This document shows positions 1 through 64,000 of a stretch of 64,000 nucleotides of DNA, piece by piece. The notes under the pieces were generated by a model. The model had not been told where the DNA came from. It worked only from the letters and a program-made list of their open reading frames with translations, and did not search any database. Source of the stretch: Oscillospiraceae bacterium (GTDB taxonomy: Bacteria; Bacillota; Clostridia; Oscillospirales; CAG-272); NCBI GenBank assembly GCA_015064155.1, contig SVST01000002.1:62001-126000 (forward strand), given 5' to 3'. A program made the translations under genes and the position numbers. Every line of letters begins with the position of its first letter. Within the stretch, counting starts at the first letter, position 1.

Positions 1-54
1 ATAGAATGTAAAATATCCCAACTTTCCGTTCACACGTTCAAAGGAGAATTCAAG

Positions 55-1425
55 TTGAAATCCAGTACCCTATCCAAAGATTTTACCAAGGGAAATATTC
101 CGCGTCAGCTCTTGCTGTTTGCCCTGCCCTTTATGGCATCCAATGCCCTGCAGGTCCTCTACAGCACCATTGATATGATCATCGTGGGAAAATACGTCGG
201 TACTGCAGGTCTTTCCGCTGTTTCCCAAAGCAGTCAGATCTTAAACTTTGCCACTATGGTCTGCCTCGGCTTTTCCAATGCGGGACAAGTCCTGATCTCG
301 CAAGCACTCGGTGCAAAAAAGAAAAAAGAAATGAACAGCATCATCGGCACGCTGTTTGCATTCGTCATGGTCCTGGCACTTGCATTGACTGCTGTCATCG
401 TAATCGCATCCAATTCCATCCTTGACGTGATGAAAATCCCCTCCGATGCCCGCGAAATGGCAATGCACTACCTCATCATTTGCGGTGGCGGCATGATCTT
501 CACGGCAGGCTATAACATGGTTTCGGCTGTCCTGCGCGGCATGGGTGACGCGAAACGTCCCTTTCTGTTCATTCTGATCGCGTCTGTCGTCAATTTGGTG
601 CTGGACATCGTCTTCACCGGCTTTTGGGGATGGGGCGTGGCGGGTGCCGCTTGGGCGACCATCATCGGACAAGCCGTATCTTTCCTCTTCTCCCTCTTCT
701 ATCTGTTCCGCAAGCGCGCGGAATTTGAGCTGGAATTCAACAAGGAAAGCCTGACTCCGAATAAAAAATACATCGGTATGATTACCTCGCTCGGCACTCC
801 CATGGCAATTCAGTCGGGCTGTATCAATCTTTCCATGCTGTTCGTCAACTCCATGATCAACGGTGTAGGTCTTGTCGAATCGGCAACCTTTGGCGTCGGC
901 ATCCGCATCGACGACATCATCAACAAAATTTCGCAGGGCATCCAGCACGCCGCAATGCCCATGATCAGCCAAAATATCGGCGCGGGAAAGCCCGATCGTG
1001 CCAAAAAAGTGGTTTGGCATGCCATTTTGCTCTCGGGAATCTTTACGGTGGTTTGCATGATTCTCTATCTTGCGCTTGGGAAGCAGCTGTTCATGCTCTT
1101 TTCCAACGACCCCGCCGTTCATCAAATGTCCGGAACCTTTATCAAAGCCATCCTTTGGATGTTCCCGGCTCTCGCGGTCATGCGCGGAAGCGGTGCGTTC
1201 GTCCAAGGCATCGGCAACGCAAAGCTCTCCATGACACTGGCTTTGCTTGACGGCGTCGTTTTGCGAATCGGTTTGAGCTGGCTGTTCGGTATTTTCTTTG
1301 GCTGGGGCTTTTACGGATTCGTGCTTGGCTACGGACTTGCCCCCTACGGCTTTTCGATCCCCGGACTTCTCTATTTCATGGCAGGCACCTGGCAGAAAAA
1401 GAAAACCCTTGCCGACGACATTTGA
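55..1425 (+). CDS. MATE-family multidrug/Na+ antiporter
   Basis: A 456-residue polytopic membrane protein with the usual MATE length and about 12 hydrophobic segments in two similar halves. The N-terminus reads GNIPRQLLLFALPFMASNAL, and the loop motif LRGMGDAKRPF (near residue 160) is typical of the family, which exports cationic drugs or metabolites in exchange for Na+ or H+. The start is a TTG at 55, set by an AAGGAG ribosome binding site at 41-46; no ATG fits as well. A TAGAAT at 2-7 could be a -10 but its -35 would lie at the window edge. The next gene begins 14 bases after the stop with its own RBS, so the two are probably co-transcribed. The substrate cannot be told from sequence. Confidence 0.93.
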   Translation: MKSSTLSKDFTKGNIPRQLLLFALPFMASNALQVLYSTIDMIIVGKYVGTAGLSAVSQSSQILNFATMVCLGFSNAGQVLISQALGAKKKKEMNSIIGTLFAFVMVLALALTAVIVIASNSILDVMKIPSDAREMAMHYLIICGGGMIFTAGYNMVSAVLRGMGDAKRPFLFILIASVVNLVLDIVFTGFWGWGVAGAAWATIIGQAVSFLFSLFYLFRKRAEFELEFNKESLTPNKKYIGMITSLGTPMAIQSGCINLSMLFVNSMINGVGLVESATFGVGIRIDDIINKISQGIQHAAMPMISQNIGAGKPDRAKKVVWHAILLSGIFTVVCMILYLALGKQLFMLFSNDPAVHQMSGTFIKAILWMFPALAVMRGSGAFVQGIGNAKLSMTLALLDGVVLRIGLSWLFGIFFGWGFYGFVLGYGLAPYGFSIPGLLYFMAGTWQKKKTLADDI

Positions 1426-1439
1426 AAGGAGTTGCAAAC

Positions 1440-2075
1440 ATGAATCTTTCGGAACGCGTTTCCTCCATGCGTGATTTTTTCAATGAAAAAGCATCCGGAT
1501 ACGATGATGTTCATGCCGCTTTGATGAATACCAAGAATGCTCTGACCGCCGCTGTTCCTACAAACGCAAAAAGAATTTTGGATCTTGGAATCGGCACGGG
1601 CTTGGAGCTGTTCGATCTCTTTGCCCGTATTCCCGATGCGCAAATCACGGGAATCGACGTCAGCGAAAATATGCTTGCCGTTTTAAAAACGCGTCCGTTT
1701 GCACAAGCCGTAACGGTTCGACACGGTGATTTTTTTGATCTGGATTTCGGAACCGATTTCGATGCAGTGATTTCCTCGTCCGCGCTCCATCACTTCTCGG
1801 CTGCCGATAAAGCAATCCTCTACCAAAAGATTTTTGATGCACTCGGACCCTCCGGTTGGTTTCTCAACAGCGATTGTATTTCCAACAGCCAACAAGAAGA
1901 AGCCTCCGTCTTTGCCTATTATGAAGCCAACAAAGAAACAGAATCTCACATTGACACTCCTCTTGCCAAAGGGACAGAGGAAGCACTCTTGCGCCGCGTC
2001 GGATTTTCATCGGTTTCCTTTACCGATCTCACAAATCCCCTTTACAAGCTCTGCATCGCAAAAAAACGAGTCTGA
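1440..2075 (+). CDS. Class I SAM-dependent methyltransferase
   Basis: A 211-residue cytoplasmic protein. The SAM-binding glycine loop is visible as LDLGIGTGLEL near residue 46, followed by the acidic strand end TGIDVSENML and the motif IV-like stretch DAVISSSALHHF. This is the fold of small-molecule methyltransferases (Methyltransf_25/11 type). The start was placed at the ATG at 1440 because AAAGGAG lies about 8 bases upstream; an in-frame TTG at 1422 overlaps the MATE stop and would leave the RBS inside the gene. It shares a transcript with the exporter, so modification followed by export of the same compound is possible but is only inference. The substrate is unknown. Confidence 0.88.
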   Translation: MNLSERVSSMRDFFNEKASGYDDVHAALMNTKNALTAAVPTNAKRILDLGIGTGLELFDLFARIPDAQITGIDVSENMLAVLKTRPFAQAVTVRHGDFFDLDFGTDFDAVISSSALHHFSAADKAILYQKIFDALGPSGWFLNSDCISNSQQEEASVFAYYEANKETESHIDTPLAKGTEEALLRRVGFSSVSFTDLTNPLYKLCIAKKRV

Positions 2076-2137
2076 CCGCTAACCAACCCAATCGATCAAA
2101 AAAATCCATATCCGACCAAAGGGAGAATCGTCAAACA

Positions 2138-2188
2138 AAAAAGCCGCTGTTCATGCGTGATGTTACACGTCAAGACAGCGGCTTTGTT
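2138..2188. terminator. Bidirectional terminator between methyltransferase and ECF remnant
   Basis: A 10-bp stem AAGCCGCTGT / ACAGCGGCTT (2141-2150 with 2175-2184) is flanked by an A-run on the left and TTTGTT on the right, so it can end transcription from both converging units. Confidence 0.75.
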
Positions 2189-2198
2189 ATGTTGAAGC

Positions 2199-2628
2199 TT
2201 ACTCTACCAACCCATACTTCACCTTAATACGATCCATCTTTTCAAGCATCGGCTCTGCTGCGATCATTAGGAAGATGACCGTGCCAAAGCCGTGGACGAG
2301 ATCCATGGGGAGTCCGGTTACGTAGCACGCGAGAACGGTTTTCCATTTCAGCGTTTCACTTGACATCATGATCGCGGCGGCAGGATTCATGATGCCGCCG
2401 TAAATAATGACGGCGGTGAATGCACCGAACACGGCAAGAGATGCTCTCGTACGGCGAAGCCATCCTTTTTTGAACAGCACTCCTGCAAGAAAGCCGATGA
2501 TGCCCATTGCGAACATCTGCCAAGGTGTCCACGGACCTTGCCCGAAAATCATATTGGAGGTCAGCATCGTCATTGCTCCCACCAAAAATCCAACCTCTCC
2601 GCCAAAGCCGACACCTGCAATGATGGTG
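2199..2628 (-). pseudogene. ECF transporter S component, 5' end missing
   Basis: The frame reading TIIAGVGFGGEVGFLVGAM and onward encodes about 140 residues of a hydrophobic protein with FFGQGPWTPWQ-like and GLPMDLVHGFGT motifs typical of energy-coupling-factor S components that bind vitamins or cobalamin precursors. About the first 60-70 residues (roughly two membrane segments) are missing: at about 2628 the frame meets the DUF4430 gene out of phase and there is a stop just upstream (a TGA overlapping the joint). No start codon with an RBS is present at the remnant's end; the first in-frame ATG-like start at 2585 is internal to the family alignment. It is read as a deletion remnant of the gene that once followed the DUF4430 gene. 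Specificity for a corrinoid is suggested only by the upstream riboswitch. Confidence 0.75.
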
Positions 2629-3390
2629 AGTCACGGTGGTTGGAGCTAAAATGACTCCGTTTGACGGTACAAGCTCTAATTTATCGGGATCAAGGTCGGA
2701 GAGATTGTTCAAAATCGCAGAGCATTCAATCGAAAAGGTACAAGTGTATGTTTTTCCCTTGTTGATCTCTTGATTTTCCGGTTCTACGGGCAAGGGCTTA
2801 CCCTCCGGAACGGGATTGGTCAGATATTTGTCCTGATCTGTCGCACTTCCATCCGAATTTGGACGGTTAGCACCGACACCACTATTCACCTTTGCTTCAT
2901 CGGGAAGTATCAGACAAGCATCCATATACGTATTTACGGGCATATTCAATATGCTCGTTTTGCTTCCCGTGATGGAAACCGATGAAACGGCGGTACCGTC
3001 TTGATACGCACTTGCAGCAAGGGCAGACCACTTTTCATTAAGATGAATCGAAAGAAGCGCGGGAAACCCAAACGCTTCGGTTGCGGCAAAATCGACCTTT
3101 ACGCCACCGTCAGCCTTTTCCAAGGTGACGAGAAGGTTTATATCCTTTATTTCGTGGAGATCACTGCCGAAAATCGTCCATTCATATTCAAGACCGCCCG
3201 ATGCGCCCGTAAAGGTGGCAATGGCATTTTCGGATTTAATTTTGTCGAGCAGCGCTTTTTCTACCACACCGTCCTCGGGAATGGCAACGGGCTTTTGCAA
3301 ATCGACCTTAGCGTAATTGCCTTCACAAGCGCAAAGCGACAGAAGAAGCGAAAATATGATTAAAATTGGGATCAGACGTTTCATTTTCAT
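2356..3390 (-). pseudogene. DUF4430 lipoprotein, truncated and read through into ECF gene
   Basis: The open frame is 344 residues, but only about the first 250 are coherent. It starts with a lipoprotein signal (ILIIFSLLLSLCAC, lipobox Cys near residue 22). Near residues 210-250 it reads KGKTYTCTFSIECSAILNNL and GVILAPTTVT, the opening of a DUF4430 domain (the transcobalamin C-terminal-like family). After about 2634 the sequence turns into HHHCRCRLWRRG, an out-of-frame reading of the neighbouring ECF S component. The rest of DUF4430 is therefore lost. The ATG at 3390 overlaps the stop of the cohesin-like gene (ATGA), showing the two were one operon. A surface-attached ligand-binding role, perhaps for corrinoids, is inferred from family and riboswitch context. 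Confidence 0.75.
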
Positions 3391-3884
3391 TCTCCTATCA
3401 CGATCTTTCCGTTTTTCACGCTCAATGTGTTTGTCGTCATAGCAAGGCTCTCGGTTTCATCCGAGGCGGCAAACACGGCATCCTCTACGATGAGGTCGCA
3501 AACGTCGCCCACGCGAACACTTCCGCGCAAACGGAATTTCAGGCGAAGCACGACATTGTTCTCTTCTGCGAGTAAATCCGCACAAAAGGCGTTTTTGCCG
3601 CCCGTCATATCAAGATACATCACGTTGATCTTTCCCGATTCGTTGCAAGCGGCGGTATGATAGCTCCACTCGGGAAGCGACTGCCCCGAGGTATTGTCAC
3701 TTTTAATAAATACGTTTCCTTCTTCCACACCGAGAAATTCAAGGCGCGAGGCATCGAACGCAATGCTCATACTCGCAGCGGGATAGATCGCGTCGCCAAA
3801 GGAGGAAATCGTCACGTCCAGCACGAACGTATCCGTGTCGGATATGCTTAATTTTTGCGGTGTTTCCACCGTCAAGGTAGGCAC
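3387..3884 (-). pseudogene. Cohesin-like domain fragment lacking its signal sequence
   Basis: About 165 residues of a beta-rich extracellular domain: VTISSFGDAIYPAASMSIAF, then ASRLEFLGVEEGNVF and a C-terminal segment GDVCDLIVEDAVFAASDE. The pattern (hydrophobic strand, FD..RLE..GV, late strand with V.DA.FA) resembles type I cohesin / cohesin-domain surface proteins. The first possible start is a GTG at 3884 with no ribosome binding site, and there is no signal peptide, so the 5' end seems to be missing. It abuts the homing-endonuclease-repeat gene in a different frame. It overlaps the DUF4430 lipoprotein start by 4 bases. Whether the fragment is still translated is doubtful. Confidence 0.6.
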
Positions 3885-4072
3885 GGCGGCTTGATGCCTG
3901 CAGCTTCAAGCGCACGCGGCCACTGTCCGAGAAAGGCTTTGATCGCCACCCCCTCGCGCTCCTCAAAATCCGAACGCTGAGGATATCTGTCGATGCCCTG
4001 CGCTTGCAATGCTTCATATTTTTCATTCAGAAGAACCAAACAATCGTCCTTATGATATTTTCGATCCGACAT
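3872..4072 (-). pseudogene. Homing-endonuclease-associated repeat protein, 3' end missing
   Basis: A 66-residue frame, MSDRKYHKDDCLVLLNEKYE onward, ending ALEAAGIKPP then three foreign residues and a stop. The segment RYPQRSDFEEREGVAIKAFL / GQWPRALEAAGIKPP is the homing-endonuclease-associated repeat seen in small Clostridia proteins, which normally continue with a basic tail after GIKPP. Here the homology stops at about 3887, where the cohesin-like sequence begins in another frame. It is the first gene after the cobalamin riboswitch leader, 16 bases beyond the terminator T-run. The upstream sequence CGAAGG is only a weak RBS. Confidence 0.6.
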
Positions 4073-4087
4073 CTAACCTTCGAAATA

Positions 4088-4123
4088 CAAAAAACGCCTT
4101 TTACCGTCAAAACGGTAAAAAGC
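4088..4123 (-). terminator. Intrinsic terminator of the cobalamin riboswitch leader
   Basis: A 12-bp stem (4096-4107 with 4112-4123, near-perfect) with a 4-base loop, followed on the minus strand by six T (4089-4094). An upstream strand at 4175-4185 can pair instead with 4118-4128, which overlaps one arm of this hairpin. Terminator and alternative hairpin are thus mutually exclusive, the usual design of a transcriptional riboswitch. Confidence 0.7.
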
Positions 4124-4233
4124 GTAGCTATCTCGTCAAAAATGGGCATGGTAATCCCAACGCTTGACAAAACGGCTACGCTTTTCATATCCAAAAACGT
4201 TGTGCGCTGAACGCACGTACCTTCGCTTGTGCT

Positions 4234-4338
4234 TGGTGAGTATTCCGACTTAAGAATGCCGAAGCATTCAATTACGGTAATGATGGTTGCGACGGAGTTG
4301 CACCGAACTTCCCCCTAATCCGCGCGAAGCGGAACCAA
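4234..4338 (-). ncRNA. Cobalamin riboswitch (short variant)
   Basis: On the minus strand the core reads GGGGGAAGTTCGGTGCAACT then CCGTCGCAACC, matching the cobalamin riboswitch core pattern GGGAA..CGGTG.AA.TCCG..GC. It ends with AAGTCGGAATACTCACC, matching the conserved 3' element AAGTC.GGATAC.TGCC. A closing stem can form from TTGGT (4338-4334) and ACCAA (4238-4234). At about 105 nt it is short compared with the ~200 nt class, resembling compact cobalamin riboswitch variants. It is followed by a terminator/antiterminator pair and precedes the homing-repeat, cohesin-like, DUF4430 and ECF-S remnants. Repression by a corrinoid is the family expectation. Confidence 0.8.
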
Positions 4339-4366
4339 TCTGCGAAATCCTATTCAATTCTCAAGT

Positions 4367-4395
4367 ATTATATCATAAAATGCTGATTTTGTCAA
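4367..4395 (-). promoter_or_regulatory. Sigma-A-type promoter for the riboswitch transcript
   Basis: Consensus TTGACA (4395-4390) and TATAAT (4372-4367) separated by exactly 17 bp, on the minus strand, about 30 bases ahead of the riboswitch closing stem. Confidence 0.85.
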
Positions 4396-4562
4396 TGGAC
4401 TGTCACAATTTTGGGACAACACTGCCACAATTTTGGAACAAACCCATGATCATTTTGATTTTCGGCAAAACAAATTCAGCTTTTTTATGATAGCATAGCG
4501 TGATTGGATATTCAATACACAAAACGACTTTGTTTTTACATAATTCAACAGCCCAAGAAACA

Positions 4563-4601
4563 GAAAAATACGAGAAACACCGAAATGTTCTCGTATTTTT
4601 C
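4563..4601 (-). terminator. Terminator of the carbohydrate ABC operon
   Basis: A 13-bp perfect stem, AAAAATACGAGAA (4564-4576) with TTCTCGTATTTTT (4588-4600), gives a T-run on the minus strand about 95 bases after the last permease stop. A second hairpin, GTTCTTAA / TTAAGAAC (4622-4652), lies between it and the gene. The rest of 4396-4693 holds no gene that I can support. Confidence 0.75.
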
Positions 4602-4693
4602 TTCGGCTTCGCAATGCTCGCCGTTCTTAATTCTCAAAGCAATCCTTAAGAACGAAGCATCCGGAAGCTTCTGTATTGTATTTTTTGAATTGC

Positions 4694-5881
4694 TTAGTTT
4701 GCAATACCCGAGTGCTCGATACCTTGTACCAAGAATCTCTGGCAGAAGGCGTACAAGACAACCAACGGGAATATGATCATTAGACCACACGTGTTCTTAA
4801 TCGCCGATTCGTAAATTGCCTGCCCCTCGAACGAGCTGTCCTGCAAGGATACAGGCACCTCTACAATCTGTGACAGTAGCTTCGTTTCTGACGACGTGAT
4901 AAACATTTGCGTGTAGAAGGTGTCGGTCCACTGCCAGCAGAACGCGAACAGGAATACCGTAATCATCATCGGCACGGACAGAGGCAGAATGATCTGCATG
5001 AAGGTACGGAAGGTACCCGAGCCGTCCATATATGCCGACTCCTCCAACTCGTCGGGAATGCCACGGAAGAACTGACGCAACAAGAAAATGTAAAGTCCGT
5101 TCTTGAATGCCAAACCGGTCAACGAAAGCAAAATCATCGGGAAATAGGTTTCGCAAAGGTCGATACCGTTTTCGGATACTGCCATTGCCACCTTCCAACG
5201 CGTTGCTCCGCGCGACGTAATGTACTGACCCCACTTGATTTCGTCGGGCAGAACGTCAAGGTTTTCGAAGAAATCAGCAACGCCGGGACCAATATCCTTC
5301 ACGTTCCAACCAAAGATCTGAATTCCGCCACCCTTGAGCAAGCGTACGATACCCAGAACGTCGAATTCGGAGAATTTGGTGAACATGGAAAGCTGGAGCG
5401 TTTGGTGAGGAACCACCATGGTCAGCATAACCAGCATAAAGATAATGTTTCTTCCTCTGAACTTAAACTTTGCAAATCCGTAACCAACCAAGCAACAAAT
5501 AAAGGTTTGAATGATGGCGGTGGTAAACGAAAGTGTAAAGGTGTTCATGAATGCATCCCAGTAGTCCAAATCGGTGATGATGGCTCGGTAGGTGTCCAGC
5601 GTAAAGTGCTTGGGAATCAAGCGTACCGTTACGTCAACAAAATCCTCGGGAGCCATGACCGAACCAACGATCTTGGTAATAAACGGGAACAAAACCACGT
5701 AGGAAATACCGATCAGAAGCACCAATCGGAAAATCCAAAGCACTACCTTGGCAACAAAGTGGAAGGAAAGGAATTTCGCCTTTAAACGATCTTTCAGCGG
5801 TGTACGGTCAAACTCGACGCGAATTCTGTTCTTCGTTTCGCGCTTGACTCTCGGCTTTTTATCAACATTTTGAGCGTTCAT
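4694..5881 (-). CDS. Carbohydrate ABC transporter permease, MalG-like (second pair)
   Basis: A 395-residue inner-membrane permease with the cytoplasmic EAA loop EESAYMDGSGTFRTFMQIIL followed by PLSVPMM, which docks the ATPase. MalG-type proteins are usually about 275-300 residues; the extra length comes from a roughly 65-residue insertion (about residues 175-240, including GGGIQIFGWNVKDIGPGVAD and EIKWGQYITS) between membrane segments, expected to face outside, plus a longer basic N-terminus. The ATG at 5881 was chosen because GGAGGG sits 8 bases upstream; an in-frame start at 5899 lies inside the preceding gene. It is the last gene of the operon and overlaps nothing. The ATPase must be supplied from elsewhere (MsmX/MsmK-type sharing is known in Firmicutes). 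Confidence 0.88.
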   Translation of the reverse strand: MNAQNVDKKPRVKRETKNRIRVEFDRTPLKDRLKAKFLSFHFVAKVVLWIFRLVLLIGISYVVLFPFITKIVGSVMAPEDFVDVTVRLIPKHFTLDTYRAIITDLDYWDAFMNTFTLSFTTAIIQTFICCLVGYGFAKFKFRGRNIIFMLVMLTMVVPHQTLQLSMFTKFSEFDVLGIVRLLKGGGIQIFGWNVKDIGPGVADFFENLDVLPDEIKWGQYITSRGATRWKVAMAVSENGIDLCETYFPMILLSLTGLAFKNGLYIFLLRQFFRGIPDELEESAYMDGSGTFRTFMQIILPLSVPMMITVFLFAFCWQWTDTFYTQMFITSSETKLLSQIVEVPVSLQDSSFEGQAIYESAIKNTCGLMIIFPLVVLYAFCQRFLVQGIEHSGIAN

Positions 5882-5895
5882 CGTTTTCCCTCCTC

Positions 5896-6867
5896 TCAAT
5901 CATTCTTGCGTTGGTAGAATACGAACGCAGACAGCACCGATGCAATAATTGCAACGATCAAAATTACGATCACGAAGTAAATCCATGCCATTGCAGAACT
6001 CAAAATGTCATTTTCCTTATATACACCGGAAATAAACGACATAACGGGGTTACTTGCAACGGTGAACGAGTCGATAATGGTATAAACACCGTTTACCAAA
6101 ATCATCGGGCTGATCATCGGGAAGGTAATCTTCCAGAAGGTTTCCCAAGCGGTTGCACCGTCGATCTTACAAGACTCGTAGATCGCGGGAGAAATCGATT
6201 GCAGACCCGCCAGGAAGATCAGCATCTGTACGCCCGAACGGTTTACAATATTGAAGATGTTGTTAACCGCCTGAACGACGTAATTGACAACGCCGGTTCC
6301 GACCTTCATGGAACTAAACAGCACCTGGAAGTCCATTGCGGAAACCAAGTCGTTCGATGCACTCTGTCCGCTACCGTCATCAATCGATTCACTCATCGTG
6401 TCACTCAAAATGTTCTGCGCCTCAATCGTTTCCATAATACCCGTGGAAAGAACGACGGGAATAAAGAAGATTGCACGGAACAGGCCTCTGCCTGCCGCCT
6501 TTTGATTCAGCATAACTGCCATAAACAGCGAGAAAATCAAAATGGCGGGCAGGTCAAATGCCAAGGACTTCAAACCGTTAATCAATACCTCAACGAACGT
6601 TTGACCCGACGTCGTGGTATAAGTCAGAATTGCTTCCTTATAGTTTGCCAATCCTACAAAGTTGTACTTGAATTCACCCTTGACGTTTACCATCTCTCCA
6701 AAGCTAAGATAGATGGATTCATAAATCATCGGCAGGTAAATTACCAAGAAACCGATCAAAAACGGCAGGATGAAGAACCATCCGGAGCGTGATTTGCGGC
6801 GATCCAAGGAGGCAATTTTTCTACTCTTCGGTGCTTTTACCGATTTCATAGTCACATCTTTTGTCAT
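5896..6867 (-). CDS. Carbohydrate ABC transporter permease, MalF-like (second pair)
   Basis: A 323-residue permease with the EAA loop YESCKIDGATAWETFWKITF then PMISPMI. The N-terminus is basic (about 28 residues) before the first membrane segment FILPFLIGFLVIYLPMIYES. Between the third and fourth membrane segments is an unusual hydrophilic insertion of about 60 residues (IEAQNILSDTMSESIDDGSG onward) that should be extracytoplasmic. It forms the second permease pair with the gene that follows, whose start lies 14 bases after this stop. Both permeases of this pair carry insertions, unlike the pair at 12849-14670, so the two pairs are probably not interchangeable. Confidence 0.87.
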   Translation of the reverse strand: MTKDVTMKSVKAPKSRKIASLDRRKSRSGWFFILPFLIGFLVIYLPMIYESIYLSFGEMVNVKGEFKYNFVGLANYKEAILTYTTTSGQTFVEVLINGLKSLAFDLPAILIFSLFMAVMLNQKAAGRGLFRAIFFIPVVLSTGIMETIEAQNILSDTMSESIDDGSGQSASNDLVSAMDFQVLFSSMKVGTGVVNYVVQAVNNIFNIVNRSGVQMLIFLAGLQSISPAIYESCKIDGATAWETFWKITFPMISPMILVNGVYTIIDSFTVASNPVMSFISGVYKENDILSSAMAWIYFVIVILIVAIIASVLSAFVFYQRKND

Positions 6868-6886
6868 AAGAAACTATACCTCCTTC

Positions 6887-9800
6887 TCAATCGTGATAAA
6901 CCACAACGTAACCGCCTCGAGGAATGGTGTACGTAACGCCCTCATATTCAACCACTACAGCGTAGCTGTTGTAGTTCAGAATAAACGACTTATACGCTTC
7001 CTTTTCCTGCGTCTTATCGTTGCGATCACCGTAGGTTACGATTACGATCTGCTTGTTATCCGAAACGAAGCGATCGTCAGCGTCACCCGTGTTGTCGTTG
7101 GGTCCGTCATTGGTGTCCTCGTCGGTAATATTACCGGCTGCCAGGATATCCTCCTTGGTGAACAAAGCATCCTTACATGCTTCCAAAAGGCTTTCGTTCT
7201 CTTCCAAATCATCTGCCTTCACAACTGCCAGTGCCGCGATCACCTTATCAACGACGTATTTTTCATCGCCTTCGGTGATATACATCTGGTTATTCTCAGC
7301 TTCCTTAACTGCCTTATCCTCGAAGAGCTTACGTGCCTGTGCGTAGTAGGTTTGGATTGCGGAAATCATATCCTGCTTGGTTTTTTCGGAAAGATCGGAC
7401 TCGCGAATCAAATCTACCGAATCAGCCACAGACTCCAGAAGAGCCAGACCCTCGTCATACAGCTTCATCTTGAGTGCATTGTTCTCAACAACCGTACTGG
7501 AAAGTGCATACAAGTTGTTCAGGTATACTACCAGATCCTTGGTTGCCTGTGCTGCGGGCAATGCCTCAATCTTGTTACCCTTCTTATCGTAGCGGTCACG
7601 CATCAGCAGCAACGCATCGTTAACCTCTGCTTCCAATCCGGGCAATTTCTTATCCAGCTGGTTTGCATTTGCAGCGATCAAGCGGTTCAAGTCTTCCATC
7701 TCGGTAATTATTTCGGTAATCGAAGCAACGGCATTCTCTGCAGTCTGCCAAGCGTTTGCAATCTTCAGCAAGCGTTCGGTAATCAAAGCCTGCTGTGCAG
7801 CGGTTTCCTTATCGGCAGCATCCTTCAGCTGCTCCTTCAGCTCAGCCTCAAGCTCATCCAAATCCAGGATACGAGTACCGGTCAAGAAATCGTGGTCGAT
7901 AATCACCTTATCCTGAACGTCTTTCAACAGTCCGTTCAATTCCGTATAGTAGGAAATCACGTCTTCCTTCCAAATATCATAACGTACCGAGTAATATTGG
8001 CTCAAATCAACAAATTCCTTGAGCTCACTGGTGTTCTGATAAGAAAGGATGAAGTAGAGCGAAGCACCGTTTTCCAATGCGCGAAGCATTGCGTAATCGG
8101 TATCACCCTCCTCGTTGAAGGGAGCACCCGCAAACTGTACGTAGCCGTGCAATACGACACCGATAAAGGGTACCGAAACGCTTGCCTTGATGTGACGGCT
8201 CGAATCGAGGTCAACGTTGAGAAGATGATCGACGTAGCCCCACGTATAAGCATTTGCGTTTTCGGTCATCAGGCTGTAGCCTGCGTTGCGAATATCGCTG
8301 AATGCCTCAACGGTGAACTTCTTACTATCCTCGCGGTTGTAAGGATCGTCCTCATCAAAGTCGGAGTTCAACGCACTACCCAACGAACCGAGCGACATCG
8401 ACTTCAATTCGTAATCGTCGTAGTTCTTGAGCAGCTTGGTGTAGAACTTGCTGTAACGGGAAGGCGAAATTGCAAGCTGATAGAAGCTTACGTATGCCTG
8501 CGAAGTAGAGCTGTACTGACGCTTGGAGGAGTAACGGTTATCAATGGTCTTAACCGCGTCCTTCTTCAGGTTCGTGCTGTCGAACAGCGTATTTCTTTCG
8601 ACGTATGCAAAGTCGAAATCGGGATACAGACCGATATGCTCACCGTCGATCGTGTTGATTGCATTCGCACGGTCGATGAGTGCGCGGAAGCCCGATGCGC
8701 CGCCTACGTTCTTTTCCCACTTCAAGGATGCGGGAACGGTAGCGTTACCCAAGCCGCCGTTTGCAAAGCCGGTCATCTTAAAGTTAATGTTCTTAACGCC
8801 CTCTGCGGAAAGCTCCTTATACATCGTCAGAATGTTATCAAAGGTCGTTAAAGGAGTCATAACGTCCATCGGAATGGTAGCAATCTGCTTCTGCGTTTCC
8901 ACAGCGCCGAACACTTCCATATACAACGGAATGTTTTCCTCCAAATCGGTTTCGGTCAGCTTGGTCAAGGTACCGTTTTCAACCAAATAATCACGGTATG
9001 CCTCTGCCATGCCAAACCAAGAGGTTTCATAATACGTGTAATCCTCTTCGTCAACCAAGCTTGCTGCCTTTTCGTCGGTCAGCATCAAGTAAGAGATCGT
9101 AATGTTTCCGGTATACTTACGTTCGGAAACGACGGTCCACTTACCGCTGGTAGAAACCGAAAGCGAATCCGCTACGTCGTAGGAGTCCTTCGGCTTCGGG
9201 TTGAAGTAGTTACGGATATAGTTATAATCGTTGGTCAAACCGCCGTGACAGGTTTCAATCTTCGCCAGCGATTCACCCTCCTTAATGATGGCAACGTATC
9301 CGCGCTGCTGCTTGGAGGTGGAAACACCGCCGGGCAGCATCGCACCGCCGTCATAGGAGTTCACGTATTCCTCGATCTTATCATACTGAACGATCGTGTT
9401 GGAAACGGTTTCGGTAACGGTTTCGGATCCGGTTGTGGGCTTTCCGTTGGAGTCCAGCTTGGTTCTGTCATACGAGAAAGTATGCAGAACTTCCTCGGAA
9501 ACGATACCGTATACGGGATAGCGAACCACCTTTTGGCTCTTTTCGGTAGCCACGTTCAATTCGTGGTACGCATAGTCGGCGCCGTAAATCTGCGCGCTGA
9601 TGTAGGTCGGGTTACCGATATCAAGCTTATTGAAGTCGAACAACTCACCTGCACCGTCGGGGAAGAAGGTATATCCCTCGTTGTTGCTGTTACCCGCGCC
9701 CATGTAAGGCAGGATACTGATGTTGTTCAAGGAATAAGCCGCCATATCGTAACGCAAGCCGTTACAAGGCATCGTAACGTCAACACCCTTATCGGTCAAG

Positions 9801-10669
9801 GAATACTCCAGTGCCATCTTGAACAGAGGGTACTGTACGATTTCTTCCTCGTATCCGGTTTCTGCGTGGTCGGCATCCATTTGCTCAAAGGTGTATTCAT
9901 CGCAGAAGTTCTTGATGATATTTTCGCAAGTGTTTACGCTTCTTTCGGAATCATTGAACAGGAACACCCAGATATCCATCTGCTCGCAGATCGGATATTC
10001 CTTCAAAAGCTTTTCCTTCTGCTTCTGTCCAGACTTGTTTTCCAAGCTTTCAAACTTGTAGTTTGACATAAACTGGTCGTAGTTAAACTTCGACAGAGTA
10101 CCGCGATCAACCGCAGCCTCCAAGGGCTTTTGAATGTATTTGGTAAAGCTTTCGTTCGAGATCAATCTCGGAACCAGCTTTCTGGTAACCTCTTGACCGA
10201 TCGAGTATTCTATACGAACACCGTTTTTGATCTTCAGAACCTTGATCTGGTCACGCATTGCCGCATCCTTAAAGCTGTACAAGGGGTCTCCCTTACCGGT
10301 CGTAACGTCCTCATACTGTACGATAATCTGCGACATCAGTTGTTTCTTGACATCCTGAGAGCCCTTCTTGGTGCCTGCGATATCATAGGGGTTGCTGAAG
10401 AGGATATCACCCGTGCGGGTGTCCTTGGTTGCAACCTCACCGCTGATTTTATCAACGTAAAGCTCGTAACCGCTACGGCTAAACATCAACTCCATGCTTG
10501 CAAGCTTTTCTTCGGGCGTTTTATACACCGTCGTTTTGGTGTAGGTGTTAAAATCCGTTTCTTCAACCGCCTCTGCCGCCGATACACCGACGGAAGTAAA
10601 TACGGTAAACGCACTCAACAACATAAGAACAGCCAAGAATGTCGAAAGTATTCTATTAAAAATTTTCAT
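6887..10669 (-). CDS. DUF5696-type secreted protein of sugar ABC operons
   Basis: A 1260-residue exported protein with a cleavable signal peptide (residues 1 to about 31, ending GVSAAEA) and no lipobox. Mixed alpha/beta sequence in the middle (about residues 560-930) includes HIGLYPDFDFAYV and ENANAYTWGYVDHLL and has the look of a glycosidase-like TIM barrel, with candidate acidic residues but no motif I can assign. A helical, coiled-coil-like section follows (about 950-1170), and the last 60 residues (IVIVTYGDRNDKTQEKEAYK to the C-terminus) form a small beta domain. Proteins annotated DUF5696 recur beside sugar permeases in Clostridia. The start has AAGGAGG 8 bases upstream. Function unknown; polysaccharide binding or cleavage is a guess from context. 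Confidence 0.75.
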   Translation of the reverse strand: MKIFNRILSTFLAVLMLLSAFTVFTSVGVSAAEAVEETDFNTYTKTTVYKTPEEKLASMELMFSRSGYELYVDKISGEVATKDTRTGDILFSNPYDIAGTKKGSQDVKKQLMSQIIVQYEDVTTGKGDPLYSFKDAAMRDQIKVLKIKNGVRIEYSIGQEVTRKLVPRLISNESFTKYIQKPLEAAVDRGTLSKFNYDQFMSNYKFESLENKSGQKQKEKLLKEYPICEQMDIWVFLFNDSERSVNTCENIIKNFCDEYTFEQMDADHAETGYEEEIVQYPLFKMALEYSLTDKGVDVTMPCNGLRYDMAAYSLNNISILPYMGAGNSNNEGYTFFPDGAGELFDFNKLDIGNPTYISAQIYGADYAYHELNVATEKSQKVVRYPVYGIVSEEVLHTFSYDRTKLDSNGKPTTGSETVTETVSNTIVQYDKIEEYVNSYDGGAMLPGGVSTSKQQRGYVAIIKEGESLAKIETCHGGLTNDYNYIRNYFNPKPKDSYDVADSLSVSTSGKWTVVSERKYTGNITISYLMLTDEKAASLVDEEDYTYYETSWFGMAEAYRDYLVENGTLTKLTETDLEENIPLYMEVFGAVETQKQIATIPMDVMTPLTTFDNILTMYKELSAEGVKNINFKMTGFANGGLGNATVPASLKWEKNVGGASGFRALIDRANAINTIDGEHIGLYPDFDFAYVERNTLFDSTNLKKDAVKTIDNRYSSKRQYSSTSQAYVSFYQLAISPSRYSKFYTKLLKNYDDYELKSMSLGSLGSALNSDFDEDDPYNREDSKKFTVEAFSDIRNAGYSLMTENANAYTWGYVDHLLNVDLDSSRHIKASVSVPFIGVVLHGYVQFAGAPFNEEGDTDYAMLRALENGASLYFILSYQNTSELKEFVDLSQYYSVRYDIWKEDVISYYTELNGLLKDVQDKVIIDHDFLTGTRILDLDELEAELKEQLKDAADKETAAQQALITERLLKIANAWQTAENAVASITEIITEMEDLNRLIAANANQLDKKLPGLEAEVNDALLLMRDRYDKKGNKIEALPAAQATKDLVVYLNNLYALSSTVVENNALKMKLYDEGLALLESVADSVDLIRESDLSEKTKQDMISAIQTYYAQARKLFEDKAVKEAENNQMYITEGDEKYVVDKVIAALAVVKADDLEENESLLEACKDALFTKEDILAAGNITDEDTNDGPNDNTGDADDRFVSDNKQIVIVTYGDRNDKTQEKEAYKSFILNYNSYAVVVEYEGVTYTIPRGGYVVVYHD

Positions 10670-10690
10670 GCTTTAACCTCCTTGTCTGTC

Positions 10691-12838
10691 TTACATTCGG
10701 AATTGAATTTCGGTGACGATGTTGGTAACCAGGCTGACCATCTTAGACAGCAGCATACTGAACAGCAACACGATAAAGATGATACAAGCCATTGCCAAAA
10801 CCGTACCCAGAATCGTGATGAAGTTCTTACCCATCGAATAGTCGTGCGTTACCATCGTACCGAAGAAGATCAAGAGGAATGCCCACACGAATGCAATCGT
10901 GCCAAGCATTTCGATCAGAGATGCCTCGTTGTTGGTTACCCAGTTGGAGCAAAGCGTTGCGGGGATGATCAAAAGCGGAAGCGGCAACAAGCTGTACGAA
11001 GTCGCAATAAAGATATCCTTGAAGCTACCCTCACCCTCGAACAAGGTAGTCAAACACCAGTTTGCTACGGTGAACAGGAAGAACGGTACCAAAACCGAAA
11101 TGCACTGTGCCCAAATGGTAGAATACGAGTTGGTGGGATTCATAACGTATCCCTGACCAATGCTCTGATAGAAGAACGTAACTACGGTCATCGCCAGGAA
11201 GACGATTGCCGCGCGAACCGAACCTCGATGCTCGTGCTTCAAGTCGTAGAAGCCGTCGAACGGGTGGAAGATGACGTAGAAGCCATACAAAAGCTCCTGC
11301 CCGAAGGTCTTTCGTGCGTGTCCGTCGGTTGAAACACGCTTGTTAACCTTTGCGGCAAAGCCCAGGAACTTCAGCACTGCAATGATAATCACCACAATGA
11401 CTACCATCAACAGAATGAAGTACGAGGACATCCACTCCTTACGAACCTCCTTATAGGAGTTCGACCAGTTACGCGTATCGTATGCGGTTTCGTAGTACTT
11501 CAAGGATTCCTCGTACTCACCGCTACGGTAAAGCGCGTTACCGATACCAACGTACGCTGCGTCAAAGTTGGAGTTTCTCTGCAGCACCTTTTCCCAACAG
11601 GAAATTGCGTAAGAGTAGTCCAGGGAGTTCTCCGCCGCGATTGCCTGCAAGAGAAGATCTCCGTATCCGGTACGCTGGTAAACCAGCAATGCGCTGGTAG
11701 GCGTTTTCTTATCCAAAATCAACATGGTCTCATTTTGGTAAGCAATTGCCTTGATATCACCGATGCTACCCAACAAGCCGCCTCGGTCGCCGAATGCGAA
11801 CAAGAGGTTTCCGTTGAAGTCATAGGTGTAAATCTTTTGACGCTTAGAGTCGATAATCGACCAAGTCTTTTCGGGTCCAACCGCTACGTCAATGATGGTA
11901 GACGGGCCGGTAACCGTCGATTTATCATAGGTGTTAAATGCAACCTCACCTGCAGGGGGCCAGAAACCGTTTCTTCTCATGATTTCGTCACCTGCGGGGT
12001 TCAGGAGCTTAACGGGCATGTACTTACCACTCTTGGATTTTCCGCGAACCGCGCTTGCTACCGAGCCCTCGTTAATAGAGGACGTAGTTGCGTAAATAAA
12101 TCCGTCGGGAGTGATCGTAACGTTGTTAAACTCGGTGGTCAGCTTTTCCTCCTGCATGGACTGCTGCTCCTCGGTACGGAAGCGTCTCCAAATCAAATCC
12201 CACGCGGAGATCGTAGGAGCCTGCGCACCAACGAAGCCTACAAAATTTCCGTCACGGTCCATAACGATGATACCCTGATAGGTGGTGGAGGATACAACGT
12301 ACATTCTGCCGTACTGGTCAATTGCCATTGCCACGGGCGTATACACGTGGTTGGTTTTGAACAGCTGGCTTTCGGGAGCATCTACGATGCGCTTGAAGGT
12401 ACCTTCCAAATCAAATTCTACCAAGCGGTTCTTTTTGGTATCACAAACCCAAATCGATTCCTCGGTTACGAAAACACCTTGAGGAGCGTACAGCTCGTCG
12501 GGGTTACCCTGGCTGTTGATGAACGAGCTGATAGAAAATTCATACTCATAGTAGCGGCTCAAAACCACGATACGGTTGTTTCCGGTATCGGCGATGTAAA
12601 CCTTTTCATCCGCGCCGGTTACCAAATCGCTGGGGTTTTTCAGCTCCTTGTCAAGACCCATCTGCGTGGAGTCGATCGAAGCGTTGGGAGAGTATGCATC
12701 GGGAGAGTACAGAGGCGTACCGCTGATCGAGTAGGTGTAGGTCTGATATGCAGAAGCACCGGACGTTCCTACGCACAGCATGGATGCAAGCATTGTCAAG
12801 GACAATATCACTAATAATATGGAAGTTATTTTTTTCAT
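10691..12838 (-). CDS. NHL-repeat / TPR / Yip1-domain membrane protein
   Basis: A 715-residue multidomain protein. A signal peptide (1 to about 30) leads into an extracellular beta-propeller of NHL-type repeats (about 60-390; note NPSDLVTGADEKVYIADTGN and LYAPQGVFVTEESIWVCDTK). A short TPR-like helical section follows (about 395-460, AYVGIGNALYRSGEYEESLK), then a membrane anchor near residue 470 and a Yip1-like bundle of hydrophobic segments (about 520-715, starting FYVIFHPFDGFYDLKHEHRG). This architecture recurs in Clostridia sugar ABC operons. It lies 21 bases before the DUF5696 gene. A scaffold or sensor role for an outer substrate-capture complex is inferred; no enzyme motif is visible. 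Confidence 0.8.
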   Translation of the reverse strand: MKKITSILLVILSLTMLASMLCVGTSGASAYQTYTYSISGTPLYSPDAYSPNASIDSTQMGLDKELKNPSDLVTGADEKVYIADTGNNRIVVLSRYYEYEFSISSFINSQGNPDELYAPQGVFVTEESIWVCDTKKNRLVEFDLEGTFKRIVDAPESQLFKTNHVYTPVAMAIDQYGRMYVVSSTTYQGIIVMDRDGNFVGFVGAQAPTISAWDLIWRRFRTEEQQSMQEEKLTTEFNNVTITPDGFIYATTSSINEGSVASAVRGKSKSGKYMPVKLLNPAGDEIMRRNGFWPPAGEVAFNTYDKSTVTGPSTIIDVAVGPEKTWSIIDSKRQKIYTYDFNGNLLFAFGDRGGLLGSIGDIKAIAYQNETMLILDKKTPTSALLVYQRTGYGDLLLQAIAAENSLDYSYAISCWEKVLQRNSNFDAAYVGIGNALYRSGEYEESLKYYETAYDTRNWSNSYKEVRKEWMSSYFILLMVVIVVIIIAVLKFLGFAAKVNKRVSTDGHARKTFGQELLYGFYVIFHPFDGFYDLKHEHRGSVRAAIVFLAMTVVTFFYQSIGQGYVMNPTNSYSTIWAQCISVLVPFFLFTVANWCLTTLFEGEGSFKDIFIATSYSLLPLPLLIIPATLCSNWVTNNEASLIEMLGTIAFVWAFLLIFFGTMVTHDYSMGKNFITILGTVLAMACIIFIVLLFSMLLSKMVSLVTNIVTEIQFRM

Positions 12839-12848
12839 ACTGTCCTCC

Positions 12849-13721
12849 TTAATCCTTCATACCACTCGAACCCATCGTTTCAATGATGTTCGACTGGGTG
12901 ATAACGAATACGAGAATCGGCACTGCCATCATCAACACGGTCGAGGCAGCAGATGCACCCTGACGCTTGATACCGCCCGCGGTGATCTGTCCGATTGCGT
13001 AGTTGAAGGACTTGAGCTGCTCGGAATAAATGTAAATGGAAGAGCCTGCGTTCCAAAGGCTTTGGAACGAGTAAATGATCAGGGTCAGCCAAGCGGGCTT
13101 AACCATCGGCATTGCGATCGTCCAGTAGGTACGAATCTCACTCGCACCGTCAAGACGCGCACTTTCCAATACGGTATCGGGAACCGAGCTGTCCATAAAT
13201 TGCTTCATCAGGTACAATCCCAAGGTGTAACCCCACGCAGGAATAATGATTGCCCAATAGGTATCAACCATCTTGAACGCACTCATCAGAATAAAGCTGG
13301 TGATTGCGGTAACCGTGGAGTGGAACATCAACGAGGTTTGAATGGTTTTAAACACGAACTTACCGCCGGGGAACTTGATCTTTGCCAATGCGTAAGCACA
13401 CATGGAAGCAATAAACAAGTGACCGAAAGTACCGCCCACAGAGGTGAACAGCGTGTTAAAGATGTAACGGGAAAAGGGAACCCAGGAGTCGTTCATCAAC
13501 GTAAACAGATCCTTGAAGTTACCGAGCGTGGGGTTCATAACCACGAATTTCGGGGGGTACATCCACAACTCATCCAAGGGCTTGAGTGACTGCATCACAA
13601 CGTAAACCATCGGCAGGAACATAAAGATACCGAGGAGAGTCAAGATAAACGTAATACCCGCGTCACCGCCCACCGAACGGGACAGGACGACTCTGTGCTT
13701 TCTTGTTCTTAATTTTGCCAT
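12849..13721 (-). CDS. Carbohydrate ABC transporter permease, MalG-like (first pair)
   Basis: A 290-residue permease of normal MalG length with six hydrophobic segments and the EAA loop LESARLDGASEIRTYWTIAM then PMVKPAW. The N-terminal segment before the first membrane helix is short and basic. It starts one base after the stop of the MalF-like partner, so the two are translationally coupled. Its partner and the large solute-binding protein lie directly upstream in the same transcript. This is the standard half of the operon; a second permease pair lies farther downstream. Confidence 0.93.
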   Translation of the reverse strand: MAKLRTRKHRVVLSRSVGGDAGITFILTLLGIFMFLPMVYVVMQSLKPLDELWMYPPKFVVMNPTLGNFKDLFTLMNDSWVPFSRYIFNTLFTSVGGTFGHLFIASMCAYALAKIKFPGGKFVFKTIQTSLMFHSTVTAITSFILMSAFKMVDTYWAIIIPAWGYTLGLYLMKQFMDSSVPDTVLESARLDGASEIRTYWTIAMPMVKPAWLTLIIYSFQSLWNAGSSIYIYSEQLKSFNYAIGQITAGGIKRQGASAASTVLMMAVPILVFVITQSNIIETMGSSGMKD

Positions 13722-13722
13722 A

Positions 13723-14670
13723 TTACGAACCTACCTTTGAGATGGCTTTCTTTACGACCATGTTTGCGCCTACCATGATCAGGAACAGCACAACCGCGAT
13801 CGCGGAAGAATAACCGATTTCATAACGCTGACCACCGTAGTCCTCCAAATGGTGCATGATCGTATGCGCCGAATAGTCAACCGACGGGAAGCCGGCAAGT
13901 GCGGTAACAACGCCGCCGAAGCCGAACGAACTGGTGATTGCCATGATTGCACCGAACATCAGCTGAGGCTTCATGCTGGGCAACGTGATGTACCAAAGCT
14001 CCTGCCAACGGTTCTTAACACCGTCAACGGCTCCTGCCTCGTAAAGCGAACGGTCAACGCCCTGCAAACCTGCGATAAAGGACAGGAACGAAGTACCGAG
14101 CGACGTCCACAAAGCAACCACGATACAAAGCGGCATAACGTAGTCGGCATCCTGGAAGAACGCGATAGGCGTCGTAATCATACCGGTTTCCAACAAAATG
14201 GAGTTGATCCATCCGTAGGAGTCCGATGCGAACAAGGTACCCCAGATCAGGTATACCTGTCCGGCAATGGAGGGTGCGTAGAAGACCAAGGTTACAAGCG
14301 AACGAATCTTCGGGGAAAGCTCGTTGATAAACCAAGCAATCAAGAAGGACATCAAGTAGGATACGGGACCTACGATGACCGCGAAGATCAAGGTGTTTTT
14401 ACAAGCGATCAAGAAAACGTCGTCTGCAAAGAACAGATTGATGTAGTTTTCCAATCCGACAAAATTCGGCCATTGGAGCATATTAAAGTCTGTAAAGCTG
14501 ATAACCGCAGAAAGGAACACGGGAACGATCGTGAACAAGGTAAAGATGATAACGTAAGGCGCGATCATCAGATACGCAACCCAGTTGCGGCGCATCTCCT
14601 TGCGGATCCATTGAGCGTATGTAATATCTTTTCTGGCAACAGCTTTTGCTTCTGCTGTTTTTCGTGACAT
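13723..14670 (-). CDS. Carbohydrate ABC transporter permease, MalF-like (first pair)
   Basis: A 315-residue permease with the EAA loop YEAGAVDGVKNRWQELWYIT then LPSMKP. It has a 30-residue cytoplasmic N-terminus and six predicted membrane helices beginning VAYLMIAPYVIIFTLFTIVP. The start ATG has AAGGAG 9 bases upstream. It follows the solute-binding protein gene after a 46-base gap. Together with the next gene it should form the translocation channel; no ATP-binding protein is encoded in the operon. Confidence 0.93.
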   Translation of the reverse strand: MSRKTAEAKAVARKDITYAQWIRKEMRRNWVAYLMIAPYVIIFTLFTIVPVFLSAVISFTDFNMLQWPNFVGLENYINLFFADDVFLIACKNTLIFAVIVGPVSYLMSFLIAWFINELSPKIRSLVTLVFYAPSIAGQVYLIWGTLFASDSYGWINSILLETGMITTPIAFFQDADYVMPLCIVVALWTSLGTSFLSFIAGLQGVDRSLYEAGAVDGVKNRWQELWYITLPSMKPQLMFGAIMAITSSFGFGGVVTALAGFPSVDYSAHTIMHHLEDYGGQRYEIGYSSAIAVVLFLIMVGANMVVKKAISKVGS

Positions 14671-14716
14671 TTGCTCTATCTCCTTATATAGATTTCATGA
14701 AGCGGATGCTCCGTCG

Positions 14717-17700
14717 TCAATAAGACGCCAGTGCATCGGCCGCGTTTCTCAGACATTCACCGATAAAGTATACCAACTCCTGCTCGTTCAAGCTTCCGAT
14801 CGTATAACCGCCGTGCTTGGGCTCTGCAGTTTGCTTTCCTACGTTTACATAATAGGAAGGAACCTCAACAACCTTACCGCTGACCTTAGTGATCTTTTTG
14901 GTTTGTCCGTTCCATTCGTCAGCAAGAATCTCTTCGAACATTCCGGCTGCTTCATCAAGCTGAGCAATCTTCTGGTTTGCAACCGCGTATTTGGTTGCTT
15001 CGATTGCAGCCGCATATTTGGGATCACTGTACTTGTCGGTCAGCTTTTCGATCGCATTCATTGCCTGATTCATACGCTTCGAAGCAAGAGTCTGACCGAT
15101 CTCAAGCGTTTCAAGCTGGAACTCTTGACGCTTACGGGTAATCTCTTTGTTGATAGTGTTGATATAGCTCAAAATCTCGGTACTGGGATCCGCATCATCG
15201 TTGTAAGCCGCGAGGAATGCGAAGTTGGTGTGACGGTCGAGATAGTAGCTACCGGGGTAGTTGGGAATTGCCGCGAGGTTTTCAAATTGCTTTGCAACCT
15301 CCTCGTATTCGGAAACGGTCCAAGGCAAGCTGGACAGAGCCAAGCGGTTTGCGGTAGGCTGCTTTGCCGAGTCACCGATAATCGCAACCATTTCGTTTGC
15401 GTACTCGATCTGACACTCAGCACCGGTGTACCACTTCATGAATTCCCATGCAGACTCGGTATCCTTGATGCCCTTAATCATAACGACCGCGGCAATGGTA
15501 GAGTCGGCGGTGTTATTGATGCTACCGTCCTCCTGAACCGTACCGGGAACGGGAACGAATGTCCACTTACCCTCGATCTCGGTTGCAAATACCTTCAACT
15601 GGTTGTACAAGCCGGTGTAATCGGCAAGGATGATGGGCATCTCACCGGTTCTGAAACGGTTTGCTGCGTTGTAGGAGTAGGGGAAGGAGTACTGCGTAAA
15701 CATGTTACACATCTTTTCGAAGGCTGCAAGACCCTTTACCGAGTCAAGGTTGATTCTCATACCGTCGTCGGCATAGAGGTCACCGTTGGACTGATACAGG
15801 AAGATCTTGTAGTTGGTGTTCACACCGATCTCCATGTTGTTGGTTTCCAGGATCGACTGTGCCGTGTAAAGATCCTCCCACGTTTTGGGAATCTCAAGAC
15901 CCAGCTCATCCAAAACGTCCAAGCGGACGAACATCATCTGGAAGGTTTGCGTTTCGGGCAAGCCGTAGGTGTGAACGTCGCCGTCGGCATCGGCGATCTC
16001 AAGCTGGATCATCGATGCGTGTGTAAACGACGCATCCACAAGTTCTCGGAACCCTGACATTTCTTCCACATTATTTAAAGCACCGCGTATCGCGTAGTTA
16101 ATAACCGTGGAGTCGCCCAGTCCCAAATAGACGTCAGGCCCCATTCCCGCCAAAATCGAAGGCAACAAGGTACTGCCGTTTACCAGCTTCAGGTTTACGG
16201 AAATCTTGGAAGCAGGAGTAAATTTATTGGTAGAAAGGTTACGGATAACCTGAGATTGGTCACGACCGTAAGCCAGCCATACGTCGATCAGCTTACCGCT
16301 TTCGTTGTCCTCCAAAGCACCCATGCTGTTATAGTCACGGAAGAAGCTTTGAATGAAGCTCTTGCACTCGTGGATAAAGGTGCGGAAGAAGTTTGCCGCG
16401 CCCTTGGGTGCCTTTGCTTCGGGAGGCTGAATCATCATGTAGTCGATCTGCAACGGCTGCGTCTTCGCATCGGACAAGAACGTACCGAGGTTACCGACGT
16501 AGCTCTTGAAGTTATCCAGGTTTTTCGTGATCTTGTCCTCGTGGTATGCCATCTTACGAAGCATATCGGTGAGTCGGTCACAAGTACCGGAGTAGGAGGA
16601 CGAAACGCCTGCGGATTCACGCAAGAACTTGGAAACCTCCTCCAGCTCTCCCGCCTGCTCGATCATGGTAACCAGCGTTTCGGGCATCAGCTGAGAGAAG
16701 TTATAGGTAGTATAAGCGTCGGGCGAGGGACCCGTCAGCTTGATGATGCTCAGGTAAGCCTGGTTCAGCTTGGTCAGAATGCTCTCGATCTGCAGAACCT
16801 TTTCGCTCATCGATCCCAACGTAACCTCAAAGCGAATCGTATATTCAACGCCCGCCTCAAAGTACATTTGATAAGTATCATCCTTACCGTCCATGTCAAC
16901 GTCATAGCCGGCAGTCAGGTTGGTTACCTTCCATTTGGTACCGTAGTTGTAACGAAGCTCTGCCGCCTCGGCAAACGGAACGCCGTCGTAGTAGCCCGCG
17001 GTGTTGCCGTGAACCGCCTTATAAGCATCTGCGCTCTCGTACTCGTCCAAATAAACCTGCATGGAACGGCAGACGTACATACCGTCAAGGTAGCTCTGCT
17101 TGTAGCGCGTGTAGATCTCGTACATACCCGAGCTTTCCACCTTGAAGCGGTACTGTACCCACTGACCTGCGGTAGACCACTTTTCGGTACCGATGGTGTT
17201 CAGCACCACGCGAGTGGTATCACTCGGAGAGGTCAGAGGAGAAGTACGGTCCTCAACGGGATATACGCCGTTGGAGGAGGTGTTCGCCGTGTTCTCAGCC
17301 TCAAGTCTGATGGTGTCCTTACCGTTCGGCAGGGTACCGAGCTGATTCTTCAGTGACGCTACGTATTCATTATAAGAGCTCGTTTCCTCGTAAGGCAACA
17401 GCACGATGGATGCCAGCGCAACCGCTTCGTTAACGCCCTCCAGGGAAAGCGTCAGCTTGCCGTCGATGGGCTTGATTACGAATCCGAAGTTATTGGAGAA
17501 GTAACCGCCGCTATCCTTGATCGTATAGGAGGTCCAGCGAGGCGTTTGCACCGCAGTGGGGCGAAGCTCGTTGTTTTCCGCATCGTTCACGAAGAAGCGC
17601 AAGCCGTACTTCTTGGCAAACTCGTAATTTGCCTGCGTCACGACGTTCGGCTTGGTTACCGTAATCGTTTTGCCGTCCTCGGAAGCCACGCAGTTCAAGC

Positions 17701-18427
17701 CTGCCGCAATACCCTCTGCCAGGATCTCATCAAGCTTATCTTTCTTTCCAAGCTTGTAGGTATCGGTCAAAGGAGAGGTACCGTCCGTATCGAACGAGGA
17801 CCAGATCTTTGCCAGCTTCAGCGAGCGCGCCTCGGAGAAAGGAACCTCACCGTTGATGTAGAACTCACGCTCGATGGCGGCGGACTTACCCTTTACGGGG
17901 TAGTAAACAAGCTGAATGTTGTACAGTCCGGCAGTCTTAATCTCCATCGCGTCCAGATCAAAGGTCCATTCTACCGTACCCGTGCTGGGCGTGTAAAGTG
18001 CACGTCTGCCGTATTCCTCCGTCACGTAGACCAGATCGCTCTTGGCAAGCTTTTCGGCTTCCATAGCTTTTTCCATAGAGGTGTATACGACCTGATCCTC
18101 ACCCTTACCGACGGTCATCGTCCATTCATCACCGTCGATGGTGATCGTTCTTCCCTTGGTATCGGTAAAGACCAGCTTACTCGTAGCGTCAAATACGACT
18201 TTCTCAGTGTTCGCGTCCTTGTAATTCGCAAAATACTGCGAATTCTCCTCGACGTATCCCTGATAAGAGATCGTATTCAACTCATCTGCATAGTCCGCGA
18301 TCGACTTGTCCGTGACGCCGTCGCCCTTGACGACCGTTGCCGCCCCGGCAGTAACCGTAGCTCCGCCGAACAGCATCATAACCGTCAGGATCATGCACAT
18401 GAGTCTTGTGAACAGTTGTTTTCTCAT
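14717..18427 (-). CDS. Giant extracellular solute-binding protein with N-terminal carbohydrate-binding-like region
   Basis: A 1236-residue exported protein, about three times the usual size. A signal peptide (1 to about 30, ending ATVTAGAATV) has no lipobox, so it is not a standard lipoprotein. Residues about 350-600 are beta-rich and include WSTAGQWVQYRFKVESSGMY then EIYTRYKQ, resembling CBM6/35-like carbohydrate-binding folds. A helical stretch follows (about 600-700), then a family 1 solute-binding domain (about 705-1065; ILAGMGPDVYLGLGDSTVIN, AWEFMKWYTGAECQIEYANE). The C-terminal 170 residues are helical. The ATG at 18427 was chosen because AGGAGG lies about 8 bases upstream; open frame farther upstream is not coding-like. 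It is the first gene of the operon and probably defines its substrate, which is not identifiable. Confidence 0.85.
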   Translation of the reverse strand: MRKQLFTRLMCMILTVMMLFGGATVTAGAATVVKGDGVTDKSIADYADELNTISYQGYVEENSQYFANYKDANTEKVVFDATSKLVFTDTKGRTITIDGDEWTMTVGKGEDQVVYTSMEKAMEAEKLAKSDLVYVTEEYGRRALYTPSTGTVEWTFDLDAMEIKTAGLYNIQLVYYPVKGKSAAIEREFYINGEVPFSEARSLKLAKIWSSFDTDGTSPLTDTYKLGKKDKLDEILAEGIAAGLNCVASEDGKTITVTKPNVVTQANYEFAKKYGLRFFVNDAENNELRPTAVQTPRWTSYTIKDSGGYFSNNFGFVIKPIDGKLTLSLEGVNEAVALASIVLLPYEETSSYNEYVASLKNQLGTLPNGKDTIRLEAENTANTSSNGVYPVEDRTSPLTSPSDTTRVVLNTIGTEKWSTAGQWVQYRFKVESSGMYEIYTRYKQSYLDGMYVCRSMQVYLDEYESADAYKAVHGNTAGYYDGVPFAEAAELRYNYGTKWKVTNLTAGYDVDMDGKDDTYQMYFEAGVEYTIRFEVTLGSMSEKVLQIESILTKLNQAYLSIIKLTGPSPDAYTTYNFSQLMPETLVTMIEQAGELEEVSKFLRESAGVSSSYSGTCDRLTDMLRKMAYHEDKITKNLDNFKSYVGNLGTFLSDAKTQPLQIDYMMIQPPEAKAPKGAANFFRTFIHECKSFIQSFFRDYNSMGALEDNESGKLIDVWLAYGRDQSQVIRNLSTNKFTPASKISVNLKLVNGSTLLPSILAGMGPDVYLGLGDSTVINYAIRGALNNVEEMSGFRELVDASFTHASMIQLEIADADGDVHTYGLPETQTFQMMFVRLDVLDELGLEIPKTWEDLYTAQSILETNNMEIGVNTNYKIFLYQSNGDLYADDGMRINLDSVKGLAAFEKMCNMFTQYSFPYSYNAANRFRTGEMPIILADYTGLYNQLKVFATEIEGKWTFVPVPGTVQEDGSINNTADSTIAAVVMIKGIKDTESAWEFMKWYTGAECQIEYANEMVAIIGDSAKQPTANRLALSSLPWTVSEYEEVAKQFENLAAIPNYPGSYYLDRHTNFAFLAAYNDDADPSTEILSYINTINKEITRKRQEFQLETLEIGQTLASKRMNQAMNAIEKLTDKYSDPKYAAAIEATKYAVANQKIAQLDEAAGMFEEILADEWNGQTKKITKVSGKVVEVPSYYVNVGKQTAEPKHGGYTIGSLNEQELVYFIGECLRNAADALASY

Positions 18428-18624
18428 TTGCGTTTCCTCCTGCAAATTGAAATCGGGGAATCCCCGTTGATTTGCACGCGCGCCTGCGAGCATACAAGCG
18501 AGCGTGTAAAGGGCAATGCAGCAAAGCAGACGACCAACCGAGAGCGAAATCCCGACCGGCAAGCCGCCAACCACATCAAGCCGCCTTTTACAAGGCAGAC
18601 TTCTCCCCCTATTTTGATAATATC

Positions 18625-18653
18625 ATGATACCACAAAAATCGAACGCTGTCAA
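18625..18653 (-). promoter_or_regulatory. Promoter of the carbohydrate ABC operon
   Basis: TTGACA (18653-18648) and TATCAT (18630-18625) with 17-bp spacing on the minus strand, giving a leader of about 190 bases before the start codon at 18427. No downstream hairpin typical of a riboswitch was recognised in that leader. Confidence 0.75.
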
Positions 18654-18769
18654 GTAAAAACTTTGCTTGCGTATATCCGTTTCAGCATCCCAAAGCGCAA
18701 AAATTCATTTATTCGAAATATTTTAGTTTCAAAAAGTTTACATCTACGTTTGTTTTCAAAATGTTCACT

Positions 18770-18908
18770 TTTTTCAAAAATCGGAATGGTAAATAATTTT
18801 TACCCGTTTTTGCCCCGTATTGCCGACTTTGGGCATATTTTTGTTTATTTTTTCAAGTGATTCTCAGATTTTATTTTCCAAAAATCGGATGTGTAAATTT
18901 AATTTACC
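18770..18908. repeat. Imperfect direct repeat with internal palindromes (possible operators)
   Basis: Two about 35-bp copies (18770-18804 and 18873-18908) share TTTTNCAAAAATCGGA followed by an inverted repeat. The palindromes are GGTAAATAATTTTTACC (18788-18804) and GTAAATTTAATTTAC (18893-18907). Both lie 115-280 bp upstream of the ABC operon promoter, so they might be sites for a dimeric regulator; no regulator gene is adjacent. Confidence 0.45.
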
Positions 18909-19084
18909 TATTTTTCAGCTTCCCGCGCTATCTGTTTTGTCAAAAGAAGTCTTTTGGTTTTGTTGCACTTGCACAAATTATGAACGATTTTTTCTACACG
19001 TCAAAGCGTCGGTAAAAAAAGCCGTTCCCCAACAAAATCGCATCAGACTGTAGAGAAAAGGTGTATTTAACAGTACATTGTACA

Positions 19085-19269
19085 AAGAACAATCCCTCAG
19101 TCACCTGCGATGACAGAGCTCCCTTTACACAAAGGAGTCTAAAAGAGGTTCTTTGCGCTAAAACAACTGTATTTCCGAGGCGACTGATTTTTGAAAGCCT
19201 CCCCTGTGTAAGTGGGAGAAAATTTACAAGCAAATTGGCACGGCTTGCCGTGTCGGAGAGGTTGTTTTG
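19085..19269. repeat. Degenerate palindromic repeat element (MITE-like)
   Basis: The left end (ACAATCCCTCAGTCACCTGC, then CTCCCTTTACACAAAGGAG) and the reverse complement of the right end (ACAACCTCTCCGACACGGCA, then CTCCCACTTACACAGGGGAG) are similar, forming imperfect terminal inverted repeats about 185 bp apart. The right end has an internal hairpin GGCACGGCTTGCCGTG. No coding capacity. It resembles the short palindromic elements common between genes in gut Clostridia. Confidence 0.5.
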
Positions 19270-19339
19270 TTATTTTGATCATTATACTTGCTTTGGTCTA
19301 CACTCTCGTATTTTGGTCATCCGGGAAGCCGCAAGGCAA

Positions 19340-19400
19340 CAAGCAAAAAGCAAGATCGGCAGGCGGCTCACACAAGGCAAGCCGCTTGCCGATCTCCCGA
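19340..19400 (-). terminator. Terminator of the sufC-sufB/D operon
   Basis: On the minus strand AGATCGGCAAGCGGCT pairs with AGCCGCCTGCCGATCT (16-bp stem, one G-U), followed by TTGCTTTTTGCTTG. It lies about 60-120 bases after the sufB/D-type stop. Confidence 0.7.
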
Positions 19401-19460
19401 TTTCGGTGCATGGGTTTCAACCGTGACCACGCCTTTCAAAGGACGGTCCGCACCGTAAAA

Positions 19461-20378
19461 TTACTTCAAAAACCCGTTGATGATCTGCTCCTCGGCTTCC
19501 TTTTCGGTAAGCCCCAGCGTCATCAACTTAATCAACTGCTCGCCCGCAATTTTTCCAATCGCAGCCTCGTGGATCAAGCCCGCCTCAACGTGATTTGCCT
19601 CGATTTTCGGAATTGCCGATACCTGCGCGTCGTCCATAATGATCGCGTCACACTCGGTATGTCCCGAGCAGCGGTTATTTCCGCGCACGTTCGAAAGAAA
19701 CACCTGTCGGCTGTTATCTCTCGCCACCGAACGCGATACCACGTGTGCGCCACAGCCCTCGCCGTCAAGATCCACCTCAAAATCGGTATGCGCCAGCTGT
19801 TCTCCGTGCGTCATGATTTTCTCGCGAACGACAAGCGTCGCACCCGCCGCCAATTTTGCGGTCGTCTTGCGTTTGGTGGAATCCACGCCCTTGATCTGCA
19901 CGGTTTCCATTTCGACGTAGCTGTTTTCGTCCTGAACCACCACCGTGGTGGGATTCATCACGTTCTTACCGTTTCCGTCACCCTCGCCGTAGTGCTTTTC
20001 GATATACTTCACCTTGGCATTCTTACCAACGAAGAAGGAATGAATTCCGCTATGCTCGCTCTCACCGCCGCCGCTGTTGTGAATACCGCATCCGGCAACG
20101 ATGGTGACGTCCGCGCCGTCGCCGATGTGAAAATCGTTATAAACCAGCTCCTTGATGCCGGTTTGCGACAGAATCACGGGAATATGCAAGCTTTCGTTTT
20201 TCGTTCCCGGCTTGATATAAATATCGATACCCGGTTGATCGGTTTTCTTCTCGATGGTGATGTTTTCGGAATTGTTTTTTCCGTGCAAGGCACCGTTTAC
20301 GCGCAAGGAATACGCCCCTTGAGGAACCTCGTGAAGATCGGCAACCTGCTCCAACAAACGCTTTTGAATCGCATCCAT
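19461..20378 (-). CDS. SufB/SufD-family Fe-S cluster assembly scaffold
   Basis: A 305-residue protein with the right-handed beta-helix core typical of SufB/SufD (repeats such as ITIEKKTDQPGIDIYIKPGT and VIMDDAQVSAIPKIEANHVE) and the C-terminal HEAAIGKIAGEQLIKLMTLG signature shared by the family. It is shorter than SufB (about 470) or SufD (about 430), lacking most of the N-terminal domain. The ATG at 20378 overlaps the sufC stop (TAATG) and has AAGGAGG upstream; an upstream in-frame start at 20408 lies inside sufC. With only sufC beside it and no sufS, sufU or second sufB/D nearby, it fits minimal SUF-like systems reported from anaerobes. It would assemble clusters with SufC in the cytoplasm. 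Confidence 0.85.
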   Translation of the reverse strand: MDAIQKRLLEQVADLHEVPQGAYSLRVNGALHGKNNSENITIEKKTDQPGIDIYIKPGTKNESLHIPVILSQTGIKELVYNDFHIGDGADVTIVAGCGIHNSGGGESEHSGIHSFFVGKNAKVKYIEKHYGEGDGNGKNVMNPTTVVVQDENSYVEMETVQIKGVDSTKRKTTAKLAAGATLVVREKIMTHGEQLAHTDFEVDLDGEGCGAHVVSRSVARDNSRQVFLSNVRGNNRCSGHTECDAIIMDDAQVSAIPKIEANHVEAGLIHEAAIGKIAGEQLIKLMTLGLTEKEAEEQIINGFLK

Positions 20379-21094
20379 TACGCCTTCACCTCCTTGGTAA
20401 ACCGACATCCCGCCTGCACGTTCAACAGCTCGGGCAAAATGTCGTTTTTCGAACCGTACGCTGCGATTTCACCACCCGAGATCACGATAATCTTGTCGGC
20501 AATATCCAGAATACGCTCCTGATGCGAAATAATCAGAATCGTTCCGCGCGTACGCTCGTACATGCTGCGGAAGACCTGAATCAGATTGTTAAAGCTCCAC
20601 AGGTCAATTCCCGCCTCGGGCTCGTCGAACACCGAAAGCTTGGTGCCGCGAGCGTTGATCATGGCAATCTCAATCCGCTTCAATTCTCCGCCCGACAAGG
20701 AGCCGTCCATCTCGCGGTTGATATAATTTTTGGCGCAAAGTCCGACCTCGGACAGATACGCGCACGCCTCGGACACCGATATCTTTTTGCCCGATGCAAT
20801 CGAAATCAGGTCCTTGACCGTAATTCCCTTAAAGCGCACGGGTTGTTGGAATGCAAAGCTGACACCGCGCTTGGCACGCTCGGTAATCGAAAGGCCCGTG
20901 ATGTCCTCCCCATCCAAAAGAATCTGCCCCGCACGCGGGGTATAAATGCCCGCAATCAGCTTTGCAAGCGTTGATTTTCCGCTTCCGTTCGGACCCGTAA
21001 CCGCCACAAAACGATCGTCGATTTGCAAGCTGACGTTCCGAAGAATTTCCTTGCCGTCATCCGTTTGATAGGATACGTTTCTCAGTTCTAACAT
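20378..21094 (-). CDS. sufC: SufC-type ATPase of Fe-S cluster assembly
   Basis: A 238-residue soluble ABC ATPase. Walker A is GPNGSGKST near residue 35, the Q-loop follows in FAFQQPVRFKGI, the signature is LSGGELKRIEIA near residue 135, and Walker B is LSVFDEPEAGID, with the SufC-typical EPEAGID in place of the importer form. The switch histidine is in IISHQERIL. It hydrolyses ATP to remodel the SufB/D scaffold. The stop overlaps the start of the partner gene. A possible TATAAT lies upstream on the minus strand near 21192, without a convincing -35. Confidence 0.92.
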   Translation of the reverse strand: MLELRNVSYQTDDGKEILRNVSLQIDDRFVAVTGPNGSGKSTLAKLIAGIYTPRAGQILLDGEDITGLSITERAKRGVSFAFQQPVRFKGITVKDLISIASGKKISVSEACAYLSEVGLCAKNYINREMDGSLSGGELKRIEIAMINARGTKLSVFDEPEAGIDLWSFNNLIQVFRSMYERTRGTILIISHQERILDIADKIIVISGGEIAAYGSKNDILPELLNVQAGCRFTKEVKA

Positions 21095-21309
21095 CTCTTC
21101 GTCTATCCTTTATCTTTACACAGTTACTTACTTTGGACTATTATTTTACATCTTTTTCTATTTAAAAGCAAGAGATTTTCGAACAATTATAATGTGAAAT
21201 TTTTGTGAATGTACATTCTCAACAAAAACCACTCGCAATCGTCTATTAAATCCATTCATTCTATGCAAATATTAGAATAAGAATTAGAATCATTTTAGTT
21301 TTTCGCGGT

Positions 21310-21346
21310 AAAAAAGAGCAGAAAACCGCTTCCCTGCTCTTTTTTT
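21310..21346. terminator. Bidirectional terminator after ligA
   Basis: AGAGCAG / CTGCTCT stem with a 12-base loop, an A-run on the left and seven T on the right. It ends ligA transcription on the minus strand. The neighbouring 21110-21300 stretch is AT-rich and has no gene; it includes TTAGAATAAGAATTAGAATC (21272-21291), which has a loosely Fur/PerR-like look but is not a convincing site. Confidence 0.7.
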
Positions 21347-21360
21347 CGCTATCAAACCAA

Positions 21361-23448
<2,088 letters not shown>

Positions 23449-23539
23449 CTATCTGTCAATGACTTTTTAAAAAAATCACAAAAGATTTTTGGCAAATGTT
23501 ACAAAAATATTTCGATTTTGAAAAAACTTTTGTTTCTTC

Positions 23540-23568
23540 TTTACAACAGCAAAAAGATATGCTATACT
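23540..23568 (+). promoter_or_regulatory. Promoter of hpf
   Basis: TTTACA (23540-23545) and TATACT (23563-23568) with 17-bp spacing, about 57 bases before the hpf start. Confidence 0.75.
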
Positions 23569-23624
23569 GATATTGCAAGGAGAGAAACACTTCCTTGCAA
23601 AACCCGAGAAAGGAAGGATCCGAT

Positions 23625-24155
23625 ATGAAGATTACCGTTGTAGGAAGACAAATGAATGTGTACGAGGAGATGAAGCTCCTGATCGACAAAAAGCTTGCTA
23701 AATTTGACAAATTCTTTGCCGGTGAGGGCGATGCAACCGTCACGCTCTCCTGTAAGCATAATCAAAAATTCATTGAGTTAACCATTTCGGCATCGGGAAC
23801 CCTTTTCCGCAGTGAGGTTGGAGCCGACAGCTTCCGGAACGCCTTGGACGATGCCGTAACCAATATTGAGCGTCAGATCCGCAAAAACAAGACCCGTCTT
23901 GCCAAAAAACTGCGCGAGGGTGCATTCATCCCGCCTGCTCCCGACGTGTTTGACGACACCCCCGACGAGGAAGAAACCATCTTGCGCACCAAGACCTACT
24001 CCACCAAGCCCATGTCGCCCGAGGAGGCGATTTTGCAGATGAATCTGTTGGGGCATCAATTCTTTGTATTTGTTGACGACCAGACCGGCGCGACCTCTGT
24101 GGTATACGCACGGCGCGACGGTGCATACGGTTTGATCGTTCCCGAGGGAGAATAA
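23625..24155 (+). CDS. hpf: Ribosome hibernation-promoting factor, long form
   Basis: A 176-residue long-form HPF. The N-terminal domain (1-100; MKITVVGRQMNVYEEMKLLI, IERQIRKNKTRLAKKLREGA) binds the 30S decoding region, and the C-terminal dimerisation domain (about 120-176; YSTKPMSPEEAILQMNLLGH, VYARRDGAYGLIVPEGE) joins two ribosomes into 100S particles in stationary phase. The ATG at 23625 has AAGGAAGG upstream; the longer in-frame start at 23595 lies in the leader. The last 19 codons and about 30 bases beyond are repeated at 26260-26351, which is not functional. Confidence 0.95.
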   Translation: MKITVVGRQMNVYEEMKLLIDKKLAKFDKFFAGEGDATVTLSCKHNQKFIELTISASGTLFRSEVGADSFRNALDDAVTNIERQIRKNKTRLAKKLREGAFIPPAPDVFDDTPDEEETILRTKTYSTKPMSPEEAILQMNLLGHQFFVFVDDQTGATSVVYARRDGAYGLIVPEGE

Positions 24156-24186
24156 ACCATGCGTAACCATGCGGAGAGTGATCCGC
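24095..24186 (+). repeat. Duplicated hpf 3' segment, copy A (functional gene end)
   Basis: This 92-base stretch covers the last codons of hpf, the stop and following sequence. It recurs at 26260-26351 with about eight differences by eye and no gaps. Confidence 0.9.
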
Positions 24187-24198
24187 CATACGAAAATC

Positions 24199-24227
24199 AG
24201 GGCAACGGTGCAAGCCGTTGCCCTTTC
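24199..24227 (+). terminator. Terminator of hpf
   Basis: AGGGCAACGG / CCGTTGCCCT stem (10 bp), followed by TTTCC. The counterpart after the copied hpf tail, at 26361-26398, has a different stem sequence but the same layout. Confidence 0.7.
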
Positions 24228-24278
24228 CGGTTTGGAACGCATATTCTGCACGCTTTACAAAAAATCGGGGCGTTGGGG

Positions 24279-24307
24279 TTGACAAAGCACAAGGGAAAGA
24301 CTATAAT
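24279..24307 (+). promoter_or_regulatory. Promoter of BspA-like gene 1
   Basis: TTGACA (24279-24284) and TATAAT (24302-24307), 17-bp spacing, followed by AAGG. The same arrangement precedes the other two BspA-like genes. Confidence 0.88.
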
Positions 24308-24356
24308 AAGGGTTGGGTTCAGATCCCATTATATACGTACCGAAAAGGAGAAAGAC

Positions 24357-26189
24357 ATGAAAAAAAGATTTTGGATGCTTCTGCTCTGTTTGCTCATTTG
24401 CGCAACTGTGGTGGGATGCAGCAAGGAGACAACAAACGACGATGACGGTGTTGTGACGGATGATCAGTCGAATAAAGCTCATTCCCATGCCTACGGCATC
24501 GACGACAAATGCGAAATTTGCGGTGAATCTTATCCCGATTTTGGATTGGAGTTTGAAATACAGAGTGATATGACATACAAAGTAGAATGTTATATCGGTA
24601 CATCAGAAAAGGTCAATATTCCCGTCAAATATAAGGGTTTTCCGGTTACAAGCATCGGCTTTGGTGCGTTTTTCGAATGCAGTAATCTTACAAGCATCAC
24701 GATCCCCGAGAGTGTCATAAGCATCAGTAATTCTGCATTTATGGATTGCAGCAGCTTGACAAGCATCACGATTCCAAACAGTGTCACAAGCATCGGTGAT
24801 TTTGCGTTCGATGGTTGCAGCAGTCTGACAAGCATCACGATTGGAAACAAAGTCACAAGCATCGGTGATAGTGCGTTCGATGGTTGCAGCAGCTTGACAA
24901 GCATCACGATTCCAAACAGTGTGACAAACATTGGCAATGATGCGTTCTCCGGTTGTACGAAGCTGATACAAACCGAAAACGGTGTATCCTATGTGGATAA
25001 ATGGGTGATCGATTGTGATGAATCGGTCACAACCGTAACCTTGCGAGACGATACGGTTGGCATCGGTGATGATGCGTTTGAATCTTGCAGTAGCCTGACA
25101 AGCATCACGATTCCAAACAGTGTCACAAGCATCGGTGATGATGCGTTTGAATCTTGCAGTAGCCTGACAAGCATCACGATTCCAAACAGTGTCACAAGCA
25201 TCGGTGATGATGCATTTTTCCTTTGCAGAAGTCTGACGAGCATCACGATTCCGGACAGTGTTACAAGCATCGGTGATAGTGCGTTTTACGAATGCAGTAG
25301 TCTTACAAGCATCACGATTCCAAACAGTGTTACAAGCATCGGTGATAGTGCGTTCTTCCAGTGCAGTGGCCTGACAAGCATCACGATTCCAAACAGTGTC
25401 ACAAGCATCGGTGATGATGCATTTTGCCTTTGCAGAAGTCTGACGAGCATCACGATTCCGGACAGTGTTACAAGCATCGGTGATGATGCATTCTCATTTT
25501 GCAATAGTCTGACAAGCATCACAATCCCCGGCAGCGTTACAAGCATCGGTGATGATGCGTTCAGCATGTGCATTAGCCTTACAAGCATCACGATTCCAAA
25601 CAGTATCACAAGCATCAGCAGCGGAGCGTTCTCCGGTTGCGAGAACCTTACAAGCATCATGATTCCCAACGGTGTCACGAGCATCGGTGATGATGCATTC
25701 TCATTTTGCAATAGTCTGACAAGCATCACAATCCCCGGCAGCGTTACAAGCATCGGTTATGCTGCATTTTCCGGTTGCACAAGCCTGACAAACATCACGA
25801 TCCCAAACAGCGTCACAAGCATCAATGAGTATGCATTTTCTGATTGCACAAGCCTTACAAGCATCACGATTCCCAATGGCGTCACAAGCATCGGCTATAG
25901 TGCGTTTTCCGGTTGCACAAGCCTTACAAGCATCACGATTCCCAATAGCGTCACAAGCATCGATAGTCAGGCGTTCTACGGGTGCAGTAGCCTTACAAGC
26001 ATCAGGATTCCCAATGATGTCACGAGCATCGGTAGTCAGGCGTTCGGTGACTGCAGTAGCCTAACAAGCATCACCTTCCAAGGCACGGTTGCCGAGTGGA
26101 ATGCAATTACCCAAGGAAACTATTGGGACTCAAACGTCCCCGCAACCAACGTTGTCTGCTCCAACGGCAATGTATCTTTGGAAAATTAA
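24357..26189 (+). CDS. BspA-like leucine-rich-repeat (LRR_5) lipoprotein 1
   Basis: A 610-residue surface lipoprotein. The signal [20 protein letters not shown] ends in a lipobox with Cys21. A short segment with [20 protein letters not shown] follows (two Cys-x2-Cys-like pairs), then about 20 tandem 23-residue LRR_5 units of the type [20 protein letters not shown] (residues about 85-570), and a C-terminal cap [20 protein letters not shown]. At DNA level the units are 69 bp and nearly identical, so copy number may vary. BspA-like repeats mediate adhesion or protein binding in other bacteria; the target here is unknown. The start at 24357 has AAGGAG 8 bases upstream; it is embedded between two copies of the hpf tail. 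Confidence 0.9.
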
Positions 26190-26202
26190 ACATACATCCC
26201 CC

Positions 26203-26263
26203 GCAAACGCTTCGCGTTTGCAAAGCCCCGAGAGGGCGAGCCGTGTTCAGCGGCTCGCCCTCT
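26203..26263 (+). repeat. Palindromic terminator-like element, truncated copy
   Basis: Two hairpins follow gene 1: GCAAACGC-TTC-GCGTTTGC and then a stem from AGAGGGCGAGCCG / CGGCTCGCCCTCT. The element matches 31598-31671, but its right arm stops after CCCTCT, where copied hpf sequence begins. The T-rich end of the terminator is therefore missing. Confidence 0.85.
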
Positions 26264-26351
26264 GTGGTATACGCACGGCGTGACGGTGCATACGATTTGA
26301 TCGTTCCAGAAGGAGAATAAACCATGCATACCAATGCGGAGAGTGATCCGC
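26260..26351 (+). pseudogene. Copied hpf 3' end (19 codons plus downstream sequence)
   Basis: Encodes VVYARRDGAYDLIVPEGE and a stop, the end of HPF, with no start or upstream gene. One residue differs (Asp for Gly). Together with the terminator and promoter that follow, it reproduces the hpf-to-BspA intergenic layout at 24095-24357. It joins the truncated palindromic element through a 5-base CCTCT microhomology. Confidence 0.9.
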
Positions 26352-26360
26352 AAAAATAGA

Positions 26361-26398
26361 CCACGTGCAGCGGTGAAAGCCGCTGCACGTCTTTTTTT
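26361..26398 (+). terminator. Terminator after the copied hpf tail
   Basis: ACGTGCAGCGG / CCGCTGCACGT stem followed by CTTTTTTT. Stem sequence differs from the hpf terminator but position and form are conserved. Confidence 0.75.
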
Positions 26399-26435
26399 AC
26401 GTTCGATATTCCGCGGGATAAATGATAGGAAAGGA

Positions 26436-26464
26436 TTGACAAACCGCCAAAGGCGGAGTATAAT
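26436..26464 (+). promoter_or_regulatory. Promoter of BspA-like gene 2
   Basis: TTGACA (26436-26441) and TATAAT (26459-26464), 17-bp spacing. The spacer contains CCGCCAAAGGCGG, a small palindrome. Confidence 0.88.
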
Positions 26465-26498
26465 AAGGTTGATTTTCTATCAAACAAGGAGATTGAAC

Positions 26499-29400
26499 AT
26501 GAAAAAGCTCTTGTTGGCAGTGTTATCCTGCCTGCTCGTTTGCACGCTTGTAGTTGGCTGTGCGGAGCAGGACAAAATCCATAACGAAACGACAGCGGAG
26601 GTGACGACCGATGCCCCCGCAAGCTCGGATGCGCCGGAAAGTTCCGAGGAGGAACCCGAAACTTCCGAAGAGCCCGAAACTTCCGTTGAGGAGCCTGGAA
26701 CTTCTGCAGAACCTGAAACTTCTGTAGAGCCCGAAACTTCCGAGGAAGAACCCGAAACTTCCGTTGAGGAGCCTGGAACTTCTGCAGAACCTGAAACTTC
26801 TGTAGAGCCCGAAACTTCCGAGGAACCCGAGTCTTCCGTAAAGGAACCCGAGTCTTCCGTTGAGGAGCCTGAAACTTCTGCAGAACCCGAAACTTCCGTT
26901 GAGGAGCCTGGAACTTCTGCAGAACCTGAAACTTCTGTAGAGCCCGAAACTTCCGAGGAACCCGAGTCTTCCGTAAAGGAACCCGAGTCTTCCGTTGAGG
27001 AGCCTGGAACTTCTGCAGAACCTGAAACTTCTGTAGAGCCCGAAACTTCCGAAAAGCCCGAAACTTCTGCAGAACCTGAAACCTCCGAGGAGCCCGAGTC
27101 TTCCGTAGAGGAACCCGAGTCTTCCGTTGAGGAGCCTGAAACTTCTGCGGAACCCGAAACTTCCGAGGAAGAACCCGAAACTTCCGTTGAGGAGCCTGAA
27201 ACTTCTGCAGAACCTGAAACTTCTGTAGAGCCCGAAACTTCCGAGGAACCCGAGTCTTCCGTAAAGGAACCCGAGTCTACCGTTGAGGAGCCCGAAACTT
27301 CCGCAGAACCTGAAACCTCCGAGGAGCCTGGAACTTCTGCAGAACCTGAAACTTCTGTAGAGCCCGAAACTTCCGAGGAACCCGAGTCTTCCGTAGAGGA
27401 ACCCGAGTCTTCCGTTGAGGAGCCTGAAACTTCTGCGGAATCCGAAACTTCCGAGGAAGAACCCGAAACCTCCGAAGAGCCCGAGTCTTCTGTTGAAGAG
27501 CCCGAGTCTTCCGTAGAAGAGTCTGAAACTTCCGAAGAACCCGAGTCTTCCGTAGAAGAACCCGAAACCTCCGAAGAACCCGAAACTTCCGAAAAGCCCG
27601 AGTCTTCCGACGAGGAACCCGAAGAAACCGAGCCTCCTCACGAGCATGGATACGGCGATTGGTGCATCACAAGCGCGGCAAACTGTATGGAAACCGGCTT
27701 GAAAACGCGTTCCTGTTCCTGCGGCGACGTAGAAACCGAAATCATTCCCGTCGACCCCGACGCGCATAGCTTTTCTGCCGATTGGACAACCACCGACACC
27801 GAGCACTGGCACGTTTGTACCAACAAGGGTTGTACCGTCAAGGATAGCCACAGCGGTCACGATTGGGGCGAGTGGGCGGTCACGCTGGAGCCCACCTGCC
27901 AAACCGCGGGTAGCAGATACCACGTTTGCGGAACCTGCACGCACACCGTAACCGAGGTCATGCCCGTTGACCCCGACGCGCATAGCTTTTCTGCCGATTG
28001 GACAACCACCGACACCGAGCATTGGCACGTTTGTACCAACAGGGGCTGTGCCGCCAAGGACAACCACAGCGGTCACGATTGGGGCGAGTGGACGGTCACG
28101 CTGGAGCCCACTTGCCAAACCACGGGTAGCAGATACCATGTCTGCGGAACCTGCACGCACACCGTAACCGAGGTCATTCCCGTCGACCCCGACGCGCACA
28201 GCTTTTCCGCCGATTGGACAACCACCGACACCGAGCATTGGCACGTTTGTACCAACAAGGGTTGTACCGTCAAGGATAGCCACAGCGGTCACGATTGGGG
28301 CGAGTGGACGGTCACACTGGAGCCCACCTGCCAAACCGCGGGTAGCAGATACCATGTCTGCGGAACCTGCACGCACACCGTAACCGAGATCATGCCCGTT
28401 GACCCCGACGCGCACAGCTTTTCCGACGATTGGTCGATCACCGACACCGAGCATTGGCACAAGGCTACTTGCGGACACACGTCCGAGAGTTCCGACAAGG
28501 CAGAGCATACTTTCGGCGGGGACCTGATCTGCGACGTTTGCAAATTTGAAAAGGAAGAAGATAAACTCATCTTCAAAACCTTGGAGGTAACCGGCACGGA
28601 CGTTTACGGCAAGGTGTCCAACACCACGACCACGTTTTCGTTTATCAATGAGATTTCGGTCAGCGGCAAGGCGACCTATAAGGTTTATCTTGACGTACTC
28701 GGAACACAAGAGGTCATCACCAAGACTGTTCCGTTGGTAATTGGTGACAATATTTTCTACGTGTTGGAGCAGATTGACGACGATATTCAACTTTACACTG
28801 TCACCATCCGCCGCAAGCCCATGTATACCGTTACCTTTGATACAAAGGGAGGTACCACCGTGGCACCTCAAGCGGTGGAGGAAGATGCGCTTGTCAGCAC
28901 TCCCGAAACCACTAAAACAGGTCACACGGTAAGCTGGGACTATGATCTCTCCATGCCCATCACGCAGGATACCGTAATCACCGCAAGCTGGACGGCAAAC
29001 ACCTATACGATCATCTACATCGTCAATGGCGGCTATTTGGAAAACAACACGCAAGCTGTCACTTACGGTACGGACTACACCCTTTACACGCCGATGCGTA
29101 CCGGATATACCTTTACGGGGTGGTATGACAATGAAACACGCTGTCAGGACGGAAAATGGGCCCTCCCCCATGGTATCACACTCACGGCGACGTGGGAAAT
29201 TATCACCTACGATATTTCCTACGAGTTGAATGGTGGTGTTGCCGAAAATACCGATACTTATACAGTTAAGAACGAGATTACTTTGACCGCCCCCACACGC
29301 ACGGGCTACACCTTTGCGGGCTGGACGTTTGAGGGTCAAGATGAACCTATCCTCTCCGTCACGATTGCAAAGGGCACGATTGGGGATAAGTCCTATGTCG

Positions 29401-31286
29401 CAAATTGGACTCCCAACACCTACACCATCACCTATGATGTAAACGGCGGTGACGCATTGGAATGCAACCCTCAAACCGTCACCTACGACGAAGCGTACAC
29501 CCTTTCCGTTCCTACTTGCACGGGCTATACTTTCGCAGGCTGGTACAACGGCGAAACACCGTTTGAAGACGGCACTTGGACGCTGACCGACGGTATCACG
29601 TTGACCGCCGAATGGAAAATTATCACCTACGACATTTCCTACGATCTGGACGGTGGCAAAGCTGAAAATGCTGTCACCTATACGGTGGAGGACGAAATTA
29701 CCCTGAATGCACCCACACGTATGGGCTACACTTTTGCAGGATGGACATTTGAGGGGCAGGCTGAACCTATCCTCTCCGTCACGATTGCAAAGGGCACGAT
29801 TGGAAACAAGTCCTACACTGCTAACTGGACTGCGAAAGAATATACGATTACCTACATTGTCAATGGGGGCATTGAAATTTCACCTCAAACGCTGAAATGC
29901 GGCGGTGAATTACCGACTGCCGTACGTAATGGCTATACCTTTGGAGGTTGGTTCCTCGATGTTGATTTGACAAATGAGGTAACAACCGTACCCACCGAAA
30001 ACGTAATGCTGTACGCTTACTGGTCAGAAGAAAACAAGCCGGGAGATTTTTCTTATTCGGGAACAACAGAGATAACGATCACGGATTATATTGCAAGCGA
30101 TACGACAGTTTGCATTCCCTCGTACATTGCCGGAGTAAAGGTGATGACCATCGGCGATGATGCGTTCTACGGTTGCAGTAGTTTGACGAACATCACGATT
30201 CCCGACAGCGTCACAAGTATCGGCGATGATGCGTTCTACGGTTGCAGTAGCCTTGAGAGCATTACATTGCCATTTGTAGGAGTTGAGAAAGACGGTACAA
30301 CCAATACGCACTTTGGTTATATCTTTGGGGCATCGTCGTATTCCGATAACAGCAGTTACGTCCCCACAACTCTCAAGACGGTTGTGATAACGGGTGGAAC
30401 GAGCATCGGCGATGATGCGTTCTATAATTGCAGCAACCTGACGAGCATCACGATTCCTGATAGCGTGACGAGCATCGGCGAGGATGCATTTTATCGTTGC
30501 ACAAATCTTTCAGATGTATACATTACCGATCTTGCCGCTTGGTGCAGCATTGACTTCGACTATTCATCACTCGCCTCATCAATCGCCAATCCATTATATT
30601 ATGCACATAATTTGTATTTGAATGGAGAGTTAATTACAGATCTGGTTATCCCCGATAGTGTTACAGAAATCAGTAAATATGCATTCTACGATTGCAATTG
30701 CATTACTAGTGTCACAATTCATGACGGTGTGGAATACATCGGAAGAGGGGCATTTTCCTATTGCTATAATCTTACGGCTGTATATATTACTGATCTAACG
30801 GCATGGTGTAACATGCGTATTGTGCAGGATTCATATAATTGGTCTATAATTTCCAATCCGTTATATTATGCGGGAAAGTTGTATTTGAATGGGAAACTAC
30901 TTACTGACTTGGTTATCCCAGATAGTGTGACGAGTATTGACGAGTATATATTCTTGGGGGGCCATAGCCTTACGAACGTCACCATTCCAGATAGCGTAAA
31001 GAGCATCGGCATGTATGCCTTCATGGGTTGCACGAATCTTGCGAGCATCACAATTCCTGACAGTGTAACGAGCATTAGAGAAGGTGCATTCGTCAGGTGC
31101 GGTAACCTCCGCACGGTCTACTACATCGGTACTGCTGAGGATTGGAGCAATATTAATATTAATTCTTATAACAATGCTAATACATCTCTCACCTCCGCAA
31201 CGCGCTACTATTACAGCGAAACCCAGCCGACTGACACTACCTATGAGTATTGGCACTACGTTGACGGCGTGCCGACGAAGTGGTAA
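26499..31286 (+). CDS. Multi-repeat surface lipoprotein 2 (PETS / Trp-rich / InlB-B / LRR_5)
   Basis: A 1595-residue lipoprotein. Signal MKKLLLAVLSCLLVCTLVVG with the lipobox Cys21. Then, in order: a low-complexity stalk of Pro-Glu-Thr-Ser repeats such as EEPETSAEPETSVEPETS (about residues 35-380); three and a part 72-residue units rich in Trp, His and Cys (SFSADWTTTDTEHWHVCTNK; DNA period 216 bp, 27751-28430); a beta domain (about 680-765); several InlB-B/Listeria-Bacteroides repeats (TRTGYTFAGWTFEGQDEPIL; about 770-1175); LRR_5 repeats (about 1200-1540); and a C-terminal cap. A long stalk bearing adhesive modules is the likely design. No LPXTG or glycosidase motif was seen. Start chosen for AAGGAG 8 bases upstream. 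Confidence 0.88.
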   Translation: MKKLLLAVLSCLLVCTLVVGCAEQDKIHNETTAEVTTDAPASSDAPESSEEEPETSEEPETSVEEPGTSAEPETSVEPETSEEEPETSVEEPGTSAEPETSVEPETSEEPESSVKEPESSVEEPETSAEPETSVEEPGTSAEPETSVEPETSEEPESSVKEPESSVEEPGTSAEPETSVEPETSEKPETSAEPETSEEPESSVEEPESSVEEPETSAEPETSEEEPETSVEEPETSAEPETSVEPETSEEPESSVKEPESTVEEPETSAEPETSEEPGTSAEPETSVEPETSEEPESSVEEPESSVEEPETSAESETSEEEPETSEEPESSVEEPESSVEESETSEEPESSVEEPETSEEPETSEKPESSDEEPEETEPPHEHGYGDWCITSAANCMETGLKTRSCSCGDVETEIIPVDPDAHSFSADWTTTDTEHWHVCTNKGCTVKDSHSGHDWGEWAVTLEPTCQTAGSRYHVCGTCTHTVTEVMPVDPDAHSFSADWTTTDTEHWHVCTNRGCAAKDNHSGHDWGEWTVTLEPTCQTTGSRYHVCGTCTHTVTEVIPVDPDAHSFSADWTTTDTEHWHVCTNKGCTVKDSHSGHDWGEWTVTLEPTCQTAGSRYHVCGTCTHTVTEIMPVDPDAHSFSDDWSITDTEHWHKATCGHTSESSDKAEHTFGGDLICDVCKFEKEEDKLIFKTLEVTGTDVYGKVSNTTTTFSFINEISVSGKATYKVYLDVLGTQEVITKTVPLVIGDNIFYVLEQIDDDIQLYTVTIRRKPMYTVTFDTKGGTTVAPQAVEEDALVSTPETTKTGHTVSWDYDLSMPITQDTVITASWTANTYTIIYIVNGGYLENNTQAVTYGTDYTLYTPMRTGYTFTGWYDNETRCQDGKWALPHGITLTATWEIITYDISYELNGGVAENTDTYTVKNEITLTAPTRTGYTFAGWTFEGQDEPILSVTIAKGTIGDKSYVANWTPNTYTITYDVNGGDALECNPQTVTYDEAYTLSVPTCTGYTFAGWYNGETPFEDGTWTLTDGITLTAEWKIITYDISYDLDGGKAENAVTYTVEDEITLNAPTRMGYTFAGWTFEGQAEPILSVTIAKGTIGNKSYTANWTAKEYTITYIVNGGIEISPQTLKCGGELPTAVRNGYTFGGWFLDVDLTNEVTTVPTENVMLYAYWSEENKPGDFSYSGTTEITITDYIASDTTVCIPSYIAGVKVMTIGDDAFYGCSSLTNITIPDSVTSIGDDAFYGCSSLESITLPFVGVEKDGTTNTHFGYIFGASSYSDNSSYVPTTLKTVVITGGTSIGDDAFYNCSNLTSITIPDSVTSIGEDAFYRCTNLSDVYITDLAAWCSIDFDYSSLASSIANPLYYAHNLYLNGELITDLVIPDSVTEISKYAFYDCNCITSVTIHDGVEYIGRGAFSYCYNLTAVYITDLTAWCNMRIVQDSYNWSIISNPLYYAGKLYLNGKLLTDLVIPDSVTSIDEYIFLGGHSLTNVTIPDSVKSIGMYAFMGCTNLASITIPDSVTSIREGAFVRCGNLRTVYYIGTAEDWSNININSYNNANTSLTSATRYYYSETQPTDTTYEYWHYVDGVPTKW

Positions 31287-31298
31287 AAAAACAAAAAT

Positions 31299-31324
31299 CC
31301 AAGGGGCTGAAACATGCCCCTTGG
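31299..31324 (+). terminator. Hairpin after BspA-like gene 2
   Basis: CCAAGGGGC / GCCCCTTGG 9-bp stem, 8-base loop, 13 bases after the stop; no T-run follows, so it may be a weak terminator or an mRNA-stabilising hairpin. Confidence 0.5.
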
Positions 31325-31379
31325 GGAATATAACAATTTGTGAAAAAATTTAAGTTCACGTAAAAAAGGAATTGCAAGT

Positions 31380-31565
31380 ATGAACAAAGATGACTATCAA
31401 AATCTTCAAAACAGAATTTCAAATATGGAAAACGAGTATAATAAGCTCGCATTGGATGGATCAAAACCGCAAGATAATAAAAAGGCCTATAAAATCAAAG
31501 AAATCGAAGCCGAACAAATCGCAGAAGCCGGAACTGCTTTTGACTCGGGGCATTTGAAAGATTAA
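31380..31565 (+). CDS. Small hypothetical protein, helical
   Basis: A 61-residue charged protein (MNKDDYQNLQNRISNMENEY onward) with a heptad-like N-terminal helix and no signal sequence. AAAGGA lies 9 bases before the ATG. It follows the large lipoprotein and precedes the strong palindromic terminator, so it may be the last cistron of that unit. I do not recognise the family, and it may not be a real gene. Confidence 0.45.
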   Translation: MNKDDYQNLQNRISNMENEYNKLALDGSKPQDNKKAYKIKEIEAEQIAEAGTAFDSGHLKD

Positions 31566-31597
31566 ACCATACATTTCAGAATTTCATAAATCCCTCC

Positions 31598-31671
31598 GCA
31601 AACGCGAAGCGTTTGCAAAGCCCCGAGAGGGCGAGCCGTGTTCAGCGGCTCGCCCTCTCGGGGCTTCTTTG
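31598..31671 (+). terminator. Palindromic terminator-like element, complete copy
   Basis: A small hairpin GCAAACGC-GAA-GCGTTTGC (31598-31616) is followed by a 20-bp perfect stem, AAGCCCCGAGAGGGCGAGCC with its complement (31619-31638 / 31646-31666), loop TGTTCAG, then CTTTG. The shorter relative at 26203-26263 has the small hairpin's centre inverted (TTC instead of GAA). Confidence 0.85.
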
Positions 31672-31672
31672 T

Positions 31673-31752
31673 AAAAGTTTTGGGATGAGGGGGAGGCATG
31701 GAGGGGGAGAGGGACTTTTGCAAAAGTCCCTCTCCCCCTCCAAAAAACTCCT
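31673..31752. repeat. G-rich palindromic repeat
   Basis: Contains a 42-base perfect palindrome (31698-31741; arms of 20 bases beginning GGAGGGGGAGAGGGAC around a GC centre). The flanks AAAGTTTTGGG and CCAAAAAACTCC match the family of elements repeated at 62956-63254. It lies just after the trxB stop on the other strand and may also act as its terminator. Confidence 0.75.
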
Positions 31753-31761
31753 TCTCTTCCC

Positions 31762-32682
31762 TTATCCTCTTCCCTCTAAAAACTCCACAGCAGAGAGTGC
31801 CGCGATTGTGCCGTCGGCGGTGGCAGTGGTCAATTGTCGTACCTTTTTTTGTCTGCAATCCCCTGCCGCAAAAACGCCTGCGCAAGAGGTCTTGCAATCC
31901 GCGTCGGTCAACACAAATCCGCCTTCGTCCAGATCGATCAGACCGCGAAATGCCTCGTTTCTCGCCACGTTTCCAACCGCCAAAAAGACACCCGCAACGG
32001 GAAGCGTGCACGTTTCATTCGTGCGTACGTTGCAAAGCAACAACGATTCGGGACGCAGATTGCCTTGCACCTCGGTCACCACCGTGTCGGTGATGATCTC
32101 AATTCTGTCATTCGCTCGCATGCGCTCCACCAAGTGCGACTCGGCACGAAACGCATCGCGTCGATGAATCAAATAAACACGCGAACAGACCTCGGACAGC
32201 ACCAAGGCATCCTGCACCGCCGTGTTTCCGCCTCCAACTACCGCGACCTCGCGTCCACGGAAAAACATCCCGTCGCAGGTGGCGCAAAACGAGATTCCCC
32301 GCCCGATAAAGCGTTCCTCACCCGCAACGTCCAGCCTGCGATGCCCCACGCCCGTAGCAACGATTACCGTACGCGCGTGATAGGTCGTGCCGTCGGCAGC
32401 AGTCAAAGCGAAACCGTCCTCTGCACGACTAACCGACTTGATTTCAAGCGGTGTTACCGAAAGCCCCATCTCCGTCAGCGGCTCCATCATCTTCATGGCA
32501 AGCTCGGCTCCGTTGATTGCCGGCGCACCCGGGTAGTTTTCCACCAGGCGCGACTGCACGATCTGTCCTCCGTAGCTTTCTCCCTCGAACAGCAACACGC
32601 TCTTACCCGCGCGTAAAGCGTACAGTGCCGCCGTCATGCCGGCAGGACCTGCACCGACAATAGCAATATCATATCGTTCCAT
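31762..32682 (-). CDS. trxB: Thioredoxin reductase-like flavoprotein
   Basis: A 306-residue FAD/NAD(P)-binding disulfide reductase. The FAD Rossmann motif is IVGAGPAGMTAALYALRAGK (about residues 7-26), the redox-active cysteines are in ISFCATCDGMFF near residue 134, the NAD(P) motif is VVGGGNTAVQDAL, and the C-terminal FAD motif is AGVFAAGDCRQK. It reduces thioredoxin. The ATG at 32682 has AAGGAG 8 bases upstream; in-frame starts up to 32691 lack this. It follows rqcH after 14 bases in the same transcript. No thioredoxin gene is nearby. Confidence 0.92.
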   Translation of the reverse strand: MERYDIAIVGAGPAGMTAALYALRAGKSVLLFEGESYGGQIVQSRLVENYPGAPAINGAELAMKMMEPLTEMGLSVTPLEIKSVSRAEDGFALTAADGTTYHARTVIVATGVGHRRLDVAGEERFIGRGISFCATCDGMFFRGREVAVVGGGNTAVQDALVLSEVCSRVYLIHRRDAFRAESHLVERMRANDRIEIITDTVVTEVQGNLRPESLLLCNVRTNETCTLPVAGVFLAVGNVARNEAFRGLIDLDEGGFVLTDADCKTSCAGVFAAGDCRQKKVRQLTTATADGTIAALSAVEFLEGRG

Positions 32683-32696
32683 GTTCAACACTCCTT

Positions 32697-34466
32697 TTAC
32701 TTCTTCACGCGCATCGCCTTGATACGCGCTTCATTCGGCGTCACGATACACGACCAATTGGTATGGTAGATCACAAAGCCCGGCTTGGTTCCCGCAGGCT
32801 TTTTGACGTTGCGCACGTAGGTGTAATCCACCTCGACGTTCTGTCCGTCCGCCCCCTTGGAGAAATATGCCGCAATCTCTGCCGCCTCGGTGAAATTCTC
32901 GGCATCGGGCTCCTCTCCGTCGCAAAGCATCACCGTATGCGAGCCGGGCAGATTTTTGACGTGGAACCAGTAGTCATTCTTCCTTGCCAGCTTGTGGGTG
33001 ATGTATTCGTTTTGCAGATTGTTTTTGCCGCACAGCACGCGATATCCTCCGCTTGTACGGAATTCGGCAACGGTCGGCGTGCTCGGCTTGCGCGATGCCG
33101 CATAGTTCTTCATACGGGATGCATAGCCGGAACGGTAAAGCTCGTCACGGATCTCGGCAAGATCGGCTGCGGTTTCGGCATGGGTCAAGGAATCAAACAC
33201 CGTGTCGATATACCGAAGCTCCTCCTCTCCAAGTGCAATCTGCCGTGCAAGCTCAACCTTTGCATTCTTGGATTTATTGTACTTTTTATAGTAGACCTGC
33301 GCATTCGAAGCAGGCGACAGCCGCGTGTCCAGAGCAACCTTGACCGTACCGAAGCTGCCGTCCTCGTGCCAATCTTCGTAATCGGTCAGCTCGGCTTCTG
33401 CCATGCCGCGCGATAGCTGATACAGGTTCGCCGTGATCAGATCGCCACTTTTTTTGTATTCCTCACCGCGCTCGCAATCGGCAAGCTCGACACGCTGCAG
33501 CTCCAGCTTTTTGCGCAGACGGTTATCGGCATTGGTCAAAATTCGCAAAATATCAGCGGCACGCTGCCGAATGTGATTCTCGCGGTCGCGCGTGTGGAAA
33601 AAGTCGTCCAGCAGCTGTCCCGCGCTCTCGTAAGGACGCATCTCAAAGCCTCTTCCGTACTGCTGAAGCTCGCAAAAGGCATATTCCACCGGCTTGCCGT
33701 CGGCAAGGATCATACACGGAGAAAATCGCTCGGTTCGGATCTCGTCGGTCACCTCAAAAAACGCGGCACACGCAGCATCGGCAGTCAATTCGCCAACCGA
33801 TACGTCGATTCTGCCGCCGGCACGAAAGGCAATCTCACGCGCAACCGCGGCGGAAATTCCCAAAAACGAGGCAGAAATCCATTTCTCAAGACTCTTTTCG
33901 CGCGGTGCATCGGCATATAACTCGCAAAAATCCTCTCTGCACAACGCAATCGGGTCGCGCTTTTCCTGCGTCGGCGGCAATTCATACGTCATGCCCGGCA
34001 AAACCTGCCGTTTACTGGACGTGGTAAAATCCACCGTTCGAAGCGCGGCAACCACCCGCTTCTCCCCGTTGGCAAAAATGAGGTTGCTGTATTTTCCCAT
34101 CAGCTCGGCAATCAAATAACGCGTGCAGGAAAAGCCCATTTCATCACGCGTTTCAAATTCCAAAATTGCCACGCGCTCAAAGCCCGCTTGCCGAACCGCG
34201 CTCAGCTTTGCTCCCTGCAGGTGCTTTCGCAACAGCATGCACAGCATCGGAGGGGTCATGGGATTCTCCTTTTGCTCGCCCGTAAAGCCGATGCGCGGAT
34301 TGTTTGATCCCGCATTGATCAACAGCCGTTTTCCGCCGTCCACACTCCGCATCTGTAAAACGATCTCGTCGCGCTCGGGCTGAAAAACCTTCTCGATCCG
34401 CGCGCCAAGCGCCGTTTTTCGAAGCTCTGCAAGCGTACATGCCAGCATTCCGGCATCAAAAGCCAT
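32697..34466 (-). CDS. rqcH: Rqc2/NFACT-family ribosome quality control protein RqcH
   Basis: A 589-residue protein with the family's full layout: N-terminal NFACT-N domain (MAFDAGMLACTLAELRKTAL; GSNNPRIGFTGEQKENPMTP), HhH region, coiled-coil middle (about 270-400; ADILRILTNADNRLRKKLEL), and NFACT-R domain (KNLPGSHTVMLCDGEEPDAE; VDYTYVRNVKKPAGTKPGFV). RqcH binds obstructed 50S subunits and adds C-terminal alanine tails to stalled peptides. Older names call it fibronectin-binding protein. It is the first gene of the rqcH-trxB unit and diverges from coaX-like/pantothenate kinase with overlapping promoters. Confidence 0.93.
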   Translation of the reverse strand: MAFDAGMLACTLAELRKTALGARIEKVFQPERDEIVLQMRSVDGGKRLLINAGSNNPRIGFTGEQKENPMTPPMLCMLLRKHLQGAKLSAVRQAGFERVAILEFETRDEMGFSCTRYLIAELMGKYSNLIFANGEKRVVAALRTVDFTTSSKRQVLPGMTYELPPTQEKRDPIALCREDFCELYADAPREKSLEKWISASFLGISAAVAREIAFRAGGRIDVSVGELTADAACAAFFEVTDEIRTERFSPCMILADGKPVEYAFCELQQYGRGFEMRPYESAGQLLDDFFHTRDRENHIRQRAADILRILTNADNRLRKKLELQRVELADCERGEEYKKSGDLITANLYQLSRGMAEAELTDYEDWHEDGSFGTVKVALDTRLSPASNAQVYYKKYNKSKNAKVELARQIALGEEELRYIDTVFDSLTHAETAADLAEIRDELYRSGYASRMKNYAASRKPSTPTVAEFRTSGGYRVLCGKNNLQNEYITHKLARKNDYWFHVKNLPGSHTVMLCDGEEPDAENFTEAAEIAAYFSKGADGQNVEVDYTYVRNVKKPAGTKPGFVIYHTNWSCIVTPNEARIKAMRVKK

Positions 34467-34501
34467 TCTTCTTCCCTACTTTCTTTGAAAAATCTAAAAA
34501 T

Positions 34502-34530
34502 ATTATATCACATTCTTGCATTTTTTACAA
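34502..34530 (-). promoter_or_regulatory. Promoter of rqcH-trxB
   Basis: TTGTAA (34530-34525) and TATAAT (34507-34502), 17-bp spacing on the minus strand. Its -35 overlaps the -35/spacer of the divergent kinase promoter. Confidence 0.7.
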
Positions 34531-34544
34531 GACAATGGTATAAT
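34516..34544 (+). promoter_or_regulatory. Promoter of the pantothenate kinase gene
   Basis: TTGCAT (34516-34521) and TATAAT (34539-34544), 17-bp spacing. It occupies the same DNA as the outer part of the rqcH promoter, so the two may compete. Confidence 0.75.
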
Positions 34545-34625
34545 AAAGACAGCGAAAAAGAAAAAAATGCCGAAGATCTCCCTTTGGCCCAGGAAAGGAC
34601 GCGCAGGCTTGCGCGAAATAAGCAG

Positions 34626-35507
34626 ATGAAAAAAACGATTATCGGAATCGACGTTGGCGGCACCACAACCAAGATCGTGGGCTTCCGACAAACAAAAAGC
34701 GGTAAAAAGGAGCTCATTGCTCCGCAATTCGTACGGGCAACCGATCCCCTTACCTCAATCTACGGCGCGTTCGGAAAATTCACGGCTGAGAACGCTCTGG
34801 AACTTTCCGACATTGACCGAATTTTGATGACGGGTGCCGGTGCGGCATTTATTACGAAGCCCATCTACAATCTCCCCTGCCGTCCCGTTCCCGAATTTTC
34901 CAGCATCGGGGTGGGAGGACTTTACCTCTCGGGGCTTGACGAAGCAATCGTCGTCAGTATGGGAACCGGAACCGCCCTCATCCACGCCAAAAAAATCGAC
35001 GAGTACTATACCACCGAATATCTTGGCGGTACGGGTGTCGGCGGCGGCACGTTGATCGGTCTTTCCAAAAAAATGCTTGGAGTGGACACCATCGAGCATA
35101 TTGAGCAGCTCTCCGAGGAGGGAGATCTTTCCAACGTTGACCTGCGTATCAAGGATATCTCGCGCAGCCGCAACTACCAAACGATCAATCAGAATCTCAC
35201 CGCCGCCAATTTCGGAAAGCTTTCCGATCTGGCAACGGGTGCCGATATCGCGCTCGGCATTACCAACATGGTTGCCGAAACCATCATGATGCTCTCGGTA
35301 TTTGCCGCCCGCAATTTCGGCATTGCAAACATCGTTCTGATCGGTAATCTGACCACCATTGCCCCAATCCGAAGCGTTTTTGAAAGCCATGCCGAAACCT
35401 TTGGTGTCCGTTTCATCATCCCACAAAACGCACAGTTCGGAACGGTCATCGGCGCGGCACTCAACCAGCACGTCGAGCAAACCGCCGACAAATCGAATCA
35501 CTCTTGA
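34626..35507 (+). CDS. coaW: Type II pantothenate kinase
   Basis: A 293-residue ASKHA-fold kinase phosphorylating pantothenate in the first step of coenzyme A synthesis. The phosphate-1 loop is IGIDVGGTTTKIVGF at the N-terminus, the ATP-binding GSMGTGTA-like loop is VVSMGTGTALIHAK, and GGTGVGGGTLIGLSKKML matches the type II (CoaW) signature. Type II enzymes in Gram-positives often resist CoA feedback. The ATG at 34626 is preceded only by a weak AAGCAG; upstream in-frame codons to 34485 are not conserved-looking. A lipoprotein gene follows after 14 bases. Confidence 0.9.
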   Translation: MKKTIIGIDVGGTTTKIVGFRQTKSGKKELIAPQFVRATDPLTSIYGAFGKFTAENALELSDIDRILMTGAGAAFITKPIYNLPCRPVPEFSSIGVGGLYLSGLDEAIVVSMGTGTALIHAKKIDEYYTTEYLGGTGVGGGTLIGLSKKMLGVDTIEHIEQLSEEGDLSNVDLRIKDISRSRNYQTINQNLTAANFGKLSDLATGADIALGITNMVAETIMMLSVFAARNFGIANIVLIGNLTTIAPIRSVFESHAETFGVRFIIPQNAQFGTVIGAALNQHVEQTADKSNHS

Positions 35508-35521
35508 AAGGAATTACAGCC

Positions 35522-36103
35522 ATGAAAAGATTGCTCTCTCTCCTCCTTGCGCTGTCCCTCTTGCTGTCGGCAACCCTCTTGTTATCTGCCTGCGGCACCG
35601 ATGATTCCGGCGCATCCACCGAAGATACCACAGACACCTCGGAAGACTTCGAGCCGCTTGCCGGAACCGCTTATGACGGAATCTTTTATACCATCAATAT
35701 CCCAAACGGGTTTGAAAGGTTTCAAGGCTCTACCTATCTCAACGGTACAAACGGACTTACCATCGACACCGTGCAAATGGCGGCAACGACAACCAACGAA
35801 ATCCCCGATGAACTGTGGGTTGCCGATCTGAACCTTACATCCGTTCTCGCTCGCTACAACACTCCCACCGAAAAGAATTATCAAATTCGTGAATTCAGTA
35901 CCATCAAATATCTGCATGAACGAATCTGCGAAATCCACTACGCACTTTACAACACCGCAACGAAAACCACCTCCTACTGCACAACGATTGCCATCCGTTC
36001 CAATCCCGACGAAAAGGGCTCGTTCCAGTACGTGAATATCCATATGATGGAAAGTGACCCCAACCGTCCCTTTGCAAAATCGTTGTCACCGACCGTGAAA
36101 TAA
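35522..36103 (+). CDS. Small lipoprotein of unknown function
   Basis: A 193-residue lipoprotein with signal MKRLLSLLLALSLLLSATLL and the lipobox LSAC. The mature part begins with an acidic Thr/Ser linker (STEDTTDTSEDFEPLAG) and then a compact alpha/beta domain (YDGIFYTINIPNGFERFQGS) reminiscent of PsbP-like folds, which I cannot assign firmly. AAAGGA lies 10 bases before the ATG. It shares a transcript with the pantothenate kinase, but no functional link is evident. Confidence 0.75.
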   Translation: MKRLLSLLLALSLLLSATLLLSACGTDDSGASTEDTTDTSEDFEPLAGTAYDGIFYTINIPNGFERFQGSTYLNGTNGLTIDTVQMAATTTNEIPDELWVADLNLTSVLARYNTPTEKNYQIREFSTIKYLHERICEIHYALYNTATKTTSYCTTIAIRSNPDEKGSFQYVNIHMMESDPNRPFAKSLSPTVK

Positions 36104-36117
36104 CGGAAGAAAACGCA

Positions 36118-36156
36118 AGCAGCCCGTGCGCTTTGGCGCACGGGCTGCTGCTTTTT
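36118..36156 (+). terminator. Terminator of the coaW-lipoprotein unit
   Basis: AGCAGCCCGTGCGC / GCGCACGGGCTGCT stem with a short loop and CTTTTTG. Converging transcription from the minus strand ends immediately beyond. Confidence 0.8.
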
Positions 36157-36157
36157 G

Positions 36158-39100
36158 TTATTCGTCGGAATCGTCGGCGTAATAGCTCTCAGGGGCGGGT
36201 GCCTCCTCGCCGGTTACGTCGGGTTCCACGTAAATTTCGTCATACGGGAGGGTTTCTTCCTCGGTGCCTTCTTCCTCGGCACCGTCCTCCTCGTCATCGG
36301 CAAGCTCTTCCGATGCTTCGTCCGAAGCAACCTCCTGCTCCTCGGCAAATTCTGCGAGGGGTTCTTCGGAAGCTTCTTCAAAAACCTCTCCCGTTTCGGG
36401 ATCCATGCTCCAGTACGACGCATCTCCGTAGCCGTCAAGCGGCACGACGGAATCCTCGTCCTCGTATACCCAAGTCAGGGCTTCCTCGGTATTTTCACCG
36501 CTTTCATAGCCCTCTTCGGGGACTTCTTCTCCCGAAACGTCGTCATAGAACGACTGCTCGGAATCCTCTTCCGCCGCGTCTTCGTTCTCCAAGGAAAACT
36601 CGGTGGTTTCCTCGGTACGGATCGCAAGATCGTCTTCCTCGTAAGAAACCGTTTCCCCATAGGCAAAGGGATCGTTTTCGGATGCCCCACCGTTTTCTTC
36701 GTCCGCGTCGGTCGGCTCAGGAGAGGCTTCCACCGCCTCGTCGTCACCATCCAACATTGCAGCCACGGAAAGGCTGTCGGCATCCTCACGCACGGTGGTC
36801 TTCGGTGCTGCACCGCGACGGCGGATATTCGAGGTCAGAATCAGATAAATCAAGAAGCCTTGCGACAGAATCACCAATGCCGCCAAAACAAGCAACCAAG
36901 TAAAGGAATACATCGGAGTGAAGCGAACGGTCAGCAATACGGGAAGCAGTGCCGTACAATGCAAGCGAGCCGCACTCGCACTCTTCTTACGCCATACCAA
37001 CAGAATCGCAATGGAAAGCCATTGGAACAGCAGAATGATACCGAGAATGATCAACGGAAGCGTCAAATCCACGCTCGGGTCACCCAAAATCAAGAAGTTT
37101 TCAACGCTGTTTGCCGTGAATACCAATTCGTTTCCGACACGCTTGGTTTCCAACAGAATCAGTTTTCCTTCCCGTTCGCTGTAATAAGCTGCCTGCAAGC
37201 CGCTGTTATCCAACAGCTCGTCCTGCAGCAGAACACGTACCGTATACTCTCCGTCAAAAATGGTATACGTCGCACTGCCGGTGGAGAGCTCCATATTGTA
37301 TGCCGCCAGAAGTGACAGCGAACGCAGGCTTTTCACCGCTTGATCCTTGGAAAGGAAGCCGTTATTTGCCTCTACCAATCGGTTCTTTGCGGCAGAACGA
37401 ACCAGAGAATTCAGGGAAGAAAGGTCGGAAATTTGGCTGTGAAGCAGCAACAAGCTCTGCTTGATTCCCACATCCGAGGAAAGCGTCAGGGTTCCGCTGA
37501 TCACCGTCTTAATGTCAACGCCTCTGATGTTGGATTCTCCGAGATTGTAAGCCGCACGCGCACCCTCGGGGGTGGTTGCCGCTTGAATGGCCTCTCTTGC
37601 GGAGGCATGGAACGAATTGATCGTGGCACTGCCGGCAGAGCTGAATATCAAGGTTTGGCTCTGCAGGAGAGAGTCGCGAAGCACATTCAGCTTTGCAACC
37701 AATTCATCCTGCAACCTGGCAAGACCGATCTGCGCGTCCACGTAGGCAAGGATTGCGTTCAGATCGCTCTGGAAATTGGCGTAAGCATCTTTATTCTGCA
37801 GATCCGAAAGCTGATCCACGGCATTTTGAATCAACCGATCCACCATGTCACCGTCGGTATCCTGCACCAAATCCCAAAGCTCGTCCTTTGCCGCCTCTAT
37901 CGTATCGTGACTCTTCGTAGCGCATGGGATACGGTATTCGAAGCCGTGCGGTGACGCGTCGGTCGCGCGCATCCGCACAAACGCATAATAAGGCGTTCCG
38001 GGCTTCAAGCCCTCAAATTTCACCGCGTCGTCATGCACAACGATCAATTCCGGATCTCCCACGCGATACCAGCGCGTTACCTTGGAAACGTCGTCGCTTT
38101 CGATGCAGGCAAACTCATACAGCGAAAGATCAACGGGCGGGGTCATTTGAATAATGATCGCGGTTTCGCGATACTCGGTTACCGTCAAATCACTTTTTGT
38201 CGGCTTTTCGGGTCTTGCAACGGCAGGTAATCCCAGCGCGTCACTGTCCGCCGTCGTGGTTCCGTCACCGCGTACGATGATTTTGATCTCGGAACCGAAA
38301 GCGCCACTCCAGATCGGAACGGTCGAGGCGGTGCGGGACTCTCCGTCCTCATAAATCGTGATCTTTCCGTCCACCACCGTAAGCTCCATTTTGGAATCTC
38401 CCGAGAGAATCACGTACGAGCCGTCGGGAATCGTACCGGTATCGGTGGTCAGAATTTCCTTGGTGTAGTCGATCACAAAGGTGGGGGCGGAGGCGGTCGG
38501 TGCGGTAGCACCCACCAGCACGAAATCTCTTTGCGGCATCACGAACTCGTATTCAAAGACCTTTTTATGGTCGATTTCCGTCAATGCCTCGTCGTCTGCT
38601 CCCATCCACTGCACCAGCTTGTAGCCGTCCTCAACGGTGATAACGATCTTCACCGTATCCCCAACGGTCAGCCCAACGGTTCCTCCCGTATAGACGGTGC
38701 CGTTGACCGTTACGGTGGCATTCAAAGGAGCTCCCGTTTCATCCTGAATCTCAACGTTGAAGGGACGCAGCGTCCAATTTGCGATCAATCGGATTACGCG
38801 CGTGTCCCCGTAAGCATCCGAATGCAGCGTGTTGGAATTCATATAGGAGTTCACGATCACTCCGCCCTCTTCCACCTTGGAAAGCGTTACCTTTTTCCAG
38901 GTTTCGGTCTTGGCATCGTAAACCTCTGCGCTCCAGCCCACGAAAATATGATCGGTCAGCGAGGGAGTGGGAATTTCCGTGTCCTCGTTGAAGGTATGCG
39001 TTTCGGGAAGCGTTGTTCCCTCGGGGAAAGTCAATGCTTCACCGTTGATCGAGCAGCTGTATTGCAGGTCGTATTCATACGGCAAGTAACAGCGGTAAAT

Positions 39101-40033
39101 CAGGTTTTCCGCCTCTCCGCGGTTGGCAATGGTAATCTCTCCGCGGTTTGCCGTCGGCTTATCGGGATTCACGTAGAAATAATACCCGGTGTACACCTTT
39201 GCGGGGAGATCCTTGACGTTGATCGTTTGCCCCAGCGCATAATCGCCAACCTTGTATTTGGTACCGCCCTCCAAAATCGTGCATTTGGTGTAATCATCGG
39301 GGTCTACGAATTTGGACAGATCAATGTCGACGCAATACAAGGGAAGCGTCGTCGCGGACCTCCAGATAGGCTCCAGATAAAAGGTAGTGCCGTCGTTCGG
39401 TCTGTTGGTTCCCAAAAGCTTCACGCAGTTTGGCATCGTAGGATCGGGGCTCAGCGTCCCCAGGCTCAACTCACTTCCCTCCTCGGGACGGATCAGCCAT
39501 CCCTCAAAGGTATAGCCCTCACGCGTGGGATTGTAGATGACGGTATCTGTGTTGAAAGTGTGTGTTTCGGGAGGTGCCGATTCGAACTTCATTCCGTCCG
39601 GATACTGATACGTAATATTGTACGTTTCGTACTTGGTGCTGACGCGAATCACGGTATCCACGAGATTGGTGTCAATCTTATGCACCAGCCCCTCCTCCGA
39701 GCGAGATTTAAAGCACGGGGTTTCCTTAGAATCCATTGCCTCATCAAGCGCATATCCGGGATACAGCTCCAGGGTCAGTGTAATATTGTTGGCATACAAC
39801 GGCACGTCGGCACTGAAAGTCTTCCCATCCTCGGACAAATCATGCGACTGCGTCTGCGGATTTCCGGCGGTATCCGTATAGCTGAGCGTAATCCGCTTGC
39901 AGCCGTCGTCCACAAAATTCACGCTGACGTGAAAGGTCGTGTCCTCTGCACGTACCAAAATACCGAGCGAGAAAATCAGCGTCGTGAGGAGAAGTGCAAC
40001 CAACGCGGTTTTGATATAAGCTTTTTTGAACAT
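36158..40033 (-). CDS. Large membrane-anchored InlB-repeat protein with acidic tail
   Basis: A 1291-residue protein. A signal anchor (1-29, ending GILVRAED) leads to extracellular modules with InlB-B/Listeria-Bacteroides-like repeats (NPTREGYTFEGWLIRPEEGS near residue 170; TDHIFVGWSAEVYDAKTETW near 370), a fibronectin-III-like stretch (about 620-700), and a helical segment (about 720-890). Two hydrophobic segments (about 984-1066) are followed by a cytoplasmic acidic tail of about 200 residues, Glu/Asp-rich to the end. The ATG follows AAGGAGG, 14 bases after the upstream gene. Surface adhesion with a cytoplasmic tail that may contact its operon partner is inferred from layout only. Confidence 0.8.
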   Translation of the reverse strand: MFKKAYIKTALVALLLTTLIFSLGILVRAEDTTFHVSVNFVDDGCKRITLSYTDTAGNPQTQSHDLSEDGKTFSADVPLYANNITLTLELYPGYALDEAMDSKETPCFKSRSEEGLVHKIDTNLVDTVIRVSTKYETYNITYQYPDGMKFESAPPETHTFNTDTVIYNPTREGYTFEGWLIRPEEGSELSLGTLSPDPTMPNCVKLLGTNRPNDGTTFYLEPIWRSATTLPLYCVDIDLSKFVDPDDYTKCTILEGGTKYKVGDYALGQTINVKDLPAKVYTGYYFYVNPDKPTANRGEITIANRGEAENLIYRCYLPYEYDLQYSCSINGEALTFPEGTTLPETHTFNEDTEIPTPSLTDHIFVGWSAEVYDAKTETWKKVTLSKVEEGGVIVNSYMNSNTLHSDAYGDTRVIRLIANWTLRPFNVEIQDETGAPLNATVTVNGTVYTGGTVGLTVGDTVKIVITVEDGYKLVQWMGADDEALTEIDHKKVFEYEFVMPQRDFVLVGATAPTASAPTFVIDYTKEILTTDTGTIPDGSYVILSGDSKMELTVVDGKITIYEDGESRTASTVPIWSGAFGSEIKIIVRGDGTTTADSDALGLPAVARPEKPTKSDLTVTEYRETAIIIQMTPPVDLSLYEFACIESDDVSKVTRWYRVGDPELIVVHDDAVKFEGLKPGTPYYAFVRMRATDASPHGFEYRIPCATKSHDTIEAAKDELWDLVQDTDGDMVDRLIQNAVDQLSDLQNKDAYANFQSDLNAILAYVDAQIGLARLQDELVAKLNVLRDSLLQSQTLIFSSAGSATINSFHASAREAIQAATTPEGARAAYNLGESNIRGVDIKTVISGTLTLSSDVGIKQSLLLLHSQISDLSSLNSLVRSAAKNRLVEANNGFLSKDQAVKSLRSLSLLAAYNMELSTGSATYTIFDGEYTVRVLLQDELLDNSGLQAAYYSEREGKLILLETKRVGNELVFTANSVENFLILGDPSVDLTLPLIILGIILLFQWLSIAILLVWRKKSASAARLHCTALLPVLLTVRFTPMYSFTWLLVLAALVILSQGFLIYLILTSNIRRRGAAPKTTVREDADSLSVAAMLDGDDEAVEASPEPTDADEENGGASENDPFAYGETVSYEEDDLAIRTEETTEFSLENEDAAEEDSEQSFYDDVSGEEVPEEGYESGENTEEALTWVYEDEDSVVPLDGYGDASYWSMDPETGEVFEEASEEPLAEFAEEQEVASDEASEELADDEEDGAEEEGTEEETLPYDEIYVEPDVTGEEAPAPESYYADDSDE

Positions 40034-40047
40034 CGTGTTTCTCCTCC

Positions 40048-42942
40048 TTATCTGACCATAATGATATCACCGTTTGCCGCGCTGATGATCTGGATCGCTT
40101 CCATGGTGAAATGATTCGCCTCAACGGTAAACGGCTTGGAAAGCGTATCGGTTGCGTAGATCTTGAGCGTGGTAACTCCCGTGAGCACCAAGCCCTTTTC
40201 CTTGAGGCTATCCAAGGAAATGACCTCGCCTGCCGCAAACGCTGCCTCAACCGAACAGATATCGATCACCGCTACCGACGGATTGAACTTGGAAGCAGCC
40301 GCCGCTTCGTATACGGGCTGTTCCTCGGGAACGTCCTCCGGTTCGGGTTCTTCGGGTTCTTCGGTGACTTCCTCGACAATCTCCTCAAAATAAACGTCGC
40401 CGTCATCCTCGGCAGCTACGTATAGCTGCTCGTTCGATTCCTGATCGAAGTAGTACTCTTCCGCTATGGGCTCTTCCTCGTAGTACTCTTCCGCTATGGG
40501 CTCTTCCTCGTAGTACTCTTCCGCTACGGGTTCCTCTTCGTAGATCTCTTCCGTTGCGGGCTCTTCTTCGTAGTACTCTTCCGCTACGGGTTCTTCTTCG
40601 TAGATCTCTTCCGCTACGGGCTCTTCCTCGTAGTACTCTTCCGCTACGGGTTCCTCTTCGTAGATCTCTTCCGTTGCGGGCTCTTCCTCGTAAATTTCTT
40701 CCGCTACGGGCTCTTCCTCGTAAAGAGCATCGTCCTCGGTCGTGTAGCTGGAATTATCGGCAAAGATGACCTCATGCTTCTGATTTTCGATCTCGGCAAA
40801 GAAGCGTTCCTCCTCCGACTCTTCCTCTGCGGCAAGCTCTTCCTCTGCGGCAGGCTCGTCGGCTTCCGGCACGGCATCGTCGGCATCGGTCTGTTCCTCT
40901 GCGAGCTCAATCACGCTCTGCAGGGCTACCGAAGCGGAGCAAGCCTCTTGCTCTTGCGTCTGCCCGTCCTCGCCCGTGGGAGCAGCCTCAACCGAATCGG
41001 ACGTGATCACCTCTTGCTCATACACCGGCTCGGAGCCGTTGTAATAACGCTCGGTATAGCGAACCTCGGTTACCTTGACCGTTTCTCGGAGAATCGGAGC
41101 AGGCTCGGCAGACGGTGCCTCCTCGGGGACTTGCACCACCGCAATCGGTTCGTTCGGCTCTTCCGCCGCTTCGGGCACGGCTTCGGGGACGGGTACGACC
41201 TCGGGCTCGCGTTCCTTTTCCTCCATGCGCTCGTTGTCAAACTCCCAGGAGAAGTTGGCGTTCGCGGGAATCACCGAATCATCCTCCGAGGGAACGGCAG
41301 GAACGTGATCGGGATCCAATTCAAAGGTGGTGGCAGGCTTCTCCTGACGGATATACTCCTTGATCAGCTTGCGTTCCACCAGATTTTCGGTGGTATCAAA
41401 CGGATATTGCGCCTCGTAATCCACGCGCTCGATATCGATGGGGGAAAGTCCCTTTTCCTCGCACACGCGCTGTACCAGCTCCATCGCCCACTTGAACTTT
41501 CTGGGGGTGCGCAGCTTATAGCGGAACGGCGTATCGGCATATTTCTTTTTGTTGCTGACGTCCTGACCGCGGTACACCGTACCCTCAAGGCTTGCAGGGT
41601 CAATGGCAAGGTAGAGCTCCAGAATACGCGTCTTGACGTTGATCTTCGCAATCGGAGTGCGTCCGTTGTGGAAGCTGTCTGCCGTCCAGCTGATGCGGCT
41701 CTTGGTGCCCTTGTAGGAAAGCAACGCGTTTTTCAGCTCGCTGTAGTATTGCTTGATGTTGGGACGCGCCTGAATCAGCTTCGCTTCAAAGCTCTTTCGG
41801 TAATGCGCCACGATATAGCAGCCCGTGGCTTCGTCAAAGCCGATGATTCGCTCGTTTCCGGTGAAGCGATCGTCCTCGATCTCGTTTTCTTCCTCGTCGC
41901 GGTCCTCGTCGTCGTCGCCCTTGGCATCCTCTGCATCCTCGACCTCGTCCTCCTCGTCCTCCTCGTCGTCGGGAAGCTCGGTGGCAACGAAGGTGGCAAC
42001 GCTTTCATCGCGCCCCGATTGTTCGCTCTTCTCTTCCCCGCCTTGCTCGGCGTCCCGACGGGAACGGATCTCATAATCCAACAAATCCACGAGCTTCTCC
42101 ACCACCGATTCGCTCACCACGACGGTGGGCTGTGTTTCGGAGGGCGGATTTTCCTTGTAGATCTCCTTGACGGTTTCGGTAACGATCTTTTCCACGACCT
42201 TATACGGCTGTGCCGGATCGGTTGCGGGCTCGGCGGGCGGCGCGTCGGAGATCGGTGCGGCTGCCGACTCTGCGGGAGCCTCGTCAAGCACGTCCTCCTC
42301 GGATTCCGCAGATACCTCGGCAGGCTCCTCATCGGTCACCGCTTCTTCAATCGGTTCTTCCTCGGAAACCGCCTCAACCTCTTCCGTGTCGGGCTCCTCA
42401 TCCTCGGACTCCTCAAAATACTCCTCTTCCTCGAAGGATTCCTCCTCGACAAACGCAAACGGATCCTCGGGGGACTCGGTGTACGCCTCCTGCCGCTGCT
42501 CCTCGCTCTCCTCGGGCATCACGAAATCAGCCGCTTCGACGTCAAGCGCGTCTTCCACAGAATCGGTTGCGGGCTCGGCTTTCTTGGCAGACGCTTTCGC
42601 GCTGACAACCTCGTATCCGCAGGCGCGAACGATTCCCAACAGTACCACCAGCGCAACCGACGCGACCACGGTCATAACCGCAAGAACCGCCAAAACCACC
42701 GTTCCTGCCGTTCCGATTGCAAAAAACAGTGCCACCGGCGCGATTGCATAAAGACGGTTTTGGTCGTTGCCGTTTCGTTTTTGCTTGCGTGCATGCAAGA
42801 GCTTGGAGAGCAGGATACAAATTCCCGCAATCTCGACGCCCAAAATGCAAGCAAGCACCGCCACTGCCGACAGAAACACGGACTGTGCGTTCAGCGCATC
42901 CATAGCCGATAAAAGGGTTTGTGAAAGCAACAAAATGTTCAT
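40048..42942 (-). CDS. Membrane protein with Glu-rich repeats and C-terminal uL15-like domain
   Basis: A 964-residue protein. Two hydrophobic hairpins (about 20-50 and 65-105) anchor it, then an acidic linker. Residues about 362-530 hold a conserved domain of unknown function (HYRKSFEAKLIQARPNIKQY; RYKLRTPRKFKWAMELVQRV). A second acidic linker includes nine 10-residue units such as YEEEPVAEEI (DNA 40451-40720, 30-bp period). The last 75 residues (VISLDSLKEKGLVLTGVTTL, KPFTVEANHFTMEAIQIISA) resemble the C-terminal half of ribosomal protein uL15. The annotated ATG has GGAGG directly adjoining it, so the true start may be a TTG at about 42933. It precedes the InlB-repeat gene in one operon. Function unknown. 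Confidence 0.8.
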   Translation of the reverse strand: MNILLLSQTLLSAMDALNAQSVFLSAVAVLACILGVEIAGICILLSKLLHARKQKRNGNDQNRLYAIAPVALFFAIGTAGTVVLAVLAVMTVVASVALVVLLGIVRACGYEVVSAKASAKKAEPATDSVEDALDVEAADFVMPEESEEQRQEAYTESPEDPFAFVEEESFEEEEYFEESEDEEPDTEEVEAVSEEEPIEEAVTDEEPAEVSAESEEDVLDEAPAESAAAPISDAPPAEPATDPAQPYKVVEKIVTETVKEIYKENPPSETQPTVVVSESVVEKLVDLLDYEIRSRRDAEQGGEEKSEQSGRDESVATFVATELPDDEEDEEDEVEDAEDAKGDDDEDRDEEENEIEDDRFTGNERIIGFDEATGCYIVAHYRKSFEAKLIQARPNIKQYYSELKNALLSYKGTKSRISWTADSFHNGRTPIAKINVKTRILELYLAIDPASLEGTVYRGQDVSNKKKYADTPFRYKLRTPRKFKWAMELVQRVCEEKGLSPIDIERVDYEAQYPFDTTENLVERKLIKEYIRQEKPATTFELDPDHVPAVPSEDDSVIPANANFSWEFDNERMEEKEREPEVVPVPEAVPEAAEEPNEPIAVVQVPEEAPSAEPAPILRETVKVTEVRYTERYYNGSEPVYEQEVITSDSVEAAPTGEDGQTQEQEACSASVALQSVIELAEEQTDADDAVPEADEPAAEEELAAEEESEEERFFAEIENQKHEVIFADNSSYTTEDDALYEEEPVAEEIYEEEPATEEIYEEEPVAEEYYEEEPVAEEIYEEEPVAEEYYEEEPATEEIYEEEPVAEEYYEEEPIAEEYYEEEPIAEEYYFDQESNEQLYVAAEDDGDVYFEEIVEEVTEEPEEPEPEDVPEEQPVYEAAAASKFNPSVAVIDICSVEAAFAAGEVISLDSLKEKGLVLTGVTTLKIYATDTLSKPFTVEANHFTMEAIQIISAANGDIIMVR
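40451..40720. repeat. 30-bp tandem repeat inside the uL15-like fusion gene
   Basis: Nine near-identical 30-bp units (plus strand TAGTACTCTTCCGCTATGGG then CTCTTCCTCG) encode the Tyr-Glu-Glu-Glu-Pro-Val-Ala-Glu-Glu motif. Units differ mainly in the Val/Thr/Ile and Tyr/Ile positions. Confidence 0.9.
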
Positions 42943-43005
42943 CCTCCGTTCGGTTTAATTTGACATAAAAAATGCTCGGTATACTAAAACTGTATATTTA
43001 TCTCT

Positions 43006-43034
43006 ATTTTAACATAAAAGCCATCACGTTGCAA
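43006..43034 (-). promoter_or_regulatory. Promoter of the acidic-protein operon
   Basis: TTGCAA (43034-43029) and TAAAAT (43011-43006), 17-bp spacing on the minus strand, about 65 bases ahead of the first start. Confidence 0.65.
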
Positions 43035-43109
43035 GCAGTTTTTGTTATTTTTTTTACGTATTTTTCGTTTTTTTCGGAAAATCTCACGAAAAGTGCAAGG
43101 AAATCGGGG

Positions 43110-45521
43110 TTACTCCTCTGCCGCGTGAATGCAAATCGCAACGGCGGAGCAATCGTCGTGCCGTTCGCCCTCGCAGGCATGTCGGCAAATACGGGAAACC
43201 AGCTCGGACGGACTCTTGGCGCGATTGCGCTCCAGATAGGAAATCAACCATTCGCAAGAGGGGTCGTCCTGCAAAATACCGTCACTGACCATAATCACAA
43301 CGTCACCCGCCCGAAGCGAGCACGGTGTTTTTTGCGCCGTGACACCCGAAATGATGCCGATGGGAGCACTTCCGCATTGCAGCCGCTGCACCACACCGTT
43401 TCGGATGACAAAGCTGGGAGCTGCCCCGCTTTTGATAAAGCAGCCCTCCCCCGTCATCAGATCCAGCTCCAACAGATCCACCGTGGAAGAGCATTCCTTG
43501 ACGTTGTCGACAGAGCGCGCACACATCACGTTATTCAGCATCCGCAAAGAAGTATTTGCCCGATTTCCCGCTTTTAACATCTTTTCCAAAAAAATCGAGC
43601 AAAGCGAGGAGGTCTCTGCCGCCTCGCGTCCGGCTCCCATGCCGTCGCAAATCAAAGCGTAGAAATAGTCCTTTTTGTTGGAAAACAGATTCACGGTGTC
43701 ACCGCAAATCTCACCGTCTGCCGAAAGATGGCTTTTTGCCCCCGTTACCGATAGCTTTTTAGAGGCTCGCAGGCTCATCGTACTCACTCTCCCATCCAAT
43801 TCAAAAATCGGCTTACCAAGACGCATTCCGCAAAGCTCGCCAAGGTCTGCACGCATGGTATCCACCGTCACACGCGCGTTTTCGATATCGACGTCGCGAA
43901 TCACGATCTGACGGCGACGCTTGCCGTATACCGTCACACCGCGTGCGCGTACTCCCGCGTCGGACAGATATTCCGAGATGCGTTGCTCCTCGGCATGGTC
44001 GTAGCGGTATTCGCCCTCCTCTTCCTCAAGCGCGTCGTTGACGATGCTTGCCGCCGCCTCGGCGTCCATTGAGAAGAGCTCGGCACGGTCACGCCCAAGC
44101 AGCTCTCCCGTCAGCTTGGCGCATTCCTCGTTGATCGATCGCAAAATCTCCGACACCGATTCGCACCGCCTCATCAGCGGCGCGGGAATCTGCGCAACGC
44201 TTACCCTGCCCTTGGTATGAAGAGCAGAGGTCAATCGGTTCACCGTTCCCAACGTGTCACTGTATTCCAAGCCCCAGCAAACGGTCTGATTGGGACAAGA
44301 CGTGCAAAAACGGTCGAAGGAACGGTCACAGATGCGGCGCAAATCCAGCATACCGGGGCGGCGAAAGCGGTCGCTCAGATTGTAAAAATCCTCCGAGAGC
44401 GAGGAAAAAGCCTCCGAAATATCACCCGGGCGCGCCTCGGTGCCCCGATGACAGCCGTCCGCGTGCGCGCATCTCCGTCCGAACTCGACACAAGACGTGC
44501 TTTCGGGACGGGCTTCGGTCAAACGCAACCGAGATGCAATCCCAAAGCCCAAGCCGCCCAAAAGGCAGATGGGGGTCAGCGCGACAAGTGCCGTAATGCC
44601 GTCGATATACAAAATCCAAGAGAATGCGCCAAGGCAGGCAATCAGCGTCCGCGCGCTGTTTTTATCCGAGCGTCCGAGCATCCCGTAAAGCAACGCTGCC
44701 AAGAGATATGCCGGCGCATGCACAAGTTTGTAGACAAGACCCAGCAGAATTCCGCACACGGCACCCGTGGGGAGTCCGTCGCGTTCGGTCACCGAAAGCG
44801 TGCAAGTCAAAGCCAGAATGGGGGCAAGCGGCAGACCGAACACCCACACGCTGATTGCCGCGCGAACAAAAGCGGTAAGCAGTACGAGCTCTCCGATTCG
44901 GCGAGAAAGCGTTTTCTTCCCGCTTGGGTAGGTTGCCAAGGAAAAGAACAAACATCCCATCGGCACCGCCGCAACACAAAAAACCGCGGCAAACAGATCG
45001 TAATACGGAAAGCCTCCCACAGCCGCGCGCCAAAGCGACACGGCAAGTGCCGCCAACGCACCGACGCTTGCCCGAAAGGCAATTCCGCTTCCCAAAACGC
45101 CTCCAACGGCTGTCTGTCCCACCAAGGAAGGATTCGTCAAGGTCGGACAAAGCTTGTCCCATATCATTTGACGGCGCGTGCGCGCTTGCTCGGCAGAATC
45201 GGTCAGAAGATCATGCGTCAGGCGAATCAGCACGACTGCTATGTAAACCGCCGCGTACAAGACCGGGGACTGCATCTGCATCACGGATGCCGCCAAAAGT
45301 CCCAACAAAACCGAAAGCAAATGCAAACGGGTCGCGCACAGAAGCGCAAGCCCCAAGGGAAACGTCCCAAACGGCAGCTCGGCTTGTCCCAAAAGCCACC
45401 CCGCACACGTCCAAATTGCCTCGCAAGAAAGCCCCGTCAATCGCGCTCTCCAAGCCGTACCTCTCGCCTTTGTTGGTTGCGAGCACTCGATCCCACTTTG
45501 TTTTTTTACCTGTTCCTGCAT
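43110..45521 (-). CDS. spoIIE: Stage II sporulation protein E (PP2C phosphatase)
   Basis: An 803-residue protein with the full SpoIIE design: a hydrophobic N-terminal region of about ten membrane segments (about residues 30-330), a central FtsZ-interaction/oligomerisation region, and a C-terminal PP2C phosphatase (about 590-803). Metal-binding motifs are visible as YFYALICDGMGAGREAAETS, the late DGILQD, and HDDCSAVAICIHAAEE. SpoIIE dephosphorylates SpoIIAA to activate sigma-F in the forespore. The ATG at 45521 has AAAGGA 9 bases upstream; an earlier in-frame GTG at 45539 overlaps that RBS. No clear terminator follows. Confidence 0.95.
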   Translation of the reverse strand: MQEQVKKQSGIECSQPTKARGTAWRARLTGLSCEAIWTCAGWLLGQAELPFGTFPLGLALLCATRLHLLSVLLGLLAASVMQMQSPVLYAAVYIAVVLIRLTHDLLTDSAEQARTRRQMIWDKLCPTLTNPSLVGQTAVGGVLGSGIAFRASVGALAALAVSLWRAAVGGFPYYDLFAAVFCVAAVPMGCLFFSLATYPSGKKTLSRRIGELVLLTAFVRAAISVWVFGLPLAPILALTCTLSVTERDGLPTGAVCGILLGLVYKLVHAPAYLLAALLYGMLGRSDKNSARTLIACLGAFSWILYIDGITALVALTPICLLGGLGFGIASRLRLTEARPESTSCVEFGRRCAHADGCHRGTEARPGDISEAFSSLSEDFYNLSDRFRRPGMLDLRRICDRSFDRFCTSCPNQTVCWGLEYSDTLGTVNRLTSALHTKGRVSVAQIPAPLMRRCESVSEILRSINEECAKLTGELLGRDRAELFSMDAEAAASIVNDALEEEEGEYRYDHAEEQRISEYLSDAGVRARGVTVYGKRRRQIVIRDVDIENARVTVDTMRADLGELCGMRLGKPIFELDGRVSTMSLRASKKLSVTGAKSHLSADGEICGDTVNLFSNKKDYFYALICDGMGAGREAAETSSLCSIFLEKMLKAGNRANTSLRMLNNVMCARSVDNVKECSSTVDLLELDLMTGEGCFIKSGAAPSFVIRNGVVQRLQCGSAPIGIISGVTAQKTPCSLRAGDVVIMVSDGILQDDPSCEWLISYLERNRAKSPSELVSRICRHACEGERHDDCSAVAICIHAAEE

Positions 45522-45712
45522 TTTTTTCCATCCTTTCACCGCAAAGATTCTTTTTTCTCCACTATTTTACTCTTCTCGGCGGGCGGAATTGCTCGGATTT
45601 TGCGCGTCGTATCCTGCGCTTTTTCGGATCCTTGCGACGCTTTTTCGCGTTTTTTGCGGTTCCGTAAAAAAAAGAAACCGAATTCGGTGGGATTTGCACG
45701 CTTTCGATCGGC

Positions 45713-45726
45713 TTTTGTCGGACGAA
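45713..45726 (+). promoter_or_regulatory. Possible Spo0A box upstream of spoIIE
   Basis: TTTTGTCGGACGAA resembles the Spo0A target TTTTGTCGAATAAA (three mismatches). It lies about 190 bases upstream of spoIIE and just before the promoter of the divergent SLOG gene. No convincing sigma-A promoter with extended spacing was found for spoIIE in 45540-45712. Confidence 0.25.
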
Positions 45727-45773
45727 AAATCGTTCTTTTTTGCAAAAAGTCGGCAAAAGTTAGCAAAAACGAA

Positions 45774-45802
45774 TTGCTTTTTGCGAAACGGTGTGGTATA
45801 CT
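45774..45802 (+). promoter_or_regulatory. Promoter of the SLOG gene
   Basis: TTGCTT (45774-45779) and TATACT (45797-45802), 17-bp spacing, about 37 bases before the start codon. Confidence 0.65.
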
Positions 45803-45838
45803 TACAGCACAAGCGAAACAAGAAAGGAGAACTGTGCG

Positions 45839-46318
45839 GTGGGGCTTACGGTTTGCTTTACGGGACACAGACAAATCCCCGAAGAAGAATATCAACCGCT
45901 GTTTGACGCATTACAGGACGTGGTCAAGCAAAAAATCCAAGAGGGTGCCACCGTTTTCCGCACGGGCGGCGCAATGGGGTTTGATACCATGGCGGCTCTG
46001 GCGGTTCTCTCCCTGCGGAAGCATTTCCCCAAAATCCGATTGGAGCTGATCCTCCCTTGTCCCACGCAAACGCGAGGCTGGTCACCAAGTGACGAGGTGC
46101 TGTACGAGCAGATCAAGGCGCAGGCGGATTCCTTTCGGTACGTCAGCACGGGATATTATCAAGGGGTTCTGCAGCAGCGCAACCGCGCACTGGTAGAGGG
46201 GGCGGACATTTGTATTGCCTACTTGAAAAGCTCTCACGGCGGCGGCACGGCATACACCGCCGCGCTCGCACTCAAAAATCAACTGGAATTGATCAATCTT
46301 GCCGATATTCTTGATTGA
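45839..46318 (+). CDS. SLOG-family (DUF1273/YpsA-like) nucleotide-binding protein
   Basis: A 159-residue Rossmann-like protein with the SLOG features: VCFTGHRQIPEEEYQPLFDA at the N-terminus, the glycine loop FRTGGAMGFDTMAALAVLSL, and a C-terminal GADICIAYLKSSHGGGTAYT. SLOG proteins bind nucleotides or NAD-like ligands; YpsA-type members affect cell division and stress in Bacillus. The start is a GTG at 45839, preceded by AAAGGAG with 9-base spacing; longer in-frame readings add unlikely residues. It is transcribed alone and ends at a bidirectional terminator shared with the glycyl radical enzyme gene. Confidence 0.85.
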   Translation: MGLTVCFTGHRQIPEEEYQPLFDALQDVVKQKIQEGATVFRTGGAMGFDTMAALAVLSLRKHFPKIRLELILPCPTQTRGWSPSDEVLYEQIKAQADSFRYVSTGYYQGVLQQRNRALVEGADICIAYLKSSHGGGTAYTAALALKNQLELINLADILD

Positions 46319-46331
46319 AGCGTATCAAAAG

Positions 46332-46376
46332 CAAAAGCCATCCAACACAAAGATACCGTGTCGGATGGCTTTTTGT
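46332..46376. terminator. Bidirectional terminator between SLOG and glycyl radical enzyme genes
   Basis: AGCCATCC / GGATGGCT stem (46336-46343 with 46363-46370), A-run before and TTTTTG after. It serves converging genes. Confidence 0.75.
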
Positions 46377-46382
46377 TTCGCC

Positions 46383-48296
46383 TTATGCGCCGTAGGCGGT
46401 TCGACTGATGATATGATTCTGATAATCGAGGTCAAGCTCGTTAAAATAGCCACTCCAGCCCCAAACGCGTACGATCAGGTTGGGATAGCATTCGGGATGC
46501 CTTTGCGCATCACGCAGACGCTCGGGATCCAACGAATTGAGCTGTAGCTGATGTCCGCCCCGCAACACGAACAGCTTGACAAGCTGTGCCGTTTTCTGAA
46601 TTCCCACCTCGTTGCGCAGAACGGTATCGTGAATCTCCAGCGTCAAAGGACCTCCGTTGATGATCTCGCTCATATCGTATTTGGTAAAGGAACGAATCAC
46701 GGAAAGAATTCCGTCCGTCCGCACCCCGATGGACGGAGAAAAGCTACAGGAAAACGGCTCGCCCGCAAGTCTTCCGTCGGCGGTTGCGGGACAGCTTTTC
46801 GCCTTTTCCACGTAAAACATCGCGCTTCCCGTACCCGCGCGGCAGATTCCGCCGTTTCGGTTATCCCGTCCGTTCATGTGCTTGGAATAATAGGACATCA
46901 TACGCGAGGCAACATCGTCCGCATAATCATCTCCGTTGCCCATTTTCGGACAGTTCTTCAGACGAACACGCAAGTCCTCATACCCCTCAAAATTTGCATC
47001 CAGTGCAGAAAGAAGCACCTCCGGGGAAAGGCTTTTTTCGTCGTAGACCAACGCTTTAATCGCCGTCAGTGCATCTGCCGCATTGGCAATACCAAGCCCA
47101 TGAAAGCCGAAATTGTTGTATTTGGAACCACCGTGCCACAGATTCGTAAGTCTTTCGATGCATCCGTCCACAAAGACCGACAAAAGCGGCTGCACGCGGA
47201 AGCACTTCTTTTGCGCCTGCTCCACAAGACTTGCGCACTCGTCGTCGATTTCACGCTCCACACAGTCCATCAAACCGTCGAAATCGGGACAGTGCAACAG
47301 ATGGCGGTGAACGGCGCGGTTGACAACCAACGGAAAATTCATGGTTTTGATATTGGACACCTCGGCACTGCAATTGGGAATGATGTACTCCCAGCAGGCG
47401 GCAACACCGTAATTGTACGCGTCCTGCGGCTCGTAGCCGAGCTTGATAAGCCCCGGAATCACCACGTCGTCGTTGCAGTACTGTGGGAAGCCCAGCCCTT
47501 TTTTGGTCAGCCGCGTGGCAAACTCATATCGCGCATCGGGGGTGTTTTTTCCAACACGCAGATTGATCTTGGGATCGATCAGGGAAAGCTCCAACGATGC
47601 CTCCATACACATCTGTGAGAGTGCGTTGAAACGGTCGTTCCCGTCTGCATCAAAGCCGCCCAGCACCAAGCTCTGCCCGTTGTCGCCCTGTTGAATCCCA
47701 TGATACAGATCGGTATCATAATTCAGCGTAACGAAAAATGCCTCCAGCGTTTCAAACAGCTCCTCCTCGGAAACACCGCGGGAAAGATCGGCATCGAAAA
47801 AGGGATACATATATTGATCGAAGCGACCGAGGCAAAGGTGCTCGACCCCCGTACGTCGCAAGCCGTATATGCAGATCTGTAAGAAAAGGCAGGCTTCGAA
47901 AAAGCTTTCCGCACCGTCATGCGGAACACGCAGCAATGCCTCGTAAAGCCGCTTGTTCCCACTTGCCGCAATCTTTTCCCGGTGGCTGTCGCAAATGCGC
48001 AGCAGATCGTCGATTTCGGCAATCATTTGTTCCCCGAACGCACGTTTTTCCTCGCTTTTTTCAGCCGCCACGGACACCGCAATCTCGCGGCGCGTGGCAT
48101 CCAAGCCGCGCGTGATCACGCGTGCATAGTTGGGAATGATATTTCCGTCGCTGTGCAAAAATTTCTCGGTGACCCCGAAATGAAATCCGAAATATTCCAC
48201 GGGGTACAGAATGGGATCGTCAAGCGTCGTCGTGCGGAGGGCACGGTAGCTCTTTTCCTTGAGCTGTATCAGCATCAAGCGAATTTTGTCCGTCAT
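46383..48296 (-). CDS. Small glycyl radical enzyme of the PFL family, substrate unknown
   Basis: A 637-residue glycyl radical enzyme, shorter than pyruvate formate-lyase (about 760) or choline trimethylamine-lyase (about 850). The candidate active cysteine lies in YGVAACWEYIIPNCS near residue 299, where diol dehydratases and lyases have a Cys-Val-Glu-type motif; here it is Cys-Trp-Glu. The radical loop near residue 614 reads RVWGWSGYFNELDLDYQ, with Trp on both sides of the glycine instead of the usual R-V-x-G-Y/F. ATADGRLAGEPFSCS is conserved. It lies 19 bases after its activase, so a functional pair is likely. Which reaction it performs cannot be deduced. Confidence 0.85.
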   Translation of the reverse strand: MTDKIRLMLIQLKEKSYRALRTTTLDDPILYPVEYFGFHFGVTEKFLHSDGNIIPNYARVITRGLDATRREIAVSVAAEKSEEKRAFGEQMIAEIDDLLRICDSHREKIAASGNKRLYEALLRVPHDGAESFFEACLFLQICIYGLRRTGVEHLCLGRFDQYMYPFFDADLSRGVSEEELFETLEAFFVTLNYDTDLYHGIQQGDNGQSLVLGGFDADGNDRFNALSQMCMEASLELSLIDPKINLRVGKNTPDARYEFATRLTKKGLGFPQYCNDDVVIPGLIKLGYEPQDAYNYGVAACWEYIIPNCSAEVSNIKTMNFPLVVNRAVHRHLLHCPDFDGLMDCVEREIDDECASLVEQAQKKCFRVQPLLSVFVDGCIERLTNLWHGGSKYNNFGFHGLGIANAADALTAIKALVYDEKSLSPEVLLSALDANFEGYEDLRVRLKNCPKMGNGDDYADDVASRMMSYYSKHMNGRDNRNGGICRAGTGSAMFYVEKAKSCPATADGRLAGEPFSCSFSPSIGVRTDGILSVIRSFTKYDMSEIINGGPLTLEIHDTVLRNEVGIQKTAQLVKLFVLRGGHQLQLNSLDPERLRDAQRHPECYPNLIVRVWGWSGYFNELDLDYQNHIISRTAYGA

Positions 48297-48315
48297 AATC
48301 GTTCACCTCATACTT

Positions 48316-49158
48316 TCAAAGAATCTCGGCCTTTACCGAGTAGCTGTCAAACAGCGAAAGACGCGCATTGGGTTCTTGGGCTTCGTCGAAGAGAGGGGTA
48401 TACTCGCGGAGCAGCATCTTGTATTTTCCGCCCGCCATTTTGTTGTACGGAAGCAGCTCAATGTGCCCGACACCGGCATCACGAAGCAGCCGTGCAATTG
48501 CCGAAAGATTCTCCTCGGTATCGGTAACACCCGGAATCAAGGGGGTACGCACCGAAAAGGCAACGCGGCTTTTCACCAGTGCTTGGAAGTTCTCCAAAAT
48601 CAAACGGTTGGAAACTCCCGTGTACTTGCGGTGAAGTCGGTCGTCAATCAGCTTCAGATCGTACAGCACGTAGTCGGTCTTTGACAAGACCCTCTCGAAG
48701 GTCTGCGCCGAACAGAAGCCCGTGGTTTGAACGGCGGTGTGCAAGGAGCCTTTCAAAAGGGACAGACATTCCAATAAAAACTCACTCTGCCACAAGGGCT
48801 CGCCGCCCGAAAAGGTAACGCCGCCGCCCGCAAGCAGCTCGCGGTTTTTGACAAGCCTTTTGCAAAGCTCCTCGGCTTCGTATTCCTCCCCGCAAACACG
48901 AAGCAAGCCGCGCGGACACGCCCGTATGCTTGCCTCGGTAAAGCGTAAGACTCCGTCCTCCCGCACAGCCGCTTCCCGACAAGCACCGCAATGCAAGCAG
49001 CCGTTCGGACTGCGCACGATCTGTGCCGTGCCGCTTTGCCCCTCGGGATTGTGACACCAGGAGCAGCGCAACGGACACCCTTTCAAAAACACCGTCGTTC
49101 GAATCCCGGGACCGTCGTAAACCGAAAATTCCTCGATCGAAAATACCGTACCTTTCAT
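48316..49158 (-). CDS. Glycyl radical enzyme activase (radical SAM)
   Basis: A 280-residue radical SAM protein. The SAM cluster motif is CPLRCSWCHNPE (CxxxCxxC near residue 30), preceded by FSVYDGPGIRTTVFLKG, the activase signature. Residues about 50-80 carry CLHCGAC and a following Cys, enough for a single extra ferredoxin-like 4Fe-4S cluster rather than the usual two. SAM-binding GGGVTFSGGEPLWQ follows. It removes the alpha-hydrogen of the partner's glycine. The ATG at 49158 has AGAGGTG upstream; longer in-frame readings are unsupported. It is first in the operon with the enzyme. Confidence 0.92.
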   Translation of the reverse strand: MKGTVFSIEEFSVYDGPGIRTTVFLKGCPLRCSWCHNPEGQSGTAQIVRSPNGCLHCGACREAAVREDGVLRFTEASIRACPRGLLRVCGEEYEAEELCKRLVKNRELLAGGGVTFSGGEPLWQSEFLLECLSLLKGSLHTAVQTTGFCSAQTFERVLSKTDYVLYDLKLIDDRLHRKYTGVSNRLILENFQALVKSRVAFSVRTPLIPGVTDTEENLSAIARLLRDAGVGHIELLPYNKMAGGKYKMLLREYTPLFDEAQEPNARLSLFDSYSVKAEIL

Positions 49159-49177
49159 ATTCTCACCTCTTACGATC

Positions 49178-49206
49178 AGTATACAAAAAAGCGATTGACA
49201 AAGCAA
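49178..49206 (-). promoter_or_regulatory. Promoter of activase-glycyl radical enzyme operon
   Basis: TTGCTT (49206-49201) and TATACT (49183-49178), 17-bp spacing on the minus strand. Its -35 lies inside the spacer of the divergent regulator promoter. Confidence 0.7.
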
Positions 49207-49223
49207 GCAGTTTGTTATATAAT
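49195..49223 (+). promoter_or_regulatory. Promoter of the AraC-family regulator
   Basis: TTGACA (49195-49200) and TATAAT (49218-49223), 17-bp spacing, overlapping the operon promoter on the opposite strand. Polymerases at the two promoters would interfere with each other. Confidence 0.85.
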
Positions 49224-49256
49224 CATAGACAGAAGTTAAGATTTCGGAGGTGTGCG

Positions 49257-50072
49257 ATGATTAAGCATCAAACCGACAACAGCCAAAAAAATTTTCATTA
49301 CAATGCCTACATTTACAAAAACACCGTGTGGAATTCTCATTTTCACAGCTGTTACGAGCTGATTTACGTCATGGAAGGCGAAATCACCCTGCTTTTGGAC
49401 GGGAAACGCGAAACGTTGCAAAAAAGCGAGTTGATTCTGCTCTCTCCCTACACCGTGCACGGATTTACGGTAGACGGGGATTCGCGCGCATGGGTAGGCG
49501 TGTTTTCGGACGAGTATATCGCGACCTTTGCAACCACCAATCAGGAGCTTCAATTTTCGAAATTCCGATGCGATCCGGCACTTGAAGCCCATCTCCGCCA
49601 ACAGCTCTTTTTCGAGGGACAGCCCGAGCATTACCTATGCATCTCCGCCTTGTATGCGGTCTGTCACGCTTGTGTAAACGGAGCCGAGCCGCTTGGAACC
49701 CGCGCCAACCGCAAATTGGTAAACGAGATCGTCAGCTATATTGCCGAGCATCTTGAAAGTGACCTTTCCATGGGTGATCTTGCCCGTCACTTGGGATACG
49801 AATATCACTATTTCTCCTCGGTCTTTCATCAATGCTTCGGGATGGATTTCAAAAAATTCCTCAACCGATTCCGCTACGAAAGGGCTTGCACTCTGCTCCT
49901 TGACCGCGATTGCGACGTCACCGAGATCTACCGCGCTTGCGGCTTCTCGGGGTTGCGCAATTTCAATCGCGTCTTCAAAGAGCAAAGCGGCTGCACGCCA
50001 AGTGAGTATCGCAAAAGAGCACTGAAAAAAGATGCTTTTGTGCAGGAGAACGCCGAAAAAAAGAAGACGTAA
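49257..50072 (+). CDS. AraC-family transcriptional regulator with cupin sensor domain
   Basis: A 271-residue regulator. The N-terminal cupin (about 20-110; SHFHSCYELIYVMEGEITLL) is the ligand-sensing part. The C-terminal AraC domain has two helix-turn-helix units (about 165-260; DLSMGDLARHLGYEYHYFSS and VTEIYRACGFSGLRNFNRVF, ending PSEYRK). The ATG at 49257 has CGGAGG 7 bases upstream. It diverges from the activase-glycyl radical enzyme operon with overlapping promoters, so control of that operon by the enzyme's substrate is likely but inferred. Confidence 0.9.
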   Translation: MIKHQTDNSQKNFHYNAYIYKNTVWNSHFHSCYELIYVMEGEITLLLDGKRETLQKSELILLSPYTVHGFTVDGDSRAWVGVFSDEYIATFATTNQELQFSKFRCDPALEAHLRQQLFFEGQPEHYLCISALYAVCHACVNGAEPLGTRANRKLVNEIVSYIAEHLESDLSMGDLARHLGYEYHYFSSVFHQCFGMDFKKFLNRFRYERACTLLLDRDCDVTEIYRACGFSGLRNFNRVFKEQSGCTPSEYRKRALKKDAFVQENAEKKKT

Positions 50073-50074
50073 TA

Positions 50075-50103
50075 TTGACAAAAGAGTGCGTATATGATAG
50101 AAT
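50075..50103 (+). promoter_or_regulatory. Promoter of trkA-trkH
   Basis: TTGACA (50075-50080) and TAGAAT (50098-50103), 17-bp spacing, about 55 bases before the start. Confidence 0.8.
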
Positions 50104-50156
50104 AATCAAGGATGAAAAAGTAATTCCGTTTGGGAACCCGAAAAGAGGATAGAGCT

Positions 50157-51542
50157 ATGAAAATCATGATTGCAGGATACGGGCAGGTAGGAGAAATGCT
50201 GGTGCGGGAGCTGTCCGAGGAGGGACACGACCTGACACTTTTGGATGATAACCCCGCCGTGCTGGAAGCCGGCATGGAGCGCTACGACGTCATTGCGCTA
50301 CAAGGCAACTGCGCCTCCATGCAAGCGCTCAAAAGTGCGAATATCGAGCAGTTTGATCTGCTGATTGCCTGCACGGGAAGCGACGAATTGAACATGCTTT
50401 GCTGTATGACGGCACACGCGCTGAACAACGGCATTCACACCATCGCGCGCATCCGTGACCCCGAATACACCGAGCAGGCATATACCATGCGCGATGCGTT
50501 CGGACTCTCCTTTCTCTTCAACCCCGAGCAGCAGGCAGCCGAGGAGATCAGCCGTTTGCTCAAGCTTCCGGGATTTTTCAAGCGCGATTCCTTTGCAAAG
50601 GGACGCGTGGAAATCGTAGAATTGCGCATAGAGCCAAAAAGCAAGCTTTGCGAGGTACCGCTGAGTACCCTTTATTCGATCGTCAAGTGCCGCGTTTTGG
50701 TCTGCTCGGTCGTGCGCGACGGAACGGCGTACACCCCCGACGGACGCTTTATTCTCAAGGAGGGTGACCGCGTGTTCGTCACCGCCCCCACCGACAACCT
50801 GGCACAGCTTTTAAAAAATCTTGATATCGTCACCAGAAAAAATCACCGCGTTCTGATCGCGGGCGGCGGAACCGTGGCATACTATCTTGCACAGATTTTG
50901 CGCCGCAGCTCCATGCAAATCACCGTCATCGAATCCAATCACGACCGTTGCCTGGAGCTGGCAGCCGATTTCCCCGATGCCAACGTCATTTTCGGGGACG
51001 CAAGATCGCAATCGCTTTTGGAAAGCGAGGGCATCGACAATACCGACGCTTTGGTTTCGCTGACGGGCTTGGACGAATTGAACATGATGATCTCCTTGTA
51101 CGGAAAAACCCGTTCGGTCCCGCAAATCATCACCCGTATGGAATATTTGGACGAATTCGGAATCACCGCCCAGCTGCCGCTTGGCAGCCTGATCTGCCCC
51201 AGAAAGCTTTGCTGTAACAACATTGTTCGATACGTTCGCGCCCTGCAAAACCAATCGGGTGCCGCACTCACCGTACACAGCATCGCAGACGGCCACGCAG
51301 AGGCAATGGAATTTGAAATTGACGAACATACCCTACACTGCGGCGAGCCCTTAAAGAAGCTGTCGCTCCGCAAGAACGTGCTTTTGGTCACCATCACGCA
51401 CGGGCATGAAATCGTCATTCCGAACGGTGACTCGACCTTCCGGGTGGGTGACACGGTCGTGGTGGTCGCAGGCGGCGATACCCCGATCCATCAGTTCAAC
51501 GACGTTTTTGCACGACAGAGGACGGTAGGCTATGAATTTTAA
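50157..51542 (+). CDS. trkA: Trk potassium uptake regulatory protein TrkA
   Basis: A 461-residue cytoplasmic ring subunit with two RCK repeats. Each half begins with an NAD-binding Rossmann motif (MKIMIAGYGQVGEMLVREL near residue 1; RVLIAGGGTVAYYLAQILRR near residue 225) and ends in a TrkA-C domain (VELRIEPKSKLCEVPLSTLY). It gates the TrkH channel in response to nucleotides. The start at 50157 has AAGAGGA upstream. Its 3' end overlaps the trkH start by 11 bases, so the two are translationally coupled. Confidence 0.94.
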   Translation: MKIMIAGYGQVGEMLVRELSEEGHDLTLLDDNPAVLEAGMERYDVIALQGNCASMQALKSANIEQFDLLIACTGSDELNMLCCMTAHALNNGIHTIARIRDPEYTEQAYTMRDAFGLSFLFNPEQQAAEEISRLLKLPGFFKRDSFAKGRVEIVELRIEPKSKLCEVPLSTLYSIVKCRVLVCSVVRDGTAYTPDGRFILKEGDRVFVTAPTDNLAQLLKNLDIVTRKNHRVLIAGGGTVAYYLAQILRRSSMQITVIESNHDRCLELAADFPDANVIFGDARSQSLLESEGIDNTDALVSLTGLDELNMMISLYGKTRSVPQIITRMEYLDEFGITAQLPLGSLICPRKLCCNNIVRYVRALQNQSGAALTVHSIADGHAEAMEFEIDEHTLHCGEPLKKLSLRKNVLLVTITHGHEIVIPNGDSTFRVGDTVVVVAGGDTPIHQFNDVFARQRTVGYEF

Positions 51543-52986
51543 AATGATCGGACGCTTTTTCGTCCTGATTCTATCAATCGAAGCGGCATTTATGCTTCCC
51601 GCGCTCGGTATCAGCATTGCCGACGGTACGCACGCAGCCACCAAGGGCTTTTTGTATACCTTGGCAATCATGCTGGCTCTGATTCTGTGCCTTGGCATGT
51701 ATTCCAGACGCGCCAAAAAAAGCTTTTTTGCCAAGGAAGGGCTGTTTTGCGTGGGTCTTTCCTGGATTTTGATGAGTGTGGTTGGTTGTCTGCCCTTTTA
51801 TCTTTCGGGAGAAATCCCCTCTTACGTCGACGCGCTGTTTGAAATGGTATCGGGCTTCACCACAACGGGTGCCTCGATCGTTCCCAACGTAGAAGCGCTT
51901 TCGCGCAGTATTCTGTATTGGCGCAGCTTCAGCCACTGGTTGGGAGGCATGGGCGTGCTGGTATTTGTACTGGCTGTCATTCCCGTCAGCGGCAAGAACG
52001 AAGGCTTTACCATGCATCTGTTGCGTGCGGAAAGCCCGGGTCCCAACGTAGGTAAGCTGGTGCCGAAAATGCGGCAGACGGCGGCGGTGCTGTATCTCAC
52101 CTACATCGGTTTGACCGTAATCAATTTTCTCTTTCTGCTTGCGGGTGATATGCCGGTATTTGATTCGATTTGTACCGCGTTCGGAACGGCGGGCACAGGC
52201 GGCTTCGGCGTCAAAGCCGACAGCATGGAATCCTACAGCCCGTATCTGCAAAACGTGACTACGGTGTTTATGCTCCTGTTCGGAATCAATTTCAGCTGTT
52301 ACTACCTGCTCCTGCTTCGCCATTTTCGCGCGGTACTGGGCGACGAAGAGCTGCGGCTGTACCTTGGGTTGGTGTTGGCCAGCATCGCACTGATCTCCGT
52401 AAATATCTATCACATTTACCAAAGCACGGGAGACTCGATCCGTCACGCGGCTTTTCAGGTTTCCAGTATCATTACCACAACCGGCTTTTCCACGGCAGAC
52501 TTTGATCTGTGGCCAAGCCTTTCCAAGGGAATTCTGCTGGTGCTCATGGCAATCGGTGCCTGTGCGGGCAGTACGGGAGGCGGATTTAAGTGCGCACGCG
52601 TTTTGCTCTGCCTGAAAAGTGCGCGCAGGAATCTGCGTCAGGTTCTCCGCCCGAACCGCGTGGAGGTCATTCGCGTCAACCGCGAGCCTGTGGCAGAAAA
52701 GGTCATCGCCAATACCAACGCCTATCTTGCCATTTACGTGGGACTGCTTGCCCTCAGCTTTTTGGTCGTATCGTTCGACGGCTTCTCGGTCACAACCAAT
52801 TTTTCGGCTGTGATGGCATGCTTCAACAACATCGGTCCCGGCTTGGAAGCCGTAGGTCCCTCCTGCAATTTTTCGCTGTACAGCGGCTTTTCCAAGGGCA
52901 TCCTGATCTTCGATATGCTGGCGGGACGTTTGGAGATTTTCCCCATTCTCGTGCTGTTTTCGCCCGGCACGTGGAAGAAAAATTGA
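51532..52986 (+). CDS. trkH: Potassium uptake protein TrkH
   Basis: A 484-residue polytopic K+ channel subunit. The four selectivity-filter loops are recognisable: SGFTTTGASIV, GTAGTGGFG, SIITTTGFSTADF and CFNNIGPGLEAVG. Ten or so membrane segments and the family length agree. With TrkA it imports K+ at the membrane. It overlaps trkA by 11 bases and is followed after 39 bases by cysK-like synthase with its own RBS. Confidence 0.95.
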   Translation: MNFKMIGRFFVLILSIEAAFMLPALGISIADGTHAATKGFLYTLAIMLALILCLGMYSRRAKKSFFAKEGLFCVGLSWILMSVVGCLPFYLSGEIPSYVDALFEMVSGFTTTGASIVPNVEALSRSILYWRSFSHWLGGMGVLVFVLAVIPVSGKNEGFTMHLLRAESPGPNVGKLVPKMRQTAAVLYLTYIGLTVINFLFLLAGDMPVFDSICTAFGTAGTGGFGVKADSMESYSPYLQNVTTVFMLLFGINFSCYYLLLLRHFRAVLGDEELRLYLGLVLASIALISVNIYHIYQSTGDSIRHAAFQVSSIITTTGFSTADFDLWPSLSKGILLVLMAIGACAGSTGGGFKCARVLLCLKSARRNLRQVLRPNRVEVIRVNREPVAEKVIANTNAYLAIYVGLLALSFLVVSFDGFSVTTNFSAVMACFNNIGPGLEAVGPSCNFSLYSGFSKGILIFDMLAGRLEIFPILVLFSPGTWKKN

Positions 52987-53025
52987 TACAAATCGAACTT
53001 GATACACAAAGAGGAGGCTGTTCCT

Positions 53026-53955
53026 ATGGGCAAAATTTATTCGTCGGTTGAGGAACTGATCGGCGGCACACCGCTTCTGGAGCTTGGTCGTTTATCCCGC
53101 GCTTGCGGCTGTCGCGCAAGACTGCTTGCAAAGCTGGAGTGCTTTAACCCCGGCGGTTCGGCAAAGGACCGCGTGGCAAAATCCATGCTTGACGAGGCAG
53201 AGCGAGAAGGAAAATTGCAAAAGGATGCCGTCATTATTGAACCAACCTCGGGAAACACGGGCATCGGTCTTGCGCTTTGCGCGGCGGCAAGAGGCTACCG
53301 TGCCATCATCGTCATGCCCGACACCATGTCAATGGAACGAAGACAGCTGATGCTGGCATACGGTGCAGAGCTGGTATTGACCGACGGAAAGCTCGGGATG
53401 CGCGGTGCCATTGAACGCGCAGAGGCTCTTACAAACGAGATTCCCAACGCTATTTTGGCGGGACAGTTCGTCAATCCCGCAAATCCCTTGGCACACAGAA
53501 CCGCCACGGGTCCCGAAATTTGGGCGGACACCGACGGGAACGTCGATTGCTTTGTTGCGGGCGTTGGTACGGGAGGCACGCTCACCGGAGTCGGTGAATA
53601 TCTGAAAGCACAGAATGAAAAGATCCGTGTGGTAGCCGTTGAGCCAAAGAAATCCCCCGTTCTCTCGGGCGGTACGGCAGGTGCGCACGGACTGCAGGGC
53701 ATCGGCGCAGGCTTCGTTCCCGAGATCCTCAATACAAACGTCTTTGACGAGGTGATGACCGCATCCGAGGAAGACGCGTATGCCGCGGCACGGATGCTTG
53801 GAAAATGCGAGGGAATCCTTTGCGGCATTTCGGGAGGTGCGGCTCTTTGGGCGGCACTGGAGGTTGCCAAACGCGAGGAAAACGACAAAAAAACCGTTGT
53901 CGTGCTGTTGCCCGATTCGGGCGAGCGATACCTTTCTGTGGGATTGTTCCAATAA
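53026..53955 (+). CDS. cysK: Cysteine synthase (O-acetylserine sulfhydrylase)
   Basis: A 309-residue PLP enzyme making cysteine from O-acetylserine and sulfide. The PLP lysine lies in CFNPGGSAKDRVAKSML, the substrate loop TSGNTGIGLALCA follows, and the phosphate loop is GVGTGGTLTGVGEYLK. Length and motifs match CysK/CysM. The ATG at 53026 has GAGGAGG upstream; an earlier in-frame start at 52999 lies before it. It may be read from the trk transcript as no separate promoter is obvious. Confidence 0.93.
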   Translation: MGKIYSSVEELIGGTPLLELGRLSRACGCRARLLAKLECFNPGGSAKDRVAKSMLDEAEREGKLQKDAVIIEPTSGNTGIGLALCAAARGYRAIIVMPDTMSMERRQLMLAYGAELVLTDGKLGMRGAIERAEALTNEIPNAILAGQFVNPANPLAHRTATGPEIWADTDGNVDCFVAGVGTGGTLTGVGEYLKAQNEKIRVVAVEPKKSPVLSGGTAGAHGLQGIGAGFVPEILNTNVFDEVMTASEEDAYAAARMLGKCEGILCGISGGAALWAALEVAKREENDKKTVVVLLPDSGERYLSVGLFQ

Positions 53956-53960
53956 AAAGC

Positions 53961-54003
53961 AAAAGATCACGAGTCGGATTGAACTCGTGATCTTTCGTTT
54001 TTG
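53961..54003. terminator. Terminator between cysK and the GH20 gene
   Basis: AAGATCACGAGT / ACTCGTGATCTT stem (12 bp) with an 8-base loop, an A-run before and CGTTTTTG after; usable from both sides. Confidence 0.8.
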
Positions 54004-54004
54004 A

Positions 54005-55879
54005 TTACAGAACACCCGGCATCACGGTGGGAAGCCACGAATACAGATGCACGTATTTGCCGTTCTGTCCTTTCTTAATGGGCAACGGCTCGATTTCCAG
54101 CTCATCGATCGTCTGTACGTCCCCCGAGAGGTAAGCGTTGATTCGGTTGGCAGCGGAAAGCAAGCGTTCTCTCAAGCCTCCCAGGCGAATATCGTGCGTA
54201 GTCAAACCGAACGGCTTGCTCTCCAAGTACCACTGACGGCGGAATGTTAAAATAAAGTCGTCTAACCACTCGATCACTTGGGGAATTTCTTCCTCTGCGA
54301 TCTTTTTCAGCACCGCGCGGTCATCGGTTCTATATGCGTTGTATAATCTCGTTCCCATGTCGCATTTTAAGGTCAGAATCCGACAAAGCTTTGCCAGCGT
54401 TTCAAAGGCATATCCAAACGCGGGATGCTCGGCAAGCGAAAACAGCTTTTCCGCATTTTCCGCAAACAGACGAGCCGCGTTTTCGGGGTTGTAGTGACAG
54501 TCCATCAAACGCTCCAACGGGTCGTTATACAAGAGGTAACGGCTGACTCCCATCGGGTGTCCCACCGCATCGGGAGAAATTTCGGGCAAGCCGTCGGCAA
54601 GGTCGAACGCCATCAAATCGTCAAACGAAATGCCAAAGCAAGCCACGGCACGGCGGTTCAGCCAGGCGCTGTCGATTTTTTCCGCCGCATACTTGCGCTC
54701 CGCATAGTAGAGCGCACTTGCCAGCACCGAAAACTGTGAGGCTTCGCTGCCGTTGGTTGCCCATGCGGTTGCCAGCACGGTTTTGATGCCGCTGATTTCG
54801 CACTCGTTCAGCTGCACCTCGGTCGATTTGATGGAAAACGCATTGTGCGCGCCAAATCCACTCCATCTCCACGCACCCCCCGCAAAGGCAATCGTATTTT
54901 TGGAAAATTGCAGGTGACAGTCCTGCATGTGGCGCGCAAGAGTCCGATCCATCGTGTAGTAATCCCAATAGATCAGCGTCACCTCGGGCGGCACGCGGTC
55001 AATCACCTCTTGCGGAATCGAGCCCTCTCTGACGTTATACGTTCCAAACGCCATCCGGAAGAACATATCGCTCCAAATCATGGGCGCAAAATCGAACTCC
55101 TTGCAAATCTCCACCACGCGCGAAAGATGCTCCAGCATCAATTTCTCGGCAGGACGGTACCCGTTTCTCGCAAGGTACTCTCCGCGTCCCAGCATGTGCG
55201 CCTCGTCCATTCCGAGGTTGATTCGCTTGGAACGGAAGCACCTGCGACACTGACGCAAAACCGCGGTGACGAACTCGTAGGTGCGCTCGTCACCCACCAT
55301 CAAAATGTCATCCGTATCCTTAAAGCCGTCGAAATCCGGCCAGCGAAGAGCCGTGGAAAGATGTGCCAGCGTTTGTACGCAAGGAATGACCTCAATGCCA
55401 AACAGATCGGCATAGTCGTCGATCTCGCGCAGCTCCGCCTCGGTATATCTGCCGCGCATGTGTCCGAAATACGGATAGCCCGGCAATTCAAAGGTATCCT
55501 CGGTATACAGCATCATCGAATCGTAGCCCGCAAGAGCCAGATAGCGGATCAACCGCTTGACCGATGCCACCGTCATCACCGAATTACGCGAATTGTCCGC
55601 CATATAACAAAGCGTATCAAAGCGCGCTCGCTCGCAAATTTCGGTCTGCGTTTTCAAAAAGTCCGGCAAAAAGGAAAGCGCGCGGAACAGATCGTTCGGG
55701 CAGGCATAGGTCAGCACGACCTCGGTCCCACCTCCCTGCACGCCAAGCCGATCTCCCACTTGGGCTTTGACCCGAATTTCGGCATCCTCCGAAACCGACA
55801 CCCCAAGCTGCAAGGCAAGCTCCTTGACTGCCTGCGTCTGTTTTTCCGAAAAATCAATCAGCTTTATTTTGGTATTCAT
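54005..55879 (-). CDS. Family GH20 beta-N-acetylhexosaminidase-like hydrolase
   Basis: A 624-residue cytoplasmic enzyme without signal peptide. The TIM barrel (about residues 95-430) begins ARFDTLCYMADNSRNSVMTV and holds the paired catalytic acidic residues in RINLGMDEAHMLGRGEY near residue 235, equivalent to the Asp-Glu pair of substrate-assisted GH20 enzymes. TWYW-like and WAWNGSE-like positions are seen as IYWDYYTMDR and ATAWATNGSEASQF. A helical C-terminal domain follows. It would release GlcNAc or GalNAc from oligosaccharides inside the cell. The ATG at 55879 has GGGAGG 8 bases upstream. It is the second gene after a TIM-barrel-like gene and near an amino-sugar-type PTS. Confidence 0.85.
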   Translation of the reverse strand: MNTKIKLIDFSEKQTQAVKELALQLGVSVSEDAEIRVKAQVGDRLGVQGGGTEVVLTYACPNDLFRALSFLPDFLKTQTEICERARFDTLCYMADNSRNSVMTVASVKRLIRYLALAGYDSMMLYTEDTFELPGYPYFGHMRGRYTEAELREIDDYADLFGIEVIPCVQTLAHLSTALRWPDFDGFKDTDDILMVGDERTYEFVTAVLRQCRRCFRSKRINLGMDEAHMLGRGEYLARNGYRPAEKLMLEHLSRVVEICKEFDFAPMIWSDMFFRMAFGTYNVREGSIPQEVIDRVPPEVTLIYWDYYTMDRTLARHMQDCHLQFSKNTIAFAGGAWRWSGFGAHNAFSIKSTEVQLNECEISGIKTVLATAWATNGSEASQFSVLASALYYAERKYAAEKIDSAWLNRRAVACFGISFDDLMAFDLADGLPEISPDAVGHPMGVSRYLLYNDPLERLMDCHYNPENAARLFAENAEKLFSLAEHPAFGYAFETLAKLCRILTLKCDMGTRLYNAYRTDDRAVLKKIAEEEIPQVIEWLDDFILTFRRQWYLESKPFGLTTHDIRLGGLRERLLSAANRINAYLSGDVQTIDELEIEPLPIKKGQNGKYVHLYSWLPTVMPGVL

Positions 55880-55933
55880 AAAAACCTCCCAAAAAAGCCG
55901 CCACATGCTGTTGACGGCTTTTATGATACAATA

Positions 55934-56959
55934 TTATTTCATGAACTCGCGGCGCTTCTGCTCCAGAACCGCATCGTAGTGACGGCTGCGGATCCGTGCG
56001 CAAGCCTCGCCCATTACCTGCCAGCAACGGTCGCAATTTTCGCTACGGTAGCTGTTGGACTCGCCTGCACGGTAGCTCCAGTACAGAATGTTGCGTGCGC
56101 CTGCGTCGTATGCGGCATCGGTTGCGAGAATGATGTCGTCCTCGTGTCCCAAGGGCAGATCGTATCCCTGAATCCAGATGTGGTTATCCTTGCCCACGCG
56201 CTTTGCGTTTGCAATGGCACTTACGCTCTGCGTATAAACGTACTCATAGGGATCCTTGCCGCGCTTTTTGGGACTCCAATAGGGATCGATACCCCAGTCG
56301 GTAAGATTTTCTACCTTGAGCATCTCGTTGGTCTGCTCCAGGGTGTGGATCATCACGCAAGACGCATTCTCCATTCCAAGCTCCTTGGAATAGGTGGTAA
56401 CGCGGTTAAAGTAGTTTGCGATCGACCATGCGCGGAATGCCTCTACCTCGGGGGTGAGGACGGTGGGCATCTCGTAACCGTACTTCTCCAGGAAAAGCTT
56501 CTTACAGGTGGGGCAGCAGCAGTTGAATACGCCCTCCTTTTGCGCCAAGTGAGGCTCGTCCCAAAAGATCTTCTTGCCGCCCATTTCGCGTACCGTTTCC
56601 AGCCATTCCTTGGTAAAGGTAACGAACGCCTCGCTGTTGTAGCAGGAGCTGACGGGGTTCACCGTTCCGTCCGACCATACCTGATGTGCCTCGGGATGGT
56701 ACTGCAGAAAATGCGATTTGTCACCGGGAGGGCCTCCGATCCCCCAGTTGTCGATCCAAACCTCCAGGCCGTAGTCCTCGGAGATCGCGATCATATCCTT
56801 AACGACGCTCTTGTGTCTGTCCCAGTCGTTGTGCGTGAACATATGTACCACAAGATTCATGTTGTGGTTGACGATATCGCGCATATCGTCCTGCACGTGG
56901 CGCAGAATACGGTTGCCGTGGTATGCGACACCGGTTTTCAATTGTTCATAATGAGCCAT
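55934..56959 (-). CDS. Putative TIM-barrel glycoside-hydrolase-like protein
   Basis: A 341-residue cytoplasmic protein with alternating beta/alpha pattern. Barrel-like strand ends are seen in MNLVVHMFTHNDW, LEVWIDNWGIGGPPG, KIFWDEPHLAQKEG and ARNILYWSYRAGESNSYR. The FWDEPH acidic pair and the following FNCCCPTCKKLFLEKYG motif recur in putative glycosidases related to GH42-type barrels. No known family can be named from this alone. It has a separate promoter from the PTS genes and leads into the GH20 gene after 54 bases, so it probably acts on the same sugars. Confidence 0.7.
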   Translation of the reverse strand: MAHYEQLKTGVAYHGNRILRHVQDDMRDIVNHNMNLVVHMFTHNDWDRHKSVVKDMIAISEDYGLEVWIDNWGIGGPPGDKSHFLQYHPEAHQVWSDGTVNPVSSCYNSEAFVTFTKEWLETVREMGGKKIFWDEPHLAQKEGVFNCCCPTCKKLFLEKYGYEMPTVLTPEVEAFRAWSIANYFNRVTTYSKELGMENASCVMIHTLEQTNEMLKVENLTDWGIDPYWSPKKRGKDPYEYVYTQSVSAIANAKRVGKDNHIWIQGYDLPLGHEDDIILATDAAYDAGARNILYWSYRAGESNSYRSENCDRCWQVMGEACARIRSRHYDAVLEQKRREFMK

Positions 56960-57058
56960 AAAAGCATCCTTTCCGTAATTGTACCTGATTTTTGCGGAAA
57001 GTCAATTTCAAATCTTGCTCTCTGTATTGCAAAAATTGCCTTTCTCCGCTTGATCAAC

Positions 57059-57087
57059 AGTATAACACGGACGAGCCCCAAAGTAAA
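57059..57087 (-). promoter_or_regulatory. Promoter of the TIM-barrel/GH20 unit
   Basis: TTTACT (57087-57082) and TATACT (57064-57059), 17-bp spacing on the minus strand, about 95 bases ahead of the gene. Confidence 0.7.
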
Positions 57088-57157
57088 GTAGCTTTTCCCG
57101 ATGTTTACGGATTCTTCAAATCTCCTTATCTATTTTCGGGTTTGGAAGCCGATGATA

Positions 57158-57205
57158 CAAAAAACGAACACGCTCACCTACAATCATTGCAGTGAGCGTG
57201 TTCAA
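57158..57205 (-). terminator. Terminator of the PTS operon
   Basis: GAACACGCTCAC / GTGAGCGTGTTC stem (12 bp) followed on the minus strand by GTTTTTTG, 17 bases after the EIIBC stop. It separates the PTS genes from the TIM-barrel/GH20 unit. Confidence 0.8.
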
Positions 57206-57221
57206 GAAGAACGATCCGTCG

Positions 57222-58832
57222 TCAGTCGGCTTGTTCGCGCATATAGTCCTCCAGCTCGCTTTTGATCACCGCCACCTGCGGTCCGTAGATCACCTGCACG
57301 CCGCCGCCCTTGCGGATCACTCCTGCCGCGCCGCTTTGCTTCAAAAGATCCTCACGAACCGAGGACGGGTCCTTCACCGACACGCGAAGCCGCGTTGCGC
57401 AGCAATCCAAGCCGATCAGGTTTCCCTTGCCCCCCAAGCCCTCCAGAATCATTGCCGAAACACCGCCGGCTTCCTTACGGGCATTATAATCGGCACGTGT
57501 ATACAGCTTGGTTTGGTCACCGTCCTCCTCGCGCCCCGGGGTCGTGTAGTTCTTCTTGCGGATCAAGAAGCGGAACAAGAGGAAATAGACGATGAAATAG
57601 AACGCGCCCACCAAAGGAATCATCAACCAATTGGTCTTTTCGTTCCCCTGCAAAACACCGAACAAAAAGAGATCGATCAGTCCACCCGAGAAGGTCATGC
57701 CGACCCCCACGCGTAAGACGTGCATCAGCATATAAGCAAGACCCGCCAAAACCGAATGAATCACGTACAAAAGCGGCGCAACGAACAGAAAGGTAAATTC
57801 CAGCGGCTCGGTAATTCCCGTCAGCATCGCAGTAAGAGCCGCCGACAAAAGAAGTCCTCCCGCCACCTTTTTCTTGTGGGTCTTGGCACAGGTATACATT
57901 GCCAACGCAGCACCCGGAAGCCCAAAGATCATCAAGGGGAATTTTCCACTCATAAAGCGGCAGGCTTCCACCGAGAAGCGCACCGTATTAGGCGATGCCA
58001 GCTCGGCAAAAAAGATATTTTGCGCACCGTATACCATCGTGCCGTCGATCAAGGCAGAGCCTCCCACGCCCGTCTGCCAGAACGGCAAATAAAACACGTG
58101 GTGCAGTCCAAAGGGAATCAAAATGCGTTCAATAAAGCCGTAGATCAGCGTTCCCGCGTAGCCCGAGCGCAATACCAGATCCCCCAAAGCATAGATCCCG
58201 TTCTGCACGTAGGGCCAAATGAAAAACATGACGATTCCCACGAGCAGATATACCACCGTTGAGATAATCGGAATAAACCGTGCACCGCCGAAAAACGAAA
58301 TGACAGTGGGCAACCGAATCTTGTAAAACCGATTGGTCAGCGCGGCAACCCCGAGCCCCACGATAATACCGCCGAACACACCCATTTGCAGGGATTGGAT
58401 GCCAACCACGTTTGCAACCGTTCCCTCGGGCATCGCGCCTGCCGCCAGCATCCCGCTGATAGACAGCAGCACGTTGATGGTTTTGTGCATTACGAAAAAA
58501 GCAATTGCCGCAGACAAGGCAGCGGTTGCTTTCTCCTGCTCCGCCATTCCAAGTGCCACTCCCATGGCAAACAAGATCGGCAGATTGTCAAAAATAACGG
58601 TTCCAACCGAGGCAAGCACCGTAAAAATCGAATACGGCACGGTTCCGGGTCCCATCACAGCGGTAAGACCGTAGGTTTCCAGCATTGCCGCGTTGGTCAA
58701 GGAGGCTCCAACCCCTAAAAGAAGTCCCGCAATCGGCAAAAGCGCGATGGGAAGCATAAAGGCTCTTCCCACGCGTTGCAAAACACCGAACACGCCGCCT
58801 CCCGTTTGCTTTTTCATCAAAGAATTACTCAT
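57222..58832 (-). CDS. PTS EIIBC, glucose/N-acetylglucosamine family
   Basis: A 536-residue PTS permease. The membrane IIC domain (about 1-400) has GVFGVLQRVGRAFMLPIALL at the start and FGLHHVFYLPFWQTGVGGSA near residue 240, with the family signature GITEPLEFTFLFVAPLLYVI. The IIB domain (about 450-536) carries the phosphorylated cysteine in IGLDCCATRLRVSVKD, the second Cys of the pair aligning with the family's DAC-x-TRLR. The nearby hexosaminidase suggests GlcNAc or GlcNAc-containing sugar as substrate. EIIA is separate, encoded 18 bases upstream. Confidence 0.92.
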   Translation of the reverse strand: MSNSLMKKQTGGGVFGVLQRVGRAFMLPIALLPIAGLLLGVGASLTNAAMLETYGLTAVMGPGTVPYSIFTVLASVGTVIFDNLPILFAMGVALGMAEQEKATAALSAAIAFFVMHKTINVLLSISGMLAAGAMPEGTVANVVGIQSLQMGVFGGIIVGLGVAALTNRFYKIRLPTVISFFGGARFIPIISTVVYLLVGIVMFFIWPYVQNGIYALGDLVLRSGYAGTLIYGFIERILIPFGLHHVFYLPFWQTGVGGSALIDGTMVYGAQNIFFAELASPNTVRFSVEACRFMSGKFPLMIFGLPGAALAMYTCAKTHKKKVAGGLLLSAALTAMLTGITEPLEFTFLFVAPLLYVIHSVLAGLAYMLMHVLRVGVGMTFSGGLIDLFLFGVLQGNEKTNWLMIPLVGAFYFIVYFLLFRFLIRKKNYTTPGREEDGDQTKLYTRADYNARKEAGGVSAMILEGLGGKGNLIGLDCCATRLRVSVKDPSSVREDLLKQSGAAGVIRKGGGVQVIYGPQVAVIKSELEDYMREQAD

Positions 58833-58850
58833 ACTTTCTCTCCTTCATGC

Positions 58851-59327
58851 TCACGCGGACGGAACGTAGCGTGCCGCCTCGCTTTTTCCGCCAAGTCCCT
58901 TCCCCTTGCAAATTTGCAACTCGCTCACCGTTTCGGGATTGGTAATCAGCACCACCGTGTGAAGCGGAAGCGACGCCTCGCGCAGCACGTCCAGGTCTAC
59001 CCGCGCCAGCACGTCCCCCGCCTTGACGGAATCTCCCTCTGAAACCATCGGCAAAAACCCCTTGCCGCCCAGCGTGACCGTATCGATCCCAACGTGTACC
59101 AAAAGCTCGGTTCCGTCGTCACCCATCACCGTATACGCATGACGCGCATCGGTAACACTTTCGATCCGTCCCGTCATCGGCGCGTAAACCGTTCCCGCCG
59201 TCGGGAGGACCGCAAAGCCGATCCCCAGCATTCCCGAACAAAAGGCCTCGTCGGGAACGTCAGAAAGCGGAATCAGCGTGCCGTCAATCGGGAACAGCAT
59301 CAATTTTTCTTTTTTAAAAAGCTTCAT
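58851..59327 (-). CDS. PTS EIIA, glucose type
   Basis: A 158-residue Crr-type EIIA. Both histidines of the active site are present, in DARHAYTVMGDDG and ELLVHVGIDTVTLGG; the latter accepts phosphate from HPr. GLMLPIDG-like N-terminal sequence MLFPIDGTLIPLSDVPD is normal. It passes the phosphate to EIIBC, whose gene follows. RBS CGAGG lies about 8 bases upstream of the ATG. Confidence 0.95.
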   Translation of the reverse strand: MKLFKKEKLMLFPIDGTLIPLSDVPDEAFCSGMLGIGFAVLPTAGTVYAPMTGRIESVTDARHAYTVMGDDGTELLVHVGIDTVTLGGKGFLPMVSEGDSVKAGDVLARVDLDVLREASLPLHTVVLITNPETVSELQICKGKGLGGKSEAARYVPSA

Positions 59328-59345
59328 TTCAAAACCTCGTTTCGA

Positions 59346-60998
59346 TCAGTTGCATTCGCAAATTTTTCCCCGAACCCCCAAAAGGTACGGAACCGATACC
59401 GATAGCTCGTCCACCGAGATGTCGGCAAAATACTGTGTCAGGTGCAGATCCGCCGCCATTTCTCCGCAAATACCGATCCAACCGCCGCGGCTGTGAATGG
59501 CGGCTGCGGCTTTTCGGATCATGCGCAGAATCGGCTCGGTGTTCTCGCGGAACAGTGCATCCAGGGCGGGGTTTTGTCGGTCGGCGGCGAGCGTGTATTG
59601 CGACAAATCGTTCGTTCCCACCGAGAAAAAATCAACAAGCTCCGCCAGCTCCTCGCACATTTCCACCGCTGCGGGGGTTTCGATCATAATCCCAAACTCC
59701 AGCTTGCTGTCAAAGGGCTGTGACTCGCGTTGCAATTCCTCCATGCATTCCTCCAACAGTCGGCGGCTCTCGCGCACCTCGTTGACCGATACCACCATGG
59801 GAAGCATAATCGAAAGCCGCCCGTGCGACGAGGCGCGAAGCATGGCACGAAGCTGGGTTTTAAACAGCTCGCGTCTTGCAAGACAGACCCGAATGGCGCG
59901 GAAGCCCAGCGCGGGATTTTCTTCCTCGGGAAGCCCGAAGTACGGGATCCGCTTGTCTGCCCCCACGTCAAGCGTACGCATCACGGTGCGCTTTCCCTGC
60001 ATACGCTCAACGATTTCCGCATAGGCACGGAACAGCTGCTCCTCGGTGGGATAATCACTGCAGCCCAGATACAAAAATTCACTGCGCAAAAGCCCGATTC
60101 CGTCGGCACCGTTTGCCAAAGCACCCGCAACCTCGTCGGAATCCCCGAGATTCGCATAAACCAAAATCCGACGTCCGCTTTTCGTCACGGCGGGCTTGTT
60201 CAAAAGAGAACGTAAATAGCGGTCGTGCGCCAAAGCAATCCGATCGTCGCTTTTCAGCTTTTCTCGGAACGCGTCGATCTCCCCGTCGGTGGGAAAAACC
60301 GAAAGCGTCCCCTCCTCGGCATCGAGAAGCGCATAGGCACCGTCAATCGATTCATCCAGCGTCCCCACCGAAACCAAGGCGGGAATCCCCATAGCACGCG
60401 CCAAAATCGCGGTGTGCGAGTTTGCCGTTCCGCGCGCGGTGATAAAGCCGAGAATCTGCGATTTTTCCAAAAGGATCGTTTCGGAGGGCGAAAGATCGTC
60501 GGCAACCAGCAAATAGGGCTGTCCGTCGGTTTCTGCACGCTCGGCATCGTCGGTGAGAAAATCCATGACGGTTCTTGAAACGTCACGAATATCGGCGGCG
60601 CGAGCCGACAAATACGGATCGGGAAGCGCGGACAGCATGGCTTCCATCTCTCGCGATGCCCTCTCCAATGCCTCCTCCGAAGACATGCCCCGAAAGATCT
60701 CCGATCGAAGCGCATCCAAAAAATCCTCGTCCTCCAAAAACATCGCGTGAATTTCAAAAATACGCGCTTCATTCTCTCCAAGCATCTGCAGGGCTCGGTC
60801 GTACAGCAAGGCGGTTTTCTTTCGTCCCGCAGCAAGAGCCGCCGAAAGCCTTGCCCATTCCGCCTCCTTGCCCAGTGTCGGCTTGGAGCGACGGGATCCC
60901 TTTACACGGTGTAGAAAGCGCAACCGTCCCTCGGCACGTCTTGCGGTGATCCCAATTCCGCGCAGCCTGAGTGCCTCGTGCTTTTCAGGGCTCTGCAT
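59346..60998 (-). CDS. ptsI: PTS phosphoenolpyruvate phosphotransferase (Enzyme I)
   Basis: A 550-residue Enzyme I. The N-terminal HPr-binding and phosphohistidine domain includes the active His in ARGTANSHTAILARAMGIPA near residue 190. The C-terminal PEP-binding TIM barrel has GLLRSEFLYLG, LDVGADKRIPYF and FFSVGTNDLSQYTLAADRQN, ending near ICGEMAADL. It autophosphorylates with PEP and feeds HPr. The ATG at 60998 overlaps the HPr gene by 14 bases and has AAGGA upstream; longer in-frame readings run inside the HPr gene. Slightly shorter than the 570 average, within range. Confidence 0.95.
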   Translation of the reverse strand: MQSPEKHEALRLRGIGITARRAEGRLRFLHRVKGSRRSKPTLGKEAEWARLSAALAAGRKKTALLYDRALQMLGENEARIFEIHAMFLEDEDFLDALRSEIFRGMSSEEALERASREMEAMLSALPDPYLSARAADIRDVSRTVMDFLTDDAERAETDGQPYLLVADDLSPSETILLEKSQILGFITARGTANSHTAILARAMGIPALVSVGTLDESIDGAYALLDAEEGTLSVFPTDGEIDAFREKLKSDDRIALAHDRYLRSLLNKPAVTKSGRRILVYANLGDSDEVAGALANGADGIGLLRSEFLYLGCSDYPTEEQLFRAYAEIVERMQGKRTVMRTLDVGADKRIPYFGLPEEENPALGFRAIRVCLARRELFKTQLRAMLRASSHGRLSIMLPMVVSVNEVRESRRLLEECMEELQRESQPFDSKLEFGIMIETPAAVEMCEELAELVDFFSVGTNDLSQYTLAADRQNPALDALFRENTEPILRMIRKAAAAIHSRGGWIGICGEMAADLHLTQYFADISVDELSVSVPYLLGVRGKICECN

Positions 60999-61296
60999 GT
61001 GTGGAACCGTCCTTTTGATCGGCTTGGCTCTTGGCATCAGCATTCATGGACCGACAATAGACCTCAAGCGCAAGAATTGCCGTTTCCTCGTCCTCGCCGG
61101 ACACCGAAAAGGAAAGCTCGGTTCCCTCTGTGGCACCAAGGCTCATCAGCGCCAACAGACGCTTCCCATCCACCTCCTTGCCGTTTGCTCGGACGCGGAT
61201 ATCGGACAAAAACCGCTTGGCAAAGGTGGCAAGCTGCCCCGCAGGACGCGCGTGAAGCCCGTTCGGATCTTCGATCCGACAAGAAAATTCTTTCAT
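60985..61296 (-). CDS. ptsH: HPr phosphocarrier, Ser46 replaced by Arg
   Basis: A 103-residue HPr with the active histidine at position 15 in DPNGLHARPAGQL. The usual regulatory serine, at position 46 in the -K-S-I-M-G- stretch, is Arg46 here: GKEVDGKRLLALMSLGATEG. HPr kinase therefore could not phosphorylate it. A 15-residue hydrophilic tail extends beyond normal HPr length (about 88). It begins the PTS operon HPr-EI-EIIA-EIIBC; RBS GAGGAAG. Only a weak promoter candidate (TTGCGA with TAAAAC, 16 bp) lies upstream on the minus strand. Confidence 0.92.
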   Translation of the reverse strand: MKEFSCRIEDPNGLHARPAGQLATFAKRFLSDIRVRANGKEVDGKRLLALMSLGATEGTELSFSVSGEDEETAILALEVYCRSMNADAKSQADQKDGSTHAEP

Positions 61297-61462
61297 AAAA
61301 TTCTTCCTCGTTTCGCTCGTTGTGTTTTATTATTTTGCCAAAAGATCGCAAGGATATGCAAAAGAGAATGCAACGCACACGAAAAAAAGACAAAAGCGCG
61401 ACGTTTCCCTGTCATTTCCCTATCATTTTTTTGATAAAAATGCAATTTTTGACCGCACGGCA

Positions 61463-61491
61463 TTGACAAACCGAACGGCAAGTGCTAAAAT
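61463..61491 (+). promoter_or_regulatory. Promoter of BspA-like gene 3
   Basis: TTGACA (61463-61468) and TAAAAT (61486-61491), 17-bp spacing; the spacer starts AACCG as in the gene 2 promoter. Confidence 0.8.
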
Positions 61492-61545
61492 GGACACCGG
61501 GAAAGCTCCCGATCCTTAAAATTTTTGACGTATAGGAGAAAAAAC

Positions 61546-62595
61546 ATGAAAAGACTTTTTTTGATGCTGCTGGTATGTCTGCTGATTTGCACGGCGGCGG
61601 TTGGTTGCACAGAGGAGAACGCGGCAACAGCTTCGGGGCTGGTTTTTGAAAAATCCGGTGATGCGTATTACGTAAAGGATTGTTCCGACACTGCCACCGA
61701 GGTCAATATTCCCGCGAAATACAAAGGATTACCCGTCACGGGCATCGGTGAGTATGCGTTTTGGCGATGTGAAAGCCTTACAAGCATCGCGATTCCAAGC
61801 AGCGTCACGAGCATCGGCAAGGGTGCGTTTGGTTCGTGCAGTCGCCTCACAAGCATCACGATTCCCGACAGCGTCACGAGTATCGGTGAGGGTGCGTTCA
61901 GGAGTTGCAGCAGCCTGACAAGTATCGCGATTCCCGATAGTGTGACGAGCAGCCTCGGCACTGAGGTATTCAACTATTGCACGAATCTTTCCAGCATCAC
62001 GATTGGAAACAATGTCACGAGCATCGGTAAAATGGCGTTCTACGGTTGCAAGAGCCTTACAAGCATCACGATTGGAAACAGTGTCACGAGCATCGGTGAT
62101 ACTGCGTTCTCCGATTGCAAGAGCCTTACAAGCATCACTATCCCTAGCAGTGTCACGAGCATCGGTGATTATGTGTTCAATGAGTGCATGAGCCTTTCAA
62201 GCATCACGTTTGGCAACGGTATCACGAGCATCGGCAAGAATGCGTTTACTTTGTGCAACAGTCTTACAAGCATCACGCTTCCCGACAGTATGACGAGCAT
62301 TGACAGTTCGGCATTCTCTTCTTGCAAGAACCTTTCAAGCATCACGTTTGGAAACAGTGTCACGAGCATCGGTAATTCTGCGTTCTCCTCTTGCACAAGC
62401 CTTACAAGCATCACTATCCCTAGCAGTGTCACCGACATCGGCATTTATGCGTTCGGAGGATGCGAGAATCTCACAATCATCACGTACCAAGGCACGGTTG
62501 ACGAGTGGAATGCACTTCCCAAGGGAAACTCATGGAACAGCTTCGTCCCCGCCACCGAGGTGGTTTGCTTCGATGGCACGGTAAAACTCAAATAA
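61546..62595 (+). CDS. BspA-like leucine-rich-repeat (LRR_5) lipoprotein 3
   Basis: A 349-residue lipoprotein. Signal MKRLFLMLLVCLLICTAAVG with lipobox Cys21 closely matches the other two family members. Next come about 11 LRR_5 units of 23 residues (LTSITIPSSVTSIGDYVFNE and similar; residues about 70-315), one slightly longer (SVTSSLGTEVFNYC), and the same C-terminal cap form (YQGTVDEWNALPKGNSWNSF). TAGGAG lies 7 bases before the ATG. It is a compact paralogue of gene 1, without hpf-derived sequence nearby. Role in adhesion or binding is family-based inference. Confidence 0.9.
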   Translation: MKRLFLMLLVCLLICTAAVGCTEENAATASGLVFEKSGDAYYVKDCSDTATEVNIPAKYKGLPVTGIGEYAFWRCESLTSIAIPSSVTSIGKGAFGSCSRLTSITIPDSVTSIGEGAFRSCSSLTSIAIPDSVTSSLGTEVFNYCTNLSSITIGNNVTSIGKMAFYGCKSLTSITIGNSVTSIGDTAFSDCKSLTSITIPSSVTSIGDYVFNECMSLSSITFGNGITSIGKNAFTLCNSLTSITLPDSMTSIDSSAFSSCKNLSSITFGNSVTSIGNSAFSSCTSLTSITIPSSVTDIGIYAFGGCENLTIITYQGTVDEWNALPKGNSWNSFVPATEVVCFDGTVKLK

Positions 62596-62613
62596 TCCCA
62601 AAAACAAACAACG

Positions 62614-62645
62614 GGCTCCGTGATTTTGCGGAGTCCGTTTTTGTG
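62614..62645 (+). terminator. Terminator of BspA-like gene 3
   Basis: ACGGGCTCCG / CGGAGTCCGT stem (one mismatch) with an 8-base loop and TTTTTG. Confidence 0.8.
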
Positions 62646-62681
62646 CGGTTTTATCACGAGATTTGCGTAAAACACGCGTAC

Positions 62682-62821
62682 CTGTAGGGACCGGCGTCCC
62701 CGACGGTCCGTGATACCGTTTGTTTGAACAGAAAAAGAGGCGTTTTTGCGACGTGTAAAACCGGATGATTTTCGGTCATATTTCATTCATTGCGGACCGT
62801 CGAGGACGCCGGTCCCTACAA
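62682..62821. repeat. Inverted-repeat element (TGTAGGGACCGGCG ends)
   Basis: The left end TGTAGGGACCGGCGTCCCCG then ACGGTCCG is the inverse of the right end CGGACCGTCGAGGACGCCGG then TCCCTACA (27 bases, near-perfect), with about 85 bp between. No gene inside. It is a short MITE-like element of a type common in gut Clostridia. Confidence 0.75.
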
Positions 62822-62888
62822 CCCACACATTTCCGTGAAAATGTTACTTTTCGGCAGAGTTTTCAGGGTGGTGGCACCTGAAAACTAT

Positions 62889-63260
62889 CGGCAGTACCAA
62901 GAGTCCGACAGAAAAAAATAAAAACTCTCACGCAAGAAAAATTGCTGCGAAAGTTTTTGAAAAGGGGGTATGGGGGAGAAACTTTTTGGAAAAAGTTTCT
63001 CCCCCAAAAACGCGCCCTCGGCAGTACCGAGCATCCGACACAAAAAATAAAAACTCTCACGCAAGAAAAATTGCTGCGAAAGTTTTTGAAAAGGGGGTAT
63101 GGGGGAGAAACTTTTTCCAAAAAGTTTCTCCCCCAAAAACGCGCCCTCGGCAGTACCGAGCGTCCGACACAAAAAATAAAAACTCTCACACAAAAAAATT
63201 GCTGTGAAAGTTTTTGGAGGGTGTGGGAACCTTTTTTCAAAAAGGTTCCCACAAAAAATC
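62889..63260. repeat. Tandem array of about 130-bp palindrome-bearing repeats
   Basis: Units start at 62889, 63019 and 63148, each with CGGCAGTACC, then a segment CTCTCACGCAAGAAAAATTG and a long hairpin. Hairpin arms GGGGGAGAAACTTTTT surround a GG centre in unit 1 and a CC centre in unit 2. The third unit diverges and ends in a GGGAACCTTTTTT hairpin. Together with the 62682-62821 element it fills the stretch between gene 3 and the glutaminase-like gene. Confidence 0.88.
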
Positions 63261-63264
63261 ATAT

Positions 63265-64000
63265 TTATTTATTCTTATTCAACAGCTTCTTTGCCAAGAG
63301 GTTGATGTAGAAGCCGCCGAGCACCGAGCGTGCCTGGAAGCCTGCTTGTCTGCCCGAATCGGTATAGTACCAGTCGGTTACGGGGACGCGATCCTCGGTT
63401 TCGGAGATCATGCGCGCGATCGACTTGTAAACCTTATCGGTATACTGTGCGTTGTCTGCCATAACCGTCGTCCATGCCAGCCAGTCGAGCTTGGTGTAAG
63501 AGGAACGGCTGTCAAGCGGTGTGCCGTAGCGGTTCATCTTCTTTTCGTAAACGCGGATTTCCTCTTCGCTCACTGCAGCATCAAACAAACCGAGATCCAA
63601 AAGGCGATCCCAAATGATGTTATACTTCAAGCTCCAGCTTGCGTCCTTATCAAAGGTCAATCTCCAGCCCGCACTTCTCTTCTTCTTGGCATCCTTTACC
63701 CAACGGTCAGCCATTTCCTTGGCAACCTCGCCGTACTTGGGTGCGTCAAACAGCTTTGCGTACGCGCCAAGCGCAACGATTGCCTTGAGCGACAGATTGC
63801 AGTTGTGCGCCAAGTGTCCCGCAAAGTCGTCGGTGCAGAGCTGGTTTTCGGGATCGTAGCCGTACTCCACCAGATAGTCTGCCCACTGCTTCAAAAGATC
63901 GGCATTTTCTTCCAAGAGCGTACGGTCACCGTCGGTTGCCACCTGCGCCGCCATGGTCAGAATCGCGTTTCCGCATTCCTCAACCGGCATCTGCTTTTCA
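63265..64000 (-). CDS. Glutaminase-like DUF4965/GtaA family protein, 3' end only
   Basis: The frame is open to the window edge, so only the C-terminal 245 or so residues are present. QMPVEECGNAILTMAAQVAT near the edge and WSLKYNIIWDRLLDLGLFDA, LDSRSSYTKLDWLAWTTVMA and VPVTDWYYTDSGRQAGFQAR are characteristic of the six-hairpin domain in DUF4965/GtaA glutaminase-like proteins. It ends with VLGGFYINLLAKKLLNKNK. The N-terminal part and any signal peptide lie outside. Glutaminase activity is known only for fungal members; here a glycan or peptide substrate is equally possible. Confidence 0.85.
   Translation of the reverse strand, partial: EKQMPVEECGNAILTMAAQVATDGDRTLLEENADLLKQWADYLVEYGYDPENQLCTDDFAGHLAHNCNLSLKAIVALGAYAKLFDAPKYGEVAKEMADRWVKDAKKKRSAGWRLTFDKDASWSLKYNIIWDRLLDLGLFDAAVSEEEIRVYEKKMNRYGTPLDSRSSYTKLDWLAWTTVMADNAQYTDKVYKSIARMISETEDRVPVTDWYYTDSGRQAGFQARSVLGGFYINLLAKKLLNKNK

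Follow-up and report, generated by a model that had tools for sequence, protein, structure and literature searches.

A probable remnant of a cobalamin-riboswitch-controlled operon for corrinoid capture and import in an Oscillospiraceae bacterium

Bacterial scavenging of vitamin B12 by transcobalamin-like proteins is known as a prediction. Burroughs et al. 2007 (PMC1796856) predicted it for bacterial toroid-SLBB proteins in CbiO/CbiQ operons, and the parts of that paper at hand describe the same secreted toroid and beta-grasp proteins as found here, often with a second SLBB protein, in predicted operons that also encode, as here, an ATPase resembling CbiO and a membrane protein resembling CbiQ. 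No riboswitch, dockerin, cohesin, ECF or S component is mentioned in those parts of its text. A sequence-only reading of the present locus had called such a system little-described, which does not hold in view of that prediction. In the portion of PMC4350170 at hand, DUF4430 is the name used for the C-terminal domain of the animal carriers, and the available part of PMC5997447 presents ECF-CbrT, likewise an ECF-type transporter, with vitamin B12 as its substrate. For the riboswitch link and the dockerin version (L067, L071) reported in this study, no account was found among the matches listed in searches of open-licence PMC papers; the accessible parts of PMC4285132, PMC5640608 and PMC2667541 hold no description of a riboswitch-toroid-DUF4430-ECF system, and PMC10553843 was rejected, as the part at hand concerns adhesins and not B12.

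In this study, the window, that is, the whole stretch of 64,000 nucleotides taken from contig SVST01000002.1 of an Oscillospiraceae genome, was analysed. We observed a locus that is very probably the remnant of a cobalamin-riboswitch-controlled operon for the capture and import of B12 or another corrinoid, a reading drawn from the riboswitch, the gene order in relatives, the domain identities, the predicted fold of one relative's protein, and deletions relative to two relatives. These two are L071, from genome G017 of the same genus, and L067, from genome G070 of another family. The gene remnants and the deletion junctions, in the order of the operon, are as follows.

3875..4072, minus strand: gene for a small HNH_repeat protein, truncated, 66 aa (25.3 bits with PF18780, slightly below the cut-off of 26)
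3879..3886, no strand: deletion junction 1 (blastn; L067 carries about 3.9 kb more)
3390..3884, minus strand: cohesin domain lacking the start and the hydrophobic N-terminal segment that L071 and L067 have (PF00963 28.1 bits, cut-off 24.1)
2634..3390, minus strand: gene with a lipoprotein-like start (by eye), ending just inside DUF4430; 78% identical to L071 over 252 aa
2627..2633, no strand: deletion junction 2 (blastn; L067 carries about 3.4 kb more)
2202..2630, minus strand: ECF transporter S component, C-terminal 143 residues (PF07155 31.4 bits, cut-off 26.7)

The surface domain and the ECF S component that had been recognised from the sequence alone are both borne out by Pfam scores over cut-off, only 143 residues of the latter being left. 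The DUF4430 assignment stands in part: the intact L067 homologue of the window lipoprotein matches PF14478 (DUF4430) at its C-terminus with 56.0 bits, whereas the remnant itself matched no family in a Pfam search, since it stops shortly past the domain start. The HNH_repeat piece, an addition to the sequence-only reading, sits between the window riboswitch and the cohesin piece, is 71% identical over 63 aa to its counterparts in L035 and L041, and its frame stops just past junction 1. An HNH_repeat small-protein gene behind a B12 riboswitch was noticed in the window, in L035, L041 and L067, and in about 20 of L081-L160. The cohesin piece is 90-91% identical to the 206-aa cohesin of G017, and its dN/dS of 0.085 against that protein indicates purifying selection, which fits a recent loss. 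The S piece is 82% identical to L067 (G070) and L068 (G238) over 143 aa, with dN/dS against L068 saturated, while dN/dS of the lipoprotein against L071 is unusable because L071 carries an in-frame stop there. This stop of G017 (L071, about 5180) lies in the linker of the DUF4430 lipoprotein and reflects either decay or a sequencing error. A comparison of P0003 with PDB sequences gave no match at E <= 0.1. Genes for EcfT and EcfA are absent from the window locus and present in L035, L041, L067, L069, L070 and L072. The tested neighbours of the locus are unrelated to it: one flank carries genes for a MatE transporter and a methyltransferase, the other flank genes for an ABC permease and for a DUF5696 protein.

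The damage already suspected from the sequence is confirmed as two internal deletions relative to L067 and L071. By blastn, window 4345-3885 corresponds to L067rc 273-709 (71%) and window 3886-3389 to L067rc 4638-5144, so that junction 1, as compared with L067, has lost a second riboswitch together with the gene for the toroid-dockerin protein and the beginning of the cohesin gene. Again, window 2858-2651 corresponds to L067rc 6243-6450 and window 2627-2199 to L067rc 9839-10267, which places the loss of the rest of DUF4430, EcfT, EcfA and the first part of EcfS, relative to L067, at junction 2. G017 (L071) matches the window from 3879 down to 2630 at 80% identity. Judged by eye, the junctions share a few bases, about 4 at junction 2. 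Lacking EcfT, EcfA, the toroid protein, the greater part of DUF4430 and the leading part of EcfS, the system cannot work as it stands, and the copy in the window is probably dead.

It is unlikely that both deletions are assembly or binning errors of this metagenome-assembled genome and that the living organism has an intact operon. Such an error would agree with a genome in 29 contigs that is 86% complete, with remaining pieces that are open, the cohesin piece being under the purifying selection mentioned above, and with the presence of the undeleted front part in G017 of the same genus. However, the bases shared at the junctions are too few for the usual k-mer mis-join, one 174-kb contig holds both junctions, EcfT (PF02361) occurs once in the genome, at C28, and there is no second copy of P0001 or P0003 in the genome.

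What the operon looks like when complete can be seen in the relatives, where it encodes an alpha/alpha-toroid, DUF4430, EcfT, EcfA and EcfS. Within the genus, the G011 operon begins with a riboswitch and an HNH_repeat gene (20.0 bits, short of the Pfam threshold of 26); DUF2284 comes next, then a lipoprotein-like protein of 496 aa, a 543-aa protein joining toroid and DUF4430, EcfT, a double EcfA and finally EcfS. In G025 the riboswitch is followed by HNH_repeat, a toroid-DUF4430 protein (526 aa), EcfT, EcfA and EcfS. G017 resembles the window type most closely; its locus, which runs into a contig end on either side, has the order part of DUF2284, riboswitch, toroid-dockerin (1078 aa), cohesin (206 aa), DUF4430 lipoprotein and EcfT. 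G070 (L067), from another family, has the same parts as G017, with two riboswitches and with EcfA fused to EcfS. Its riboswitches, at 15738-15610 and 15175-15028, flank the HNH_repeat gene ahead of one operon, and its reverse-strand frame 7622-10267 fuses EcfA, EcfA' and EcfS in 881 aa. In G022 the toroid and DUF4430 are separate genes followed by EcfT, EcfA and EcfS, and no riboswitch match was found for that operon; a gene order related to that of the window locus was also noticed in G020 and G034. Intact loci behind a riboswitch with related gene order, which the sequence-only reading had anticipated, therefore exist in G011 and G025 of the genus and in G070 of another family. Its parts list of surface domain, lipoprotein and S component was found but proved incomplete, as the full system adds a toroid receptor, EcfT and EcfA, and some loci add HNH_repeat, DUF2284 or dockerin. 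By family models, EcfS resembles riboflavin and folate S components, and NCBIfam holds no B12-specific name for it.

The resemblance to the animal carriers extends beyond DUF4430. PF14478 scored 56-69 bits in the intact relatives L035, L041, L067 and L081, while the Pfam toroid was over cut-off in L035 (30.0 against 26.1) and L152 (30.2 against 26.5), under cut-off in L071, L067 and L081, and without a match in L041. The toroid-DUF4430 protein of L081 (5980-7539), the sole protein modelled, was predicted by AlphaFold from an alignment of 41 homologues with a mean pLDDT of 90.1 and a pTM of 0.72; His265, a candidate cobalt ligand, is invariant in this alignment. In a Foldseek search of this model against the PDB, ranks 1-15 were all transcobalamins (human, bovine, rat), intrinsic factor and haptocorrin, with E from 2.3e-9 to 3.4e-7 over 521-546 alignment columns and with both domains covered; terpene cyclases followed after rank 15, and the bacterial 3u7z (Ruminococcus gnavus) was matched as well (E 1.8e-3). 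Whole-chain TM-scores to the animal carriers were moderate, 0.36-0.44 by query length, probably due to a different domain placement and to the two extra membrane-type helices which L081 has between its domains. The link between DUF4430 and transcobalamin is hence stronger than had been proposed from the sequence, as the toroid is also encoded and the first 15 matches of L081 are animal carriers.

From these parts we infer that the operon proteins bind and import B12 or another corrinoid. A receptor at the surface, combining the two transcobalamin domains (alpha/alpha toroid and DUF4430 beta-grasp), would close around the corrinoid, and in the window lineage the toroid would be attached to the cell surface via dockerin and cohesin, beside the DUF4430 lipoprotein. 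The receptor would hand the corrinoid to a dedicated ECF transporter, in which EcfS may take it while EcfT and the double EcfA ATPase drive import. The B12 capture system suggested by the sequence-only reading is supported by the riboswitch-linked intact loci and by the predicted transcobalamin-like fold. It is quite improbable that the substrate is instead another cobalamin-regulated compound, such as cobalt, cobinamide or another tetrapyrrole. EcfT matches CbiQ (PF02361), cobalt transport genes also stand under cobalamin riboswitches according to the part of PMC3766115 at hand, and a reviewer cautioned, in the available part of PMC1796856, that the ligands of the clade may be broader, but both domains of the predicted receptor find their match in the three cobalamin carriers of animals, and a B12-dependent MetH is encoded by the host genome.

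The control region of the operon lies ahead of the gene remnants, with the following features.

4218..4354, minus strand: cobalamin riboswitch aptamer with short P6 arm and intact core (RF00174 26.1 bits, own model R1 124.4 bits, covariation in the sister set)
4121..4182, minus strand: long hairpin 3' of the aptamer, possible antiterminator; alone it folds at -29.6 kcal/mol
4089..4125, minus strand: intrinsic-terminator-like hairpin, then a U run; the segment containing the hairpin folds at -25.6 kcal/mol

At gathering scores, Rfam returned no match of any family in the whole 64-kb window, and RF00174 applied to 4000-4600 remained below its gathering score of 31.5 (E 1.1e-4); in a whole-genome RF00174 search, the window element had E 9.4e-5 and was the sole match at E <= 0.001. 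The sister riboswitch of G011 reached 38.3 bits with RF00174. Because Rfam gave nothing at gathering score, a family-specific covariance model, R1, was built from 16 aligned riboswitches of related operons with one structure, the window being excluded. On the 64-kb window, R1 found this element at E 1.9e-33 as the sole match at E <= 10. In the 16 training sequences 85.6% of cells pair and both-side changes occur at 20 of the 29 pairs, counts that lean towards the R1 structure since it was hand-fitted on those same sequences. On each of the five measures, all 500 shuffles of this set fell short of the observed value, and pairing dropped to 34-52% when the partners were slid. The window element shares its conserved core and pairing with the riboswitches of homologous operons, as captured by R1, and retains the core of the sister riboswitches nearly letter for letter. 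The riboswitch of the window is real and not a product of chance. The short cobalamin riboswitch with conserved core, first read at 4234-4338, is thereby upheld on the minus strand at 4354-4218. The lack of an Rfam hit above threshold speaks on paper against it, but is overturned by the 124.4 bits of a model from which the window had been left out. It is hardly credible that chance similarity or a dead relic lies behind the riboswitch-like sequence, given that its score under the Rfam cut-off and the broken genes behind it are outweighed by the R1 E-value, the almost literal retention of the sister core and the terminator-like hairpin found there.

A direction of control can be proposed for the leader. 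Under low corrinoid, the leader would be read through and the receptor and transporter made; with plentiful cobalamin, the bound aptamer would favour termination and switch the operon off. A hairpin with a T run behind it and a folding energy of -12 kcal/mol or lower was detected in 43 of 52 leaders (the window, five relatives and 46 of the 80 loci described below, the best 80 of at least 569) against 34 of 104 first-order resampled controls, a rough count since the script took the long hairpin of the window and not the one at 4125-4089. A clean terminator/antiterminator switch was considered for the window and rejected: the long hairpin shares only about 5 nt of its 3' end with the terminator arm, and the predicted fold can largely accommodate both hairpins.

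To describe how general the riboswitch link is, genome contigs were scanned with an S-component alignment, which gave at least 569 relatives, of which the best 80 were kept and all examined. These loci were selected by S-component likeness and not by riboswitch, and toroid, DUF4430, EcfT and EcfA were found by our own profile models, seeded from the described relatives. Among these best 80 of at least 569, 58 show the full set, with EcfS lying downstream of toroid, DUF4430, EcfT and EcfA; in 50 of these 58 full operons the toroid and a DUF4430 share one reading frame. A riboswitch stands 238-1866 nt before the first domain in 42 of the 52 full operons with at least 1.5 kb upstream (again from the best 80 of at least 569), so that the check on homologous loci proposed with the sequence-only reading came out in its favour; the other ten (L089, L095, L108, L112, L124, L127, L131, L136, L152 and L158) gave no riboswitch match. 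R1 at E <= 0.005 made 43 matches in the best 80 of at least 569 loci, all on the operon strand; 12 of them are training sequences, and the other 31 of 31 are on the operon strand as well. Since placing whole-genome RF00174 matches on loci from coordinates by themselves is ambiguous, L118, L121 and L085 were the only three added through the mapped RF00174 position, where the sequence showed the core. G034/L070 and L101 are probably one case, as their R1 scores are identical. The riboswitch-linked full operons come mostly from gut and rumen metagenome assemblies. The cultured bacillus Siminovitchia thermophila DSM 105453 (L152) carries a toroid, three DUF4430 genes and an ECF operon; R1 found no riboswitch within the stretch searched, and the genome holds four RF00174 matches.

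The remaining 22 of the best 80 of at least 569 loci are not full operons: 12 have EcfT and EcfA, 6 have EcfA only, and L083, L086, L088 and L139 have neither. In L141, L145 and L156, which belong to the group with EcfT and EcfA, the riboswitch is directly before EcfT. In the same group of 12, DUF4430 was observed in L153, and toroid and DUF4430 after EcfS in L149 and L156. Across the genus, an RF00174 or R1 match on the same strand precedes 22 of 24 PF14478 matches at a distance of 257-4881 nt, one of the 22 (G006) being just under the Pfam cut-off, which sustains the proposed B12 link; those of G022 and G004 have no same-strand cobalamin riboswitch match upstream. Conversely, PF14478 follows within 6 kb downstream for 22 of the 33 riboswitch matches of the genus. 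The 11 others comprise two at contig ends, the one in the window and eight more, two of them in G007 and G019. Behind the other six (G005, G013, G018, G028, G030 and G033) come a small protein that looks secreted and a membrane protein, with no PF14478.

The operon type of the window has a further peculiarity. Cellulosomes are built from cohesin-dockerin pairs, with the dockerin carried on a plant-cell-wall enzyme. In L071 and L067, Dockerin_1 (PF00404; 34.3 and 25.3 bits, all over cut-off) and Cohesin (PF00963; 26.3 and 30.2 bits, cut-off 24.1) occur in adjacent genes, the dockerin of the G017 toroid being C-terminal and of type I, and the 206-aa cohesin of G017 having an N-terminal hydrophobic segment by eye. 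The dockerin region is missing from the window owing to deletion 1. Since the toroid has a dockerin and the adjacent gene a cohesin with a hydrophobic segment, the receptor is probably plugged onto the cell surface, and a pairing of cohesin with dockerin in window-type operons is suggested by their sequences. We put forward, tentatively and as something short of probable, that in some gut Clostridia the toroid of a split transcobalamin docks via its dockerin into a membrane-anchored cohesin, while the DUF4430 lipoprotein completes the clamp and an ECF transporter is fed, all under one cobalamin riboswitch. A dockerin over the Pfam cut-off was also noticed in DUF4430 proteins of the cobalamin-riboswitch operons L137 (4146-5126) and L157 (4413-5468), and L142 (3988-4998) encodes a secreted-looking protein with a type I dockerin in such an operon. 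A narrow cohesin model of our own found no cohesin gene in any of the best 80 of at least 569 loci.

The host genome encodes a B12-dependent MetH with the homocysteine, pterin and both B12 domains, and PF02310 was matched in 32 of the 34 genomes searched, in 28 of them over cut-off. A second module, at G000:C16 (L073 6526-7776), consists of a riboswitch, a short DUF4430 lipoprotein (27.0 bits, over 23.8) and a membrane protein. Its riboswitch scored 49.4 bits with R1 and best with AdoCbl-II RF01689, at 34.2 bits under the cut-off of 36.5. The short membrane protein has no Pfam or NCBIfam match and is, by its look, a candidate S component; our own EcfS model matches its counterparts weakly, in L037 and L043 only. 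C16-like short modules with a 170-200-aa membrane protein were observed in other genus members and are possibly a second, smaller corrinoid uptake unit; five of these membrane proteins gave no Pfam match. With the C16 module and the EcfT at C28 still present, B12 uptake need not have been lost along with the window operon.

Comparatively, the window element agrees with RF00174 and AdoCbl-II RF01689 in its core, its pairing and its position before transport genes, but differs from RF00174 in its short arms and in a score under the cut-off. Animal transcobalamin, intrinsic factor and haptocorrin have the same two-domain fold as predicted for L081, whereas identity in the 15 matches is 11-15%, and the bacterial counterparts carry membrane helices, or are divided among several proteins, and belong to an ECF operon. 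As against ECF-CbrT, the part of PMC5997447 at hand is without DUF4430 or riboswitch and has transcobalamin in its references only. In relation to the system of Burroughs et al. 2007, as far as the available part of PMC1796856 describes it, the present system further has the riboswitch, the S component and a cohesin-dockerin version, and the window copy is deleted twice. What appears to be new, going by open-licence papers, is the riboswitch link and the dockerin version, and the window itself holds a broken copy; the link, present in 42 of 52 full operons among the best 80 of at least 569 loci, makes the 2007 prediction directly testable with named proteins. Finally, L071 and L067 have in common with the cellulosome the Pfam domains of type I dockerin and cohesin, both scoring above cut-off in neighbouring genes, but here the pairing is predicted and it is a toroid protein of a cobalamin-riboswitch operon that bears the dockerin, which would be a new use of the cellulosome building kit, for vitamin capture.
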